Shown here piece by piece: positions 1 through 64,000 of a stretch of DNA of 64,000 nucleotides. A model generated the notes under the pieces. The model did not search any database and was not told the origin of the DNA. It was given only the letters and a program-made list of their open reading frames with translations. Source of the DNA: Verrucomicrobiia bacterium (GTDB taxonomy: Bacteria; Verrucomicrobiota; Verrucomicrobiia; Verrucomicrobiales; DEV007); NCBI GenBank assembly GCA_030425385.1, contig JAUIAH010000013.1, forward strand, positions 1 through 64,000, read 5' to 3'. Every line of letters begins with the position of its first letter. Position 1 is the stretch's first letter. The position numbers and the translations under genes were made by a program.

Positions 1-1414
1 CGTCCTTGAGGGAAGCGACCTTGGTGCGCCCGACTTCGGTGATGATGTCTCCGGCTTTGAGGCCTTTGGTGGCGGCTTCCGAATCGGGAGCCACTTCCGT
101 GATGACGATGCCTTCGATTTCTTCCGCGTTTAATTGCTGACGATAGCGTTCCTTGAGGTCGTCTACCTTGAGCCCTTCAATGAAGGGTTCGGGTCCATTG
201 GAAGGTGTGGTATTCCGTGAGGGGAATCCGTTTTGTGCCAACTGACCTTCTTCTGGTAGACGGCCGATGGTGACGGCGATGGGCGTTTCCTTGCCGTCAC
301 GCAAGACGGTGAGGTCGAGTTTGGAGCCTGGACGCTTGCTACTGACATAGAGGCGAGTCTTCTGCATGTCCTTGGCTGGTTGGTTGTCGACTCTGACAAT
401 GATGTCACCGTCTTCGAGGCCGGCTTCTTTGGCGGGCGTGTTGTCGAGGACTGTATTGACGAGGACCCCATCATCCTTCACACCCATGGCTTCAGCCAGA
501 TCGGGCGTGAGGTCGCCGAGCATGACGCCTAGATAGCCGCGCTGGATCTCACCAGTGGTGATAAGTTGGTCGACGATGTTCACGACCATATTGATCGGAA
601 TGGCGAATCCGATGCCAACGTTGCCGCCAGTCCGCGAGAGGATGGCGGTGTTGATGCCCACGAGGCGTCCTTTGTTGTCGACCAGCGCGCCGCCGGAGTT
701 GCCGGGATTGATGGACGCGTTGGTTTGAATGAAGTTCTCGTAGTCAACAATGGACATATTCGAGCGGCCGAGGGCGCTGACGATGCCAGAGGTAACCGTT
801 TGGCTGAGGCCGAAGGGATTACCGATGGCCAAGACAGTATCGCCGACTTTCATGACGCTGCTATCTGCCACGGAAATGGTGGGGAGGTCAGTGGCGTCTA
901 TCTTGAGGACGGCCAGGTCTGTCTTGGGATCGGCTCCCACGACTTCGGCGTCGTAGGTCTTCTTGTCGTTGGGGAGGGAGACCTTGATCTCGGTGGCTCC
1001 ATCGATGACGTGATTATTCGTCACCAAATAGCCATCGCTCGTCAGTATGACCCCGGACCCCATGCCTTCGCGTCTGGGAATGGCCCCTTGTGGGAGTCGC
1101 CCATCGGGAATACCGAAGAACCGGCGGAGTTCGTCGGCGTAGGGATCCTGGGATGCCGCTGCGGTGGCTACCTTGGTGGAGGTGGCGATGCTCACGACAC
1201 TCGGAGCCACCCGCTCGACGATGTCGGCGTAGCCGCCGAGAGGCCCCTCGCGATCGGGCGGGCTGGCGTCACGCTGGATCATGGAGGAGAGGGGCTTTGC
1301 CGTCTCGCCTTGCAGCGCCATGGTGCCGAAGAAGGCCATGGAGGCTCCGGCGCCAAGGGCGGCAGCGAGTTTCAGGGAGGATTTGAGGCGATGTGGAGTT
1401 GCTGTTTCTGTCAT
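1..1414 (-). CDS. degP: HtrA/DegP-type periplasmic serine protease, 3' end beyond window
   Basis: Periplasmic protease/chaperone of the Do family that degrades misfolded exported proteins. I translated the minus strand from an ATG at 1414; 471 residues are present and the reading frame is still open at base 1. An uncleaved or weak N-terminal hydrophobic segment spans about residues 14-35. The trypsin-like triad is visible: His135 in VTNNHVID, Asp166 in KTDLAVLK and Ser240 in NPGNSGGAL. A first PDZ domain starts near residue 285, and a second begins near 395 with the motif LKAGDIITEVG before the edge. Length and order match the two-PDZ DegP/DegQ group. The gene has its own upstream gap (1415-1541) shared divergently with a transposase gene. 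A long plus-strand frame over the same DNA is its antisense shadow. The call is secure; whether it is DegP or DegQ cannot be decided. Confidence 0.93.
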   Translation of the reverse strand, partial: MTETATPHRLKSSLKLAAALGAGASMAFFGTMALQGETAKPLSSMIQRDASPPDREGPLGGYADIVERVAPSVVSIATSTKVATAAASQDPYADELRRFFGIPDGRLPQGAIPRREGMGSGVILTSDGYLVTNNHVIDGATEIKVSLPNDKKTYDAEVVGADPKTDLAVLKIDATDLPTISVADSSVMKVGDTVLAIGNPFGLSQTVTSGIVSALGRSNMSIVDYENFIQTNASINPGNSGGALVDNKGRLVGINTAILSRTGGNVGIGFAIPINMVVNIVDQLITTGEIQRGYLGVMLGDLTPDLAEAMGVKDDGVLVNTVLDNTPAKEAGLEDGDIIVRVDNQPAKDMQKTRLYVSSKRPGSKLDLTVLRDGKETPIAVTIGRLPEEGQLAQNGFPSRNTTPSNGPEPFIEGLKVDDLKERYRQQLNAEEIEGIVITEVAPDSEAATKGLKAGDIITEVGRTKVASLKD

Positions 1415-1541
1415 GGATTGGTGGTTATAAAGGTTCAATCAGGAGAATCAGCGCCCGTGCCTGAGGGGTTTGTGTGTCAATATTTAAAGGGCCAGGAGAA
1501 ATAATGAGAAAGCAGTTGTCAAGATCAAGAGGTGGGTGTAG

Positions 1542-2588
1542 GTGCTGATTATGAGGAAGCCGCGTCGCATGTTGTTAGTCGAAGGGTCGCAGTGTTTTCA
1601 CGTTGTTGTACGTGTCAATGGGCGGCATTTCCTGTTGGATGAGGAAGCGAAGGAGCGGTTTGCAAAGCTGCTGCGGAAGGTGGAGCGCTTTGCGAATGTG
1701 ACTGTGGTGACGTGGACGATGCTGGACAATCACCTGCATTTGGTGCTGCAGGTGCCGGAGACGATTGGGGTGGATGAGCTGCCGGAGGAGGAGTTCTGGG
1801 CGCGGTTGAGTGCGTTGTATTCCCGGGAGGAGATGGATGCGATTCGGGCACGGATCGCGTCGTTTTATAAGCTGAATGGGGGCGCGACGGCGGTGGTGCA
1901 GGAGAAGGCGTATCGACAGGACTTCGTGAATCGGATGCACGATCTTTCGGAGTTTATGAAGACGCTTATGCAGCGGTTCACGGTGTGGTTTAACAAGCGT
2001 CATGAGCGGGTGGGGCGGCTTTGGGAGCAGCGTTTTAAGAGTGTGGTGATTGAGGGTGGTTGGGACGCCTTGATGACGGTGGCGGGGTATGTGGATCTGA
2101 ACGCGGTGCGGGCGGGGATGGTGGAGGATCCGAAGGATTATCGGTGGTGTGGGTATGCGGAGGCGGTGGCGGGGAAACAGGCGGCGCGTCGTGGGTTGGG
2201 CTTTCTGATGCAGGAGGAGGCGTTGCGCGAGGGGCGGGCGATTCCGAATTGGCGTGTGGTGGGGCGGGAGTATCGGCGGGTGTTGTTTGGGATGGGCGAG
2301 GCGCAGGTGACGGCTTCTGGAGAGGTGGTGCGGAAGGGGGCGTCTGCGGAAGCGGTGGCGGCGGTGCGTGAGGCAGGTGGGGCGTTGTCGTTGGCGGCGC
2401 TGTTGCGGTGTCGGGTGCGTTATTTCACGGATGGGGTGGTGATAGGATCGAAAGGGTTTGTGGATGGGTTCTTTGAGGCAAAGCGAGAGTACTTTGGGCC
2501 GAAGCGGAAGGATGGAGGACGGAAGATGCGTGGTGGGGATTGGGGAGAGTTGCGGTCGTTGCGTGACCTAAGGGAACGGTTGGAATGA
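1542..2588 (+). CDS. REP-associated tyrosine transposase (RAYT), copy 1
   Basis: Y1-type HUH transposase related to IS200 TnpA, of the domesticated RAYT class that acts on REP palindromes. The HUH pair is His64 and His66 in LDNHLHLVLQV. The catalytic tyrosine is Tyr183 in AGYVDLNAVRAG, aligned with Tyr115 (VDYIYINPV) of the E. coli RAYT. A GTG at 1542 has AGGTGG about 6 nt upstream; an in-frame ATG at 1551 is the alternative. The 348 residues include a C-terminal extension of about 150 residues, as in other long RAYTs. No terminal inverted repeats or target duplications were found, so it does not look like a complete insertion sequence. A paralogue lies at 39838. Codon use is strikingly G-rich (GGG, GTG, GCG) compared with its neighbours, which could mean transfer. 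Confidence 0.88.
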   Translation: MLIMRKPRRMLLVEGSQCFHVVVRVNGRHFLLDEEAKERFAKLLRKVERFANVTVVTWTMLDNHLHLVLQVPETIGVDELPEEEFWARLSALYSREEMDAIRARIASFYKLNGGATAVVQEKAYRQDFVNRMHDLSEFMKTLMQRFTVWFNKRHERVGRLWEQRFKSVVIEGGWDALMTVAGYVDLNAVRAGMVEDPKDYRWCGYAEAVAGKQAARRGLGFLMQEEALREGRAIPNWRVVGREYRRVLFGMGEAQVTASGEVVRKGASAEAVAAVREAGGALSLAALLRCRVRYFTDGVVIGSKGFVDGFFEAKREYFGPKRKDGGRKMRGGDWGELRSLRDLRERLE

Positions 2589-2635
2589 TAGGGGCGGCTT
2601 TGCCAGAGAAATTAGAACGAGATGGGCGTTTGGAC

Positions 2636-2661
2636 CACAGATGACACAGAAGGTCACAGAT
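2636..2661. repeat. Three short direct repeats of CACAGA
   Basis: CACAGAT, CACAGAA and CACAGAT start at 2636, 2645 and 2655. The spacing of 9-10 nt is seen directly. Its origin is unknown. Confidence 0.5.
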
Positions 2662-2665
2662 TGAC

Positions 2666-2679
2666 GCGATCGGCATCGC
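2666..2679. repeat. Small perfect hairpin GCGAT-CGGC-ATCGC
   Basis: Five-base arms around a four-base loop, inside the gap after the RAYT gene. There is no U-tract, so it is not a typical terminator; it could be a decayed REP-like palindrome. Confidence 0.35.
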
Positions 2680-2941
2680 CCTGCGATTTGCGGTAGGCCT
2701 GGTTAGAGAGAATGTTGGTAATTGCAGGATGAATACGGGTGGGGGTGGCAGAAAGATGAGGATGGATTGAACAGAAGTTCGCGAAGGAAACGAAGTCGTG
2801 GCGGCTGATGGGAAAGGTATAGGCAGACATGGAAGAGAGGGCGGAGTGGGCGAGAAGAAGTCAGATACAGATGGGTAGCACTCGCTCTAGCATGGCGAGC
2901 TGCTTTTCCTGCGGTCTGGACCCCTTGAGCGCGCGGAACGC

Positions 2942-4663
2942 TCAGTATGGCTCGTGAATCCCGAGGATTGATTGGCAGCAGAAGCGGATGAAGAGTCCGA
3001 GTGGGGTGTCTTTGCGATCACCCCACTTAGCCAAGGTGGTCTCCACCGCTTTGCGCGCTTTGCTTGAATGGCGCTTGCGGAGCTCCAATTCACGAACAGC
3101 CCTGAGGACGATGAATGGATGCTCAGATGCTAACTGTTGCACCAGGACGTCTTCGCTTGATTCCCGAGGTTGGAATCTCGTGGCCGCATCGGTGATGGCG
3201 TCAGCGAGTGGGAAGTGTTGTGGATCGCGACCAAGCTCGTAGGCCGTGCGATCCTGGGTCATATGATGCTGATCGAGTTCGTCGAGAAATCCGAGGTCTC
3301 GGGTAGCTAGCGCTTGCTCGCGTAAGAGGGTACGCATCTGTGCCAGGGTTTCGGCATGGGTTTCGTTGCTCGCGAGGTTGTGGATTTGGTGAGGGTCTTC
3401 CACGACTGCGTAGAGTTCTTCTTCCGGTCTGGTGGGACCTGCGAAGGCTCGTTGTGCCTGATTCATGGAGTCGAGCCGTGCTTTCCCGTAGAATTCTTGT
3501 CGGATCTCCCCCTGATCAGGATACACGCTGCGTTGATTCCACCCATAGTGCGGCATGTAGTTGCGGATGTAGAGGAAATCCTTTGTCCTGACAGAACGCG
3601 AGAAATCAAAGACTTCGTCGACACGATCACGGGCTCCGTAAACCACTTGCCGAGGGGATTGAGTTGCGCTGGCGGCACCTAGAAATGGGATGCCTTGCAT
3701 ATACTCAGGAATGGTTAATCCTAGCAAACTGAGAACGGTGGGAGGGAAATCGACGAAGCTCACCAGGCGATCGACCGTTTCGCCTGGCTGAGCGGGGGCG
3801 AGATGCTGATACTTGGAGGGAAAGCGAATCATGAGAGGCACGTGCATTCCAGAATCATGCAAGACGCGTTTCCCACGCGGCAATCCGCGGCCATGATCGG
3901 AGAAGAAGAAGACAATGGTGTCTTCCTCAAGTCCATCGTCTTCTAACGCTTGCAGCAACGCGCCGGTGTTGGCATCCATGACGGAAATGCAATCATAGTG
4001 GCGGGCGATGGTTTTCCGAATCACGGGTGTGTCGGGGTAGTAGGGGGGCACGGGGGCTTTGTCAGGATCATGATGATGCTCTTCTGGTAGCAGCGCCTGC
4101 ACTTCTTTCTGAAATTGCGCATAGGGCCAGGTCATGCTCCGCGACTGATGCGTGGTCATGTCGTTGAATACCGCAAAGAAGGGTTGTGCCTTTTGAGATC
4201 GCTGTCGCCAATGGGCTTGGGGCGAGCTTTCATTCCAGGCCTCCTCAATGAGGCGAGGTTCTGAACTCGTGTTGTAGTCTGTCTTCACACGGTTGGTCGT
4301 GTGATAGCCTGCCGCACGTAAGAATGCCGGCCAGGCACGGATCGTTTGAGGAATCGCAAAGGCACTCCGCATTTGGTGCGTGCCTAACGTTTGTGCGTAA
4401 ACGCCGGTGATGAGGCAGGAGCGGGAAGGGGAACAAACAGGTGCGGTGGCATAGGCTTGCGTGTAGCGAACACTCTCTTTGGCGAAACGATCGAGATGGG
4501 GCGTGTGCGCGTAGGCATCGCCATAGCAACCTAGGTGGGCGCTCATGTCCTCGACCGTGATCCAGAGGATGTTCGGTCGATCCTGGGCATGTGTGAGGAG
4601 GATTCCAGCGGTGAGAAAGTAGAGCACACGAAGCATGCCGTGACCCAAGCGGGTTTGACTCAC
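2942..4663 (-). CDS. Secreted sulfatase (S1 family, heparan/arylsulfatase type)
   Basis: Exported sulfatase likely to remove sulfate esters or sulfamates from polysaccharides. The N-terminus has a hydrophobic signal segment (LRVLYFLTAGILLTHAQ). Then come LWITVEDMSAHLGCYG with metal-binding acids, the C-x-P-S-R formylglycine site in VCSPSRSCLITG, and the metal-binding FFFSDHGRGLPRGK. The C-terminal 60-70 residues look like a helical repeat (LRAVRELELRKRH). The GTG at 4663 gives 573 residues; an ATG at 4636 would start directly at the signal peptide and is equally plausible. The architecture resembles N-sulfoglucosamine sulfohydrolase-like sulfatases of Planctomycetes and Verrucomicrobiota. The formylglycine-generating enzyme is not in this window. 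It is transcribed in the same direction as, and just downstream of, ftsY (about 23 nt gap), so it may be cotranscribed. Confidence 0.9.
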   Translation of the reverse strand: MSQTRLGHGMLRVLYFLTAGILLTHAQDRPNILWITVEDMSAHLGCYGDAYAHTPHLDRFAKESVRYTQAYATAPVCSPSRSCLITGVYAQTLGTHQMRSAFAIPQTIRAWPAFLRAAGYHTTNRVKTDYNTSSEPRLIEEAWNESSPQAHWRQRSQKAQPFFAVFNDMTTHQSRSMTWPYAQFQKEVQALLPEEHHHDPDKAPVPPYYPDTPVIRKTIARHYDCISVMDANTGALLQALEDDGLEEDTIVFFFSDHGRGLPRGKRVLHDSGMHVPLMIRFPSKYQHLAPAQPGETVDRLVSFVDFPPTVLSLLGLTIPEYMQGIPFLGAASATQSPRQVVYGARDRVDEVFDFSRSVRTKDFLYIRNYMPHYGWNQRSVYPDQGEIRQEFYGKARLDSMNQAQRAFAGPTRPEEELYAVVEDPHQIHNLASNETHAETLAQMRTLLREQALATRDLGFLDELDQHHMTQDRTAYELGRDPQHFPLADAITDAATRFQPRESSEDVLVQQLASEHPFIVLRAVRELELRKRHSSKARKAVETTLAKWGDRKDTPLGLFIRFCCQSILGIHEPY

Positions 4664-4686
4664 GTTGCCAATCTCAAAGAGCTACG

Positions 4687-5535
4687 CTAAAGAATCTGCT
4701 CTACAAACTCGCGCGCGTCGAAGCGCTGGAAGTCGTCTTCACCCTCGCCGGTGCCGATGAATCGGGGAGCGATGTCCAATTGGTCCTGGATGGCGGCGAT
4801 GACGCCGCCTTTGCCACTGCCGTCTAGTTTGGTCACGATGAGGCCTGTCATCTTGGTGAGGGCGGCTTGAAACTCTTTGGCCTGGGCGAGTGCGTTGGAG
4901 CCGGTGGTGGCGTCGACGACGATGAAGACTTCGTGCGGGGCGTCCGATTCCAGTTTCCCTAACACACGTTCCATCTTGCCGAGTTCTTCCATCAAGTTGT
5001 GGCGATTGTGCAAGCGTCCGGCGGTGTCGCAGAGGAGGAAATCAATGCCTTTCTTGCTAGCAGATTGATAGGCGGCATAACAGACTGACGAAGGATCAGC
5101 TTTGTAGGCGCCTTTCACGATGGGAATGTCAAGGCGTTGGGACCAGATTTCTAACTGCTCAATGGCTGCTGCCCGAAAGGTGTCTGCCGCGGCGAACATG
5201 ACGCTGTGCCCCTGACTTTGGATCCATTTCCCTAACTTTGCGGTCGATGTGGTCTTGCCGACACCATTCACGCCCACGACAAGGATAATGCTAGGTCCTG
5301 CTTCGGCCCGAGAGAGAGGAGGGTTCTCGGTTGGCAAGCGTTTGAGGATTTCCTCGCGACAGGCCTTGACAATATCCGTTCCGCTGATCGAGCGCTTTCG
5401 TTCCTGCAGGGAATCGATGATTTGCATCGAAAGAGGCACGCCGAGATCGCCGCCGATGAGGGCTTCTTCGAGGTCATCCCAATCGATGTCATCTTTCGAA
5501 AAGCGTGAGAGGATCTTGGAGAAGAGGCCAGCCAT
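4687..5535 (-). CDS. ftsY: Signal recognition particle receptor FtsY
   Basis: GTPase that docks SRP-ribosome complexes at the inner membrane. The 282 residues cover only the N and G domains; the acidic A domain of E. coli FtsY is absent, as in many other phyla. The P-loop is GVNGVGKTTS, followed by DTFRAAA, the G3 motif DTAGR and the G4 motif TKLDGSGKGG. The C-terminal FIGTGEGEDDFQRFDAREF block is characteristic of FtsY. It lies 15 nt downstream of nusB in the run ribH-nusB-ftsY. Confidence 0.97.
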   Translation of the reverse strand: MAGLFSKILSRFSKDDIDWDDLEEALIGGDLGVPLSMQIIDSLQERKRSISGTDIVKACREEILKRLPTENPPLSRAEAGPSIILVVGVNGVGKTTSTAKLGKWIQSQGHSVMFAAADTFRAAAIEQLEIWSQRLDIPIVKGAYKADPSSVCYAAYQSASKKGIDFLLCDTAGRLHNRHNLMEELGKMERVLGKLESDAPHEVFIVVDATTGSNALAQAKEFQAALTKMTGLIVTKLDGSGKGGVIAAIQDQLDIAPRFIGTGEGEDDFQRFDAREFVEQIL

Positions 5536-5550
5536 GAGTGCGGGGTGGGT

Positions 5551-5973
5551 TTAGGAGGAGGACAGATTCTCTTTGCGGATGCTGTCAAGGAGCCCGTTGA
5601 CGAAACCAGAGGACTCTGTGGCTCCGAATCGTTTGGCGATCTCCACGGCCTCATTGATCGCGACGGGGGCCGGGATGTCGTCCCGATGAAGGATCTCATA
5701 GATCGCCAGTCGGAGCACATTCCGATCGACCGCTGTCAGGCGTTCGAGCCGATAATTCTCCAAGTGAGCGTCGAGAACGTGGTCGATGGCTTCGCGATGA
5801 GCCTGGACGCCAGCGATCAATTCTTCCGCGAAAGCCTGGGCCTCTGGGCGGAGAGGACGGACTTCCCAGAAATCTTCTAGGGAATCGGTGGCCCGTTCGT
5901 TGAGCTCCTGGCTATAGAGAAACTGAATGGCGGCCTCGCGCCCGAGACGGCGCTTACCCGGTTTTGACGGCAT
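5551..5973 (-). CDS. nusB: Transcription antitermination protein NusB
   Basis: All-helical RNA-binding factor that with NusE (S10) supports rRNA antitermination. The 140 residues match the family length. The N-terminal RRLGREAAIQFLYSQEL and the C-terminal VAINEAVEIAKRFGATESSGFVNGLLDSI are hallmark segments. Its start overlaps the end of ribH by 20 nt, so the pair is probably translationally coupled, an arrangement found in many bacteria. Confidence 0.96.
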   Translation of the reverse strand: MPSKPGKRRLGREAAIQFLYSQELNERATDSLEDFWEVRPLRPEAQAFAEELIAGVQAHREAIDHVLDAHLENYRLERLTAVDRNVLRLAIYEILHRDDIPAPVAINEAVEIAKRFGATESSGFVNGLLDSIRKENLSSS

Positions 5974-6466
5974 CAGGATACGTTTCTCTCAGCTTGATGA
6001 AGAGTTCGGCCATGGAGACGGCGGCTTGGCCGGCCTCTGTCCCGCGATTGATCTCCTCGCCCATGCAGCGTTCTTCCGCTTGCTCTTCGTCATCGAGGAG
6101 GAGGACCTCATTGACCACCGGCACGTGCTGATGGATCGCGATATCTTGAAGGCCTTGAAAGACGGAATTGGCCACGAGATCGGCGTGTTCCGTCTCGCCT
6201 CGAATGATAACGCCCAGAGCAATGATGACGTCCACATTCGTGTGCGAGGTGACGTAGGAGGCACAGACGGGGATCTCGTAGGCACCGGGCACACGGTAAA
6301 GGGGCACCGAGGCATTGGGCATGCTGGCAAGGAGCTCGTCCCGTGCGTGCTCGATCATGCTCGCCACATAGCCTTCGTGGTAGGTGCTGGCAATGATCGC
6401 CACCGTCTTGCGGGGGCCGATCAGTCGAGGGCGACGTCGGAGTGAGGAGGAGGATGAGCCTGCCAT
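5954..6466 (-). CDS. ribH: 6,7-dimethyl-8-ribityllumazine synthase
   Basis: Penultimate enzyme of riboflavin synthesis, condensing the ribityl-uracil diamine with dihydroxybutanone phosphate. It has the segments VPGAYEIPVCA, IIALGVIIRGETEHADLV (with the catalytic histidine) and a C-terminal helix. In place of the usual GVLT stretch it reads VVNEVLLLDDEEQAEERC, so the domain is slightly divergent. It is 170 residues long. It is the first gene of the ribH-nusB-ftsY run; the 66-nt gap to mntR suggests a separate promoter. Confidence 0.94.
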   Translation of the reverse strand: MAGSSSSSLRRRPRLIGPRKTVAIIASTYHEGYVASMIEHARDELLASMPNASVPLYRVPGAYEIPVCASYVTSHTNVDVIIALGVIIRGETEHADLVANSVFQGLQDIAIHQHVPVVNEVLLLDDEEQAEERCMGEEINRGTEAGQAAVSMAELFIKLRETYPDAVKTG

Positions 6467-6532
6467 AGCGGGCTGTTACCTGAACGAAAAGCCCTCGGAA
6501 AGCAACTAGAGATAGTCAAAGAGTTGGCGCCG

Positions 6533-6979
6533 TCAGCTGTGGGCCCGGGCAATGACCCGCTCCACGAGCTTGGGCTGGCGCTGGAGCTCGGCCAGGAGAC
6601 CTTGAAAGACTCGCAGGGTGGGGGAACTCATGTGGTGTTCCATCCCTTCCACGTCCCGGTGAATGTCCAATTCATCCAATTGGAAGAGCCGGAGAAATGC
6701 TGACAACGTTTCGTGTCGTTGGACGATGGCTTGGGCCACGCGTTCGCCGTCTGGCGTCAGCGCCATGCCGCGGTATTTCTCGTAGGTCACTAAGCCCTCG
6801 CCTGCCAACCGCTGCACCATGTTGCTGACGCTCGCTTGCGAGATGTCCAGGTTGTTCGCGATATCGATCACTCTGGCGTAGCCCTTTTCTGTGATCAGAT
6901 TGAGGATCTGCTCCAAGTAATCTTCGTAAGCCACCGAGGTGTGAGGATCGAGATCGATGACTTTGGGCGATTCAGGCAT
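6533..6979 (-). CDS. mntR: Manganese-responsive DtxR-family repressor MntR
   Basis: Metal-sensing transcriptional repressor of Mn uptake. The 148 residues carry an N-terminal winged helix (DIANNLDISQASVSNMVQRL ... YEKYRG) and a dimerisation domain, without the SH3-like domain of DtxR. All six metal ligands known from B. subtilis MntR align: Asp20 and Glu23 (YEDYLEQI), His89 (QRHETL), and Glu111, Glu114 and His115 (DVEGMEHHMS). This supports manganese rather than iron specificity. It is divergent from a Mn-type ABC operon with a palindrome between them. A promoter TTGACT-18-TAATTC reads toward mntR on the minus strand (7036 to 7007), so autoregulation is likely. Confidence 0.93.
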   Translation of the reverse strand: MPESPKVIDLDPHTSVAYEDYLEQILNLITEKGYARVIDIANNLDISQASVSNMVQRLAGEGLVTYEKYRGMALTPDGERVAQAIVQRHETLSAFLRLFQLDELDIHRDVEGMEHHMSSPTLRVFQGLLAELQRQPKLVERVIARAHS

Positions 6980-6990
6980 GACGGAGAAAC

Positions 6991-7023
6991 TTAGGGATTT
7001 GACAAAGAATTAGCCATCCCTAA
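6991..7023. promoter_or_regulatory. Candidate MntR operator (TTAGGGAT-N17-ATCCCTAA)
   Basis: Perfect 8-base inverted arms at 6991-6998 and 7016-7023 lie between mntR and the transporter operon. The left arm abuts the -35 box and the right arm overlaps the -10 box of the transporter promoter. Position next to mntR and symmetry make MntR the obvious ligand (inference). Confidence 0.7.
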
Positions 7024-7026
7024 TAT
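6999..7026 (+). promoter_or_regulatory. Consensus sigma70-type promoter of the Mn transporter operon
   Basis: TTGACA at 6999-7004, a 16-base spacer and TAATAT at 7021-7026. The predicted start of transcription is near 7033, only about 5 nt before the ATG at 7039, so the mRNA would be nearly leaderless; no Shine-Dalgarno sequence precedes the ATG. Confidence 0.75.
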
Positions 7027-7038
7027 TCGTAGTCAAGT

Positions 7039-7977
7039 ATGAAACTAGTCTTCCTCTCTCTACTCGTTCTCGGGGTTGTCTCTTGTGGAAAGCAATCACC
7101 CGAGGGATCGCTCAGTGACGGTGTTGATGTGGTGGCCACGACAACGATGATCGCTGATATGGTGCGAGTCATTGGTGGGAACGATATCCGTGTGGAGGCA
7201 CTCATGCGGCCGGGAGTCGATCCGCATTTGTACAAGGCATCGCCTGCGGATATGTCGACCTTGAATCGGGCGAAGGTGATCTTCTACAATGGCCTCTTGT
7301 TAGAAGGAAAGATGGAACGTCTCTTTACGCGCTTGGCCAAGGATGGGAAACAGGTGCACGCGGTGGCGGAGGCGCTTCCTAAGGAGCAACTGTTAGAACC
7401 GGATGATACGGAGGGCCATCCTGATCCCCATATCTGGGGGGATGCGAGCCTGTGGGCGCAGGCCGTTCCTGTGGTGGTCGATGGGCTTTCGAAGGCCTTT
7501 CCTGAGAACGCCGAGGGCTTTGCTCAGCGTGGCGATGCTTATCGGGAGCAGTTGGAAAGCTTGCACCAATGGGCACAAGCGCGGTTACAGACCATTCCTG
7601 AGGGGAAACGCAAGTTGGTGACGAGCCACGACGCCTTTGCCTACTTTGGGCGGGCCTATCAAATGGACGTTATTGGCGTACAGGGCATCTCCACGGCCTC
7701 GGAGCCCAGCGTTGCCGACCGCACGCGGATGGTGGATTTCATCAAGGTACATCAGATTCCAGCGATCTTTGTGGAAAGCAGCGTGAATGCGACGTTGATC
7801 GAACAGATTGGCAAAGATGCGAACGTGACCATTGGAGGCGAACTCTTCTCCGATGCGATGGGCGAGCCAGGCGTGACGGAGACCGTAGGAGGTGAAACTT
7901 ACGACGTGGGAACGTATGTCGGCATGCTGAAGCATAACGTAAACACCGTGGTGAAGGCCCTGACAAAGACCCCATGA
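7039..7977 (+). CDS. mntA: Metal ABC transporter substrate-binding lipoprotein (Mn type)
   Basis: Cluster A-I solute-binding protein that captures Mn (or Zn/Fe) outside the inner membrane. It has a lipoprotein signal with lipobox GVVSC (Cys16). The expected metal ligands are visible: His in GVDPHLYKAS, His in DPHIWGDASLW, Glu in FVESSVNATL and Asp in ELFSDAMGEPG. The His-rich loop typical of ZnuA is missing, which with the mntR neighbour favours manganese. The 312 residues fit the family. The start at 7039 is required for the signal peptide although it leaves almost no leader. The stop overlaps the next ATG by 4 nt. Confidence 0.92.
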   Translation: MKLVFLSLLVLGVVSCGKQSPEGSLSDGVDVVATTTMIADMVRVIGGNDIRVEALMRPGVDPHLYKASPADMSTLNRAKVIFYNGLLLEGKMERLFTRLAKDGKQVHAVAEALPKEQLLEPDDTEGHPDPHIWGDASLWAQAVPVVVDGLSKAFPENAEGFAQRGDAYREQLESLHQWAQARLQTIPEGKRKLVTSHDAFAYFGRAYQMDVIGVQGISTASEPSVADRTRMVDFIKVHQIPAIFVESSVNATLIEQIGKDANVTIGGELFSDAMGEPGVTETVGGETYDVGTYVGMLKHNVNTVVKALTKTP

Positions 7978-8768
7978 GGGACGAAGACCATTCCGAGATC
8001 GCCCTGGAGACGCACGATCTCACGGTGGCCTATCACAAGAAGCCCGTGCTCTACGGGATCGATGTGACCATTCGTCCGGGGCAATTGGTGGGCATCATGG
8101 GGCCCAATGGTGCCGGGAAATCCACGCTTATCAAAGCGATTATGGGGCTGTTAGAGCCTGCCGGTGGATGGATCAAGATCTTTGGTAAAGAGAATACGTC
8201 TCAGAGGAAGCGGGTCGCCTACGTGCCTCAGCGGCGGGAGGTGGATTGGGACTTCCCGGTCACCGTCATGGATGTGGTGCTGATGGGGCGCTATGGGCAC
8301 CTTGGCTTATTCAAGCGGCCTGGAAAGCTGGATCGGGACATTGCGATGCAGGCCCTGGAAAAGGTGAACATGATTCCCTATGCCGGGCGGCAGATTTCCA
8401 ATCTCAGTGGCGGCCAACAGCAACGCGTCTTTCTCGCGCGCGCCCTCGCGCAGGAGAGTGATCTCTACTTGATGGATGAGCCGTTTGTGGGCGTGGATGC
8501 AGCGACGGAGTCGACGATCATTGATCTCTTGCATGAACTGCGGAGGCAGGGAAAGACGATCCTAGTCGTGCATCATGATCTGCCCACGGCGCGCAAGTAC
8601 TTCGATGCGCTTCTCCTTCTCAACATGCGCCTCATCGCCTACGGGCCGGTGGAGGAGATCTTTCAGGCCGATCTCTTGCAGCGCGCGTATGGCGGGCGCC
8701 TGACCATCTTGAGTGAGGTGGTGGACGAAGTGGGTGGCAAATCGTTAGTCGACAAGAGCGCGGGATGA
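7974..8768 (+). CDS. mntB: Metal ABC transporter ATP-binding protein
   Basis: Cytoplasmic ATPase of the manganese importer. It shows Walker A GPNGAGKST, signature LSGGQQQR, Walker B LYLMDEP and an H-loop in VVHHD. The 264 residues are typical of the TroB/MntB/ZnuC group. The VDWDFPVTVMDVVLMGRYGHLG segment after the Q-loop is typical of Mn/Zn importers. It overlaps both neighbours by 4 nt (ATGA), so the four-gene operon is translationally coupled. Gene symbols for such operons vary (mnt, tro, sit, mts). Confidence 0.94.
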   Translation: MRDEDHSEIALETHDLTVAYHKKPVLYGIDVTIRPGQLVGIMGPNGAGKSTLIKAIMGLLEPAGGWIKIFGKENTSQRKRVAYVPQRREVDWDFPVTVMDVVLMGRYGHLGLFKRPGKLDRDIAMQALEKVNMIPYAGRQISNLSGGQQQRVFLARALAQESDLYLMDEPFVGVDAATESTIIDLLHELRRQGKTILVVHHDLPTARKYFDALLLLNMRLIAYGPVEEIFQADLLQRAYGGRLTILSEVVDEVGGKSLVDKSAG

Positions 8769-10234
8769 CTGTGAGGATCGCCATTGGGATTGGGTTTCTC
8801 TTTCTGCTCACTGCGATGCCGGTGCAGGCAGCCAAGATATCGGAACTCGTGGAAGTGGACGTTGCGAGTCAGTGGGCCCGTTTCTTCAGTTTCCGTGATC
8901 CGGCCGTGCGCCAGATCCTGCTCGGATGCTTGTTCATGGGAATCAACTTTGGGGTCCTCGGAAGCTTCGTGGTGGTGCGACGCATGGCCTTGGTAGGCGA
9001 TACGCTCTCTCATGCCGTGTTGCCAGGGGTGGCCTTCGGCTTTCTCTTCACCATGAGTAAAGAACCTTGGGCGATTCTGTTAGGCGCAACGCTCGCGGGA
9101 TTGCTTGGCACTGCCTTGGTATCCTGGATCAAGCAGAGTACCAAGCTGAAGCAAGATGCGGCATTGGGGATGGTGTTAGCCACTTTCTTTGCCTTAGGGG
9201 TCTGTGTGATCAAGCTTATCGAGGGCATTCCCTCTGTGAACAAGAGCGGCCTTGATCACTTCTTCTATGGGCAAGCGGCGGCCCTTGGGGCCAGTGATCT
9301 TTGGATGATGGGCGGCACGGCGGTTCTCGCCTGTGTGCTCGTGGGTGTCTTCTATCGTCCTCTCCTGGCAGCGAGCTTTGATCGCGTCTACACGCAATCG
9401 ATCGGGCTACCTGAGCGATTTCTCTATCATTTGCTCATGTTTCTGCTCGCACTTGCCACGGTGGTGGCCTTGCAGGCGGTCGGGGCACTGATGGTGAGTG
9501 CCATGCTGATCACGCCTGCTGCCACTGCCTATCTCCTCACCAAACGGATGCATCACATGTTGCTGGTGGCCACCGGTTTGGCTATCGGTTCCTGTGTCTT
9601 GGGGGCCTTCTTCTCGTTTGTGGGAGAGGGGATGGTGAAGCATGCCTTGCCCACGGGCCCCTCGATGGCCTTGTGTGCAGGGGGCTTCTTTGCCCTGGCG
9701 TTCTTCTTTAGTCCGGATCACGGCTTTCTCATCCGTGGCTACCGTCGGCTCTCACAAACACGCCAGATCACGATTGAGAATACGCTCAAGGCGGTCTACC
9801 GTGCCATGGAGTCGGATCGCTTTTCCAATGAAGGCATTTCTGTGAGGCGCTTGGCGACGGAGGCTCGGGAGACAATGGAGGCGACACAGAAGCGTCTACG
9901 TATGTTAGTGCGAGATGGGCTTGCGAGCTTGGCGCGTGCGGGAGATGTGGTCTATCTCACTCCAGATGGCTTACAACACGCCTCTCGCGTGGTGCGCAAC
10001 CACCGGCTGTGGGAATTGTATCTCACGAATGAAGCCGATTACGATGCGGATCACGTGCATGCTGATGCGGAGAAAGTGGAGCACATCTTGAATGAAGAGC
10101 AGGTCATGCAGTTGGAGCGGTATTTGGACTATCCGGAGGAAGATCCGCACGGGAAACGGATTCCTTCCCTTCGGGATACGCAGCGTCTCCCACTGCGTGA
10201 TCTGGTTGGTAAGGAGGAGGACCCGCCATCATGA
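8765..10234 (+). CDS. mntC: Metal ABC transporter permease fused to a DtxR-like domain
   Basis: Inner-membrane permease of the ABC-3 family with an extra cytoplasmic regulatory-type domain. Residues 1-23 look like a signal or first membrane helix, then about eight transmembrane segments run to residue 325, including GSFVVVRRMALVGDTLSHAVLPG and AVGALMVSAMLITPAATAYLL. From about residue 335 to the end is a winged helix plus metal-binding/dimerisation segment similar to DtxR/MntR (RRLATEARETMEATQKRLRML; RVVRNHRLWELYL; HVHADAEKVEHIL). The order RxHRLWELYL ... HxxAExxEH resembles the ligand region of DtxR proteins. This fusion is known in several phyla. The second domain may sense cytoplasmic metal directly at the transporter (inference). 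Confidence 0.9.
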   Translation: MTVRIAIGIGFLFLLTAMPVQAAKISELVEVDVASQWARFFSFRDPAVRQILLGCLFMGINFGVLGSFVVVRRMALVGDTLSHAVLPGVAFGFLFTMSKEPWAILLGATLAGLLGTALVSWIKQSTKLKQDAALGMVLATFFALGVCVIKLIEGIPSVNKSGLDHFFYGQAAALGASDLWMMGGTAVLACVLVGVFYRPLLAASFDRVYTQSIGLPERFLYHLLMFLLALATVVALQAVGALMVSAMLITPAATAYLLTKRMHHMLLVATGLAIGSCVLGAFFSFVGEGMVKHALPTGPSMALCAGGFFALAFFFSPDHGFLIRGYRRLSQTRQITIENTLKAVYRAMESDRFSNEGISVRRLATEARETMEATQKRLRMLVRDGLASLARAGDVVYLTPDGLQHASRVVRNHRLWELYLTNEADYDADHVHADAEKVEHILNEEQVMQLERYLDYPEEDPHGKRIPSLRDTQRLPLRDLVGKEEDPPS

Positions 10235-11223
10235 ATCTCATCCCACCGTTTGATGCCCACCGGGTCTTCATCGAGCCCTGGACGGTGAATCTGCCGCAGA
10301 CGGTGCTCATCGCGAGCATCGGCTTGATTGTGGCCTTGTCGTCCGCCTTGATCGGGAACTACCTGGTGCTGCGGCGCATGTCGATGTTAGGGGATGCGAT
10401 CAGTCACAGTGCCCTGCCTGGCATTGTCATCGCCTTTCTCATCTCAGGGAGCCGGGATTCCTTCGCCCTTACCATCGGTGCACTCATCGCAGGTGTCGTC
10501 ACCACCGTTCTCATTGAGTTCATCCATCGGCGTACCATCGTCAAGGTCGATGCTGCCATTGGGATCGTCTTCTCTATGCTCTTTGCCATCGGGGTGCTGT
10601 TGCTAGAATTTGCGCCCCACACGGATCTCGATCCCGACTGCGTGCTCTTTGGGCAGTTGGAGTATCTCGGTGTCTACGCGGGCAGCGATCCTCTACAGAG
10701 TCTTCTCGCATCACCACAGTTCCAACTTCTGGCGGGCGTCTTTGCTCTCACGGTCTTGCTCATTGCCCTCTTCTACAAAGAGCTTCTTGTCAGTTCCTTT
10801 GACCCTCTGTTAGCCGGTGCGCAAGGGTTTCGACCCACCTTTATCCATTACGCCATGATGTGCATCCTCTCCCTCATCGTGGTCAGTGCTTTCGAAGCCG
10901 TCGGAGCGATCCTGGTGATCGCCATGCTCATTCTTCCGGCTGCAAGCGCGCACCTGGTGACCAATCGTCTCCTTCACATGATCCTCGTGAGTGTGGTCCA
11001 CGCGCTCATCAGCACAATTGGAGGGGTGCACCTCGCCATCTGGCTGAATTGCCCCACCTCTGCGTGTATGGTCCTCGTGGGAGCCGCTCTCTTTGCCATC
11101 GCCTGGTTCATCCATAGCCGACCCTTTGCGAGCGTGGACCTGGAAGATGTGGACCAGGCTAACAAGAACGCTCTCCTATCGCCATCTCAAGGGCTTGCGG
11201 GAGAAACGGGAGAATGCCAGTAG
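10231..11223 (+). CDS. mntD: Metal ABC transporter permease, second subunit
   Basis: Second ABC-3 family permease, forming the membrane channel with the preceding fused subunit. The 330 residues contain about eight to nine hydrophobic helices. The segments NYLVLRRMSMLGDAISHSALPGIVIAF and AVGAILVIAMLILPAASAHLV are diagnostic for the family. There is no extra C-terminal domain, unlike its partner. The start overlaps the previous stop by 4 nt. The gene ends 4 nt before the convergent end of hpt. Confidence 0.93.
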   Translation: MNLIPPFDAHRVFIEPWTVNLPQTVLIASIGLIVALSSALIGNYLVLRRMSMLGDAISHSALPGIVIAFLISGSRDSFALTIGALIAGVVTTVLIEFIHRRTIVKVDAAIGIVFSMLFAIGVLLLEFAPHTDLDPDCVLFGQLEYLGVYAGSDPLQSLLASPQFQLLAGVFALTVLLIALFYKELLVSSFDPLLAGAQGFRPTFIHYAMMCILSLIVVSAFEAVGAILVIAMLILPAASAHLVTNRLLHMILVSVVHALISTIGGVHLAIWLNCPTSACMVLVGAALFAIAWFIHSRPFASVDLEDVDQANKNALLSPSQGLAGETGECQ

Positions 11224-11227
11224 TCGG

Positions 11228-11773
11228 CTATCCTTGGCGGAGGACGCCGATGTAAGGGAGGTTCCGGTAGTGCCCTTGATAGTCGAGGCCGTAGCCAACG
11301 ACGAATTCGTCGTCGATCTCGAAGCCCACGTAGTCGGCTTCGACTTCCTTGGCGCGCTCTTTGCGTTTCTGTAAGAGCACGCAGACTTTGACGCTGGCGG
11401 CCTCTGCTTCCTCTTCGAATCGTTTGCGGATGGCGTGGAGCGTGCGGCCGGTATCGAGGATGTCGTCGAGGATGAGAACGTGTTGTCCGCGAAGATCCGG
11501 GAGGTCGTGTTCGAAACGCACGACGCCGCTTGATTCCGTGTCCCCGTGGTAACTAGAAACATTGAGAGACTGGAATTGCATGGGGAGCGGGATGCGTCGC
11601 AAGAGGTCGGCCATGAAGATGATGCTCCCGTGAAGGATGGCGAGCGCGGTGATTTCTGTGCCCCGATAATCCTCAGTGATCTTCAGGGCGAGTTCATCGA
11701 GACGCGCGTAGATCGTGGTTTCGTGATGGAGAATGGCCTCCACGTCTTTTCCCAAATAGTCGTCTGTATTCAT
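11228..11773 (-). CDS. hpt: Hypoxanthine phosphoribosyltransferase
   Basis: Purine-salvage enzyme making IMP or GMP from the base and PRPP. The PRPP-binding loop is VLILDDILDTGRTL, and the N-terminal LKITEDYRG ... LAILHGSIIFMADLLRRI and C-terminal DYVGFEIDDEFVVGYGLDY match the family. The 181 residues are full length. Its ATG overlaps the stop of the upstream FG-GAP lipoprotein gene by 4 nt, an unexpected partner for a salvage enzyme. Confidence 0.95.
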   Translation of the reverse strand: MNTDDYLGKDVEAILHHETTIYARLDELALKITEDYRGTEITALAILHGSIIFMADLLRRIPLPMQFQSLNVSSYHGDTESSGVVRFEHDLPDLRGQHVLILDDILDTGRTLHAIRKRFEEEAEAASVKVCVLLQKRKERAKEVEADYVGFEIDDEFVVGYGLDYQGHYRNLPYIGVLRQG

Positions 11774-14199
11774 TCGGCGTTTGTCTCAGATTCCTCGGTG
11801 TGCTCTTCGGGTTCCGGTTCAGGCGGATCAGGCACGGGAGTGAAGTCGAGGCGTGGGGTGATCCTGACATAGCGGTCAATCTCGGGCTTGACGATGACTT
11901 GCCGCTGGCCGCTGCCCCAGAGGATCTCGATGTGATCGATCTCTTCTGCAGAGCCGAGCCCGAAGTGCGCGGAGGCGGGTGCTTGCACCATGGCTCCTGG
12001 ACCTGTGGTGAGAAAGCGTTGGCGCGTTCCAAAGGCACCCACGAGTGTGACCGAGGCACCGACTTCGTTGAACGCCGCCGGATTGGGGGTGAGATGGACC
12101 CCTAGCCAATGCCCCTCTGACGAATGCGCATTCTCATAGACAATCAGGCTTTGCTCAATGGCGAGGCGTTCATCGATGGGAAAGGTCCGTTGGGCGACGA
12201 CGAGGAGATCCATGCGCCCGTCTTGATTCATGTCGGCCGCGACCGTGGCGGGTGAGTCCTGTAGAAGGCCGACGCCTTGCAAGTAGCCCATTTCGACGAA
12301 GCCAAGGTCCGCATCGTTGACCAGAAGGCGATTGGCCTCGTAGCCATACCATGAGGATTTCCCTGTGCGGAGGGAGGTGAGCTTGGGTGAAAGGGCGGGG
12401 GAGGCCATGTAGCTTCGCAGCACCTCGGGCTCTAGGCTCTCAGGGAGGTAGACATCGTGTCGCCAGAATTGACTATCAAAGTCCGCAATCGACTGCCCGG
12501 TGAGATGGCCGGTGGCGAGGTAGAGATCATCAACGTCGTTGTTGTCGAAATCGGCGGTGGCAGCGCTGTTGACCCACCCCGTTTGCTTGGCCTCGGCATT
12601 GAAGGGGCCGGTCTCATACTGACGTCCAGAGAGGAAGAGCTGATTTCCAGAGGCCATCTGCGTAGCGACGGGACGGAAATCGGGGAAATCGCCGCGATCC
12701 AGTTGCATCGCATTGAGGCGTTGCATGGCGACGGACCATCGTCCCCCGGCAAAGATGTCAGGAAGATCGTCGTCATCAAATCGGCCCACGGCAGCACATA
12801 ATCCTAACAGGTGCCAATTGCCGAAAGTGGGCTCTGACACGTTCTCAAAGGTGCCTGTACCGTTGTTGAGATGCAGTTCGAGTCCGGCATAGTCACTGAT
12901 GACTAACAAGTCCTGATCGCCATCGCGATCGAAGTCGAGAAAAGTGGCGCCAGTGGAGCGGCGGGAACGCGTGGCGCCAAGATTGGCTCGGGCCGTGATG
13001 TCAGTGAAGGTGCCCGTGCCATCATTCTGATAGAGTCTCGAGGGAAAGCCATCGTTGGCGTCCGTGATCGTGGAGGGGAGGGCGCCCTGATAGTAGGTCG
13101 GCCGGTGCTGGGCTGCCCAGACGTCGAGATCGCCATCGCCATCGATGTCTGCGAGGGCCAGTGCGCTTGGATAGGCGCTCGGTTCATCCCAGGGATTGCG
13201 GAGCCGATCGGAGAAAGTGCCATCAGGGGCGCCCTCCACGAGAATGGCAGCCCCATCTTGAAGGTAGCCTAACAAATCGGCGTGTCCGTCGCCCGTGAGA
13301 TCAGCCACCGCCATGACGCGATGGAGGCTGCGCTCTTGAGAGAGCATGGGATGGTCCTCAAATTCAAAGCTTCCCTGGTTTCGCAGGATGAGATTCACGC
13401 CACCGAGGATGATTTCAGGGAGGGTGTCTCCGTTGAGATCTTTGACGATGATGGGCGCGATGCGGACGGCCTGGCGCTGCTCTGGATCGCCCACGGCGTA
13501 GCGACGTTTCTGCACGAAGCCGGGAGTGCCCGTGGCGCGCCGCCATTCGAGGTCCTCGACCGCGATGGATTGGATCTTTCCGATGTCGCTGCCGCCAATT
13601 GCTGCCTGCTCCCAGGTGAATCGCAATTGTCCCGTGAGCATATGATAGTCGAGCCCACCTTCGGCGTTCTCGTTGCGAGGAGCCTTCGCGTGGCAGATGA
13701 GTTCCACCACGGCTTCATCCAAACCGTCATTCTCGAGCGATCCCGGTTCGAACGCTGTCAGGCGCAAGGTGAAGTAGTCGAGTGTGTGTTTCGCCTCGAT
13801 CAAATCATCCAGCCAGCCATGGAAGGCCTCCATATCCCAGCGTGCGAGACGCCCATCGAAGACGACGCGTTCGAGGCCCCAGGGCAGGGGCGACGGCTCC
13901 CCGGGGAGTTGGAAGCGGAGTTCGTCGAATGGTAGTTTCTTGAGAAGGGGCAGCCGTTCACGCGTCTGGCGCAGGGTGTCCACGAGAGAGACCAAGGCCC
14001 CTTCGTACGCTTGGGCGCGCATTTCCGATTGCCAGAGGCGCTGATCATTCACGCGTTGATCGAGATACACCTGTCGTGCCTTGACGAGCACGGGATCGAG
14101 CGGGACCTCGCGCTCCCGGTTGCAGGCCGTGAGCCACCCGAGCGCCACGAGTGCCGTTCCTAGTAGGAATGCGCGATGGAGAGTCCTTGCCTTGGCCAC
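11770..14199 (-). CDS. FG-GAP/VCBS repeat lipoprotein with UnbV (ASPIC) domain, CRTAC1-like
   Basis: Large exported lipoprotein of unknown role; related proteins bind calcium through DxDxDG loops in an integrin-like propeller. I chose the GTG at 14199 because it follows GGTGG by a few bases and gives a lipoprotein signal ending in WLTAC; an ATG at 14250 would add 17 residues. At least seven calcium-loop repeats are visible: DLNGDTLPE, DLTGDGHAD, DIDGDGDLD, DFDRDGDQD, DDDDLPD, DFDNNDVDD and DMNQDGRMD. The last 90 residues (GHWLGVHL ... VTLVGAFGTRQRFLTTGPG ... IEILWGSGQ) form the UnbV/ASPIC domain. It is translationally coupled to hpt downstream. Confidence 0.85.
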   Translation of the reverse strand: MAKARTLHRAFLLGTALVALGWLTACNREREVPLDPVLVKARQVYLDQRVNDQRLWQSEMRAQAYEGALVSLVDTLRQTRERLPLLKKLPFDELRFQLPGEPSPLPWGLERVVFDGRLARWDMEAFHGWLDDLIEAKHTLDYFTLRLTAFEPGSLENDGLDEAVVELICHAKAPRNENAEGGLDYHMLTGQLRFTWEQAAIGGSDIGKIQSIAVEDLEWRRATGTPGFVQKRRYAVGDPEQRQAVRIAPIIVKDLNGDTLPEIILGGVNLILRNQGSFEFEDHPMLSQERSLHRVMAVADLTGDGHADLLGYLQDGAAILVEGAPDGTFSDRLRNPWDEPSAYPSALALADIDGDGDLDVWAAQHRPTYYQGALPSTITDANDGFPSRLYQNDGTGTFTDITARANLGATRSRRSTGATFLDFDRDGDQDLLVISDYAGLELHLNNGTGTFENVSEPTFGNWHLLGLCAAVGRFDDDDLPDIFAGGRWSVAMQRLNAMQLDRGDFPDFRPVATQMASGNQLFLSGRQYETGPFNAEAKQTGWVNSAATADFDNNDVDDLYLATGHLTGQSIADFDSQFWRHDVYLPESLEPEVLRSYMASPALSPKLTSLRTGKSSWYGYEANRLLVNDADLGFVEMGYLQGVGLLQDSPATVAADMNQDGRMDLLVVAQRTFPIDERLAIEQSLIVYENAHSSEGHWLGVHLTPNPAAFNEVGASVTLVGAFGTRQRFLTTGPGAMVQAPASAHFGLGSAEEIDHIEILWGSGQRQVIVKPEIDRYVRITPRLDFTPVPDPPEPEPEEHTEESETNAE

Positions 14200-14299
14200 G
14201 GGTCCACCATTCCGATTACGACGGGATTGGCAAAGAAGAAGTGTCTTCAATCCGTGGGCAGTCGAGGAAACTTACCCCGGAACGGAGATCGACATCCTT

Positions 14300-14319
14300 G
14301 GAGAAATGAGAGATTCTCC
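14300..14319 (+). promoter_or_regulatory. Hairpin over the 5' end of the SGNH hydrolase gene
   Basis: GGAGAA (14300-14305) and TTCTCC (14314-14319) can pair around an 8-base loop that contains an in-frame ATG (14306). It could sequester the purine-rich site and favour the ATG at 14324. Regulatory function is a guess. Confidence 0.3.
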
Positions 14320-14323
14320 TTCC

Positions 14324-15379
14324 ATGTCTCAACTGTCTCTTCTCGTCGTCGCCTCTTGGCTTGGTTTGACCTCGATGCTCTTGGCGGAATCTCCTGGCCA
14401 TTCCGCGGTGATTCCCGCGCCTCGCGGCGGGAACAACTGGTGGGAAGAGCGGGCTAACCTTCTGAACCAACGCGTGGCGGAGACGCCCGATACTCAACTA
14501 CTCTTCATCGGTGATTCCATCACGCAGGGCTGGGAAGGTGCGGGAAAGGCAGTGTGGGAAGAGCGTTATGCGTCTCACCAAGCGGTGAACCTAGGGATCG
14601 GTGGCGATCGCACTCAGCACGTGCTCTATCGCTTGCAGAATGGAAATTTAGAGGGAATCGCGCCGAAGGCCGCCGTCGTCATGATCGGGACCAACAATTC
14701 CAACGGCTATGACAACACCGCACGACAAATTGCCGAAGGAGTACGGGCTATCGTCGGAACGCTCCGGGAGCGTGTGCCGAATACCAAGATCTTGTTGTTA
14801 GGCATCTTCCCTCGTGGTGAGAATATCAATGAGCAGCGCGGCAAGCTCTTGCAGATCAATCAGATCCTCGCAAAGGAACACGATGGCGAGCAGGTGCACT
14901 ATCTCGACATCGGTCATCATTTCATCAATGAGAATGGATGGATCCCTGGAGACATCATGCCCGACTACCTCCATCTCTCGCCCAAGGGCTATGAGATCTG
15001 GGCAGATGCGATCGCCCCCCACCTTCGTGAATTGATGGGGAGTGAGGAATCTGCGGGGATTAATGAGGCGATGTTAGGGGAATGGATCTTTGCCATCGAA
15101 GGGCCGGAAGGAGAAGAGGTGCATTTGCCTCTCACGCTTGCGCAAGAAGATGGTAAAGTGACAGGGAGTATCTCAAGTCCGGACGATCGTAAGTTCCCGG
15201 TCAAGGAAGCCGAGGTTGAGGGCAATGCGATTCACTTCCAGGTGACTCGTGGAGACATGACTTATGTGTTAGAAGGCGCTTTGAGAGAAGGGCGGCTTGA
15301 AGGCACGGTGATCGCTGAAGTGGATGGAGAAGAGGTCAAGCGCCCTTGGAAGGCGAGGCGACCGACTGGGGGGCATTGA
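14324..15379 (+). CDS. Secreted SGNH/GDSL hydrolase with C-terminal beta domain
   Basis: Exported esterase/deacetylase of the GDSL superfamily, resembling platelet-activating-factor acetylhydrolase subunits; in this setting it may deacylate a glycan. A signal peptide covers residues 1-21. The SGNH blocks are present: FIGDSITQGWEG (Ser), GIGGDRTQHV (Gly), GTNNSNG (Asn) and DYLHLSPKGY (Asp and His). After residue 245 about 100 residues of alternating beta-rich sequence (GEWIFAIEGPEGEEV ... VTGSISSPD) form a second unrecognised domain. The start is uncertain between ATG 14306 and 14324; the latter gives the cleaner signal peptide. It begins a run of five plus-strand genes coding mainly for exported proteins. 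Confidence 0.88.
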   Translation: MSQLSLLVVASWLGLTSMLLAESPGHSAVIPAPRGGNNWWEERANLLNQRVAETPDTQLLFIGDSITQGWEGAGKAVWEERYASHQAVNLGIGGDRTQHVLYRLQNGNLEGIAPKAAVVMIGTNNSNGYDNTARQIAEGVRAIVGTLRERVPNTKILLLGIFPRGENINEQRGKLLQINQILAKEHDGEQVHYLDIGHHFINENGWIPGDIMPDYLHLSPKGYEIWADAIAPHLRELMGSEESAGINEAMLGEWIFAIEGPEGEEVHLPLTLAQEDGKVTGSISSPDDRKFPVKEAEVEGNAIHFQVTRGDMTYVLEGALREGRLEGTVIAEVDGEEVKRPWKARRPTGGH

Positions 15380-15391
15380 TGGCCCGGGGGG

Positions 15392-15919
15392 ATGACCAGT
15401 AGTATGGAATTGCCCCTGACATTCTACCCGAAACGGACCCAGGCGATCCTTCTCCTGCTGGTATCCTCTGCATTCGTGGCGGCGGGTATCTTCATCGTCG
15501 TTGAAGGCGATTGGAAGGGGTTGATTTGTGCGGGCTTCTTTGGGTTGTGTGCCCTTGTGGGAGCAGTGCAGCTCCTGCCCGGGAGCGCCTTTCTGAAGCT
15601 GACGTCTGAGGGACTGGAGTATGCTTCGCTCTTTCGGAACCACCGCATTCCTTGGACAGCGATCACGGAAATCGGCGTGTGCCACATCAGGGCCAGCGGC
15701 TTGGTCGTGCGCAAGATGGTGGGTTTCAACTTCGACCCGGCGTTCACAGTGGGGGCACGCGCGCTCTCCCAATCCTTATCAGGATTTGAAGGGGCGCTGC
15801 CTGATACTTACGGGATGAAGGCCGAGGATCTCGCCAAGCTACTAATCGAGGTGCAACGACAAACGCAGCCGGCCGCGGGTGGCAATGAGGACTCACCGGC
15901 CCGGATATCATCGGGTTGA
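15392..15919 (+). CDS. Small membrane protein, STM3941/PH-domain-like
   Basis: Two adjacent transmembrane helices (about residues 17-60: AILLLLVSSAFVAAGIFIVV and ICAGFFGLCALVGAVQLL) precede a soluble domain with the pattern FLKLTSEGLEYASLFRNHRIPWTAITEI. That pattern is the bacterial-PH-like fold of the STM3941 family. The function of the family is unknown. It lies 12 nt after the SGNH gene and is probably cotranscribed. The 175 residues are typical. Confidence 0.7.
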   Translation: MTSSMELPLTFYPKRTQAILLLLVSSAFVAAGIFIVVEGDWKGLICAGFFGLCALVGAVQLLPGSAFLKLTSEGLEYASLFRNHRIPWTAITEIGVCHIRASGLVVRKMVGFNFDPAFTVGARALSQSLSGFEGALPDTYGMKAEDLAKLLIEVQRQTQPAAGGNEDSPARISSG

Positions 15920-15943
15920 CAGTATGATTTCACTGTTTATCAT
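15916..15943 (+). promoter_or_regulatory. Candidate promoter of the haloperoxidase-like gene
   Basis: TTGACA at 15916-15921, 16 bases, then TATCAT at 15938-15943. The predicted transcript start is near 15950, about 6 nt before the TTG start codon at 15956. This is a second near-leaderless arrangement in the window. Confidence 0.55.
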
Positions 15944-15955
15944 GATTTCTGTAAT

Positions 15956-17986
15956 TTGAAACGCGGACCTCTTCTCATCCTTCTCACCTTGGCGAGCTGT
16001 CTTGGGACGGCTTCGGCGCAGTCGGTAGCGCGGACTTGGAATGATCAGATTCTCGATGCTATCCGGATCGATTTCCCCAATCCCACCGTGCACGCGAGGA
16101 ATCTGTTTCACCTGTCCGTGGGGATGTGGGATGCCTGGGTTGCCTACGACACCGGCGTCGCCGTGGCCTGCGTGCATCGTGAAGAAGCGTCGGCAGACGA
16201 TGTGGCCGCCGCGAGAGATGAGGCCGTGAGCTATGCCGCCTATCGCATTCTCGCCGCGCGTTATTCGCGATCGGTCAATCGTTTCACGACACTCGCGGAA
16301 CTCGCCGCTCACATGAATGCGTTGGGATATGATCCTGACATCACCACGACAGAAGGGGCGACGCCTGCCGCGGTGGGCAATCGGGTGGCCGCGTCCATTC
16401 TGGAATTTGCCGCAACCGATGGGTCTAACGAATCGATCAATTATCGCGACTTCTCTTATGATCCGGTGAATGAGCCCCTGATCATCTTTCGACCGGGGAC
16501 GACCATGGTGGATCCGAATCGTTGGCAACCCTTGGCCTTTGACATCGCCTTCACTCAGAATGGGCAGATGGCGGATGAGGTGCAGACCTTTCTGGGATCG
16601 CACTGGGGAAGCGTGACTCCCTTTGCCATGCGCTTGGAAACGGGTGAGACCATCTACCATGATCCTGGATTGCCTCCACAACTTGGTGGGGAGGGTGACG
16701 CCGCCTTCAAGGAGGGAAGCCTCGAGGTGATCCGCCACAGTTCCAGACTCGATCCGAGTGATGGTGAGATGATTGATATCTCTCCCGGTGCCTATGGAAA
16801 TTCGCCACTCGGTGAGAATAGCGGGACCGGTCATGCCCTGAACCCCGTGACCAATCAACCTTACGCGGCCAATGTGGTGAAACATGGGGACTTTGGTAGG
16901 GTCTTGGCCGAATTCTGGGCCGACGGGCCGGACTCCGAGACGCCTCCGGGGCACTGGAATGTCTTGGCCAATGCGGTGGTGGAGGATGCGGCCTTCGAAA
17001 GGCGTTGGCAAGGAGAGGGGCCTGAGTTGGATGCGCTCGAATGGGACGTGAAGATGTACCTCGCCCTCAATGGTGCATTGCACGATGCCGCCATCACGGC
17101 ATGGGCGTGCAAGCGGCAGTATGATTATGTGCGCCCCATCAGTAGCATCCGCTACTTGGCAGGTCGCGGTCAATCATCGGAGCCTGGGCAGCCGACCTAT
17201 GCTCCGGATGGTATTCCGCTAGTGCCGGGATTGGTAGAGATTGTGACCATGGATTCCAGTTCGCCAGGGCAGCGTCACGCGCATCTCAGTGGGGCCATCG
17301 GCAAGGTGGCTTTGCGTTGTTGGTTAGGCGAGCCAGCCAATACCGCCACGCAATTCTCTGGCGTGGGGTGGATCGCCGCGGAAGATTGGTTGCCCTATCA
17401 ACGCGACACCTTTGTGACCCCGGCGTTCGCGGGCTATGTCTCGGGGCACAGTACTTTCAGCCGTGCCGCTGCCGAAGTGCTCACGCGCCTGACCGGAAGT
17501 GCCTTCTTCCCAGGCGGGATGGGTTCCTTCACCGCCAAGAAGGATGAGTATCTTCAGTTTGAGTTAGGGCCTTCCACTGATATCACGCTTCAATGGGCGA
17601 CCTATTATGATGCGGCCGATCAGGCAGGCATTTCGCGTCTCTACGGGGGCATCCATGTTCCCGCCGACGACGGGCCAGGACGGATCATGGGATCATCCTG
17701 TGGGATCGATGCGTGGGAACGCGCGGTCGCCTATATCGATGGTTCGGTGGCCGTCCTGCCGCTTTCCGCTAGTGGAGAGATTGAGGATGATGCGCGTGTT
17801 CGCATCACTTGTGAGATGATCCCTGGGCTCTACTATCAGGTGCAGACATCGGTGGATGCAAAGAACTATCAGAATCACGGTTCGGCAGCTCGCGCGGAGA
17901 AGCACCTGGAGGATTTCATCATCGACGTCCCCGGCGGCTTGCCCGATCAGTTCTTTGTGAGGGTGGTGCAAACAACCGGCCCGTAA
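15956..17986 (+). CDS. Secreted vanadium-dependent haloperoxidase/PAP2-like protein
   Basis: Exported member of the vanadium haloperoxidase/PAP2 acid phosphatase superfamily, which oxidises halides or hydrolyses phosphate. The TTG at 15956 is the only start giving a signal peptide (KRGPLLILLTLASCLGTASAQ); no usable ATG lies upstream. The C-terminal active-site region has YVSGHSTFSRAAAEVL and SRLYGGIHVPADDGPGRIMG, corresponding to the SGH and R-x-x-x-G-x-H blocks. The Lys-x6-R part of the first block is plausible at CKRQYDYVRPIS. The C-terminal 70 residues (YYQVQTSVDAKNY ... FFVRVVQ) are a small beta domain seen at the end of exported verrucomicrobial proteins. The halide or phosphate substrate cannot be told. 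Confidence 0.8.
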   Translation: MKRGPLLILLTLASCLGTASAQSVARTWNDQILDAIRIDFPNPTVHARNLFHLSVGMWDAWVAYDTGVAVACVHREEASADDVAAARDEAVSYAAYRILAARYSRSVNRFTTLAELAAHMNALGYDPDITTTEGATPAAVGNRVAASILEFAATDGSNESINYRDFSYDPVNEPLIIFRPGTTMVDPNRWQPLAFDIAFTQNGQMADEVQTFLGSHWGSVTPFAMRLETGETIYHDPGLPPQLGGEGDAAFKEGSLEVIRHSSRLDPSDGEMIDISPGAYGNSPLGENSGTGHALNPVTNQPYAANVVKHGDFGRVLAEFWADGPDSETPPGHWNVLANAVVEDAAFERRWQGEGPELDALEWDVKMYLALNGALHDAAITAWACKRQYDYVRPISSIRYLAGRGQSSEPGQPTYAPDGIPLVPGLVEIVTMDSSSPGQRHAHLSGAIGKVALRCWLGEPANTATQFSGVGWIAAEDWLPYQRDTFVTPAFAGYVSGHSTFSRAAAEVLTRLTGSAFFPGGMGSFTAKKDEYLQFELGPSTDITLQWATYYDAADQAGISRLYGGIHVPADDGPGRIMGSSCGIDAWERAVAYIDGSVAVLPLSASGEIEDDARVRITCEMIPGLYYQVQTSVDAKNYQNHGSAARAEKHLEDFIIDVPGGLPDQFFVRVVQTTGP

Positions 17987-18017
17987 ACAGACCGCGCTTT
18001 CTGGGGTTGGATCGCGC

Positions 18018-19481
18018 ATGCGTGCTCGTTCCGTCCTTCTCCTTCTTGCTTTCTGTGGCCTCTCGTCGCCCCTCTGGGCGCAAGAACCAGTGCCACGCGT
18101 GGACGGGTATCGCGGCATTTGGTTCACACTGGGACAATTCTATGGAAAGGGCGAGGGTGATGCCCCCTATGGTCCCGCTTCCAAGAAACCTGTCTTTCCC
18201 TATGGGGACAAGTATTCAGGTGGGCTCGGCACTTACACCGCCAAACACACCCCTTTAGCCATCCACGTCCCGGAAGTGCGCAAGACCTTCTTCGTCTACG
18301 GAGGAGCACCCACGGATGGCGAGCGTCGGCTGCTATGCATGATCGGCTACGTTGACCACCAGACCCTTCACGTTCCGCGACCTGTCATTGTCCACGACAA
18401 AGGGAGCGTGGATGATCCCCACGATAATCCCAGCCTCGCCATGGATGCGGACGGGCATTTGTGGGTCTTTGTCAGTGGGCGAGGGCGGCATCGACCGGGC
18501 TTCAAGTATCGGAGTCGGGAGCCCTATGCTATTGATGCTGGTTTTGAGAGGATCACAGAGGAGGAGATGACCTACCCGCAGCCCTATCATCTTCCTTCCA
18601 AGCGGTGGCTCCATTTCTTCACGAAATACACGGGGGTGCGCGAACTCTATTGGGAGACGAGCACCGACGGGCGGGAATGGAGCGCGGACCACCAGCTTGC
18701 TGCCATTCGAGAATCGGGTCACACGAAAGGGGGGCACTATCAGACGAGCGCGATTGATGGGGAACGGGTGGGAACCTTCTTCAATCGCCACCCTAACGGA
18801 GTCGTCGATCAGCGGACTGACCTCTATTACCTGGAAACGCGTGATGGCGGCGAGACCTGGACCACGGTAGATGGCGTGGGGGTGGTGCCGCCTGTGAAGA
18901 CGGTGGAGCATGCGAGTCGGGTACATGACTATGCGAGAGAAGGACTGTTAGTGTATTTGAAAGACATGGCCTTTGATGATCATGGGCGTCCCGTCTTGCT
19001 TTATGTGACCAGTCAAGGGCATGAACCTGGGCCGCCCAATGCCCCGCGTCACTTTCGCTTCATGCGTTGGGACGGCGCGCAGTGGCAGAGTCACCTCATC
19101 GCACCGACAGATCACAATTACGACATGGGGAGCTTGAAGCGAGAGGACGGTGGATGGTCGGTCATCATTCCTACCGATCCGGGCCCACAACCGCATCATG
19201 GGGGAGGGGAGATGGTCCTTTGGCGTAGTGAGGACGACGGCGTCAGCTGGGAGCGCATCCGGGCGCTCACCAGATCCAGTGTCCGCAACCACAACTATGC
19301 CCGTCGGCCTCAAGGAGCGGTGCCGCCGTTTGAAGTCTTCTGGGCGGATGGTGATCCCACAGCCTTGAGTGCGAGCCGCCTCTATGTGGCCACGGCAGAT
19401 GGGGGTCAGGTCTTGAAATTGCCGCACGTCATCGACGGCGATTCGGCTCCATTACTCCCCATGCGGCCGCCCCAGGAGTAG
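18018..19481 (+). CDS. Secreted BNR_4 beta-propeller protein (possible polysaccharide lyase)
   Basis: Exported 487-residue protein with a signal peptide ending at WAQ (about residue 22). The opening GYRGIWFTLGQ and the repeated YWETSTDGREWS, YYLETRDGGETW and LWRSEDDGVSW strings are BNR/Asp-box motifs of a seven-bladed propeller of the BNR_4 type. The BNR_4 fold includes PL25-like ulvan lyases as well as proteins of unknown activity. HDNPSLAMDADGHLWVF is the family core. It lies 31 nt after the haloperoxidase-like gene. With a sulfatase and uronate-acting proteins nearby, a role in algal polysaccharide breakdown is plausible, but the exact activity is not shown. Confidence 0.75.
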   Translation: MRARSVLLLLAFCGLSSPLWAQEPVPRVDGYRGIWFTLGQFYGKGEGDAPYGPASKKPVFPYGDKYSGGLGTYTAKHTPLAIHVPEVRKTFFVYGGAPTDGERRLLCMIGYVDHQTLHVPRPVIVHDKGSVDDPHDNPSLAMDADGHLWVFVSGRGRHRPGFKYRSREPYAIDAGFERITEEEMTYPQPYHLPSKRWLHFFTKYTGVRELYWETSTDGREWSADHQLAAIRESGHTKGGHYQTSAIDGERVGTFFNRHPNGVVDQRTDLYYLETRDGGETWTTVDGVGVVPPVKTVEHASRVHDYAREGLLVYLKDMAFDDHGRPVLLYVTSQGHEPGPPNAPRHFRFMRWDGAQWQSHLIAPTDHNYDMGSLKREDGGWSVIIPTDPGPQPHHGGGEMVLWRSEDDGVSWERIRALTRSSVRNHNYARRPQGAVPPFEVFWADGDPTALSASRLYVATADGGQVLKLPHVIDGDSAPLLPMRPPQE

Positions 19482-19553
19482 AATCGGTTGCGGACCGTGA
19501 CGACGCGCCCTTCGCGCTTGGCAGCGACTCACCGACGTGCTTGGATGGAGGTC

Positions 19554-20210
19554 ATGAAACGGTTCCTTTCTCTTTCCGCAGTTGCTGTTGCCACCTCCTT
19601 TGGTCTCGCATGGGCCGACCACCATGGAGATGGCTGGCATGCGCTCTTCGATGGTAAAACGTTAGAAGGGTGGGAGCCTCGCAATGGTCTCGCCCATTAC
19701 CGGATCAAGGATGGCACCATCTGGGGGCGCACAACTGACGGCAGCCCCAATTCCTTTCTATGCACCAAGAAAGCCTATGGTGATTTCGAATTGGAATTCG
19801 AAGTCAAGGTGCACAATAAGCTGAACAGTGGGGTGCAGATTCGCTCGCAAAGCAAAGATGGCGATGGGCGTGTGAATGGTCCGCAAGTGGAGATTGAGGC
19901 CAGCGGAGAGAAAGGTGCGGAAGCGGGATACGTTTATGGAGAAGCCACCGGTCGCGGATGGCTCACGCCGCAGGAGCGTCTCAAGCCCCATAAAGTCTTC
20001 AAAGACGGCGAATGGAACAAATATCGAATCGTGGCCAAAGGCCCGCGTATTCAAACCTGGATCAATGATCAAATGATTGAAGATCTTACTGATGAAGAGA
20101 TCTACAAAACGCATTCGAAAGGATTCATTGGCCTCCAAGTGCACGGGATCGGCAAAGGATCAGGCCCCTACGACGTGGCCTGGCGTAACATACGCATCAA
20201 GGAGCTTTAA
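19554..20210 (+). CDS. Secreted DUF1080 protein (3-keto-disaccharide hydrolase family)
   Basis: Exported concanavalin-like beta-sandwich of the DUF1080 family; some members hydrolyse 3-keto-glycosides. Signal peptide MKRFLSLSAVAVATSFGLAWA, then the family entry GWHALFDGKTLEGWEPRNG. Inner segments DFELEFEVKVHNKLNSGVQIRS, DGEWNKYRIVAKGPRIQTWIND and GFIGLQVHG are typical. The ATG at 19554 is preceded very closely (2 nt) by GGAGG; an in-frame ATG at 19545 is the alternative. It ends the plus-strand run and converges on the ankyrin gene. Confidence 0.85.
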   Translation: MKRFLSLSAVAVATSFGLAWADHHGDGWHALFDGKTLEGWEPRNGLAHYRIKDGTIWGRTTDGSPNSFLCTKKAYGDFELEFEVKVHNKLNSGVQIRSQSKDGDGRVNGPQVEIEASGEKGAEAGYVYGEATGRGWLTPQERLKPHKVFKDGEWNKYRIVAKGPRIQTWINDQMIEDLTDEEIYKTHSKGFIGLQVHGIGKGSGPYDVAWRNIRIKEL

Positions 20211-20244
20211 TGCCCTTGCGAGTCCACGGGTGGATGACGCGACC

Positions 20245-20258
20245 GATCCTTTGGGATC
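20245..20258. terminator. Weak hairpin in a convergent gap
   Basis: GATCC-TTTG-GGATC, five-base arms, sits in the 99-base gap between convergent DUF1080 and ankyrin genes. There is no T-tract on either side, so this is only a candidate. Confidence 0.3.
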
Positions 20259-20309
20259 ATCTGCGCGGGGCGAGGAACAGAAAGAAGGAAAGCCGTCTGA
20301 TCTGAAGCG

Positions 20310-21710
20310 TTAGTTCGTCTGATAACCTTCACGCTTCCGAGAATTCTGACTCGGTGGCGGGGGAGAAGGTGGTGGTTCCACGCCGTGTCGCCGCATGACT
20401 TCAGAAAGGGCGGCAATGGTTGGGGCGGACGGCTTGAAATTACCGTGACGGAAACCCTGCGCGATGAGGAGTGGGGTCCATCCTCGGGCATTCTTCCGAT
20501 TCCACACCGCGATGTCAGCCTCGGCGTCGTCGATCACCTGTACCAGTTTGGGCGATTGCTTGTAGGCGGCGGCGTGCATGATCGTATCACCTTCATCATC
20601 GATGTGGTGGAGATTTGCACCCAGGTCTAACAAGAACCGCACGGCGGCGACCGCTTCGTCTTCGGTGGCGGCCTCGTCTGCCTCTGGGCCCAGGGCGACG
20701 CCGGCGGCAGCCAAGAGAGGGGTGCGGCCTTGAGCATTGGCCAATCGGAAATCGGCTCCATGATCGAGCAGCCATTTCATGTAGGGAAGGTCTGCCGTGC
20801 GCGCGGCCAGGAGGAACGGGGTGGCCCCTTTCGAACCCAAGCGGCTGCCATTGGTCGACCCGCGCCTAAGCGGTTCGTTCACGCGCCCACCGTGACTGAT
20901 GAGCGTCTCTGCGAGGTCCAGGCTTGTAAGAGAACCGGTTCCTCGTGGTGGTGGGGCCCCATCAATGCCATCGCCACGCACGGGTTTGCGAACCCAGGTG
21001 AGCACGTGGAGCGGCCCGTAGCCCGTCCGTTGATCATTGGGATCTGCGCCTGCTTTCACCAATTGGGCCGCTACCTCGAAATGACCATTCTCCAAGGCCA
21101 GAATAAGAGCACTCGTTCCCCGCTTGGGACGGCGACCACCGCCACCCTCGTTCTCCATCCCAGCATTGATCGCTGCTCCATGATCTAACAAAGCGGCGAG
21201 AACATCGCCGTGACCTTGCCGGGCGGCAAAGAACCACGCGGTGAATCCGGACCGGAGCGCGACATCGCGTTCGGCTCCTTGCTCTAAGAGCAATCGCACC
21301 ACGCCAGCGTGTCCTTCCACCGCGGCCCACATCAGCGCTGTCTGCCCTTGGCGATCTTGATGGTTTACCTCTGCTCCTGCTTCTAACAGAAGCTTTACGG
21401 GGTCTAATTTGCCCGTGCGGGCGGCGGTCATGAGCGGCGTGTGACCGCCGTTCCCGTGATGGTTGGCATCGGCTCCCGCAATGAGAAGGGCGTTGACCAG
21501 TTGGGCGTTGCCATTCTGACAGGCCAGCAGCAATGGGCGGACGCCATAACGGTTTGCTTCCTTGGCAGAGGCGCCTTTGGCGAGCAATCGGAGTGCTTCA
21601 TTGGTGCGGTCCGCGTGGACAGCCAGGTGAAGTGGCGCATCCGCAAGGACGCTACCATTCACGATCAGAAGAGCGATGAAGCTAGAGAGCCAATTCTTGG
21701 ACCAAGCCAT
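20310..21710 (-). CDS. Exported ankyrin-repeat protein
   Basis: A signal peptide (about residues 1-23, ending VLADA) is followed by at least eight ankyrin repeats, such as ADANHHGNGGHTPLMTAARTGKLDPVKLLLEAGAEVNH and GQTALMWAAVEGHAGVVRLLLEQGAE split over several units. Ankyrin arrays bind proteins; the target is unknown. It overlaps the upstream DUF1552 gene by 29 nt and follows DUF1592, a trio that recurs in Planctomycetes and Verrucomicrobiota. The C-terminal PPPSPPPPSQN tail is low complexity. It may be periplasmic and partner the DUF1592/DUF1552 proteins (inference). Confidence 0.87.
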   Translation of the reverse strand: MAWSKNWLSSFIALLIVNGSVLADAPLHLAVHADRTNEALRLLAKGASAKEANRYGVRPLLLACQNGNAQLVNALLIAGADANHHGNGGHTPLMTAARTGKLDPVKLLLEAGAEVNHQDRQGQTALMWAAVEGHAGVVRLLLEQGAERDVALRSGFTAWFFAARQGHGDVLAALLDHGAAINAGMENEGGGGRRPKRGTSALILALENGHFEVAAQLVKAGADPNDQRTGYGPLHVLTWVRKPVRGDGIDGAPPPRGTGSLTSLDLAETLISHGGRVNEPLRRGSTNGSRLGSKGATPFLLAARTADLPYMKWLLDHGADFRLANAQGRTPLLAAAGVALGPEADEAATEDEAVAAVRFLLDLGANLHHIDDEGDTIMHAAAYKQSPKLVQVIDDAEADIAVWNRKNARGWTPLLIAQGFRHGNFKPSAPTIAALSEVMRRHGVEPPPSPPPPSQNSRKREGYQTN

Positions 21711-23007
21711 TGCTGTCAGCGAACTTTTCTAGGTGCACACCCACGCGATCGAGAAGGGTGAGGTGGAGATTGGCGAGAGGAGTAACCTCATCGAAGCGGA
21801 TGTGCCGATTCCCCTTCACCCCTGCGGCGGCGCCACCCGCCACTAGGATGGGCAAATCTGTGTGGTCGTGCTTGTTGGGATTGCCCATGCCGCTTCCATA
21901 GAGCAGCAAGGAATGATCTAACAACGTGCCATCGCCGTCCGGCGTCGCGTCCAATTTCTGGAGATACTCGGCAAAGAGAGACACGTGAAAGGCATTGATC
22001 TTGGCCATTCGTGCCACTTTGGCAGGATCATTTCCGTGGTGGCTCAGCGGATGATGGGGATCCGTGACGCCGATCTCCGGGTAGGTTCGATTACTCGTTT
22101 CCCGAGCGAGTTGAAACGTGGTGACGCGAGTGACGTCGCCCTGCATCGCTAGCAATTGGAGATCAAACATGAGGCGGGCGTGGTCGGCATAAGACGCCGG
22201 GACTCCCACGGGGCGATCGAGATCAGGGAGAGGATTCTCATTCACATCCGCCTCCGCTTTCTGAATGCGCCGTTCCACTTCACGCACCGTTTCCAAATAA
22301 CCATCCACCTTGGCGCGATCAGACGGCCCGAGGTCACGCTTGAGCTTGGCCATGTCTTCGCGCACAAAGTCTAACAGACTGGCGCGTTGGCGTAGCGCCG
22401 CCTGACGTTCGGCCTTGCTGCCTCCAGCGCCAAAGAGGCTTTCGAAGACGAGTCGCGGATGGGCTTCTGCGGGGAGGGGTGTGGTGGGAGATGACCACGA
22501 AAGGTTATTCTGATAGACACAGGCATAGCCATTGTCGCACTGACCCACCACTTCCATCATGTCCATGGCGAGCTCCAAGGAGGGCAATTGGGTGGATTGT
22601 CCCATTTCCTTCGCGGCGATCTGATCGACCGTGGTCCCGAGATAGTAGTCGGAACTTTCTGTCAACTTGGCGCGGGCAGCGCTGAGGAAAGCGGCATTCG
22701 ACGTGGCGTGAGAGCCGGGATAGGCATTGCGCAGTTCTGTGTTCGAGAGGCAATTGACCTTATCCTTCACCGGTGCCAGCGATTGAAGGATCGGCGGCAA
22801 CTCGTCTAACGTTTTCCCATTCGGTGTCCAACGGCTGAGGTCGGCTCCCATGGGCATGAAGACGAATCCCAACCGGCGGATGGGTTTGGCTGCAGAGGCT
22901 CCAGCCACGGCGGCGGGCACCATGGCATCGAGCAGTGGTAGGGCGAGGGAGGCACCGAGACCGCGAAGCACGGTGCGTCTTGGGAGGGCTTTCTTGGTGA
23001 TGAACAT
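21682..23007 (-). CDS. DUF1552 exported protein with twin-arginine signal
   Basis: The N-terminus PRRTVLRGLGASLALPLLDA is a Tat signal, implying folding with a cofactor before export. The body (LGFVFMPMGADLSRWTPNG; DQIAAKEMGQSTQLPSLELAMD; YGSGMGNPNKHDHTDLPILVAGG) is DUF1552, related to DUF1501 and the sulfatase/phosphatase fold. The biochemical role of this widespread planctomycetal/verrucomicrobial family is unknown. It lies 12 nt downstream of DUF1592 and overlaps the ankyrin gene, so the three are one transcription unit. Confidence 0.9.
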   Translation of the reverse strand: MFITKKALPRRTVLRGLGASLALPLLDAMVPAAVAGASAAKPIRRLGFVFMPMGADLSRWTPNGKTLDELPPILQSLAPVKDKVNCLSNTELRNAYPGSHATSNAAFLSAARAKLTESSDYYLGTTVDQIAAKEMGQSTQLPSLELAMDMMEVVGQCDNGYACVYQNNLSWSSPTTPLPAEAHPRLVFESLFGAGGSKAERQAALRQRASLLDFVREDMAKLKRDLGPSDRAKVDGYLETVREVERRIQKAEADVNENPLPDLDRPVGVPASYADHARLMFDLQLLAMQGDVTRVTTFQLARETSNRTYPEIGVTDPHHPLSHHGNDPAKVARMAKINAFHVSLFAEYLQKLDATPDGDGTLLDHSLLLYGSGMGNPNKHDHTDLPILVAGGAAAGVKGNRHIRFDEVTPLANLHLTLLDRVGVHLEKFADSNGLVQELAL

Positions 23008-23019
23008 ACGCGTGACATG

Positions 23020-25344
23020 TTATGGGGATTCTGAGAGAGCGGTCATCCGCTTCGTGAAAGGATCGCTGGTGACTAAACCTACAATAATAGAGGAGAAACG
23101 AAAGTCTTCCTTGGAGGCCTTGCGAACGATCTGGCGAATAGCCGGGGCATCAGTCGCCTCTATCCCACGGCCCAAGGCGAAGATGAGCAGTTTCTCTGTG
23201 AGGGTGCGAACGAAAGCTTCGGGGCGTTTGAGCAGCCCGGCTTCGAAGGCGTCCATACCATCGAAAGGCGTCCCATCGGGCAGGACGCCAGTGGCATCTA
23301 CAGGGGACCCTCGCTCCAAAGCGCGCCATTGACCAACGGCGTCAAAGTGCTCAAAGGCAAAGCCCATGGGATCCATGACCCGGTGGCACTGCGCACAGGC
23401 AGGATCAGCACGATGCGCCGCAAGGCGCTCCCGCACCGGGAGGGAGGCATCGATCGGATTGTCGTCCAAGGCGGGCACGTCTGGAGGCGGTGGCGGAGGT
23501 GGTGTGCCTAACAGGTTCTCCAAGACCCAATGGCCGCGAAGGACGGGAGAGGTGCGATTCGCGTAGGAGGTCACGGTGAGAATGCTCGCGTGCCGCAAGA
23601 GTCCACCGCGCCGAGAGGCTGGATCCAGCGCCACTTTGCGGAAACGTTCCCCATAGACGTGGGGAATGCCATAGTGCTTGGCGAGGCGCTCATTGAGAAA
23701 AGTGTGATCTGTGCGCAAGAGATCGAGCACGCTGCGGTCTTCACGGAGAATACTTTCGAACAGGCTCTCTGTTTCACGGCGCATGGCCTGTCGCAGGTTG
23801 TCGTCGAAATCGGGATACAGGCGACCATCAGGTGAAATGGCATTGAGGTTGCGCAGGTAGAGCCATTGGCCGGCGAAATTGGTGGCAAGGGAGTGCGCGC
23901 GCGGATTCTTGAGGAGCCGCAGGGCTTCTTCTGCCAAGCTATCAGGATTGGAGAGCTCGCCAGCAGTGGCCTTTTCTAACAAGTGCTCATCGGGCATGCT
24001 ACTCCAAAGGAAGAAGGCTAGCCGTGAGGCGAGGTCGAGATCAGCCACGGCGTAGACCTCCCCGGGCCGCACCTCCGGGGGATCGCTTTCCACGCGGAAG
24101 AGAAACTTGGGACTCACGAGAATGGCGGAGAGCGCAGACTCCATGCCGGTAGCAAAGCCGCCTCGAGCGCGGCCCTGTCGATAAAATTGGAATGCTTGAA
24201 CGATGTCTCTTTCATCGGCCTTTCCACGGTAGGCGAGCTGGAGCAGCGGTTCGAGAACGGAGCGTGCTGCCTGGTCTCCTTCCCCATGGGCGCGTCCTAA
24301 CAAGCGCTCACGACTGGCAAGTCCATCGTGCGCCCCTTTCTCAAATGGGCCCGTGATGGATACCTGGAAGATCGCTGGAGATCGCCGGGGATGCCGATGC
24401 ATGTTGAACGCGGACTCATAAGGCTGGCGCAAGGTTTGCACGATGCTAGGAGTGGGAGCGACGAAGGTAACACCAAGTCCCACGGTGCCTGCTGGCACGT
24501 CAATGCGTGCGTGCAGGTGGGCATCGACCTTGGTGTGGTCCCTGCCATTCTTTGGAGGGCTCACGTCGAATTGCGCTGCCACTTCGCCATCTACTAACAC
24601 TTGCAGTTCATGGGTCCCGCGCAGCCCCTCCACCATCTCATTCCGATCTCGCGCCAGGTGGATGCGGATGTCGTAGGTGCCCGCGCGTGGAAAGGTGTGG
24701 GAGATGAGGGCACCCCCTCGTGTACCCAGCGGCAACCCTTCGACATGCCCCTCTTGAGTGATGTCAGGTCGGATGCGAATGGTGCGTCCGTCAGGATCGT
24801 CTCCCGTGTGGCCAAGGGCTTGGCGACTGATCTTCTGCGCTGCGTGCACGTAACGATTGAGCAGGGCAGGGGGCAAATCACTCACTGTAATATTGTCAAA
24901 GCCATGGCTGGAGGCGTCAGGAGGGAGGAGTGCGTTCACATCAATGGTCACCCCTAACAAATCGCGGATGACATTCGCATACTCCGTACGGTTGAGGCGG
25001 CGGATGGACTCTGTTCTCCCTGGATGTGGATGGGCCTCCGCATGACGATCGAGAGCCGATGCGAGGTCCGTGACAAACGCATCATACGCGCCCTCATCGG
25101 GACGCTCTTCCTCCAAGGGAGGCATCAATCGCATCTGTAATTGCCGCACCGATTTCTCCCAAAGCGCCAATTGATCGCTCAAGGGCTGGTCGAGCGCTGC
25201 TTCCAAATCGATTCCTGCCTTCGCACTATTCGAATCATGGCAGTCGAAACAATATCGTTCTAACATCGTCATCCACTCCCGGGGCGCAGCCGAAGCCGCG
25301 GTGCTCCAACTGAAGACTAGGACAAGGATTCGGGCAAAAGTCAC
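23020..25344 (-). CDS. DUF1592-family exported cytochrome-like protein (DUF1587/1595/1592/1588/1585)
   Basis: Exported 774-residue protein with a signal peptide (ARILVLVFSWSTAASA), a c-type heme motif CFDCH near residue 33 and a second CxxC-H motif, CAQCH, in the DUF1588 region. Family domains appear in standard order: DUF1587 (RLNRTEYANVIRDLLG, near 115), DUF1595 (LLQLAYRGKADERDIV), DUF1592 (ADLDLASRLAFFLWSSMPDE), DUF1588 (GLLRHASILTVTSYANRTSP) and DUF1585 at the C-terminus (LTEKLLIFALGRG). The start is GTG. The function is not established; the heme sites suggest redox chemistry in the periplasm. It is followed by its usual partner DUF1552. Confidence 0.92.
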   Translation of the reverse strand: MTFARILVLVFSWSTAASAAPREWMTMLERYCFDCHDSNSAKAGIDLEAALDQPLSDQLALWEKSVRQLQMRLMPPLEEERPDEGAYDAFVTDLASALDRHAEAHPHPGRTESIRRLNRTEYANVIRDLLGVTIDVNALLPPDASSHGFDNITVSDLPPALLNRYVHAAQKISRQALGHTGDDPDGRTIRIRPDITQEGHVEGLPLGTRGGALISHTFPRAGTYDIRIHLARDRNEMVEGLRGTHELQVLVDGEVAAQFDVSPPKNGRDHTKVDAHLHARIDVPAGTVGLGVTFVAPTPSIVQTLRQPYESAFNMHRHPRRSPAIFQVSITGPFEKGAHDGLASRERLLGRAHGEGDQAARSVLEPLLQLAYRGKADERDIVQAFQFYRQGRARGGFATGMESALSAILVSPKFLFRVESDPPEVRPGEVYAVADLDLASRLAFFLWSSMPDEHLLEKATAGELSNPDSLAEEALRLLKNPRAHSLATNFAGQWLYLRNLNAISPDGRLYPDFDDNLRQAMRRETESLFESILREDRSVLDLLRTDHTFLNERLAKHYGIPHVYGERFRKVALDPASRRGGLLRHASILTVTSYANRTSPVLRGHWVLENLLGTPPPPPPPDVPALDDNPIDASLPVRERLAAHRADPACAQCHRVMDPMGFAFEHFDAVGQWRALERGSPVDATGVLPDGTPFDGMDAFEAGLLKRPEAFVRTLTEKLLIFALGRGIEATDAPAIRQIVRKASKEDFRFSSIIVGLVTSDPFTKRMTALSESP

Positions 25345-25380
25345 CCCTGAATTCTACGGATAGAGTTGTTGACGGCCAGA

Positions 25381-26730
25381 TTAATCGATAGAATCTCGTT
25401 GCACCGAAATGCCATCGGCAATCTCAAGATCACCTTGCATCGCCGTAGACAGCAAGGCGTGTGCGCCACCTGTCCCAGAGAAACGTACTGCGCTGCCCCT
25501 GGGAGGCGTCCGTTCTTCGGAAATGAGGCAATGAGAGATGCGAACGGTGCGAGAATCGTGGACAGCGATGCCGAAGGGGCAGCCATTCGAGAATTGGCAG
25601 CCATTGACGAGGAGGCGGGCACAGGAGTCGATCTCTAATAAACTCGCGCCGCTTTCTTGTCCTTCCTCAGATTCGTCGTGAATCTGACAGGATGCGAAGA
25701 GACAATCAGTCGAGTCCTCAAACCGGACACCCGTGCCAAACGCAGGAGTGTGGCGTCTGAAATGGTTCCCAGTCACATTGATAAAACGCGAATGTTCCAC
25801 TAGCAGATTGCGACGAGTGGCCGAATAGATCGTATTGCCACTCAAGGTGATGCCATAGCCTCCCGTGATGTGGACATTCACTTCCTGCGAGCCGATGACA
25901 TTGCCAGTGATGGCCCAGAGTCCGGGAGGGCGTTCCGTTCCGGGCTTCTCAAGCACGCGGATGTTGGCCCCTTCTGGGCTGCTGGTAGCCTGAATGGTAT
26001 TCGACGCAATGGTGACTTCATTGACACTAGCGCCAGGAGCGGTCGTGTCTACGTAGATCTCGGCCGTGGGCACGTCCTCAAGCATGGGATGGGAGCGTGC
26101 ATTGTTGTATTCGATATCATTGCCCGTGATCTGGAGGTTGCGAATCTCCGAACGCTCGATGCGAATGCCTCCCCGCCGATTGTAACTGACATGATTGCCC
26201 ACAAGATTGATTTGGTGCAAATTGACCCCGTCGAGAAAGATGCCCACTCCGGTATTGTGATAGACATGACAGTGGCTGATGATCACATTGCGATTGCGGC
26301 GCACGAGGCGAATGCCGTGTCGAAGATAGCGCACGAGCAGACCTTCAAGAATGGGCTGAGCCACGCCTTCGAGTTCAAGGCCATCCGCTTCCGCGTGCCT
26401 TCCCTCGATCACCAAATGCCGAATGCTTGGAAGGCGTTCACGATCTTTGACCGCCGGTGTCCACGAGGCGGGAGCTCCGGTGCCCTCGTGATGGCCCACC
26501 ATACGAAAGGCGGGACCCTTGCCGTGCATGCGCACGCAGGAAACGCCGGATTCCCCATGAATCACGAATGGCGCAGGTGACCCTAGCGGAATCTCAATGG
26601 TCTCATCGATTCGATAGGTGCCCATGGGGAAATAGAGGCTTCCGTCGCCCTCCTTGATCGCGTGGCGAATAGCCTCCGTGTCGTCGGTCTCACCGTCGCC
26701 GACGGCTCCAAAGTGTCTGACGTCACTCAT
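25381..26730 (-). CDS. Right-handed beta-helix protein, pectate-lyase-3 superfamily
   Basis: The N-terminus VRHFGAVGDGETDDTEAIRHAI is the classic entry of pectate_lyase_3/GH28-like beta-helices, followed by many parallel-coil repeats with NVISHCHVYHNT, NLQITGNDIEYNN, TGNVIGSQEVNVH and TGNHFRRHTP. There is no signal peptide from this start, unusual next to exported partners; an upstream missed start was not found. It may act on a uronate-containing glycan or simply be a structural helix. It lies 36 nt upstream of the DUF1592 gene and 33 nt downstream of the GH79-like gene on the same strand. Confidence 0.8.
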   Translation of the reverse strand: MSDVRHFGAVGDGETDDTEAIRHAIKEGDGSLYFPMGTYRIDETIEIPLGSPAPFVIHGESGVSCVRMHGKGPAFRMVGHHEGTGAPASWTPAVKDRERLPSIRHLVIEGRHAEADGLELEGVAQPILEGLLVRYLRHGIRLVRRNRNVIISHCHVYHNTGVGIFLDGVNLHQINLVGNHVSYNRRGGIRIERSEIRNLQITGNDIEYNNARSHPMLEDVPTAEIYVDTTAPGASVNEVTIASNTIQATSSPEGANIRVLEKPGTERPPGLWAITGNVIGSQEVNVHITGGYGITLSGNTIYSATRRNLLVEHSRFINVTGNHFRRHTPAFGTGVRFEDSTDCLFASCQIHDESEEGQESGASLLEIDSCARLLVNGCQFSNGCPFGIAVHDSRTVRISHCLISEERTPPRGSAVRFSGTGGAHALLSTAMQGDLEIADGISVQRDSID

Positions 26731-26763
26731 GACACTGAGTGTGCCAGGCTCGTGGGCAGTGGT

Positions 26764-29700
26764 TCAAGGGTGATCCACACAAAGTCGAAGGAATACCCGA
26801 GGCATGCCATCAATGCGGATCTGAGCCTGTACGAGATCGATACCAGCGCCGAAGTGGTCAGGAGTGATGGCAAATGTGGTTGGCGTTGGGCCATTGAAGG
26901 CAGGAAGCCAGTGATGGTGATCGAAACTCGTTTCCAATCCGAGGGAAGGGAACCCTGCGATCTCTCGTCGTGGGTAGGCAAACACGAGGCAATTGTCCTC
27001 AAGGGAAGTGGTGAACCGCGCGGTGGGGTCGCTAAGCGTCTGGTGATCAGAACCTAGCAGAAAGGCCAAGACGTTGGAAATGCCGTCGCCATCTGGATCG
27101 GCGTGGAATGTGCGTTCGCTCGCCGGCGTGTCGCTTGCGTAGACCTGCGATACCCACGCATCGTAGTCGGAGGTGTCAGCCTGGGCGTGGATGGAGATGA
27201 CATCGATGTGAGAATCTCCCAAGTCGTTGGTGACTTTCAGTTCTGCCCAGTAATGGCCAGGGGAAGGAATCTGACGCGTGAGTGTGGGCGAGGCGTTGCT
27301 GATGCGAAGGGAGTTCTGAAAGAGTGTCCACTGGTAGGCGGTGATCGGGCCAGTGGAAGCGGTGCCGTCCAGGGTGAACGGCTCCCCTGCGGTTACCGTG
27401 AGATTCTCCCCAGCAACCGCTCTCACATTCACTCCGTCAGCAGGATCGGGAAGGGGATCGCCGAGTCTTACGCTGTTTGCAAGATTGTCAGGATCAGGAT
27501 CGGGATCATCGCGATAGGCGTAAACGAACGCGATGCGGTCAATTTCCACCCCGTCGCTCATGGGCCAGATGCGGAAGATGGTGGGCCCGAAGGGCAGCGA
27601 GATGTCCGCGGGCGGGCTCCATTGCCAGCTCGATCCGCTGTCGGCTAGGACGCCGTCGGGGTAGGTCTCCGCGTGGGTCGTTCCTAAGTGAATGCTAGCA
27701 GCGTCCGAATGGCCGCGCATCCGCACCCGAACGTGATAGGAACCGGTGCGCCTCACTTCGATAGGAAACTCCAGGGTGGGTGCCTGAGTGGCGCTGGGAT
27801 CAGTGAGGCCAATGCCAGGAGCCAGGCGCATGAACGTGTTGGCAGAGGCGTCTGAATCACTCGCAACAGCCCACGCTTGGCCTGCCCATGTGCCAGTGCC
27901 GGGAGATTGAGCGGAGGCCGCTTCCGCTTCGAAGGCCAAGATGCCATCCATTTCTACGAAGGGCGCGTCCTCGCTGCCCACAGGTGGATTGCCGAATGAA
28001 AGAAGGACGTCGTCTGTGCGCGATTCTCCTTCGTCATTGGTGATGGTGAGGCGAATGTGATAGAACCCAGCTTCCACGAGGATCAAGGGTGTCCAGGATG
28101 CATTGGGATCTTCAATCGTGGCGCTTGCTGGACCATCAAGGATCTCCCAGTCGTAGTGGGCGATCGTGCCAAGCGACTGGCGAGCGTCGAGGTAGATGGG
28201 ATCGCCAAGGAGGCCTGATCGATCGTTCCCTGCATCGGCGATCAGCGATTCATACCGAATGGTCACGTGATCGCGATCCTCATTTCCCAGAGCATCTTTC
28301 ACCGTGAGGCGAAAGAGATAGGTGCGTGTCGTCGAAAGATTGACCGTTGGCGAAGGGCCGTCGGTGTCTGTGAGAAACGTGGCATTCCCGCCGGCCAAGA
28401 GCTCCCAGTGGTAGGAGGCGATCGGTCCTGTCGATGCGCTACCATCCAAGGTGAATGTGGGGGAATCGGCAAAGATGCGATTCTCTCCGGCATGAGCGTG
28501 GAGCGCTTGGGGAGCTCCGTCGCGAGCACTGTTAGGAATGGTGGCGGGGTCAATGTCAGAGTCAAGGGCAAGGACGATGCGGTCGACTTCGACGCCGTCT
28601 TCGCGAGGCCAGATACGGAAAGTCTTGATGCCAGGGGCATCGACCTCGGCCTGCGCGTGACCTTCGCCTGGCACTTCACCAATCCAGAGCCAATCGGGAC
28701 TGTCATTCTGACGAATGCCATTCAGGCCGGTCACGGATGCTTCAAACCCGACGTGGAGACTATCAGAACCACGATCAATTCCCCGCATGCGCACCCAGAC
28801 ATGGTAGGTTCCTGGGGTTGTGAAGGCGATTGGATACTCCATCGCGGGTGCGTCCACCGCTTCGCGATCGCGGAGATCAGCTTCCGGCACGCTGCGCATG
28901 AAGGTTTGAAGAGAGGCGTCAGTCCCGGCGATCGGGCTCCAACTGTGATCTGCCCAGCGATCGCTCCCTGCGGCAATTGATTCCAGGGATTCTGCTTCGA
29001 AGGCAACGGTGCCACTGGATTCTACAAAGGCTCCCGTGCCCGGATCGCCCGCACTATCATTCACCTCGTGGTCTTTGGTAGGGGGAATCATGATCCAAAT
29101 GAGCCCCTCATCGGGCTCACGTCCTCCCGAAAACGGGATGCGATAAGTGCCCTCTGCATCAGGGGCAGCCGTGCGCGACCAGGTCCCCGCTTCCCGGGTG
29201 GGAGTGGCTGTGGTAGCCGTTTGATCATAGTCCCAATCAAGCCCTCCGAAGTTGAGGAGTTCGTCATCGTCCAACTCGACAATCTTCGCTGCGTGAATGG
29301 CGCCGGGAATCTCCAAGCGGATCTGGAGATCGCGTTTGAGCCGCTTGACGACCAAGAGATGAAGGGTGCCATCGTCGGCCCGCGTGGCCCAAGCCGTGGC
29401 CGCATCATTGTCAGAGGAGACCGTGATCGGCAGCAGGTCGCGGTTCTTGCCCGCGATGTGAGCGACCACCTCAAGGCCAAAGTAGACGCTTCGTACGGCG
29501 GCCTCCCATGCATTGGAATCAGGGTTCTGGGAAAAGCTCAGCGGAGATGTGCGATAGGGGGTGATGGGGAGGGAGACGCGGTCGGCTCCCGCACTGAGTA
29601 AGGAGAACGCTTGATGCGCAAACCAAAGCGCGGGTTCCTCCAGATCACTCAGCCACCAGACATTCTCGTCTGGAGGCGTCTCTGTCAGACCGAACTCTTG

Positions 29701-30606
29701 AACCCAGAAAGGATGGCCAGCCGAATGGGCAAGATCGATGTTAGATGTAAAGGCTTCTGCCAGTTCCCGTGAGGACCGGAAGTCGCTCAAGGCAGATCGA
29801 GAGAGGAAACGTGGGGTGCCTTCGGAAGCAGTGGCTGAGAATGGATAGAGGATTTGAGAGAACGCTCCAAGTGCCGAACCGAAAGTATTCTGATAGGACG
29901 CGAATTGCCCATGCCAGGCGGAGTCGTCTGCCAGCGTTGGCGTGATCAAACTCATGGAGGGCCCTACGAGAGGCACGGTGAGGCCGGTTTCACCGTAGTC
30001 GGAAAGCACTTGATGGGTCTCTGAGACGTAGTCGGCATAGGCAAATGCACCGTCGCGATAACCGAGTGATGCCCAAGTATTCGGGCTGCTCCCAAGCTCG
30101 AAAGCGGCCAAACGCTCGGGAGCGATGTGCGTGGCAATGCCTTCCGCCATGTCCTGGAAAAGCGAGCCTGCATCGAGGAAGTGGGTGTTGAGTTCGAAGA
30201 CCGCTTGGCCACCACTTTCTTCTAACAAGGTGTCAATCGCTGCTAGGGAATCAGGAGTCAGCAGGTGCGCAATCTCTGCTGGTAGCGATTCTTCGCCCGC
30301 CATCGCAGTGGCGAAGGTGCTGCGCCCTCCAAATCGTAGCACGGGTGGACCATGCAAGGCACGTAGCCTGAGGAGAAAGTCGCGCAGCAGGGTATTGGTC
30401 GTCGTGGCGCTCGAGCCGATGACGTCGGTGACCTGATCGTAGTCGATGCTGAACCCAAGAAAGGGCGATGGAATGGCGCGCAGGGCCGCGGCTTCGCGAT
30501 CGAGCTGCAAGAGAACGGTGTCTCCAGAGCCGGGGTCAGCAAAGAGTTTAGGAAATGATAGAGTGAGGCAGGCGGAGACGAGGAGGGGAATGGTCAGGCG
30601 TGTCAT
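26764..30606 (-). CDS. Giant exported GH79-like protein with carbohydrate-binding and PKD modules
   Basis: 1280 residues with a signal peptide (LTIPLLVSACLTLSFPKLFA). Residues about 30-510 form a TIM barrel plus beta-sandwich resembling GH79 glucuronidase/heparanase: PVLRFGGRSTFAT, AAFELGSSPNTW, FWVQEFGLTE. Where GH79 enzymes have GNEPN with the acid/base Glu, this protein has GSSPN (codons at 30085-30090). Then follow a GH115-C-like binding module (about 545-700), two PKD domains, a second copy of the binding module (about 885-1040), a third PKD, and a verrucomicrobial C-terminal domain (DPDGDGISNVLAFLLG ... RVFLRLCV). It probably binds an acidic polysaccharide; catalytic activity is doubtful. 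It starts 12 nt after the DJ-1/PfpI gene. Confidence 0.78.
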   Translation of the reverse strand: MTRLTIPLLVSACLTLSFPKLFADPGSGDTVLLQLDREAAALRAIPSPFLGFSIDYDQVTDVIGSSATTTNTLLRDFLLRLRALHGPPVLRFGGRSTFATAMAGEESLPAEIAHLLTPDSLAAIDTLLEESGGQAVFELNTHFLDAGSLFQDMAEGIATHIAPERLAAFELGSSPNTWASLGYRDGAFAYADYVSETHQVLSDYGETGLTVPLVGPSMSLITPTLADDSAWHGQFASYQNTFGSALGAFSQILYPFSATASEGTPRFLSRSALSDFRSSRELAEAFTSNIDLAHSAGHPFWVQEFGLTETPPDENVWWLSDLEEPALWFAHQAFSLLSAGADRVSLPITPYRTSPLSFSQNPDSNAWEAAVRSVYFGLEVVAHIAGKNRDLLPITVSSDNDAATAWATRADDGTLHLLVVKRLKRDLQIRLEIPGAIHAAKIVELDDDELLNFGGLDWDYDQTATTATPTREAGTWSRTAAPDAEGTYRIPFSGGREPDEGLIWIMIPPTKDHEVNDSAGDPGTGAFVESSGTVAFEAESLESIAAGSDRWADHSWSPIAGTDASLQTFMRSVPEADLRDREAVDAPAMEYPIAFTTPGTYHVWVRMRGIDRGSDSLHVGFEASVTGLNGIRQNDSPDWLWIGEVPGEGHAQAEVDAPGIKTFRIWPREDGVEVDRIVLALDSDIDPATIPNSARDGAPQALHAHAGENRIFADSPTFTLDGSASTGPIASYHWELLAGGNATFLTDTDGPSPTVNLSTTRTYLFRLTVKDALGNEDRDHVTIRYESLIADAGNDRSGLLGDPIYLDARQSLGTIAHYDWEILDGPASATIEDPNASWTPLILVEAGFYHIRLTITNDEGESRTDDVLLSFGNPPVGSEDAPFVEMDGILAFEAEAASAQSPGTGTWAGQAWAVASDSDASANTFMRLAPGIGLTDPSATQAPTLEFPIEVRRTGSYHVRVRMRGHSDAASIHLGTTHAETYPDGVLADSGSSWQWSPPADISLPFGPTIFRIWPMSDGVEIDRIAFVYAYRDDPDPDPDNLANSVRLGDPLPDPADGVNVRAVAGENLTVTAGEPFTLDGTASTGPITAYQWTLFQNSLRISNASPTLTRQIPSPGHYWAELKVTNDLGDSHIDVISIHAQADTSDYDAWVSQVYASDTPASERTFHADPDGDGISNVLAFLLGSDHQTLSDPTARFTTSLEDNCLVFAYPRREIAGFPSLGLETSFDHHHWLPAFNGPTPTTFAITPDHFGAGIDLVQAQIRIDGMPRVFLRLCVDHP

Positions 30607-30618
30607 GGAGAGGGGAAT

Positions 30619-31176
30619 CTACCCGTCGCCTAATTGGGCGAAGATGTCGCGGTAGAAATCGGCGTGGCTTTCCCAGGTCTGCGCCGTGATGATCTTCCCA
30701 TCGACCACGCTTTCCTGATCGATCCACTCCCCGCCACAGGTCGAGACTTCAAGCCTGACATTACAATAGGAAGTGACTTGGCGTCCTTCCACCAGTCCCG
30801 CAGCAGCGAGGATTTGAATCCCGTGACAGACGGAGAACAGCCATTTGTCCTGAGCGGCAAAGGTCTTGACGAGAGAAATGAGTTGATCGTCGTGGCGGAG
30901 AAACTCTGGTGCCCGTCCGCCGATGAGGAGCATGGCGAAGTATTCATCGGGGTTGACTTCATCGAAGGTCACCTCGCTTTGAATGAGATAACCCGGCTTC
31001 TCAATATAGGTGTTCCATCCAGGATCAAAGTCGTGGATGACTCCGTTGAGAAGCTTCTTCTTGGTAGCGGCGATGACGGGAGTGTAGCCCGCTTCACGAA
31101 AGCGATGTTGCGCGTAGAGGATCTCGAAGGATTCGCCCGCGTCGTCAGTGACGATGAGAACTTTGTCAGGCTTCAT
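30619..31176 (-). CDS. DJ-1/PfpI superfamily protein
   Basis: Cytoplasmic class-I glutamine-amidotransferase-like protein with the nucleophile elbow SVCHGIQIL and the preceding YFAMLLIGGRAPEFLRHD. The N-terminus KVLIVTDDAGESFEILYAQHRFREAGY is typical of PfpI/YhbO-like proteins, which act as glyoxalases or in stress protection. The 185 residues fit. It sits between an exported protein of unknown function and the giant GH79-like gene. Confidence 0.88.
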   Translation of the reverse strand: MKPDKVLIVTDDAGESFEILYAQHRFREAGYTPVIAATKKKLLNGVIHDFDPGWNTYIEKPGYLIQSEVTFDEVNPDEYFAMLLIGGRAPEFLRHDDQLISLVKTFAAQDKWLFSVCHGIQILAAAGLVEGRQVTSYCNVRLEVSTCGGEWIDQESVVDGKIITAQTWESHADFYRDIFAQLGDG

Positions 31177-31185
31177 GAAGAGGTA

Positions 31186-32487
31186 CTAGCGCAATTGGTG
31201 AATCATTGGGGTGGAAACGGCTCCTACCACAGCCATGGGCACAATGGCGGCGTAGACGATGGTGAGCTTGTAAGACATGGGGGCGTAGGTCTCGGAATAG
31301 ACGCCCTCGGGGAGGTTCGCCCACATGCTCGCCATGTTCTGAGGGGCCCCGTAGAAGGCATCAAAGATTTCTCGTTGCACATCGGCCAACTGAGGCTCTT
31401 CACGCTCGACAATCTCAAGCACACTCTCGATGAGCTTGTAAAGGTCTTCTGACGTGTAGGAGAAGCCATTGCCTTCCTTGGGTAGTTTGGCTTGGTACTT
31501 TTGAAAGGTCGCATCGGAGGCGAGTCGATCGCCTTCTGTGAGGGTGGTGAGCGCTTCCGCACGCGAAGCGAAGAGCAATTGATCACTGCCTTCGGTCACT
31601 TGTAGGACGGGTTTGAAGAAGCCCATCGCCGCTTGTGGTGGCGGGCTGATGATGATGCGGGAGACGCCATCGACGGTTTCACGCTGGATGGCTTCGGGTG
31701 GCGCATTCTCGGCGAGCACCTTGCCAAAGGCATCAAAGAACGGCCGGCCGCGGTCGTGGGAAATGACGAAGTCGATCGCAGGAAAGGTGATATCGTCAGG
31801 AAGCTGCAGCCTTTGCGTATCGTTGATGATGGCATAGGCCATGGCAGTGCCTTTGAGCCCGTCGACGACCTCACGGACAGTCATAGGAAACTCGCCAAGA
31901 GGTTGGTCTAGGTTTGGCTCTATCAGATTCACTCCCATAACAGCCTCTAGCTGATTACCGATGCCTTGAAGAGCCTCCTTCAAGCCCCCGAGATCGATCT
32001 CCGCTTCGAAGGCCAAATCGGCGGTGGCAGGAGCGAAGGCGCCAATTTGGAAAGGCCGTGCTGGGCCGCCGGTCAATTTCAGGATTCCCGTGCGTTCCCC
32101 ATTCACGGCGACGAAGGCGCGGTTGCGATAGCCCTTCTCGTGCTTGATGGAACTCATTCCGAGGGCATCCACATTGTGGAGACCGATCTCTTGTAGCAAC
32201 TTTGGAATGTCGAGATTGGGGGGAATGGGCGCATTGCCTTCCGACATCTTGAGCACTTCTTGGTAGAGCTCTTGCACTTTCCCCGCGAGACTATCGAAAT
32301 CGCCCTTCACATTGAGGTAGGCATAAAGTTGCCCACCAAGGTCGAGGTGCTTGTTCACCCCATCGAAAGTCGCCTTCGCGGCGGCGGCATCTTCGGACTG
32401 TGCCCCGGAGGGAAACGCGAAGGTTAGCGTGGTAGAGGTGGCGAGAATGGACCAGAGCGACGGTTTCATGCGCCGCACTGTAGTCAT
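31186..32487 (-). CDS. Exported protein of unknown family, anchored at its C-terminus
   Basis: I do not recognise the family. A signal peptide ends at FPSGAQS (start ATG 32487; ATG 32469 is better placed for it). The 433 residues contain no known catalytic motif. The middle resembles DUF3352-like proteins in style (ILKLTGGPARPFQIGAF, AYAIINDTQRLQLPDDI, SDQLLFASRAEALTTLTEG), that is, a protein that reports amounts through repeated beta units, but the match is loose. The last 25 residues (TIVYAAIVPMAVVGAVS) form a membrane helix. It lies 21 nt downstream of the pseudopilin gene, suggesting cotranscription and possibly a shared envelope location. Confidence 0.6.
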   Translation of the reverse strand: MTTVRRMKPSLWSILATSTTLTFAFPSGAQSEDAAAAKATFDGVNKHLDLGGQLYAYLNVKGDFDSLAGKVQELYQEVLKMSEGNAPIPPNLDIPKLLQEIGLHNVDALGMSSIKHEKGYRNRAFVAVNGERTGILKLTGGPARPFQIGAFAPATADLAFEAEIDLGGLKEALQGIGNQLEAVMGVNLIEPNLDQPLGEFPMTVREVVDGLKGTAMAYAIINDTQRLQLPDDITFPAIDFVISHDRGRPFFDAFGKVLAENAPPEAIQRETVDGVSRIIISPPPQAAMGFFKPVLQVTEGSDQLLFASRAEALTTLTEGDRLASDATFQKYQAKLPKEGNGFSYTSEDLYKLIESVLEIVEREEPQLADVQREIFDAFYGAPQNMASMWANLPEGVYSETYAPMSYKLTIVYAAIVPMAVVGAVSTPMIHQLR

Positions 32488-32508
32488 GTGGCGATGAATT
32501 CCAAGTGC

Positions 32509-32952
32509 TTACGGCACCGCGCCCGGATTGTATCGGAGCGAAAGCTTATTCGGAAGGTAGACGATCTCCAAATAGTCAGCCGCTCCGGTGATTTCCTCAT
32601 CGCTCAGACCCGCCAGGGCGATGTGTTCCCCGCTAGCGGGACCCTCGATCACGGTCACGCCTTCTCGGAGCAGTCGTGCGGTCGCCTCCACACCACCGAG
32701 GGAATCGGGGAGGACATGAGCGATGCCAAGGCCGCTGACGGCGGTCGATAGTGCGACGATTTGCTGGGCATTTCGCCGATTCTTCTCCTTGCTGACACCA
32801 CTTTGGAGGTCGGAGAAATAAGGCAATGCGAGCGCGCTGAGTACGCCAATGATGGCCACCACGACAATCAGTTCCACGAGGCCAAAGGCTAGGCATCGGG
32901 AGTCTCTGTCACGGTGGTCAAAGGAAATAGCACTCGTCTGAGGGAGCCTCAC
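32509..32952 (-). CDS. Type IV pilin-like/pseudopilin protein
   Basis: A 22-residue basic leader is followed by the prepilin core FGLVELIVVVAIIGVLSALALPYF, with the invariant Glu at +5. The residue before the cleavage site is Ala22 instead of the usual Gly, and +2 is Gly instead of Thr (AFGLVE rather than GFTLVE). The 147 residues fit a minor pseudopilin of a type II secretion or type IV pilus system; exported verrucomicrobial pseudopilins are numerous and often orphan. No secretion genes are nearby. The AT-rich gap upstream is shared with the divergent hybrid kinase gene. Confidence 0.82.
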   Translation of the reverse strand: MRLPQTSAISFDHRDRDSRCLAFGLVELIVVVAIIGVLSALALPYFSDLQSGVSKEKNRRNAQQIVALSTAVSGLGIAHVLPDSLGGVEATARLLREGVTVIEGPASGEHIALAGLSDEEITGAADYLEIVYLPNKLSLRYNPGAVP

Positions 32953-33074
32953 TTCTGTATTAATCGTACTGAACGTGACGAATTCAAATTCTACTCAAAT
33001 CCTTCGTTAATTAAGCTTTAGTTTGGCAATTATGGTTATTGTATTCATAGATAATTGAAGTAGTCTAGGACACG

Positions 33075-36000
33075 GTGAGGCGAAACTTATCAAATTTGAA
33101 AAGCATCTTCGTGTTCATGGCCCTGTTCCCCTTGATGGTGGCCATGAGCGCCGAGCGCTTTGAACACTTGGATGTTGGTACCGGATCTCTAGGTTCCGTC
33201 AATGGCATGGCCATGGACGATCAGACAGGTCTGTGGTTCGCCACTGATTCAGGTCTCTTGACTTTTGATGGCTATGAAATGCGCCGAGACGCGATCTTGG
33301 AGCTGAAGGACCTCAGCATCACTGGACTCGCTGCTTACGGAGGACAACTCTGGGTAGGAACGGCCAGAAGGGGGCTCTTTCGGATCGATCCACAGGGCAT
33401 GGTCCGTCACCGCGATCAGGGCAAGGCACATGGTGGTGCGTTGCCGAATGGATGGATCACGGTCGTTCACGGCAGTGATGGCGACCTCTGGGTGGGATGT
33501 GTTGAGGGTGGCCTGTGGAAGTTTCAATCGACGATGAACACTTTCGTTCCGGTATTGGAACAGGGGACGGTCACCGCAATCGCGGATGATCTTTCAGTCG
33601 AGAGGGAGAGCCGACGCTGGGTGGGCACCAAACGCGGGAAGCTCTACCGTGCGGATGGGAATGAGGAGCCCGTGCTGATGGTCGATTTGGCGGTGGAGAT
33701 CTGCTCATTGGCGATATTGTCAGAAGGCGAGGTCTGGGTGGCAACGCGTGGTGAAGGCCTCTACTGCCTGGATGAGTCCGGTCAGGTCCGCACGCACTAT
33801 CGCGCGAAGGAAGTCGAAGGGTTGCTGGCCGATGAAGTGAATGTGTTATTTGTAGATTCTGCTCAACGGCTTTGGGTTGGCTCTCGGTTAGGACTCTCAG
33901 TCTATGACGCTGAGAAGGATCAGTTCACCAGTCAGGTGCATCAGGCTGGGAGCCCTCGCAGTTTGCCTCCTGGCGGTATTGTTAGTATCTATGAAGAGTT
34001 TGAGAAGCTGTGGGTGGGGACTGATCGCGGGGCCATCTCACGCCTATCTCTCGATCAACTGCGATTCGAGCACATCCGAAAGCCTCGTGGTGTTCGGGAA
34101 ATGGGATTCTTTGTGCACGATGGTCTTGAGGTGCAAACCGGTGTGCACTGGTTGGCGACTTCGCTCGGTTTGTGGCAATGGGAACCGGAAAAGAGGGATT
34201 GGAAATTGATGTTGGGGGATGTGCCCTTTACTCATCTGGTTCGAGACGGCAACGGCAATATCTGGGCGGGCACGCTCAGCCGTGGAGTGGCGCAATGGCT
34301 TCCTGGGACACAGGAATGGCGGTGGTTTCGCGAGGGGGATGGGTTCTCTGGATTGCCTCACAATGCCATCACGGCTATGTGTCCGCAAACGGATGGGGGG
34401 CTTTGGGTGGGTACTGCTGGGAAAGGCGTCACACGGTGGAATGGGACTGCTTTTGAGCCGGGGCCACAGAGCGTCCAGGGCGCCATTGTTCAAGCGCTCT
34501 GTGAGGATTCTCAGGGCAGGCTCTGGGTGGGCGGTCTTGACGGTCTCCGCTTCTTTGATCGGCATGGCCATGAAATGGATCTTCCCGAAAGTGCAGCGGC
34601 GATTCTAGCGGATACCCAAGTTGTCTGCGTGGCGGAGGATAAGAAGGGGCGCATCTTGTTAGGTAGCGAACGCAGCGGCCTCATCGTGCTTACGCCTTCA
34701 TTGGAGTTGGAAACGGCTTACCGTCGGCGGAACAGTGGATTGAACAGCGATGCCGTGCTGAGCATGGTAGCCGATGCCAAGGCGCATTGGTGGATCGCAA
34801 CGACGGCTGGGGTCGCCCGATTCGATGTGGAGTCTGGACGCTTTGAGGAATATGACGCCGATGACGGTTTGCAACAGCGCTTGCTTGGCGGGAGTGCGTG
34901 GGCGGGAAGCCACGGGATCTGCTTCGGAGGCACCGATGGGATCAACGTGACCCGGCCACTCTTGCAGGAGGCTTCACACAACAGGATCTTGTTTCCAATC
35001 TTACGACGGTTGGAATACAATGGCCAAGCTGTCCGGCCTGAGAATGGAGGCTTGTTAGAAAAGCCATTGGCTGCCACCAGTCAGATTGAAGCACCCTACG
35101 AAGAGAATTCGCGGTTGGGCTTCGTCTTCGGGACGTTGGACTTTGCCAGTTCCTTGAATCAGCGATTCAGTTATCAACTAGAAGGTTACGACGAAAAGCC
35201 GACGATTACGGCGAGTCATCGCGTGGTCTATCGATCCCTCCCTCCGGGAGACTATCGCTTTGTCGTCCGCATGCATTCGTTGGCTGGAACAAGCCGCGGA
35301 ACGCCAGCAGTCGTGAGCCTCAAGATCTTGGCGCCGTGGTATGAAACGCTCTGGGCGCGCATCACCTTTGCCGTGCTGGCAGTGACGATCATCTCAGCGG
35401 GCACTTACCTGATCATTCGGAGACACGCAGAGCGGATCAATCGCCAGCGTGTGCGATTGGAACTCGATAACAAGAAGATCGAGGCGGACCTGGCGCGTCA
35501 GCTTCAGGGATCCGTCCTGCTCAACCGCACGGCGAAAGAGATGCGCCACGCTCTGAGTCAACAACACATCTTCTCATCAACCCTCGAGGAGCTCGCCACG
35601 CATTTCAGGGTGGATCGTTCCTTTGTCTTGCTCTGTGAGAAGGAAAGTGAAGATCCTAGCAGCCCAGTGACTGGCCTGACCCTAGCAGCAGCACACACGG
35701 CTCCTGCGTACGAGCCGATTCAAGCCACGCAGATTCCAGATGTGAATTTGCCCTTGTTCCGTAAGGCGTTGCGTCGTGATCAACCGTGCCCATTGGACGG
35801 GGACGAGACAGATGCCCTGCGATCCGCTTGGCCGGAACTGAACGCTCTCGGGGTCGAGTCGATGCTCCTGGTGCGCACTTCGTATCTGAATCAGCCTAAC
35901 GGGATCATTGCCCTGCAACAGTGTTCGCATGCGCGTCGATGGAGTACGGATGAGCTGCTTCTCATTGATCAGATCGCCACGCAGATGGGCATGGCCATTG

Positions 36001-37244
36001 CTCAGACGGCCATGCAGCGGCGGGAGCAAGAGCATCGTGTGGCCCTGGAGAACGCGAAGCAGCATGCTGAGGTGGCGAGCCAGGCCAAGAGCGAATTCCT
36101 TGCCAAGATCACTCACGAATTGCGCACGCCTCTCAATGCCATCTTGGGTTTCTGTCAGTTGCTCAGCCGTGATGAGGAAACGACGGCCAAGCAGCAGGAG
36201 ACTCTTTCTATCATTAATAACAGTGGTGAGCACCTATTGGCACTTATCAACGATGTGCTCGACATGTCCAAGATCGAGGCCGGGTGCCTGGAGTTGACGT
36301 TGGAGACGTTTGACCTCCATCAACTGGCCGAAACCATGCGAGGAATGTTCCGTTTTCGTGCTGAGGAGAAAGATATCCAACTCATTGTGGATCTGGCGCC
36401 TAACTTGCCTCGGCGGGTGAAGGCAGACGTTGGCAAGTTGCGTCAAACCCTCATCAATTTGATTGGCAACGCCGTCAAGTTCACCGAGAAAGGCAGCATC
36501 ACACTTCGGATCCTCACAGAAGATCAATCGGAGACCAACTGCTCTCTCGTCTTCGAAGTAGAAGACACCGGGCGTGGTATTGCTGAAGAAGAAGTGGGAA
36601 ATCTCTTCGAGAAATTCTTCCAAGCGGATGCTGGCAAGAAGTCGATGCAAGGCACGGGTCTTGGATTGGCCATTAGTCGTCGTTTCATCGAGTTCATGGG
36701 AGGCGAGATTACCGTGCGGAGTGTGTTAGGTAAGGGAACAACGTTCCGCTTTCACTTCCCAGTCCGGATTGTGGAGCGTGCGAGCGTCGGGCCGAAACCA
36801 GATAGCAAGAAAGCGGAGGAGGCCACCAAGGAACGCATGCGCCGCCTGCGCGATCAAGGGCATCGCATCCTCGTGGCGGAAGATCAGATCGCTAACCGTC
36901 TCTTGCTCACCACTATCCTGAAGAAATCAGGATTCACCGTGTTCGAAGCCAAGGATGGTCGGGAAGCCGTGGAGGTATGGGAGGCGGAACGGCCTGCCCT
37001 GACCTTCATGGACTTGAATATGCCAGAGATGAATGGGGATGAGGCCACGAAAGAGATTCTGGCGAGACATCCTGACAAAGATCCCGTGATCATTGCACTC
37101 ACAGCTAGTGCCCTCGAGGAGACCAAGACATTGATGCTGGAGGCAGGGTGTCGGAGTTTCCTGACAAAACCCTACACGGCGGACGGCGTGTTGGACGCGG
37201 TCATGGAGTTTCTGCCAGAGAGAGAAGTCGCTCTCGTCTCCTAG
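33075..37244 (+). CDS. Hybrid two-component system: periplasmic propeller, GAF, histidine kinase, receiver
   Basis: Single-protein sensor of 1389 residues starting at GTG 33075 after an AT-rich gap. Signal peptide, then two-component-propeller repeats forming two seven-bladed propellers (LWVGTARRGLFRI, LWVGCVEGGLWKF, LWVGSRLGLSVYD, IWAGTLSRGVAQW and others), a Y_Y_Y immunoglobulin-like domain (about 670-750), a transmembrane helix (about 755-785), a GAF-like domain, HisKA with His1014 (AKITHELRTPLNAI), HATPase_c (DTGRGIAEEEVGN, GTGLGLAISRR) and a receiver with Asp1313 (FMDLNMPEMNG) plus TAS and KPY. Unlike HTCS proteins of Bacteroidetes it has no DNA-binding domain, so a further partner is needed. 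Such propeller sensors usually detect oligosaccharides. Confidence 0.93.
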   Translation: MRRNLSNLKSIFVFMALFPLMVAMSAERFEHLDVGTGSLGSVNGMAMDDQTGLWFATDSGLLTFDGYEMRRDAILELKDLSITGLAAYGGQLWVGTARRGLFRIDPQGMVRHRDQGKAHGGALPNGWITVVHGSDGDLWVGCVEGGLWKFQSTMNTFVPVLEQGTVTAIADDLSVERESRRWVGTKRGKLYRADGNEEPVLMVDLAVEICSLAILSEGEVWVATRGEGLYCLDESGQVRTHYRAKEVEGLLADEVNVLFVDSAQRLWVGSRLGLSVYDAEKDQFTSQVHQAGSPRSLPPGGIVSIYEEFEKLWVGTDRGAISRLSLDQLRFEHIRKPRGVREMGFFVHDGLEVQTGVHWLATSLGLWQWEPEKRDWKLMLGDVPFTHLVRDGNGNIWAGTLSRGVAQWLPGTQEWRWFREGDGFSGLPHNAITAMCPQTDGGLWVGTAGKGVTRWNGTAFEPGPQSVQGAIVQALCEDSQGRLWVGGLDGLRFFDRHGHEMDLPESAAAILADTQVVCVAEDKKGRILLGSERSGLIVLTPSLELETAYRRRNSGLNSDAVLSMVADAKAHWWIATTAGVARFDVESGRFEEYDADDGLQQRLLGGSAWAGSHGICFGGTDGINVTRPLLQEASHNRILFPILRRLEYNGQAVRPENGGLLEKPLAATSQIEAPYEENSRLGFVFGTLDFASSLNQRFSYQLEGYDEKPTITASHRVVYRSLPPGDYRFVVRMHSLAGTSRGTPAVVSLKILAPWYETLWARITFAVLAVTIISAGTYLIIRRHAERINRQRVRLELDNKKIEADLARQLQGSVLLNRTAKEMRHALSQQHIFSSTLEELATHFRVDRSFVLLCEKESEDPSSPVTGLTLAAAHTAPAYEPIQATQIPDVNLPLFRKALRRDQPCPLDGDETDALRSAWPELNALGVESMLLVRTSYLNQPNGIIALQQCSHARRWSTDELLLIDQIATQMGMAIAQTAMQRREQEHRVALENAKQHAEVASQAKSEFLAKITHELRTPLNAILGFCQLLSRDEETTAKQQETLSIINNSGEHLLALINDVLDMSKIEAGCLELTLETFDLHQLAETMRGMFRFRAEEKDIQLIVDLAPNLPRRVKADVGKLRQTLINLIGNAVKFTEKGSITLRILTEDQSETNCSLVFEVEDTGRGIAEEEVGNLFEKFFQADAGKKSMQGTGLGLAISRRFIEFMGGEITVRSVLGKGTTFRFHFPVRIVERASVGPKPDSKKAEEATKERMRRLRDQGHRILVAEDQIANRLLLTTILKKSGFTVFEAKDGREAVEVWEAERPALTFMDLNMPEMNGDEATKEILARHPDKDPVIIALTASALEETKTLMLEAGCRSFLTKPYTADGVLDAVMEFLPEREVALVS

Positions 37245-37262
37245 TAGAGCCCACGAATCGAA

Positions 37263-38201
37263 TTATTCGATCACCAAGGAGTCGTCATCCACGCGCGGCT
37301 CTTGACCGCCTCGAAGGACGGAGTTTCCGTGAAACAGATTGCGTTGATCCACGGGAAGGGGATTAGTCCAATCGGTCTCCTTGATTTGCCCGCTCTGTCC
37401 ATAGCATGCCAATGCATTGTGGTAACAGACCTGCTCAATGCCTTCCTTGGTGATACCCCGCTCCTGCATCAACCGAAAGGTCTTGGAAACGGCGAGGGGA
37501 TCGGACACGCCCCAGTCAGCAGCTGAATCGATGAAGATGCGTTCAGATCCATACTCGCGAACGATGTCCACCATGCGTTCATTGCCCATCTTCGTATTGG
37601 GATAAAGAGTGAAAGCAGCCCAGTATCCGCGGTCGAGAACCTCCTTGACCGTTTCCTCATTGTTGTGGTCTATCGTCACTTTCCTAGGATCGATGCCGTG
37701 TTCTTCTAACACATCCATCGTTCGAGAAGTCCCGCGTTTCTTGTCTCGATGTGGAGTGTGAATCATGATTACCATATCGAAGGTCTTCGCCAGCTCGATT
37801 TGCTTGCGTAGATAGCGATCTTCCAACTCCGTCTGATCATCATACCCAATTTCACCGAGAGCCACGACCCCTTCTTTCTGAAGAAAGAGCGGAAGAATCT
37901 CCATCACCTCTTCCGCCAGCGCTTCATTGTTCGCCTCTTTCGAATTGAGTCCAATGGTGCAATAGTGGCGGATGCCAAACTGTGCCGCTCGAAAGCGTTC
38001 GAATCCAACCAGGCTCGAGAGGTAATCCTGATAGGCTCCTACCGTGGTGCGGGGTTGACCTAACCAGAAAGCTGGTTCAATCAGCGCCACGACACCCGAG
38101 GCGGCCATCCGTTCATAATCGTCCGTCGTCCGCGCACTCATGTGCACGTGGGGGTCGATGAGGCGGATGGGAGAATCGTTCGCTTCGGAAGGATCAGACA
38201 T
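37263..38201 (-). CDS. eboB: TatD-family metallohydrolase EboB-like
   Basis: Amidohydrolase TIM barrel with the ligands of TatD-type enzymes: DPHVHM, GEIGYDD, MIHTPHRD, IDHNN and DSAAD. The 312 residues match the TatD-like EboB subgroup. It follows eboA by 7 nt on the same strand, which decides the name. Ebo clusters (eboA-F) are needed in cyanobacteria for moving the scytonemin monomer to the periplasm and occur in many bacteria with prenylated metabolites. The UbiA-type EboC, EboD, EboE and EboF are not present here; the gene is followed only by the convergent kinase. Confidence 0.82.
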   Translation of the reverse strand: MSDPSEANDSPIRLIDPHVHMSARTTDDYERMAASGVVALIEPAFWLGQPRTTVGAYQDYLSSLVGFERFRAAQFGIRHYCTIGLNSKEANNEALAEEVMEILPLFLQKEGVVALGEIGYDDQTELEDRYLRKQIELAKTFDMVIMIHTPHRDKKRGTSRTMDVLEEHGIDPRKVTIDHNNEETVKEVLDRGYWAAFTLYPNTKMGNERMVDIVREYGSERIFIDSAADWGVSDPLAVSKTFRLMQERGITKEGIEQVCYHNALACYGQSGQIKETDWTNPLPVDQRNLFHGNSVLRGGQEPRVDDDSLVIE

Positions 38202-38208
38202 GAGTGTG

Positions 38209-39075
38209 TTAGGAAGTGAGATTGCGATGGATGAACGCCCAATCCAGCTCGCCGGAGCGCACCCGCTCAGCGAGAACGGGGTCGGCGTTCAACAAAGCCG
38301 CCGCTTCGGGCACGTTAGCAGAATGAGCGGCCAGTGCCGCCGCCTCACGAGACATGGGCTCGCGGGTATCCCAGGCCCTGCGAAGATCGTCCACCCAGCT
38401 GGATTTCAAATGCGGGCCCACGCAACGCCACAACTCGGGATTCACTGATCGTTTCGCGGCCCAACGTTCATGCGCGTAGTCGATCAGCGTCGTGGCGAGG
38501 GCTTCATTTGTCCGATCATCCAGCCCTTGAATGGGATGCAGTTGGCTCCCAATGAACAGCGCCTTGAGGACCATCTGATTCCAGGCCGCATCGTCGAAAT
38601 AGTGGCATGGAAAGGGATTGTGATGAGCCACCGCCTCAAAGACGGGCACGATGTTAGACCGCAGTCCCTCAGCGGCCCGATCCGTAAGCAAATCGGGCTT
38701 CGGATAAAGTGGTAGGGACTGGTAGAGTGAAATCTGTTCGCCAATATCTCCAATCGCGCAGAGCTTTTCCAAGCGCCGTGGAAACATCGCTTCAGAGCTC
38801 GCCAGAAGGAGTGCGATTCGTGCCGCTTGATCAAGCGTCCAGGCGCTTGGATCCCAACCGGCGCAACATGCCCCAGCCTCAGCCAATTCCCCGGGAGAAA
38901 GGGAAAGATCTTCTTTGCCGACCTTGCGCGGAGTCAGCGCGAAGGCGAGATAGAACTGGCGATCTTCATCGAGTTGGAGCCGTTGTTCGGCAAGCCACGC
39001 AGAGGGCTCCGAACCAAGGCGGGAATCCAACCAACGCTCTAGCAGAGAGCGTGCAGTTTCGGTGGTGGTTCCCAA
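38209..39075 (-). CDS. eboA: EboA-domain protein
   Basis: Helical protein of unknown biochemical function, 288 residues. The core IGEQISLYQSLPLYPKPD, DRAAEGLRSNIVPVFEAVAHHNPFP, WNQMVLKALFIGSQLHPIQGLDDR and LIDYAHERWAAKRSVNPELWRCVGP matches EboA family proteins closely. No signal peptide. It begins 3 nt after msrB and is followed 7 nt later by eboB, so the order is msrB-eboA-eboB. EboA is normally the first gene of a six-gene cluster; the reduction to two is unusual. Confidence 0.85.
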   Translation of the reverse strand: MGTTTETARSLLERWLDSRLGSEPSAWLAEQRLQLDEDRQFYLAFALTPRKVGKEDLSLSPGELAEAGACCAGWDPSAWTLDQAARIALLLASSEAMFPRRLEKLCAIGDIGEQISLYQSLPLYPKPDLLTDRAAEGLRSNIVPVFEAVAHHNPFPCHYFDDAAWNQMVLKALFIGSQLHPIQGLDDRTNEALATTLIDYAHERWAAKRSVNPELWRCVGPHLKSSWVDDLRRAWDTREPMSREAAALAAHSANVPEAAALLNADPVLAERVRSGELDWAFIHRNLTS

Positions 39076-39078
39076 AGT

Positions 39079-39702
39079 CTACTCGGATTTCTTCTCCGCT
39101 GTTTCAGACGCTTTCGAATCAGCAAAGAGCTTTTCGTAAGCACCATAGCCTTCTTTCTCCAGATCCTTGCGGGGAATAAACTTCAATGAAGCCCCATTGA
39201 TGCAGTAGCGAAGTCCCGTTGGCTTAGGCCCATCGGGAAAAACGTGTCCCAAATGGGAATCGGCTGTCTTAGAGCGGACCTCAATGCGCGTGCTAAAGAA
39301 ACCGCGATCAATCCGCTCGACGATCTCCTCCTTGTGTATCGGTGCCCAGAAGCTAGGCCAACCCGTGCCAGAGTCGAATTTCTCAGTAGAACTGAAGAGC
39401 GGCTCACCTGAAATGACATCAACATAGATACCTTCCTCCTTACTGTTGTGTCGTGGATCCGTGCGGGCCCGCTCCGTCCCTTCCTCCTGAGTCACCTTAT
39501 ACTGCAGGGGAGTCAGCTTCTTCTTCAGTGCCTCCTTGGAGAGCGGCTGGAAGTCGCGTTTCACCTGCTTAATCTGCTTGGCAGAGGCGGAATCAATCTT
39601 GGTCACAGGATCTTTCACTTTCTCGTTGGCAAAGGTTGTGCTCACGCAGAGGGCAAGCGCCATGAAGAAGCCTACGGAAGCAGAAATAGTCTTGGGGTTC
39701 AT
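39079..39702 (-). CDS. msrB: Exported peptide-methionine (R)-S-oxide reductase, one-cysteine type
   Basis: Repairs methionine-R-sulfoxide in exported proteins. Signal peptide ([25 protein letters not shown]) from ATG 39702; an upstream ATG at 39738 would spoil the signal. The MsrB core [44 protein letters not shown] is complete with the catalytic Cys in RYCIN. It is the only cysteine after the signal: the zinc-binding Cys pair (usual GIYVCVVCG) reads GIYVDVISG and no resolving Cys is present. It would need an external thiol donor. It is the first gene of msrB-eboA-eboB. Confidence 0.93.
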
Positions 39703-39771
39703 GCGAGCGATTATAGGAAGGTCATCCAAAGGCTGCAACCCCGAGAGCCCCGAACAATTCGCATACTACAA

Positions 39772-39792
39772 CCTATATATTAGGGTCTGACC
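39772..39792. repeat. Small palindromes upstream of RAYT 2
   Basis: CCTA-TATAT-TAGG (39772-39784) runs into GGTC-T-GACC (39784-39792), about 50 nt before the transposase gene. Short palindromes next to a RAYT gene are candidate REP-like substrates; I found no other clear copy in the window. Confidence 0.4.
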
Positions 39793-39837
39793 ATAAATAG
39801 ATTGACGGAGTGGTGATGTGGAGGTAGGGGATGGGTG

Positions 39838-40860
39838 ATGAGAGCGATTCGAATCAAAGGGGAACCTGGGGCGGCGTCGAACTGTTACCACGTGATGTCT
39901 CGGATCATTGAGGGGCGCTTCGTGCTGGAGGGGCCGGTGAAGGAGAAGTTTCGGGAACTCTTGGAGATTCAGTGCGGGTTTGCCGGGGTGGAGTTGATCA
40001 CGTTCTGCTTGATGTCGAATCACATCCATTTGCTGATCGAGGTGCCGAATGCGGAGGAACATCGCGCGGCGATTGATGATGCGGAATTGCTGCGACGGTT
40101 GGCGTTGGTGACCACCTCCGAGGAGCAGTTGATTGAAGTGCGGCAGATGTTAGCGCGCATGAAAGAACAGTGTCCTGAGAAGGGGTATCCCGAGTATCGG
40201 CAACGCTTTCTGAACCGGATGGCGGATGTGTCGATGTTCATGAAGGAGCTGAAGCAGCGCTTCACGCAGTGGTATAACGAACAGGTTCAACGCAAGGGGC
40301 CGCTTTGGGAGGATCGATTCAAGAGTGTGTTGTTAGAGAATGACGAGACGGTGTTGCTGACGATGGCGGCTTACATTGACCTGAATCCGGTGCGGGCGGG
40401 GATCGTGGAAGATCCCAAGGATTATCGGTGGAGTGGGTATGGGGAGGCAGTGGCGGGGAATAGGGCGCGGCGTCGAGGGTTGATGCGGGTGTTAGGGGGG
40501 GAGCATGGGAGTCCTCAGCAATGGCGAACGTGTCAGGCGCAGTATCGGCTTTATTTGTATGGGTTTGGGGAAGCGGAAGCAGTAGAGCCTGAAGAAGGGG
40601 ATAAACGGCGCGCAGGTATTCAGGGGAAATCGGTGGAGAAGGTGGCGCGACAGAGAGGGCAATTGAGCCTGGCGCAGGTGGTGCGTGTCCGTGTCCGCTA
40701 CTTCAGTGAAGGCTTGGCATTGGGAAGTGAGGCCTTCATTGAGGGGGTGTTTGCGCGGCATCGAGAGGGGATGCGGGTGAAGCGTGCGCGTGGGGCGCGC
40801 CCGGTGAAGGCGGCGGGGATGGAGAAATGGCGGGGCTTGGTGGATTTGCGAGAAGAGTAG
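39838..40860 (+). CDS. REP-associated tyrosine transposase (RAYT), copy 2
   Basis: Paralogue of the RAYT gene at 1542. HUH residues His62 and His64 in SNHIHLLIEV, catalytic Tyr179 in AAYIDLNPVRAGIVEDPKDYRW, and the FMKELKQRFTQWYN helix. Both copies share FKSV ... VRAG-VEDPKDYRW-GY-EAVAG. A GTG at 39835 directly precedes the ATG at 39838; GGAGGTAGGGG upstream can serve either. It has 340 residues with the same C-terminal extension (YFSEGLALGSEAFIEGVF). No terminal repeats. Base composition is G-rich like copy 1. It converges on the next gene with a 33-nt gap. Confidence 0.88.
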   Translation: MRAIRIKGEPGAASNCYHVMSRIIEGRFVLEGPVKEKFRELLEIQCGFAGVELITFCLMSNHIHLLIEVPNAEEHRAAIDDAELLRRLALVTTSEEQLIEVRQMLARMKEQCPEKGYPEYRQRFLNRMADVSMFMKELKQRFTQWYNEQVQRKGPLWEDRFKSVLLENDETVLLTMAAYIDLNPVRAGIVEDPKDYRWSGYGEAVAGNRARRRGLMRVLGGEHGSPQQWRTCQAQYRLYLYGFGEAEAVEPEEGDKRRAGIQGKSVEKVARQRGQLSLAQVVRVRVRYFSEGLALGSEAFIEGVFARHREGMRVKRARGARPVKAAGMEKWRGLVDLREE

Positions 40861-40893
40861 GTTGAGTGGAAGTTCTTCTGATAGTGTTTGTGG

Positions 40894-42600
40894 TTAGGTA
40901 GGGTTCAAGAGGAACGATGCCAGTTCGGGCTCGGTGGCGGCACGGATGGCGTTCTTCATGATGGCGAGGGTTTCTCTATCGGCTTCTGCACTGAATGCTG
41001 CCCACACATGACTGAGCAAGGTTCGAAACCGTGGTGATTCGAGGTCTGCAGGGAGGGCCTCTTCTGCTGTGGCTGCGAGAAAACCACTGGCATGTTGAAT
41101 GGCCGCATTCGTCGCAAGTTCCCGCAGAGAAGGCGATCGAAGGATCCATCGTTGGGCTTGCAAGCGAGCCAAGATTTGTTTTCCAAGGGCGTCCGAAGGT
41201 GGTGCCTTGCTCATGGCGAGAAGCGCATCCCGCACCACATAGACATCATCGTCCTCAACTGGAGCAAGATCATCTGCCAGATCGGCAAGCAGGTCGCTCG
41301 GGTAGAGAAGCATGGCCGTGCGGCGCACGGAAGGCGAGGGGTGACGCAAGGCCTGAGCCACTACCGTCAAGCTCTCTGGATGTTCACCACTGATGCACCC
41401 CCATTGCTGAAGGATCCAAAGAGCATGGAGCGCTTGACTATCAAAGCCATTGGCATCAATGTGGGGATCGAAGAGGCTGTCCTGCAGTTTGGGAATCCAT
41501 GCTTCGCGATCAGCTGAAGCAACCAGCCGATCCTGGGCGTGTTGCCGCCAGGGGAAGGGGGCCTCTCGAAGCGCGGCAAAGCAGGCGTCCATGCCGTCGA
41601 GCACCGGGATGGCGACGAGGCGGGAGGGGTGCCAATGCAAGGCGACCAATCGACTATACCCTCGGGTGGCATGCGACTCTAAACACCAGAGCTTGCCGGC
41701 CGGTGACAGGAGTGTTTGCCTAACTATCCATCCTTTGGGAGGATGATAGAGAGACACCCAACCAGTTGAATCAGGCGGCAGATCGTCCCAGGAGAGCTGG
41801 ACGGACCATAGCCCCTGCGCCGTCCCCGCAAAGAGTAGGGAGTCTGTGAGGGGAAAGGCGGTGGCTGTGTTCAGGTAAAGGCTATGGATAGGAGAAAGGG
41901 TGCCCGCGCCTTCAAAAGCGGGGAGAGTCACGGTGCCACCATGAGAGGCGAGTGCGAGGGGGAAAGCGGTGTCCGTGTGAGCAAGTAGCCATTGGCCGTC
42001 TTCGCGCAATGCGAGGGCGGTGAATCGTTTCTCCTGACACGTGGCCACGGGGCGCACGTGACGGCCATCTTGACTCATCTGATAAAGTTCGTTTCCAGAA
42101 AGGCCCGATAACATGCCGTTGAGACCTCGGTGCCAACTGTGGGGGACTTTGTGAGGCTCCTCAGACCAACCTAGGAAGCGCACCTCCCGTTCCTCGCCAT
42201 GACCGAGCCAGAGAGTTTCCGTTCCTTGTGGGAGCAAGACGCCGCCCTGACAGCAAACGAATGTCTTGGCGGGTTTTAGGCCCTTGGCAAACATTTCAGG
42301 CCTCTTCAAGGTGTCATCTGGCCGCCGCTCGCTCGTGCTGAGCCAAGCCTCGCCTGCGGAATGGCCTAAGAACCAGACCCGACCGTCACCATCCCATTGC
42401 ATCGCGTGGACATTGCCTAGGGCTTCTCCGGCCAAGACTTCCTGAACACGGAGCTCAGGCGGTTGCCCTCGCAGCCATCCCATCGAAGTCATGAGGCCAA
42501 GAATGAATCCCACTCCAAGCTGGATGCTAACAAGACGGTTTCTGAAGATCATGAATGCGCGCACGCTCGGTGCTTCCCGCCATTGGGGCAACGGTCGCAT
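40894..42600 (-). CDS. Membrane-anchored propeller/HEAT-like protein of unknown family
   Basis: I do not recognise the family. I chose ATG 42600 because longer frames run into the divergent patatin gene. An N-terminal hydrophobic stretch (LVSIQLGVGFILGLMTS) is a signal or anchor. The middle is beta-rich with repeated VWFLGHSAGEAWL and LWSVQLSWDD style blades, as in the propeller part of planctomycete membrane-bound dehydrogenase-like proteins. The C-terminal 200 residues carry HEAT-like helices (HPSPSVRRTAMLLYPSDLLADL, DDVYVVRDALLAMSK). No heme-binding CxxCH motif is seen, although such families usually end in one, so the gene may be shortened. Confidence 0.6.
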   Translation of the reverse strand: MRPLPQWREAPSVRAFMIFRNRLVSIQLGVGFILGLMTSMGWLRGQPPELRVQEVLAGEALGNVHAMQWDGDGRVWFLGHSAGEAWLSTSERRPDDTLKRPEMFAKGLKPAKTFVCCQGGVLLPQGTETLWLGHGEEREVRFLGWSEEPHKVPHSWHRGLNGMLSGLSGNELYQMSQDGRHVRPVATCQEKRFTALALREDGQWLLAHTDTAFPLALASHGGTVTLPAFEGAGTLSPIHSLYLNTATAFPLTDSLLFAGTAQGLWSVQLSWDDLPPDSTGWVSLYHPPKGWIVRQTLLSPAGKLWCLESHATRGYSRLVALHWHPSRLVAIPVLDGMDACFAALREAPFPWRQHAQDRLVASADREAWIPKLQDSLFDPHIDANGFDSQALHALWILQQWGCISGEHPESLTVVAQALRHPSPSVRRTAMLLYPSDLLADLADDLAPVEDDDVYVVRDALLAMSKAPPSDALGKQILARLQAQRWILRSPSLRELATNAAIQHASGFLAATAEEALPADLESPRFRTLLSHVWAAFSAEADRETLAIMKNAIRAATEPELASFLLNPT

Positions 42601-42653
42601 GACATATTTCTTGCGAAATCGACCAAAGAGCGTGCAGCCTTGCCTTGAGAACC

Positions 42654-43820
42654 ATGCCCCTTTCCGAATCCCTAACGCCACCGTGCAATCGCCTCCTATC
42701 GCTCGACGGAGGAGGCATTCGAGGTCTCTTCACGCTCGAGATTCTAGATCGGATCGAGCACCAACTACGCCAGCGATACGGAAAACCCGATCTCGTTCTA
42801 GCAGACTACTTTAATTTTATCGGAGGAACGAGTACGGGCGCCATCATCGCCGCGTTCATCGCGAGAGGAGATTCGGTAGCGACCGTTTTCGAGAATTACC
42901 TCAAGATGGCTCCGACCATCTTTCGGCCGATCAAAGGCTGGTCGATGATCCGTCACAAGTTCCCCAGCATCCCATTGGCTAACGAGTTGAAGAGGATCTT
43001 TTCCGATGACGGCTCGGAGGCCCTGACTCTTGGATCTGATGCCTTGCGCTCCTACCTGATGCTGGTGTTGAGAAATGGCTCAACCGGTTCGGCTTGGCCT
43101 CTGACCAATAACCCCAAAGCCCCTTACAATGTGCGCACGGATGTTGGGGAGTCCAACTTGGATCTGCCCTTGTGGCAACTGATCCGGGCGAGTGCCGCGG
43201 CTCCTACGTTCTTTCCATCTGAAATGATGAAGGTCCATCGACGCGATGGTGCCTCAGCCGAGTTTGAATTCATCGACGGCGGTGTGAGCCCCTATTGTAA
43301 TCCTGCCCTGGCCATGTTCATGCATGCCACGCTGCCCGAGTATGGTATGGATATGGCGAAAGGGTTAGATGAAATGTTGCTCGTTTCCGTCGGCACAGGA
43401 ACTGTCCCCGTCGTGCACGCTCCTGGCAAGTTTGCGAATATTAACCGTATCGGAGCGGCAGTGCGCACGCTCAAGTCGATCATGCAAGGCGTGCTGGATC
43501 AACAGGACAAGATTTGCCGGGTGTTAGGGAAATGTCTTGTTGGTCCAGAGGTGGATCGCGAGTTGGGGAATATGGTGGGAACGCCTGCGGCGGCGATGGA
43601 ACCGAAGTTCTTCACTTACTTGCGTTACGACCATTTGTTTACCGACGACGAACAGGAGGAGTGTCGCCGGGTGACGAAGAGCAAGAGCGCCTTTTCCCTC
43701 GATGGGCTTGATAGCATTGATCTCCTTCGCGAGATCGGTCGGCGCGTGGCGGAGCGTGATGTGGCCCTCGCGCACTATCCTGAGGCTCCCCTGCACGCGC
43801 GGCGAATGGTCTATGGGTAG
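42654..43820 (+). CDS. Patatin-like phospholipase
   Basis: Cytoplasmic or secreted-without-signal lipid acyl hydrolase with a Ser/Asp dyad. The oxyanion motif is DGGGIRG (Asp18), the nucleophile Ser60 lies in GGTSTGA, and Asp208 lies in FIDGGV. The 388 residues match CBASS- and VipD-unrelated, eukaryotic-like patatins (KPDLVLADYFNFIGGTSTG, SYLMLVLRNGSTGSAWPLTNNP). No signal peptide. ATG 42654 is preceded by GAGA; a TTG at 42645 is the alternative. No cyclic-nucleotide synthase or other defence gene is adjacent, so I do not call it a defence effector. It heads a run with VIT, MBL and SDR genes. Confidence 0.88.
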   Translation: MPLSESLTPPCNRLLSLDGGGIRGLFTLEILDRIEHQLRQRYGKPDLVLADYFNFIGGTSTGAIIAAFIARGDSVATVFENYLKMAPTIFRPIKGWSMIRHKFPSIPLANELKRIFSDDGSEALTLGSDALRSYLMLVLRNGSTGSAWPLTNNPKAPYNVRTDVGESNLDLPLWQLIRASAAAPTFFPSEMMKVHRRDGASAEFEFIDGGVSPYCNPALAMFMHATLPEYGMDMAKGLDEMLLVSVGTGTVPVVHAPGKFANINRIGAAVRTLKSIMQGVLDQQDKICRVLGKCLVGPEVDRELGNMVGTPAAAMEPKFFTYLRYDHLFTDDEQEECRRVTKSKSAFSLDGLDSIDLLREIGRRVAERDVALAHYPEAPLHARRMVYG

Positions 43821-43857
43821 AGGGCAACGCCGAGGGCTCTTCGGGTTTCCATTCCAC

Positions 43858-46827
43858 ATGTCCACGTGCTTTCGATGGTTCACGGGGTTGGTATTCGCGC
43901 TCAGCGTCTGCGTGTCGCGAGCCGACGTCTCCTGGCAATGCCCGGCAGAGGATGGCGTCGCCGAGACCGCTCTCCAAGAAGCCGGCATGCTAAGATCGAG
44001 TCAGCCCTGGTTGCTGCCGCGGGTATTCTATCGGCGCGACGTGCACGTGGAGGATGGCTTTGTCAGGACAACGATTGATCAAGTCTACTACAATGCATCC
44101 ATTCGCCGCATGGAAGGGACTTACAAGATTCCCATCCCGCGAGGAGCTGCGATCACGCGCTTGGCTATGACGGTGAAAGGGGTGCTTCGTGAAAGTGCGA
44201 TGGTGCGCCAGGAGAAAGGGAAACGAGTCTTCGAAACCATCCGGCGAGAACGTCGCGATCCTGTCTTGCTCGAATGGCTGGATGGGGAGGCGTTCTCCAT
44301 GCGCGTCTTTCCGATCGAGCCCAAGGAACACAAACGGATCCTCATCAGCTTCACCGAACCACTGCTCGAAGATGGGGACCAGTGGCGCTACCATGTGCCC
44401 GCCTTTCTCGATGAGAAGACGGGACGTTATGAGGCGCGTGTGCGTGTGATAGGGGGAGCAGCCATGGCATGGAGGGCCTCTCACAATGGTTTCCAAGGAC
44501 GTGTGGAGGGGGAAGACTTGATCTTGGAAACGACGCAGCGGCAAGGGGCCGCCCTGTCATTTCTTCATGGAGGGGTGCCGGAGGCGCGCTGTGAGTGGAT
44601 GACAGGTGCGGATGGTCACCATTATGCGCAAGTACGAGTGCGTCCGGCATTGCCGCGACGCATCGTGGGAGAACAGCGTCACTGGATCGTACTCTTTGAG
44701 GCATCGGCAGATCGCGATCCCTTCGCGGCGCGGGACCAATGGGAGGCATTGCAGAGCGTGCAGCAGCAGCTGGATCTGGGCGATCGCCTCACTGTTGTCG
44801 TGGCCAATACCCAGGCGCGCGTCATCGCGCAGCATGCGATTGATTCCCTGGAAACTGTGGCTCTTCGCGGCGGGCTCGATCTCGGACGAGCCTTTGATAC
44901 CATGCGGCGCTTGGCTGAAGCGTCGTCTCGGCAAGCGATCTTGGTGCATCTGGGAGGTGGCAGGCCTTCGCTGTGCGAACGCAAGATCGCGGTGCTGCAA
45001 GAGCGCTTGCCCCGCAACGTTCCCTACCTTGGGATGGGTTGCGGCCATGCGCCCAACATGACATTTGTTGACGCCATGGCAGCGCACACGGGTGGCCTAT
45101 CGGTTAGGCTTACGCATGGTGGGGATGCGACGCGTTACCTGCGGAAACTGGACGCGTTCGAAGTCCGCGAAGTGCGTCTGGATGCCACAGCATTTCTGTC
45201 AGACCAATCGACCGTGCATCCTGAGGAGACGTGGTTAGCCGTGGCACGTATTGATCGCGAATCCCTGCCAGACAGGGTCACGCTGCGCGGCAGGTGCCGA
45301 GGGCGACCTTGGCAACAGACGTGGAAGGCGAATTGGAGAGAGTGTCAGGACGCTGGCTACCTTCCGCAACGCTGGGCGCGCATGGAGGTCGCACGTCTTC
45401 TCGAAAGTGAGGAGGGAGGGTATCAAGAAGCGATTGTCGCGTTGAGCAAGCGCGCCTTTGTCATGTCTCCCTTCACCTCGCTCATCGTTCTCGAAGACGA
45501 TGCCATGCATGAGCGATTCGGGATTCCGTTGGAAGCGCAGGACCACTGGGCGCGATTCGAGGCTCCGCTGCCGAATGACCTGCCGAGTCCCCGGCCCGAA
45601 TTCCGCAAGGCTGTGGAAGGCCCGCGGGCTTTCGGAACGAACCAAGCCGTTGAGCCGCCGCACGTTCCCAAGGGAGGGGCGAAAGACATTCTCCACATCG
45701 AGATTCCCGAGGCGATGTTCTCGGGGACAAAGGTGCCTATCAAATTGGCGAATCTTGAACCTTTCTCGGCTTCGCGGCCCAAACTCTCCATCCACAATAG
45801 TGGCCCCAGCTTGGCCATCGCTTGGCGGCCGATGTTTGCTGGGAAACCAATCACCTTGAATGAGCGAACGGGCAGGCGCCATCATGTCCGGTCCTTCGCC
45901 ATGCCCAAGGGGACTCAGTTGCTATCGCGCGGCGCGCCGGTGACGTCTAGTGACCCACTGCCCATCATTGGAGAAGTCGACTTTGTGACAGATGGCGACA
46001 AGGATGCCGCCGATGGGAGCTATGTCGAGTTGGGGCCGGGGCAACAATGGATCCAGATCGACCTTGGAGAGCCGCGGGAACTATGGCTCATTGGCATCTG
46101 GCACTTTCACAAGAGCGTGCGTGCCTACATCGATGTGATTGTGCAAGTGTCAAATGACAAGGATTTCGTGGAAGGTGTAGAGACCGTGTTCAACAACGAC
46201 CACGACAACACTTCGGGAATGGGGATTGGCAAGGAGATGGCGTGGATAGAACAGAACGTGGGCAAGATGATTCATTTGAAAGGTGAGAAAGCGCGCTACG
46301 TGCGCTGTTACAGCAGCGGCAACACGTCCAATGAGATGAATCACTACATTGAGGTAGAAGTGTATGGACGGGCAAGCGGGAGCCCTGAGCAGGTCAATAT
46401 GGATGAAGAGGTACGCGCTCTAGAGCGTCTTGAGACAACGGTGGCCGAACAATGGGAAGCCGCGCGTGGGGACCTCGATCTCGGCTGGTTGCGTTCCACG
46501 CATGCTGAGATGTTAGTGAAGATGGCTTTATTGGCAGGGACGTCGCGAGCGCCCTCCGATCTCTTTGAGCGAGCCCGCACGGTGGCCGACCGCTGGTGGG
46601 CCATCGATGGTGCCTCTCCCAGGGCTTGTGCCCTCGCCGCTCACGTCATGCGTCGGATGGGGCGGCAGCATCTGGAATGGGCCTACTTGACCACGGCAGT
46701 CGCCGCCCATGGGGATCGGCCGGAACATTGGCAATGGGTGATCGACTATGCGGAAGACCGTAAGGACTCAGCGTTGCGTCAACGTGCTCTGACGGAACAA
46801 CAAGCCTCCAAGCGATTGAAATCATGA
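43858..46827 (+). CDS. Exported VIT-domain protein with degenerate vWA and discoidin-like domain
   Basis: 989 residues from ATG 43858 with a signal peptide (WFTGLVFALSVCVSRA); an ATG at 43813 overlaps the patatin stop. VIT domain at about residues 45-180 (RTTIDQVYYNASIRRMEGTYKIPIPRGAAI; EPKEHKRILISFTEPLL). The following vWA-like region lacks the DxSxS metal site: HWIVLFEASADRDPF is found where it should be. A discoidin-like beta domain lies at about 715-850 (WIQIDLGEPRELWLIGIWHFH). The C-terminus has helical TPR-like segments. It likely binds something in the envelope or outside without catalysis. It overlaps the next gene by 4 nt. Confidence 0.78.
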   Translation: MSTCFRWFTGLVFALSVCVSRADVSWQCPAEDGVAETALQEAGMLRSSQPWLLPRVFYRRDVHVEDGFVRTTIDQVYYNASIRRMEGTYKIPIPRGAAITRLAMTVKGVLRESAMVRQEKGKRVFETIRRERRDPVLLEWLDGEAFSMRVFPIEPKEHKRILISFTEPLLEDGDQWRYHVPAFLDEKTGRYEARVRVIGGAAMAWRASHNGFQGRVEGEDLILETTQRQGAALSFLHGGVPEARCEWMTGADGHHYAQVRVRPALPRRIVGEQRHWIVLFEASADRDPFAARDQWEALQSVQQQLDLGDRLTVVVANTQARVIAQHAIDSLETVALRGGLDLGRAFDTMRRLAEASSRQAILVHLGGGRPSLCERKIAVLQERLPRNVPYLGMGCGHAPNMTFVDAMAAHTGGLSVRLTHGGDATRYLRKLDAFEVREVRLDATAFLSDQSTVHPEETWLAVARIDRESLPDRVTLRGRCRGRPWQQTWKANWRECQDAGYLPQRWARMEVARLLESEEGGYQEAIVALSKRAFVMSPFTSLIVLEDDAMHERFGIPLEAQDHWARFEAPLPNDLPSPRPEFRKAVEGPRAFGTNQAVEPPHVPKGGAKDILHIEIPEAMFSGTKVPIKLANLEPFSASRPKLSIHNSGPSLAIAWRPMFAGKPITLNERTGRRHHVRSFAMPKGTQLLSRGAPVTSSDPLPIIGEVDFVTDGDKDAADGSYVELGPGQQWIQIDLGEPRELWLIGIWHFHKSVRAYIDVIVQVSNDKDFVEGVETVFNNDHDNTSGMGIGKEMAWIEQNVGKMIHLKGEKARYVRCYSSGNTSNEMNHYIEVEVYGRASGSPEQVNMDEEVRALERLETTVAEQWEAARGDLDLGWLRSTHAEMLVKMALLAGTSRAPSDLFERARTVADRWWAIDGASPRACALAAHVMRRMGRQHLEWAYLTTAVAAHGDRPEHWQWVIDYAEDRKDSALRQRALTEQQASKRLKS

Positions 46828-48689
46828 AGAGTGTTCTCATCATCTTCTCATTGCTATTGCCTGCGATGGCGAAAGAGATCGATCTCACGCCGCAGCTCAC
46901 CGTTCATCGCGGGGCGATCAACATGGTCCTCATCGGAAACGAGAGGCGTCTGGCCGTGTATGGCTTCCCTCCAAATCAATCTCCCGAGAGCGGAAGCCTC
47001 CTCCTCACACATGCACGCCGCGATGTCCTTCCCTTAGAGATCGCCGCGGATTGGGAGGTCTACGCGCCGCGAGCGGAGCAGACCTTGCTGGCGGAGCCGG
47101 AAAGATTCTGGAATGCCTTCGTCTCGGCGCGATTCCACGACTACGCCCAGCAATCGACCAAAGTAGTTGCCCGCAGCGTGCCCGTGGACACATGGGTGGA
47201 GGGCGAGGAAACGCTCACTGTGGAGGGCATACGCATGCGCGTGCTTGAGACGCCTGGCTACACGCGTGGAGCCGTGAGCTATCTCGCTGAGATCGATGGC
47301 AAGCGGATCGCCTTCACCGGCGACTTGATCTATGGCAATGGCCAGATCTTGGATTTGGTTAGCTTTCAAGACGCTATTCCCGGCGCAAAGATCCGTGGGT
47401 ATCATGGCTACGGAAGCAGACTAGCATTGCTGCTCACGAGTTTGCGCCGGGTGCTCGATGAGAAACCCGATCTGATGATTCCGGCGCGCGGCCCGATCAT
47501 TCATGAACCCGTAGAGGCCGTGAATCGCTTGATTCATCGCGTGGAGAGACTCTATCAGAATTATCTTTCGACGACGGCGCTCCACTGGTATTTCAAGGAG
47601 AAACGGATGGTCTCGACCGGTGAGCGTGTGTTGGGGAGGGGAGCTCCCATCAAGCTCATGCCTTTCGCCAAGGTCGAGGATCAACCGGACTGGACGCTCA
47701 CTCATGGCACCAGCCGCTTGCTTATCTCCGAATCTGGAGAAGGATTCCTGTTAGACTGTGGCGCTCAGGCTGTGATCGATCAGGTCGACGGATGGATTGA
47801 AGAGGGGCGTTTGCGAGGGGTCGAAGGCCTGTTTGTCACCCACTTTCATGACGATCACACCGACTTCGTAGAGGCTGCCCGCACCCATTTCCAATGCCCT
47901 GTCTATGCGGTCGAGAGCTATGCCGATATCATTGCCAATCCAAGTGACTATTATTTGCCCGCCATGACACCCCATGCCGTGTCCTCCGTCACGAGCTTGT
48001 CGGATGGAGAAACAATGCGCTGGCATGAGTTCGAATTCACGTTTCATCATTATCCTGGGCAGACCCATTATCACGGGGCCCTCTTCGCGAAGCGAGCGGA
48101 CGATGAGTTGCTCTGCTTCATCGGGGATTCGTTCTCGCCTTCTGGGATCGATGATTATTGTGTGCAGAACCGCAATCTCCTCCATGAGGATACGGGTTAC
48201 CTGCGTTGTCTGCAGAAACTTCGAAGCCTGTCAGAGCCCTACGGCCTCATCAATCAACATATTCCGCATGTCTTCCGCTTTACTGATGAGGAGATGGATT
48301 ACTTAGAAACGCGCTATCGGGAGCGTATCGCCATTCTGCGAGAGCTCTTCCCTTGGGACGACCCGAATTGGGGCATCGATGAGCAATGGGCGCGTTTCCA
48401 CCCCTATGCGGTGCAATGCGAGCCGGGTACGAGCACCACGCTCAGCCTCGACGTGGAGAATCACTCGCCCCGGGATCGCACGTTCACGCTGCGCTTCCGA
48501 GGCGAAGCCGGAATGGCAGTGAGTCCTGACAAAGCCACGCTCACGCTGCCTTCACGCGGAAGCGGAGGCATGAAGCTTTCTGTTAAGGTGCCTCAGGACA
48601 GGGGCGTCTACCTGCTGACTGCCGACGTCGTCTCCGACGGCCCCCTGCATTTCCAGCGGTGGACGGAAGCCATGATCGTCGTCGAGTGA
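46824..48689 (+). CDS. Exported protein with two metallo-beta-lactamase-like halves
   Basis: 621 residues with a signal peptide (MKSVLIIFSLLLPAMA). The C-terminal half has the metal site THFHDDHTD (His340, His342, Asp344, His345), followed by GQTHYHG and IGDSFSPSG. The N-terminal half has the MBL outline (LLLTHARRDVLPL, ETPGYTRGAVSYL, AFTGDLIYGNG) but its HxHxDH motif reads THARRD, so it is probably inactive. The last 90 residues are an immunoglobulin-like fold (TLSLDVENHSPRDRTFTLRF). The substrate is unknown; hydrolysis of a small ester or phosphodiester is the general expectation. It is coupled by overlap to both neighbours. Confidence 0.78.
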   Translation: MKSVLIIFSLLLPAMAKEIDLTPQLTVHRGAINMVLIGNERRLAVYGFPPNQSPESGSLLLTHARRDVLPLEIAADWEVYAPRAEQTLLAEPERFWNAFVSARFHDYAQQSTKVVARSVPVDTWVEGEETLTVEGIRMRVLETPGYTRGAVSYLAEIDGKRIAFTGDLIYGNGQILDLVSFQDAIPGAKIRGYHGYGSRLALLLTSLRRVLDEKPDLMIPARGPIIHEPVEAVNRLIHRVERLYQNYLSTTALHWYFKEKRMVSTGERVLGRGAPIKLMPFAKVEDQPDWTLTHGTSRLLISESGEGFLLDCGAQAVIDQVDGWIEEGRLRGVEGLFVTHFHDDHTDFVEAARTHFQCPVYAVESYADIIANPSDYYLPAMTPHAVSSVTSLSDGETMRWHEFEFTFHHYPGQTHYHGALFAKRADDELLCFIGDSFSPSGIDDYCVQNRNLLHEDTGYLRCLQKLRSLSEPYGLINQHIPHVFRFTDEEMDYLETRYRERIAILRELFPWDDPNWGIDEQWARFHPYAVQCEPGTSTTLSLDVENHSPRDRTFTLRFRGEAGMAVSPDKATLTLPSRGSGGMKLSVKVPQDRGVYLLTADVVSDGPLHFQRWTEAMIVVE

Positions 48690-49474
48690 TGGAATTGGGT
48701 CTATCAGGGCAAACAGCCATCGTCATTGGAGGCGCCAGTGGGATTGGATGGGCCATTGCCGAGGCCTTTCTACAAGAACACTGTCAGGTGGGAGTTGTCG
48801 ATCTGCACGTGGAGGGATTGGCTCGGCGAGCAGGTCTTGAAAGCGTGGTTGGGGACATCAGGTCCTTCCAATCGATGGAGGAAACGCGTGATGGCCTGAT
48901 CAAATGTTTCGGGAGGATCGACCACGTCATTGTGGCGGCGGCCAAAGGATCGGGTAGGTTTGGATTTCCCTTCTGGAACCTTGACCCAGATGATTGGAGA
49001 GAGGTGTTAGAGGTAAGTCTACAAGGTTCAGTCAATGTCGCCCACGCCTACGGGCCCTATCTAGCCAATCAGGGCGCGGGAACGCTGCTGTTTCTCACCT
49101 CCGTCGCTGGCCAGATCGGATCGCAGACGGATCCTCCTTACAGTGCCGCCAAAGCAGCGGTGATTAACTTCATGCAAGTGGCGGCCAAAGACCTTGCACC
49201 CTATCAGGTGCGCGTGAATGCGCTCTCGCCGGGTATGGTCAAGACGCGTCTGAATCGTGCGGTGTGGGAAGCCAGTCAAGCTGACTTGTCGGAAAGCGAG
49301 CGCCAGAGCTACGAAGACTGGGCCCAGGCGAAGATCGCTCATATCGCTCCCCTGGGCGAGTGGCAGACCCCACCTGAGTTTGGCAGCCTAGCAACCTACC
49401 TGGCCTCCCACCATGCGCGGAACATCACTGGCCAAACTCTCAATATCGATGGCGGCCAAGTCATGCATCATTGA
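48689..49474 (+). CDS. Short-chain dehydrogenase/reductase
   Basis: NAD(P)-dependent classical SDR, 261 residues. Nucleotide-binding motif VIGGASGIGWAIA, then the catalytic Ser in LTSVAGQIGS and the Y-x-x-x-K in YSAAKAAV, plus the C-terminal GQTLNIDGGQV. The ATG shares one base with the previous stop (TGATG), so translation is coupled to the MBL gene. An N-terminal extension in frame (48659) is excluded because it would run inside the MBL gene. Its cytoplasmic location contrasts with the exported partners. Confidence 0.92.
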   Translation: MELGLSGQTAIVIGGASGIGWAIAEAFLQEHCQVGVVDLHVEGLARRAGLESVVGDIRSFQSMEETRDGLIKCFGRIDHVIVAAAKGSGRFGFPFWNLDPDDWREVLEVSLQGSVNVAHAYGPYLANQGAGTLLFLTSVAGQIGSQTDPPYSAAKAAVINFMQVAAKDLAPYQVRVNALSPGMVKTRLNRAVWEASQADLSESERQSYEDWAQAKIAHIAPLGEWQTPPEFGSLATYLASHHARNITGQTLNIDGGQVMHH

Positions 49475-49572
49475 AGAAATGGTGGTCGCCACGTTTCTCC
49501 TGCTCGATCTCTGTGAAGAGATCGCGTAATCGATCATCTAGTTCTCTCAACGTGACAAACGTAGCCTCCGCG

Positions 49573-50154
49573 TCAATCGGCTTCGAAATCGACCTTATCG
49601 TAGAGCTTTGCCAAGGGGATTTCGACGCCAAGGGAAGGGATTTGTAGGCAATCCTGGTCGTTATCTAGCACACGCAAATTCCAGGTGTCGTCTTCCTGAC
49701 GCAGGAACAACTCAGCGAGCCTTTCCGTTTGTGATAGTAGGAGGTACTCGCGCAGGCTTGGCAGGCGCTGGTATTTGCGAAACTTTCCGCCGCGGTCGTA
49801 GAGCTCAGTCGAGGGGGAGAGCACTTCGGCGATAAAGCTAGGGTTGGTGATGACGTCCTGCTGGTCATCGTAGAACTCAGGGTCGCCGCACAAGGCGGAA
49901 AGATCGGGGTAAGCGAACTGATTGGCCTCGCCGACCCACACTTTCATATCACTGTTCAATGCAAGACAGGGTTTGCCTTCCAAGGCCTGGTACATGGACG
50001 CTAGCAAGTTTCCTGCGATCAAACTATGCGAGAGCGTGCCGCCAGACATGGCAAAGACTTCACCATCAACGTATTCGCTCTTGAATTCCGCCGTGCGTTC
50101 CATCGCCAGGTAATCGTCCGGTGAAAGAAACGGGATCTCTTGAGGAATGGCCAT
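49573..50154 (-). CDS. Uma2/DUF820 family putative endonuclease
   Basis: 193 residues with the DUF820 (Uma2) core: FLSPDDYLAMERTAEFKSEYVDGEVFAMSGGT, then PDLSALCGDPEFYDD, FIAEVLSPSTELYDRGGKF and SLREYLLLSQTERLAELFLRQ. The fold is PD-(D/E)xK; the acids E-V (AEVLSPST) and D-G (YVDGE) are in place. The physiological role is unknown; the family expands strongly in cyanobacteria, Planctomycetes and Verrucomicrobiota. It is a single gene between convergent SDR and the divergent Ig protein. Confidence 0.9.
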   Translation of the reverse strand: MAIPQEIPFLSPDDYLAMERTAEFKSEYVDGEVFAMSGGTLSHSLIAGNLLASMYQALEGKPCLALNSDMKVWVGEANQFAYPDLSALCGDPEFYDDQQDVITNPSFIAEVLSPSTELYDRGGKFRKYQRLPSLREYLLLSQTERLAELFLRQEDDTWNLRVLDNDQDCLQIPSLGVEIPLAKLYDKVDFEAD

Positions 50155-50346
50155 GGAGGAACTTAGGCCTGGTTTGCGAGTTTAGGCAAGCCGGGCGCTG
50201 ACTGGCGCAGAGGGCATGGTTCTTATTGATGGGCCGCTCTCTTGTCGGCATGGCACGGATGCGACTCATCGCGCCGTTTCACGATCACTTTTGGTGGCGG
50301 CATGAGGTTCCGCTTGCGTGGCCCTGATCGCGTTGAATGATCCGCC

Positions 50347-53300
50347 ATGTCGTCGGATCGCATGGTTCCCCCAATTGTCTCCTCAATAATAGTCTACCTA
50401 GCCTTGTGGTTAGGCCTGTCTAGTGCCTTCGCTCAAAGTTATCGCGGGCGTCCGATCGTCTTGGTGGCGCGTCAGGAGAATCATCCGACGATTGGTTTCC
50501 CGAGCAACTTTGGTTCTGCGCAGTTCATGGGCGATGCCGTGCATTGGATTGCGCAAGACAATACGGCCACGCGTCGGGGTTTATACTTCGGTAAGGGTGC
50601 AGGCATCACCGGGCATCTCTTGCCTGGAGAGACAACGTTGCCCGATGGGCTAGGGGTAATCGATTCTGTAGCCTTCAACTTTCGCAATCGCTCCAGTGAT
50701 GGCTCAGCCATCATCAGCGTGACGGCAGCGGATGGCGCGGTGGTCTATGTGTCCGTCGATGCGGAAGGCAACGTGGCCCAGCGGTTCGATGGGAGCGCAC
50801 AGACGATGCCGAATAGCGGAGGACTGTCATTCTCCCGGCTTGGTGAAGCCCATGCGGTGGACGGCAAGGTGGCCTTCATCGGCTTTCATCGGAATGCCGC
50901 GGGGATGGATGACTTTCGAGGTGTGTATGTGTTGGACGGAGATGATCTGAATGTCATCGCTGATACGACGATGTCCGTCGCTGATTTGGGACCATTTGAT
51001 GGCTCTAGCAGTCAGGTAGGATTTGACGGCACGCGCGTGGTTTACTGGGGTGTCTACGGGACGGAAGGCGATCTCACGGAAGGGATCTTCACAAGCACAG
51101 TCGGTGGCACGGTGGAGGTCATTGCCAAAGAGGGTGATGTGATTCCTGGGACTAGCATGGTGATGAATCGCTTTCAAAGCCCGCCCTCGGTGGCCAATGG
51201 CGATGTCTACTTTGTGGCGTTCAATGAGGCCTTTCAAGGGCACGTGCTCCGCTGGTCCGAGGGCACGGTGGAATTGCTCGCCAAGGTAGGAGACATGGTG
51301 GGTGGCGCGACCATCACGCAGTTGAGTGCCTGGAGCGTGGATGCGAGTGGGTCGACAGTCTATGTCGATGCCATGCTTGATACGCAGAGTGTGATCCTAG
51401 CAAAGACTGTGGGGTCTCCGTTAGAAGTGGCGATCGACAATAGCGTCTTGCCGGGCTTTGGTCAGGTGTTTCGGGTGCTTGACGTGGAGGAGGATCGCCT
51501 GGTCTTCGGTGATCGCTTGAATATCTATGCCACCATTGAGACGCCTGCTCGACCTGTCATCATTCAGCAGCTTGAAAGCGCAGTCTACGAGCCTGGCGAA
51601 TCGGTTTCGTTGGAAGTGAAGGCGGTGGGTGAGGGGGAACTCACCTACGAATGGAGTTTCAACAATACAGTGATCGATCACTCAGGGGCCACCCTCACGA
51701 TTGCGGACTTTCAGCCTAGTGATGCCGGCCAGTATCGTGTGACCGTGAGCAACGCCAATGGAAAAGCTTTCGCGCCGACGGTGACTCTGGGGATCAATTC
51801 GGCCCCTTTCATTGCGCAAACGTTTCCTGCGGTGCATCCGATTCAGGCGGGCTTTCCTCTCACGATTGGAGTGACCGCAGTGGGGCAAGCGCCATTGACT
51901 TACGAGTGGTCGAAGAATGGTGTGGTGTTAGAAACGCAAACAAACGCCATCCTGCGCATTCAAGAAGCCAAGGCGTCGGATAGCGGTCAATATCTGCTCA
52001 CCATCAGCAACGCGTTGGGGGACGCCACCACGGAGCCCTTTGATGTGGTGGTGAACCCAGCGCCGCTGAATCCAGCCTTTGCGGGCAAGCGATTCGCGAC
52101 TGTGCTCGATCTGCCAGCCACGATTGAAGGCTTGGAAGTGAGTGGGTTTCGCCAGGCTTTCCCACACCCAGATGGCGTGGCGATCGGCTTCTATGATAGT
52201 GCGATTGTGGACCTGGGCGTCCTTCTGCTCAACGCTTCAGGCGCCCCTGAGATGTTGATCTCGCTTGAGGCGATCAATCAAGCGATGGGGACGAACTACA
52301 CCAATGTGTTTCTGAATGGTTCCTCACCAAGTGGACGACTCTTATTATCGACGACCTTGAATGGTGGCAACGCCTCCGGTGTCTTTGTCAGGGAGCCAGA
52401 CGGCAGCCTGACCACGATTGCCATGAATGGTCTTTCGATAGGAGAGCGTTCCTTTGTCGGCGTGAACGGACTTCAGATCGGTGATGAGGCTGTGATCTTC
52501 GCTGCCACACCTGACCGCAGTCAGAGTGCGTTGTTGCGTCATGATAGCAGCGGGGTGAGCCTCATCTTGGATGTTGAAGCACCGTTGCCCCTGGAGGGCT
52601 TCGTCTTGAAAGCACCTGCCTTGTACGGATTCGATGGAGGCAGCTTCCAGCTGTTCTCTTACAACAGTGATTTTACCGCTAGTGCGCTCTTTGATGTCGC
52701 TGCCGACGGGGCCATCACGCCGATTGTCGCTCAGGGAGATCCGCTCACAGGGGGAGGCGCGGTTGGCCAGATTGGAGGGCTGGTGAGCTTTGGCGGTGAG
52801 CGTTATGCCTTCGATTTCGCGGGCAAGCTGCTGAAACTGGGGGATCGCACCGCAACGCTTGCGTTTGAAACGGGGGCAGCCGCGGCCGATGGCACCTTGA
52901 GCGCCTTTGCTTTCGTCGATCATGTGTTGTCTGATCGTGTGATTGTGAGTGGCAATTTCCACGATGCCAGCGGCGTCCGTCGTGGGTTGTTAGGCTGGGA
53001 CGGCACCACCCTCACACCTCTCCTCGTACCCACACATTTCGACGAACGTCGCGTGCAATCCGCCGCCTTTCATTCCGTGGCTCCCGATGGCACTCTCTGG
53101 GCGCAGATTACTTTCAATGACAGCAGTGTGCATTTGGTCGCCAATGTCGGAGAGTCAGTTGATGTCCCCGGTTCCGGCAGCACCGATGAACTGCCGTCAC
53201 TCAATCCCGAACTCCTGCCAAACGGGGTGGGCTTGCGATTGACTGTGCCCACCGGTTGGACCCTTCAGAAGACGCCGGATCTGGTGTCCCCTTGGGAAAC

Positions 53301-53370
53301 GGTTCCTGGCACGGGCACGGTAGAGGTCACCATCGAGCGTGATCAGACCTTCTTTCGTCTAGCAAAGTGA
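50347..53370 (+). CDS. Large exported propeller/immunoglobulin-like protein
   Basis: 1007 residues with a signal peptide (IVSSIIVYLALWLGLSSAFA). The N-terminal 400 residues and the region 600-900 contain repeated blades of the type GKVAFIGFHRN ... FRGVYVLDGDDLNVIADT and DEAVIFAATPDRSQSALL, similar to the DUF7453-like repeats of planctomycetal exported proteins. Two immunoglobulin-like domains lie between (LTYEWSFNNTVIDHSGATL and LTYEWSKNGVVLETQTNAI with SDAGQYRVTVSNANG and SDSGQYLLTISNALG). The C-terminus ends WTLQKTPDLVSPWETVPG ... FFRLAK, the short beta domain typical of exported verrucomicrobial proteins. Probable surface or extracellular adhesive role (inference). Confidence 0.78.
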   Translation: MSSDRMVPPIVSSIIVYLALWLGLSSAFAQSYRGRPIVLVARQENHPTIGFPSNFGSAQFMGDAVHWIAQDNTATRRGLYFGKGAGITGHLLPGETTLPDGLGVIDSVAFNFRNRSSDGSAIISVTAADGAVVYVSVDAEGNVAQRFDGSAQTMPNSGGLSFSRLGEAHAVDGKVAFIGFHRNAAGMDDFRGVYVLDGDDLNVIADTTMSVADLGPFDGSSSQVGFDGTRVVYWGVYGTEGDLTEGIFTSTVGGTVEVIAKEGDVIPGTSMVMNRFQSPPSVANGDVYFVAFNEAFQGHVLRWSEGTVELLAKVGDMVGGATITQLSAWSVDASGSTVYVDAMLDTQSVILAKTVGSPLEVAIDNSVLPGFGQVFRVLDVEEDRLVFGDRLNIYATIETPARPVIIQQLESAVYEPGESVSLEVKAVGEGELTYEWSFNNTVIDHSGATLTIADFQPSDAGQYRVTVSNANGKAFAPTVTLGINSAPFIAQTFPAVHPIQAGFPLTIGVTAVGQAPLTYEWSKNGVVLETQTNAILRIQEAKASDSGQYLLTISNALGDATTEPFDVVVNPAPLNPAFAGKRFATVLDLPATIEGLEVSGFRQAFPHPDGVAIGFYDSAIVDLGVLLLNASGAPEMLISLEAINQAMGTNYTNVFLNGSSPSGRLLLSTTLNGGNASGVFVREPDGSLTTIAMNGLSIGERSFVGVNGLQIGDEAVIFAATPDRSQSALLRHDSSGVSLILDVEAPLPLEGFVLKAPALYGFDGGSFQLFSYNSDFTASALFDVAADGAITPIVAQGDPLTGGGAVGQIGGLVSFGGERYAFDFAGKLLKLGDRTATLAFETGAAAADGTLSAFAFVDHVLSDRVIVSGNFHDASGVRRGLLGWDGTTLTPLLVPTHFDERRVQSAAFHSVAPDGTLWAQITFNDSSVHLVANVGESVDVPGSGSTDELPSLNPELLPNGVGLRLTVPTGWTLQKTPDLVSPWETVPGTGTVEVTIERDQTFFRLAK

Positions 53371-53521
53371 CCTAGATGGCTTCTCTTGCTCGCTCGCTGC
53401 GATGCCAGAGTACGCGCAGGTGGCCACGCTGACGAGTGCGTGAGTTTGCTTGGAGGCGGTGACGAGACGAGTTTCTGCAGTTTCTCGTCACAACAAACGC
53501 AGAACCTTCCATACTCGGGTG

Positions 53522-55006
53522 ATGCTGCCAACTGATCAGTCGCTACTCGTGGCCTATGTGAAAGGTCAAGACGATGCCTTTCGCGCCGTCTTGGAGCGCC
53601 ATGCAGGCCTGGTCTATGGCGTCGCGCTTCGGCTCACGGGGGATGCAGAGGCGGCGCGTGAAGTCGTGCAAGACGTCTTCCTTGTGTTGGCCCGAAAGGC
53701 GCGCCGTCTAACGGATCATCCAAGCGTTGCCGCCTGGCTGCATCGCACGACGCGCCATGTCGCCCGCGACGCGGTGCGAGCGAAGCAGCGACACGAGCGC
53801 AAAGTTGCTCGATTTGCGCACTCGATCGGCGGCGATGCGGCATCGCCCAGCTCGAGCCCCCATCTGGAATTGCTGGATGGCGCCATTGCGAAATTGCCCG
53901 CTCAAGAACGCGAGGCCATCCTGCTTCGCTTCTTCGAGGACCGCGAGTATGGTTGCATTGCGAGGGAACTGAATCTTTCGGAGGCGGCCGTCCGCAAACG
54001 CGTTTCCCGTGGTTTGCGGCGGCTTCAATCTCTCATTGGCTCCCAAGCAGCCTGTGGGGCCTTGCTCGCATCACTTGTAGTGGCACCGCCGAAAGGGCTC
54101 GTGGCCGCCGTGATGCCGTCGATTCCTGCTAGTGCCAGCAATGGCGTCCCTTGGACGTTGCTCTTTCTCATGACACACAATCATCTCCTTAAGGCCGTCG
54201 GCGCTCTCATCATCCTCGGATTGCTTTCCTTTGGTATTTATCAATCTTCTCAACGAGAGCACTATCAGAATCTTTACGAAAGCTCGCGAACAGGAGACGC
54301 ACCGCGGGGAACGTCCTTGGACAATGACGCTCAAGAACGAACTCGTTTGGAGAGTGAGGTTGCTCAACTCAAGCAACGTTTGGCGAATGCGGAACGCAAC
54401 GTTTTAGACGCCAATGCGAAGTATGAGGCACTGGCAGCCTCTACCAAAGGGCTCGAAGACGAATTGGTGCTTTCTTATGGTCGAATCGATGACGTTGGGA
54501 AGCAGTATGGCACCTTGATTGCAGAAGCCATGGCTCTGAAGCAATTGGAAGATCAGGGTGAGGTCACACCGGATGACGACCGTTGGAAAGCCTTTCTCAA
54601 CCTCGCGACCTCCATCACCGGACTATCGCAGGAGATTGTCGGCTTTGAAGACAATCTTGATAAAGGGCCACCATTCTTCTCTGCGGTCTATGCCAGTGTG
54701 TTTGACTTGAATGACGCCGAGAGGGCGCGTGTGCAGGCGGTCTTCGAATCTCACTTTGCTGTGGCGGCAGAGCGCCAGCTCACCCTTTCAAACATTCCAA
54801 AGGAGGATCGGGAGTCGATAGATGATTTCATGGAGGCACGGCGCGCCTACTTTGATCAGGTGCGCAGCGATCTCCGAGCAGCCTTGCCTGAACGCGCTTT
54901 CGCTACTTTCGATGAGAACGTGGAGAGACGTGGCTACGGATTTCGCAATCTCAAGCTCCGCGGGGTGCCGCTCGCGTTTAGCCTTGGTGGCGATCAGTCA
55001 CCTTAG
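53522..55006 (+). CDS. ECF-type sigma factor with transmembrane helix and extracytoplasmic domain
   Basis: Sigma70 region 2 (DAFRAVLERHAGLVYGVALRLTGDAEAAREVVQDVFLVLAR) and region 4 (KLPAQEREAILLRFFEDREYGCIARELNLSEAAVRKRVSR) occupy residues 1-160. A proline-containing linker leads to a membrane helix (KAVGALIILGLLSFGIY, about 222-240), then a coiled coil (RLESEVAQLKQRLANAERN) and a helical domain of about 180 residues that would lie outside the cytoplasm. Start ATG 53522; the longer frame from 53450 adds 24 residues with no sigma features. There is no anti-sigma gene: the sensor seems built in. It lies 82 nt upstream of the PL10 fusion, a possible target. Confidence 0.88.
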   Translation: MLPTDQSLLVAYVKGQDDAFRAVLERHAGLVYGVALRLTGDAEAAREVVQDVFLVLARKARRLTDHPSVAAWLHRTTRHVARDAVRAKQRHERKVARFAHSIGGDAASPSSSPHLELLDGAIAKLPAQEREAILLRFFEDREYGCIARELNLSEAAVRKRVSRGLRRLQSLIGSQAACGALLASLVVAPPKGLVAAVMPSIPASASNGVPWTLLFLMTHNHLLKAVGALIILGLLSFGIYQSSQREHYQNLYESSRTGDAPRGTSLDNDAQERTRLESEVAQLKQRLANAERNVLDANAKYEALAASTKGLEDELVLSYGRIDDVGKQYGTLIAEAMALKQLEDQGEVTPDDDRWKAFLNLATSITGLSQEIVGFEDNLDKGPPFFSAVYASVFDLNDAERARVQAVFESHFAVAAERQLTLSNIPKEDRESIDDFMEARRAYFDQVRSDLRAALPERAFATFDENVERRGYGFRNLKLRGVPLAFSLGGDQSP

Positions 55007-55088
55007 TATTCAGGAGAGATTGCCGCTGTCCCGCGGAGTGATTCTTCTTTCAATGAGCCCCCAGCAATGGGACCATTCGCCCCTTGCT

Positions 55089-57443
55089 ATGAAATCCCTG
55101 CTAGTCGTCGCTACTCTGGTAGCTTCCGTTTCCCTAACGTTCGCACAGTCAGAAGAGCCCCCATCGTTGCCTCCCTTTCGTGATGATCTGCTCAAGAATG
55201 ACGCGGATTGGTTTCAAAGCGATGTCGCTCGTGCGATCGCCGATAGCGTGCTCCTCTATCAATCGAAAGAAGGTGGGTGGCCCAAGAGCACCAATTTGTC
55301 GATGGCGCCCAAGTCGCCCAAAGACTTACCGTCAACGTCTCGTGCGAATAGTTTAGACAATGATGCGACCACGGTGCCGATGCATTACTTGGCGCGCATG
55401 GTGGAAGAGACTGGAGAGGAGGCGTATCAAGCGGCGTTTATGCGCGGCTTGGATTACTTGTTTGAAGCGCAGTATCCGACAGGTGGCTGGCCGCAGTTTT
55501 ATCCATTACGCAAAGGCTATTATTCGCATATCACGTTCAATGATGGGGCCATGATTCGGGTGTTGGAACTGCTGCGCGCGGTGGCTGCCTCAGCACCGGG
55601 CTACGGCTTTGTGGATGCCGAGCGACGCGCTAAGGCATCCGAGGCCGTGCAGAAGGGGATTGATTGCATCTTAAAGGCCCAGATTCGGCAGGAGGGGGAA
55701 CGCACGGTGTGGTGCGCGCAGCATGATGCGATCACGTTGGCACCTGCCAAGGCAAGGGCTTATGAATTGCCGTCTCTCTCTGGAAGTGAAAGTGTTGGGA
55801 TCACGCGATTTCTTATGGGTATCGAGGATCCCACGCCCGAAGTTGTCGCTGCCATTGATGGTGCGGTCGCCTGGTTTGAAGCAAGCAAGATCACTGGGCT
55901 GCGATATTCGCGATTCAGAGATGAGGAAGGGAATAAAGACGCGCAGGTGAAATCTGATCCCGACGCGCCTGCATTGTGGGCACGTTTCTATGCGTTGGGC
56001 ACCAATCGACCACTCTTTGTTGGGCGTGATAGTCGCATTGGGTATGTGTTTGAGGACGTAGAGCGCGAACGGCGCGGCGGTTATTCCTATTATGGCACCT
56101 GGGCGAATCATCTGTTAGCACGTCACTACCCTGAATGGAAGGCGCGGATCGATCACGCTGCCTTGAAAGCGGCGGCGGAGGCATCAGCGGCGCGCTCCCT
56201 GACGTCTGCGCGGCCGCGCGTGTTGGTCTCGACGGATGCCGGTGGTACGGATTTCGACGATTTCCAATCGCTGGTGCATTTGTTTGCTTATGCTGATCGA
56301 TTCGATATCGAAGGCATCCTCTCATCACCCTATGGAATTGGTCGCAAAGAACACATTCTCAAAGTGATCGATGCGTATGAGAGAGATTACCCCAATTTAA
56401 AGACTTATTCTGACCGATATCCGACGCCCGATGCCTTGCGTGAGCGCTCGAAACAAGGGGCGATTGCTTCCGCAGGGTTGCGTGGCTACGCGGAACGCAC
56501 AGAAGGTTCAGATTGGATCATTGACTGTGCCAAACGCGAGGATGAACGGCCGCTTTGGGTATTGGTTTGGGGCGGCATTGATGACTTAGCCCAGGCGTTG
56601 CATGATGATCCATCGATCAAAGAGAAGGTGCGCGTGTATTTCATCGGCGGGCCTAACAAGAAATGGTCAGCGCCAGCGTACGATTACATTGCCCGCGAGC
56701 ATCCGGACCTTTGGATCATTGAAGCCAACTCGACCTATCGTGGTTGGTTTGTGGGCGGTGATCAGCGGGGTGATTGGCACAAGGACGCCTTTGTGCCCAA
56801 GCATGTGGCGGGAAAAGGCGCGATGGGCGATTTCTTCACCGGCATCTCCTTCGGCGGACGTCGTCGCACAGAGGTCAAGATGGGGGACACACCATCCCTG
56901 ATGTATCCCTTGGCAGCCACCGCCGATGACCCGTCGGCGGATACCTGGGGTGGTTCCTTCGTGCGTGCCTGGGAGCGTCCGCGCACCACTTTTGATCATG
57001 CCGAGGAGAACGCGCCGACCAAGGCGGATGAAGTCGAGGCCTTCGCGGTGGTGGAGATCATCTATCATTTAGACGAACCTGCCCCCGAAGGCACGACGGC
57101 GGCCTTGCAAGTGGATGGCCAGGAATTCACCGCCTTTCCGGGCGAAGGCAACCAGTGGCATTTCATCTTCTCCCCCAAGTCGGCCAAGTCCTGGCGTTAC
57201 AAGACCAAGAGCACGCACCCGGCGCTCGACGGCAAGACGGGTGGCTTCACCTCAGTCTTTCCCAGGCCTGAGCAAGCCGATGCACCCTCCTCACAGTTTC
57301 CTCATTGGTGGACCGATAATCCAGACCCCGCCGTCGCCGATGGCAATCATCAGGGGGCGAAGACGATCAGCAAGTGGCGGGTGGATTTCCTCAGCGACTT
57401 TGCTGAGCGCATGAAACGCTGCGCCGCGCCTAAGTCAGAGTGA
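55089..57443 (+). CDS. Secreted PL10 pectate lyase fused to Sde182-type nucleoside-hydrolase-like domain
   Basis: 784 residues with a signal peptide (KSLLVVATLVASVSLTFAQ). Residues about 35-370 are a PL10 (Pec_lyase) catalytic domain: GGWPKSTNLSM, SLDNDATTVPMHYLARM, YPTGGWPQFYPLRKGYYSHITFNDGAMIRVLELL and WCAQHDAITLAPAKARAYELPSLSGSES. From about residue 385 comes a DUF1593/Sde182 nucleoside-hydrolase-like domain (RVLVSTDAGGTDFDDFQSLVHL, GPNKKWSAPAYDYIA, WGGSFVRAWERPRTTF) and a C-terminal Sde182 beta domain. PL10 eliminates alpha-1,4-galacturonan. ATG 55053 is an alternative start. The fusion is one continuous frame. Confidence 0.85.
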   Translation: MKSLLVVATLVASVSLTFAQSEEPPSLPPFRDDLLKNDADWFQSDVARAIADSVLLYQSKEGGWPKSTNLSMAPKSPKDLPSTSRANSLDNDATTVPMHYLARMVEETGEEAYQAAFMRGLDYLFEAQYPTGGWPQFYPLRKGYYSHITFNDGAMIRVLELLRAVAASAPGYGFVDAERRAKASEAVQKGIDCILKAQIRQEGERTVWCAQHDAITLAPAKARAYELPSLSGSESVGITRFLMGIEDPTPEVVAAIDGAVAWFEASKITGLRYSRFRDEEGNKDAQVKSDPDAPALWARFYALGTNRPLFVGRDSRIGYVFEDVERERRGGYSYYGTWANHLLARHYPEWKARIDHAALKAAAEASAARSLTSARPRVLVSTDAGGTDFDDFQSLVHLFAYADRFDIEGILSSPYGIGRKEHILKVIDAYERDYPNLKTYSDRYPTPDALRERSKQGAIASAGLRGYAERTEGSDWIIDCAKREDERPLWVLVWGGIDDLAQALHDDPSIKEKVRVYFIGGPNKKWSAPAYDYIAREHPDLWIIEANSTYRGWFVGGDQRGDWHKDAFVPKHVAGKGAMGDFFTGISFGGRRRTEVKMGDTPSLMYPLAATADDPSADTWGGSFVRAWERPRTTFDHAEENAPTKADEVEAFAVVEIIYHLDEPAPEGTTAALQVDGQEFTAFPGEGNQWHFIFSPKSAKSWRYKTKSTHPALDGKTGGFTSVFPRPEQADAPSSQFPHWWTDNPDPAVADGNHQGAKTISKWRVDFLSDFAERMKRCAAPKSE

Positions 57444-57525
57444 GGAGAGATCTTTCTGGAGCTTTAAGGTCAGGAAACTCAAGAAAGCACTTGCGAGCCC
57501 GAGAAGTGTGCTTACGATGAGTCAA

Positions 57526-57543
57526 CCAAATACCTATATTTGG
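57526..57543. repeat. AT-rich perfect hairpin CCAAATA-CCTA-TATTTGG
   Basis: Seven-base arms with a four-base loop, 11 nt before a second, GC-rich hairpin. Both sit in the gap between the PL10 fusion gene and acs. Confidence 0.55.
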
Positions 57544-57554
57544 GGGGGAACATT

Positions 57555-57580
57555 AGCCCCAGGCATACGTGCCTGGGGCT
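57555..57580. terminator. GC-rich perfect hairpin AGCCCCAGGCA-TACG-TGCCTGGGGCT
   Basis: Eleven-base perfect arms around TACG. It is followed by GATTCCGTTTTGA, only a weak T-tract, so it may be a terminator for the PL10 gene, an mRNA-stabilising element, or a REP-like palindrome. Confidence 0.5.
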
Positions 57581-57666
57581 GATTCCGTTTTGAGGGGTGG
57601 TGTTTCTTCCGAGACTTGCGTATCGCCAGGGCTTCGCGTAAACCGGCAGCACGAAACCCATTTCCT

Positions 57667-59625
<1,959 letters not shown>

Positions 59626-59723
59626 GCACGCGCACGAAAGGAGTTGCTCACCCCTCCGGGGAGGCGTAACCGTCCCGACCGATCTGGAGGAATTAATTCC
59701 AAAAGCTTGAATTTCTCGAATAC

Positions 59724-59729
59724 TATAAT
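59724..59729 (+). promoter_or_regulatory. Possible -10 box (TATAAT) of the coiled-coil gene
   Basis: A perfect TATAAT 22 nt before the ATG, in an AT-rich stretch following the palindrome GGAATTAATTCC (59689-59700). No good -35 box at the right distance. Confidence 0.4.
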
Positions 59730-59750
59730 AATTACGCTGGCTAAAGCTCT

Positions 59751-60620
59751 ATGAATGCCTTTGGTTATGTCTACCGGCGCGTGCTTTGGCAGTTTGGAAT
59801 CAAGCGTGCCAAGAAGCGCTGGGAAGTGGCGAATCGTGAGCTGCAGCTCCTGAAAGAAGCCGAGGATTTGCTCGGGCGCGTCGCTTGGCGTGATGCCGAT
59901 GAGGTCGATGAGTTGACTGGTGAATACTGGCAACTGAAGAACATCGAGTCTCAAGAAGAGCAGTTGAACGCCGAGATCGAGCGGTTGGAGAACGAGAATG
60001 AAGAACTCGAAGATCAGATCTTCGACATCACAGACGATATCCACGATCAGATCGATAAGCTAGTCGACCAGCGGAATGAGATCGCGGAGGAAGTGGATAC
60101 CTACTTGCTGGAGATCGAGGAGATCCGTGAAGATGCAGCCGAGATCCGCCGCCGCTTCGAAGGGCACAAAGTGAAATACAAGGTCCTCAAGGAGCAGGGG
60201 GATAACCCGGACGAGCTGGAGCGCATCCAGCAAATCTTGGAGAGCATGCGGGAGGAGTTCAACGCTCACAAGGAGCAGACGATCGAGCGGAATCAGCTCA
60301 TTGAGAAAGTGGAAGAACGCTTGCTCAAGGTCGACGAAACCATTCACGACAAGCGTCAGGAAATCGGCGTGCGGACGGCAAAGATTTCTCAGAAGATCGG
60401 TGAGAACTCCAAGAATCTCGCGGACATGATGGCAAAGCTCGGGGCCTACGAAAGGGAACGCGGTGAGTTGCAATCCAAGATCGGCCTGTTCTTGAGTGCC
60501 AATCCGCAGACCACCCCTGGTCTTAAGAAGGCGACGAAGAAGCACATGGATCTTGTGAGTAAGATCAACTACTTCCGGAAGTCCATTCAATACAATCAAC
60601 GCTTGGCCAAAGGCGCCTAG
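59751..60620 (+). CDS. Long coiled-coil protein of unknown function
   Basis: 289 residues, almost entirely heptad-type charged helix from about residue 20 to 245 (ESQEEQLNAEIERLENENEELEDQIF split over several heptads, EEVDTYLLEIEEIRED, NQLIEKVEERLLK). There is no signal peptide or membrane helix. The N-terminal FGYVYRRVLWQFGIKRAKKRW is basic and aromatic, possibly membrane- or nucleic-acid-contacting. I do not recognise the family. It is 20 nt upstream of the small membrane protein and probably cotranscribed with it; a structural envelope or cytoskeletal role would be a guess. Confidence 0.7.
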   Translation: MNAFGYVYRRVLWQFGIKRAKKRWEVANRELQLLKEAEDLLGRVAWRDADEVDELTGEYWQLKNIESQEEQLNAEIERLENENEELEDQIFDITDDIHDQIDKLVDQRNEIAEEVDTYLLEIEEIREDAAEIRRRFEGHKVKYKVLKEQGDNPDELERIQQILESMREEFNAHKEQTIERNQLIEKVEERLLKVDETIHDKRQEIGVRTAKISQKIGENSKNLADMMAKLGAYERERGELQSKIGLFLSANPQTTPGLKKATKKHMDLVSKINYFRKSIQYNQRLAKGA

Positions 60621-60640
60621 CGCTTTCGCTTCGATAGAGA

Positions 60641-61024
60641 ATGGCGAAGAGCATCAAGGCTCGCTGGCACGTGGTCGTCCCGCTCATCGTCTTTGCAGTC
60701 GCGGGTGGCGGAGCGTTCACCTTGCCTCGTTGGGTCACCCGCGATGACATGGGACTTTCGGCGGGGTTCACAGCGGGCATCACGTTGTTGGCATGTCTCC
60801 TCGTCGCCCTGCTCGCCAGCATCTATGCCTTTGTGGCTGCTTGGCGCTTCCGCAAGGTGCTAGGTGCATCCACACGGGGCATTGGAATGGCCGTCTTCCC
60901 CTTGCTCGTCTTATGGATCGTCATCCAGTGGTCCCGACACGCAGCCGAAGCGAAGAAAGTTCCGGAGGAACTGAGACACAAGCGGCCCGTCACCGCCGCC
61001 GTCACCCACGAATGGGATGCGTAA
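60641..61024 (+). CDS. Small membrane protein with three hydrophobic helices
   Basis: 127 residues with hydrophobic segments at about 9-26 (HVVVPLIVFAVAGGGAF), 42-66 (GFTAGITLLACLLVALLASIY) and 83-98 (GMAVFPLLVLWIVIQW), ending in a basic, charged tail. No known motif and no family recognised. The short gaps to the coiled-coil gene (20 nt) and the acyl carrier gene (56 nt) suggest one unit. Confidence 0.6.
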   Translation: MAKSIKARWHVVVPLIVFAVAGGGAFTLPRWVTRDDMGLSAGFTAGITLLACLLVALLASIYAFVAAWRFRKVLGASTRGIGMAVFPLLVLWIVIQWSRHAAEAKKVPEELRHKRPVTAAVTHEWDA

Positions 61025-61080
61025 ACGTCGTGATCCATCAATGGTTGGATTTCACTTGAACGCTCTGCGGATCTGAGGGA

Positions 61081-61353
61081 ATGAGCGCATCAGCCATGGA
61101 CTCCGAGCTCAAGCCCAAGATCAAACAAGTCCTCATTGACGAGTTGATGCTCCCTCAGGGAATCGATGAAATCGGCGATGACACGCCCCTCTTTGGGCCC
61201 GATGGACTGGGCCTCGATTCAGTCGACGCGCTCCAATTAGTAGTCGCATTAGAGAAGCATTTCGGACTCAAAGTAGCGGATGCCGAAGTGGCCAAGAAAG
61301 TCTTGCACAGCGTGAACTCCATCGCCGAAGCGATCGCGAGCGCACAGGGCTGA
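61081..61353 (+). CDS. Acyl carrier protein
   Basis: 90-residue carrier with the phosphopantetheine site GLGLDSVDAL (Ser47) and the usual four-helix pattern. The GPDGLGLDSVDALQLVVALEKHFGLKV segment resembles carriers found with aryl-polyene- or ladder-type lipid clusters rather than the housekeeping AcpP (usual DSLD). A purine-rich GAGGG precedes ATG 61081. No ketosynthase lies beside it in the window, so it stands alone here. It converges on moaA with a 2-nt gap. Confidence 0.88.
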   Translation: MSASAMDSELKPKIKQVLIDELMLPQGIDEIGDDTPLFGPDGLGLDSVDALQLVVALEKHFGLKVADAEVAKKVLHSVNSIAEAIASAQG

Positions 61354-61355
61354 CC

Positions 61356-62366
61356 TCAGCCTCCAATCGCGATCATGCGGCGATTCGGCGTGTAGTCGGT
61401 GCGGAAATCGTGCTCTTTCGGTTTGCGGTCGACCACCTCGCGGAAGAAATCCGCAATCTCGCCATCCGTGACGCCCGGCCGGCGCAGCACCGCCATGAGA
61501 TCGAATTCCAAATAGCTACCCAGACACGGGCGCAATTTCCCATCGCACGTAAGGCGAAGCTTATTGCAAGTCTCACAGAAATGCAGGTTCGTCATCGCGC
61601 CAATGAAGCCCACCAATTGGCCGTCGCTCTCGGGAATCTCGTAGTAGCTGGAGGGGCCATTCGTCTTGTAATCAGGACGCGGCACCAGGGTGCCAAAGGT
61701 TTCCTCGAGCAGCGTCCGCGCCTTCCCGGAGGCCAGGAAACGCTCTTCGTGCAGGACGTCCCGCGTGCTCACAGGCATCAGTTCGATAAAGCGTAAGAGC
61801 AAGCCCTGTTCGCGGGCAAACTGGACCAGTGGGACCAACTGCGATTCCGTCTGATGACGCATCAAGACGGCGTTCAGCTTGATCTTCTCAAATCCCGCCG
61901 CTTTCGCCGCCTCGATCCCGCGCATCACCCGATCAAAGTAATCGCGTCCTGTCGTGCGATGATAGACATCGGGGTCGAGCGTATCGAGACTGATGTTTGC
62001 CGTGCGCACCTTGGCCTCAACCAGATGGTGCGCCATCGATTTGCCGGGCCCCTCGGGCTCGGTGTCGAGCAACGTGCCATTGGTAGAGACGCCAATATCT
62101 GTGAGTCCCTCGACTTGCGAAAGCTTGCGAAAGAAGGTCAGGACATCGCGCCGGGTGAGCGGCTCTCCACCGGTAACGCGCACCTTGCGGATGCCAAGCC
62201 CCACACCCACCCGTAGAATTCGCAGGATCTCCTCATAGGACAGGATGCCTTCTCGCGGGAGCCATTCTTGAAGCTCCTGCGGCATACAGTAGTGACACCG
62301 CTCATTGCAGCGATCCGTGATCGAGACTCGAAGATAAGAGATGCGATGGCCAAAGGCGTCTTCCAT
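61356..62366 (-). CDS. moaA: GTP 3',8-cyclase MoaA (molybdenum cofactor synthesis)
   Basis: Radical-SAM enzyme converting GTP into the 8,5'-cyclic precursor of pyranopterin. N-terminal iron-sulfur motif C20-N-E-R-C24-H-Y-C27 in TDRCNERCHYCMP, SAM-binding TGGEPL, and the C-terminal cluster FCETCNKLRLTCDG. The obligatory C-terminal Gly-Gly is present (AIGG). The 336 residues are full length. No other mo-genes lie in the window. The upstream gap contains a decayed gene tail. Confidence 0.96.
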   Translation of the reverse strand: MEDAFGHRISYLRVSITDRCNERCHYCMPQELQEWLPREGILSYEEILRILRVGVGLGIRKVRVTGGEPLTRRDVLTFFRKLSQVEGLTDIGVSTNGTLLDTEPEGPGKSMAHHLVEAKVRTANISLDTLDPDVYHRTTGRDYFDRVMRGIEAAKAAGFEKIKLNAVLMRHQTESQLVPLVQFAREQGLLLRFIELMPVSTRDVLHEERFLASGKARTLLEETFGTLVPRPDYKTNGPSSYYEIPESDGQLVGFIGAMTNLHFCETCNKLRLTCDGKLRPCLGSYLEFDLMAVLRRPGVTDGEIADFFREVVDRKPKEHDFRTDYTPNRRMIAIGG

Positions 62367-62408
62367 AAGAACGTGGGAAACCTTGTCTCGGCCAAGGAGA
62401 ATGACAAA

Positions 62409-62459
62409 GGCCTATTTGTTCCGGCCTGCCAGGCGTCGTAGCGGCCTTTCCCGTCGCAA
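62409..62459 (-). pseudogene. Decayed copy of the 3' end of the gene at the right edge
   Basis: On the minus strand these 51 bases align with 63795-63845 at roughly 80% identity when one insertion and one deletion are allowed. Both end in AAATAG. The indels put the intervening codons out of frame, so this is a remnant, not a gene. Confidence 0.55.
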
Positions 62460-62694
62460 TGGATAAAAAGAAAAAAGAGGGATCACTGTAAGCGTTCAAG
62501 CAGCTGGACGAGGTGAGACGTCATTCAGGTCAGCAAGAAGTGTCGACGACGCACGAAAACCAGCTCCGAGGCCTGATCATTAGAGAAAACGAGAACTGCC
62601 ATAATATTAATTATCGCTGGGTTTTATCTGAATTGCCCGAAAAAGCTAAATATCATTGGGTAATATCATGGCTAGAAGATCCGCCGGAATCTAA

Positions 62695-62708
62695 ACCTTG
62701 CCAAAGGT
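62695..62708. promoter_or_regulatory. Candidate MqsA-type operator ACCTT-GCCA-AAGGT
   Basis: Perfect 5-base arms, 34 nt before the toxin ATG. E. coli MqsA binds AACCT/AGGTT palindromes with a short centre; here the ACCT and AGGT halves are 6 bases apart, slightly more than in E. coli. Confidence 0.5.
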
Positions 62709-62742
62709 ATCAATCGGCACCAGATTGGGCATTACCAACGCA

Positions 62743-63108
62743 ATGCCCAACCGACGCCCTGCTTCTGCTTCCATTCGGGAGCAAATCGCCCAATCTCTGC
62801 AAGCGGGGCGTTACCGGGTATATGCCGATGGGCAACGCTACCTCGACTACCATGGTCTCAACACGAAAACCGTCGTCGCTGATCTTGCTCAAGAGATTGA
62901 GCGTTTCGAAATCTTCGAGCTGCCGATTCAAGAGCCGGGAGCTAGGCGCAAGTATGACTATGTCATTCGCTACGATGATCCCGTCCTTCTGGTCTATGCC
63001 AAGATGACGCCTGTGGGTGAGCCACCACCCATGGTATTCCTGACCTTTCATAGTCACAACATCCCAGGGCCTCCGCTTCCCAAAATACCAATCGATCCAC
63101 CATCATGA
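62743..63108 (+). CDS. MqsR-like toxin of a type II toxin-antitoxin pair
   Basis: 121 residues from ATG 62743. The MqsR pattern is recognisable: a basic, proline-containing start (PNRRPASASIREQIAQSLQAG), a central LAQEIERFEIFELPIQE corresponding to the IIGLSESDFYKSMT stretch, and a strand pair VLLVYAKMTP and MVFLTFHSH matching the final VYLKITV/VLIVSFKEK strands of a RelE-like ribonuclease. A TTG at 62698 would start inside the candidate operator, so I prefer the ATG. The stop overlaps the antitoxin ATG by 4 nt (ATGA). Toxin-first order is typical of mqsRA and higBA. Identity to true MqsR is low, so the assignment rests partly on context. Confidence 0.62.
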   Translation: MPNRRPASASIREQIAQSLQAGRYRVYADGQRYLDYHGLNTKTVVADLAQEIERFEIFELPIQEPGARRKYDYVIRYDDPVLLVYAKMTPVGEPPPMVFLTFHSHNIPGPPLPKIPIDPPS

Positions 63109-63542
63109 ATGCAACCCCGATCAAGCTCCCATGCCCCGAGTGCGAAGAAGGCCAGCTCGTTTCTGTGATAGGAAATTTCGAAACCGCCTGTGATGGCCAA
63201 TCGGTCATCGTGCCTAACGTTGCCATGGAATGTTGTTCGTCGTGTGCTGAGAGCTTCCTAACACCCGAAGGCTCGCAGCAAGTGGCCGAACACCTAGCCA
63301 AGGTTTCTGGTAGTTTGGAACCGGCGGAACTGAAAGCGTTCTTAGAGAAGTATGAGCTCACTCATCGGGAAGCGGCGACGATCCTTGGAATAGGCGAGAA
63401 GAATTTCTCACGGTGGCTGAGCGGGAAGCAGCGGATTTCTACATCGATGAGTCGTTATATTCGGACGTTGCTAGTCCATCCGGATGCTTTCGAAACTCTG
63501 AGAACAAGAAACTGGATGTCGTCTGAGGTGGCAGCTTCGTAA
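63105..63542 (+). CDS. MqsA/YgiT-type zinc-finger HTH antitoxin
   Basis: 145-residue antitoxin and autorepressor. The N-terminal domain carries two CxxC pairs (CPECEEG and CCSSCAES) that bind a structural zinc, and the C-terminal domain is an Xre-type helix-turn-helix (LTHREAATILGIGEKNFSRWLSGKQRISTSMS, shown in two parts: REAATILGIGEKNFSRW and SGKQRISTSMS). This is the architecture of MqsA/YgiT. It is coupled to the upstream toxin gene by a 4-nt overlap. Confidence 0.87.
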   Translation: MNATPIKLPCPECEEGQLVSVIGNFETACDGQSVIVPNVAMECCSSCAESFLTPEGSQQVAEHLAKVSGSLEPAELKAFLEKYELTHREAATILGIGEKNFSRWLSGKQRISTSMSRYIRTLLVHPDAFETLRTRNWMSSEVAAS

Positions 63543-63797
63543 GTTCAGAGCGAACGAAAATTAATTCACTCTCATTCATCCATGAAAGGGCGTTCACAAC
63601 TCGAGCCTTGGGGCGTAAAGGGCGCTTCTACTTGCTTTAGGCGTGGCCGGCTGTTGGAAGATGTTGCACGCACCGGGCCCAGGTCTTCTTCCATTGGCGG
63701 TCGGCCTCCTCAGTGATGTTGACAGCGGACAAGGCTCTGTTGCCGCATTTAAGGAGAGACTTGGGATACGGGTTCGGCGATAGGGATTGACGATGGT
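63543..63797. other. Gap after the antitoxin gene
   Basis: About 255 bases with no supported gene. A minus-strand frame ending at 63637 has some coding-like sequence (EADRQWKKTWARCVQHLP) but no start that avoids the neighbouring gene; it may be a relic. Confidence 0.45.
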
Positions 63798-64000
63798 CTA
63801 TTTGCTCCAGCGTGCGAGGGCGTCGTGGCGGGCTTTCCCTCGTAACTGATCCATGATGAGTGCGCGCGCTTGGGTGTGATCGATGTGATCGATGTGGGCG
63901 TTTAGGAATTCGGACGTGGTGGGGGCGTGATTCAGTTTGGCGAGGGATTCCACGATTTGGGGATAAAGGTCTTTGGGGATCTCTCGATGGGAGGCCAGGC
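63798..64000 (-). CDS. 3' end of an unidentified gene, 5' part beyond window
   Basis: The last 66 residues are visible, ending DQLRGKARHDALARWSK and a TAG at 63798. They include a DHIDHIDH repeat (AHIDHIDHTQARAL) and are mostly helical and charged. I do not recognise the family. A decayed copy of the final 15 codons lies at 62409, so the gene or its tail was duplicated around the MqsRA-like locus. Confidence 0.6.
   Translation of the reverse strand, partial: LASHREIPKDLYPQIVESLAKLNHAPTTSEFLNAHIDHIDHTQARALIMDQLRGKARHDALARWSK

Follow-up and report, generated by a model that had tools for sequence, protein, structure and literature searches.

The PL10 family of pectate lyases (PF09492, TIGR02474) includes the solved structures 1r76 and 1gxm, the latter of Pel10Acm, in which we take R524 to be the catalytic base and D389 and D451 to be the Ca-ligand aspartates; these roles reportedly stem from Charnock et al. 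2002. The Sde182 or DUF1593 family (PF07632) is represented by the structure 2yhg. To our knowledge, no activity is known for any DUF1593 protein, a structure having been solved since 2011. The Ca2+-dependent nucleoside hydrolases (IU-NH, RihA/B/C; PF01156) have D10, D14/D15 and D242 as their catalytic and Ca2+ residues and bind the cis-2,3-diol of ribose via Ca2+. Apiose, a furanose of the plant wall that is attached to galacturonic acid in RG-II and in apiogalacturonan, has the same cis-2,3-diol as ribose, so that apiofuranose presents an equivalent diol. A review describes the nucleoside hydrolase domain of Sde_0182 as inactive on nucleosides and proposes that it is a furanose-interacting module (PMC8910321). 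Apiogalacturonan is found in duckweeds (PMC6062639), and a gene cluster of the type present in E. coli SE15 supports growth on D-apiose (PMC13001218). The name DUF1593 was not found in the literature searched.

Domain layout of the fusion protein

The window, which is the whole stretch of 64,000 nucleotides analysed here, carries on its forward strand a complete gene (55089-57443) for a PL10-DUF1593 protein of 784 amino acids. All 784 codons are free of stops, and the frame opens with a plausible signal peptide, MKSLLVVATLVASVSLTFA (55089-55145), read from the sequence; the whole-fusion model has a helix at residues 2-18. Both Pfam domains score far beyond their curated cut-offs. The initial annotation had described a PL10 lyase and an Sde182-like module in one frame as a secreted polypeptide, and the single open frame and the two profile matches bear this out, with secretion predicted from the signal peptide. 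All parts of the gene listed below lie on that strand.

The PL10 domain (residues 58-342; 55260-56114) matched PF09492 with an E value of 4.3e-102 over profile positions 1-291 of 292, and also the NCBIfam pectate lyase model TIGR02474 (E 1e-97), whose cut-off it passes. The solved PL10 structures 1r76, 1gxm and 1gxo matched the first half of the protein with E values from 1e-60 to 9e-54. Asp90 (55356-55358), by its position and its alignment to 1gxm/1gxo, Asp152 (55542-55544) and Arg223 (55755-55757) are kept and align with D389, D451 and R524 of Pel10Acm, respectively. The likeness to the PL10 family extends over the entire domain and these three residues, whereas the added DUF1593 module sets the window protein apart, as does the fact that most DUF1593-linked PL10 domains form a subclade of their own. 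In the PL10 tree, 14 linked domains, including that of the window, share this subclade with a single unlinked member, and the Massilia/Duganella PL10 domains form a separate group; the linkage label requires 6 changes on the tree, as against 16.3 when shuffled.

A linker (residues 343-376; 56115-56216) with neither a signal peptide nor a Met joins the two halves. The whole-fusion model showed a confident core in each domain and a helix at residues 326-372 between them; with the thin alignment used, PL10 stretches 222-228 and 270-340 were modelled with low confidence.

The DUF1593 domain (residues 377-624; 56217-56960) covers PF07632 fully (profile positions 1-268 of 268; E 2.2e-53) and the second half of the protein matched the Sde182 structure 2yhg with an E value of 2.8e-21. 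An AlphaFold2 model of this half, built with 71 relatives, reached a mean pLDDT of 94 and a pTM of 0.93. Among solved structures it comes closest to 2yhg (Z 32.1, rmsd 2.4 and 29% identity over 274 residues), followed by true nucleoside hydrolases, for which Z is about 21 across some 255 residues. Asp383 (56235-56237), Asp390-Asp391 (56256-56261) and Asp600 within KMGDTPS (56886-56888) do not vary in any of the 71 relatives. From motif and fold, D383, D390/D391 and D600 are putatively equivalent to D10, D14/D15 and D242 of the nucleoside hydrolases and would form a metal and catalytic site. The local profile alignment to RihA/B/C is weak (MGDTPSLMY against MHDLCAIAW), which leaves the mapping by sequence short of confident, and a global hhalign comparison of the DUF1593 clade with RihA/B/C gave no usable alignment. 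The His beside D242 in the Rih proteins is a Gly in the window protein; replacement of this leaving-group His would be expected if the leaving group were a sugar hydroxyl.

Although the fold is common to both and acidic residues stand at corresponding motif positions, membership in the nucleoside hydrolase family was rejected. The window protein scored 19.9 bits against PF01156, below the cut-off of 34.2 bits, and the fingerprint DxDxxxDD is replaced by S381-x-D383 ... D390-D391 (SxDxxxxxxDD), with a spacing three residues longer. Secretion and the Gly in place of the leaving-group His are further differences.

A beta-sandwich at about residues 626-737 (56964-57299) sits between the WGGSF motif and the final helix. 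The C-terminal end of the nucleoside-hydrolase-like fold follows (57300-57440; PHWWTD ... DFLSDFAERM), its motif starting at residue 738. Seven proteins in alignment A1 (L049, L050, L051, L054, L055, L057 and L058; loci carry the prefix L, genomes G and contigs of the window's own genome C) are without the sandwich. Since some clade members without the insert still align at the end of the fold, the sandwich is nested, not appended, and differs from the C-terminal one that is usual; the initial annotation had recognised its presence but misplaced it. PF16586 (DUF5060) was matched at E<0.1 by 30 of the 71 clade members (best E 2e-5), the window copy itself giving a weak match (E 0.07), and the sandwich matches residues 3-87 of 4n0r with E 0.0013. 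The window clade is distinguished from 2yhg by the DUF5060-like insertion that separates WGGxF from the final helix, and the window protein also by the PL10 domain fused in front. The candidate identification of 4n0r as a GH140 protein was rejected because a GH140 query gave no match to it, and the DUF5060 domain was therefore left out as a link to apiose.

A 518-aa frame on the same strand (53450-55006) precedes the fusion gene by about 80 nt; by eye, its N-terminus is sigma-70-like and its C-terminus is extended by a long additional part. Downstream, a perfect hairpin, AGCCCCAGGCA-TACG-TGCCTGGGGCT (57555-57580), was noticed by eye and may be a terminator. On inspection by eye, the neighbours of the fusion gene in the window appear unrelated.

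Recurrence of the fusion

When 84,980 species genomes were scanned with the alignment of the clade, at least 567 relatives were confirmed, of which the best 80 were kept. Among the matches listed were Verrucomicrobia, Planctomycetes, Bacteroidota, Latescibacterota, Massilia/Duganella and others, and the majority of the clade members listed stand alone as secreted proteins of some 440 aa, nested sandwich included. The order PL10-DUF1593 in one frame was found in the window, in L137 (Duganella sp. sic0402) and in L168 and L193 (both Planctomycetales), and the reverse order DUF1593-PL10 in L176, L187 (Bythopirellula polymerisocia) and L049. On the tree of DUF1593 domains, a quick tree with several open forks, the fusion label amounts to 7 changes, which suggests that the PL10 fusion arose repeatedly, about seven times.

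PL10 and DUF1593 are also often neighbouring genes in relatives: PL10 lies immediately upstream of a DUF1593 gene with its own start in L144, L136, L161 and L158, and in L130 and L174 the separate genes occur in the opposite order. Such neighbours lend some plausibility to an artefact of assembly or sequencing that joined two adjacent genes. The DUF1593 half of the window protein, however, has neither a start codon nor a signal peptide of its own, unlike the stand-alone proteins of L144 and L130, and same-order fusions with similar junctions are present in other genomes (L137, L168, L193). On these two grounds a chance joining or frameshift merger was rejected as extremely improbable; judged by its sequence, the fusion is genuine, neither an artefact nor unique.

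Further architectures were observed among the relatives. L168 (Planctomycetales HKST-UBA30; 2998-6660) encodes a 1220-aa triple fusion of PL10, a DUF1593 domain of the window clade and a DUF1593 domain of a second subfamily. L049 (G096; 8218-11025) encodes a 935-aa triple fusion that opens with a DUF1593 domain lacking the nested sandwich, continues with PL10 and ends in a part resembling by eye an alpha/beta hydrolase. L012 (6306-8771, contig C27 of the own genome) and L050 (1403-3856) each encode a protein of some 820 aa with the DUF1593 domain in second place; their first part appears by eye nucleoside-hydrolase-like, making them a tandem of two related folds. L051 (G096; 6136-9090) combines DUF1593 with a partner of about 640 aa that has no Pfam match at E 1e-5. 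L143 (1484-4525) and L160 (9323-11446) hold two DUF1593 domains per frame adjoining a clade member, DUF1593 paralogue families here expanding side by side. Viral contigs contributed one distant DUF1593 match (38% identity), at 3001-3774 of L204 (IMGVR_UViG_3300019487_000003); this 168-kb contig is catalogued as viral and may be host DNA.

Pectin genes and putative apiose genes around the clade

PL10 was found in or near 22 of the 80 clade loci (the best 80 of at least 567); the 11 control loci, which belong to other DUF1593 subfamilies, have none. The binomial probability for this count among the best 80 is about 1.6e-26, given an assumed background of 0.9% (loci of 15 kb in genomes with three PL10 genes per 5 Mb). 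In a survey of 387 genomes of the phylum, inspected by eye, no other above-cut-off DUF1593 lay close to a PL10 gene on the same contig, the nearest being about 40 kb away. The phylum survey and the control loci led us to reject PL10 linkage as a trait of all DUF1593 proteins.

Other partners recur as well. GH127, the beta-L-arabinofuranosidase family, is fused as DUF1593-GH127 in L048 and L172 and as GH127-DUF1593 in L177, and in L175 and L185 a clade DUF1593 gene immediately follows GH127. A clade DUF1593 is fused to a GDSL-type (CE12-like) esterase in L186, and in L166 a DUF1593 domain is in frame with the C-terminus of a pectinesterase and a PL1-like helix. The identity of the beta-helix proteins of L166, L052 and L156 as PL1 was rejected for want of Pfam support, and they are termed PL1-like by motif. 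With these associations, a role of the DUF1593 clade in pectin breakdown is very likely. The suggestion that the fusion offers a lead to the function of DUF1593 proteins is well supported by the recurrent pairing with PL10 and by the fusions to GH127 and to an esterase; the link holds for one DUF1593 subfamily and in part for a second.

Genes indicative of apiose use were detected in part of the same sample. A GH140-like apiosidase (PF13204) is present in 8 of the 80 clade loci (best 80 of at least 567), these proteins matching 5msy, presumably BT1012, at E 7e-122 and 8t9w, deposited as 'Apiosidase', at E 3e-75. The GH140 apiosidases share their gene clusters and the proposed sugar with the window clade; they are a family unrelated to the DUF1593 module, and the window protein gave no PF13204 match at E<=1. 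AptA-like proteins occur in 9 and the AptB-like part of the split transketolase in 11 of these best 80 loci, with identities to the E. coli SE15 proteins of 47-54% and 36-43%, respectively, and the AptA-like proteins score far lower against ordinary TktA. A FucI-type isomerase, an FGGY kinase, a DUF2291 protein and a ribose-type ABC importer are often found alongside. In total, AptA, AptB, the isomerase or GH140 was present in 14 of the best 80 loci and in 0 of the 11 controls, and 5 of the 14 hold PL10 too. The PL10-DUF1593 fusion of L193 directly adjoins the isomerase and split transketolase genes, and L190 has the order transketolase, kinase, binding protein, DUF2291, ATPase, permease, DUF1593, DUF1593 (window clade), PL10, DUF1593. 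The other 66 of the best 80 loci, many of them on short contigs, contain no apiose gene within 8 kb.

The D-apiose operon of E. coli SE15 and the operons described here have in common the AptA/AptB-like split transketolase, the FGGY kinase, DUF2291 and a ribose-type importer. They differ in that a FucI-type isomerase replaces two SDR oxidoreductases and in that kinase and importer are of other subfamilies. Orthology of the kinase, binding protein and permease with E. coli AplK and its partners was rejected, as they are nearer to GlpK, RbsB and RbsC. A FucI-like isomerase, together with a kinase and importer no nearer to the apiose proteins of E. coli than to those ribose and glycerol counterparts, leaves GH140 and AptA/AptB as the sole markers of apiose. 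A close AptA orthologue (>60% identity) was present in 6 of 17 named clade genomes, including Bythopirellula with its reversed fusion. No AptA match at E<=1e-40 was obtained in 7 of 8 genomes of the Massilia/Duganella group, one of them with the fusion, or in Haloferula; such carriers may have another apiose route or use a different sugar.

The window's own genome contains seven DUF1593 genes and two PL10 matches, the fusion among them. Its contig C25 holds a complete operon of isomerase, AptA, AptB, kinase, binding protein, DUF2291, ATPase and permease, adjoining an AraC regulator and GDSL esterases; the fusion gene is located apart from it, on contig C14. The corresponding operon of G096 ends with a DUF1593 gene of the second subfamily. 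Among 289 genomes sampled from the order, the isomerase was present in three, and two of these (G000 and G096) were among the six with the insert-type clade, an overlap with a hypergeometric probability of about 1e-3 by our own arithmetic on the 289 genomes.

Proposed role of the DUF1593 module

Fold and residue invariance indicate that the DUF1593 module is probably a furanosidase, and the gene neighbourhood points, with roughly even confidence, to apiose as its sugar. A non-catalytic carbohydrate-binding module tethering PL10 to furanose-decorated pectin would agree with the proposal made for Sde_0182, which showed no nucleosidase activity (PMC8910321), with the name 'cellulose-binding protein' given to the founding structure 2yhg, and with the nested sandwich, which could itself be a binding domain. 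We nevertheless find such a module rather doubtful: it need not keep four acidic residues invariant in 71 of 71 relatives, secretion as a free-standing protein of about 440 aa, the case for most of the clade members listed, is unusual for a binding module, and several distinct DUF1593 paralogues are adjacent within one cluster (L190, L158).

If the module is a furanosidase, the fusions to GH127 in both orders and the GH127 genes directly upstream could instead suggest a target in the side chains of RG-I/RG-II other than apiose, namely arabinofuranose or aceric acid; a GH127 fusion would suit a beta-arabinofuranose or aceric acid context just as well as one of apiose. This is unlikely given the GH140-like, AptA/AptB or isomerase genes in 14 of the 80 clade loci (best 80 of at least 567), and arabinofuranose does not have the cis-2,3-diol that Ca2+ binds in nucleoside hydrolases. 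The direct fusion to a lyase could also mean that the module processes the unsaturated oligogalacturonides made by PL10; but the clade is fused to GH127 too, its neighbours include apiose-type sugar genes, and among the 25 of 91 families listed in the neighbour Pfam tally no uronate pathway family is prominent, which makes such processing very unlikely. The initial annotation, according to which the module acts on or binds products of pectin-like breakdown, is upheld as to the pectin; the context favours removal of a side-chain furanose over action on the products. Compared with the initial annotation, the lead to function has gained in both strength and specificity.

The reading we prefer, which we hold to be about as probable as its converse, is that the gene product is secreted and degrades pectin with two enzymes, PL10 and a metal (Ca2+)-dependent apiofuranosidase of the nucleoside hydrolase fold. 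After secretion, predicted from the sequence, the protein would bind decorated galacturonan, and metal-assisted hydrolysis of a furanose would take place at D383/D390/D391/D600, as fold and invariance suggest. This furanose would most probably be beta-D-apiofuranose, in apiogalacturonan (duckweeds, seagrasses) or RG-II. Removal of apiose may then expose the backbone for PL10, which by family knowledge would cleave de-esterified homogalacturonan by beta-elimination with R223 as the base. The released apiose would, by homology, be taken up by the ribose-type ABC importer and used by the C25 operon. A GH140-like apiosidase is already present in some clusters, and the role of DUF1593 must be different from it or redundant; the module might therefore be expected on a different linkage, for example apiose-apiose or the other position on galacturonate.

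More generally, though with somewhat less than even confidence, we propose that the clade is an undescribed family of O-glycoside hydrolases with the nucleoside hydrolase fold and a ribose-type metal site, which cleaves beta-D-apiofuranose from pectin and has repeatedly been fused to the lyases and hydrolases for which this side chain must first be taken off. The fusion and its context give DUF1593 a specific candidate substrate, apiogalacturonan, and a candidate sugar, apiose. If true, a family of nucleoside hydrolase fold would be added to the glycoside-cleaving enzymes, and the presence of several DUF1593 paralogues per pectin cluster would be explained by different apiose linkages. The pectin of duckweeds and seagrasses is said to resist ordinary pectinases, and an enzyme of this kind would be a tool for it.
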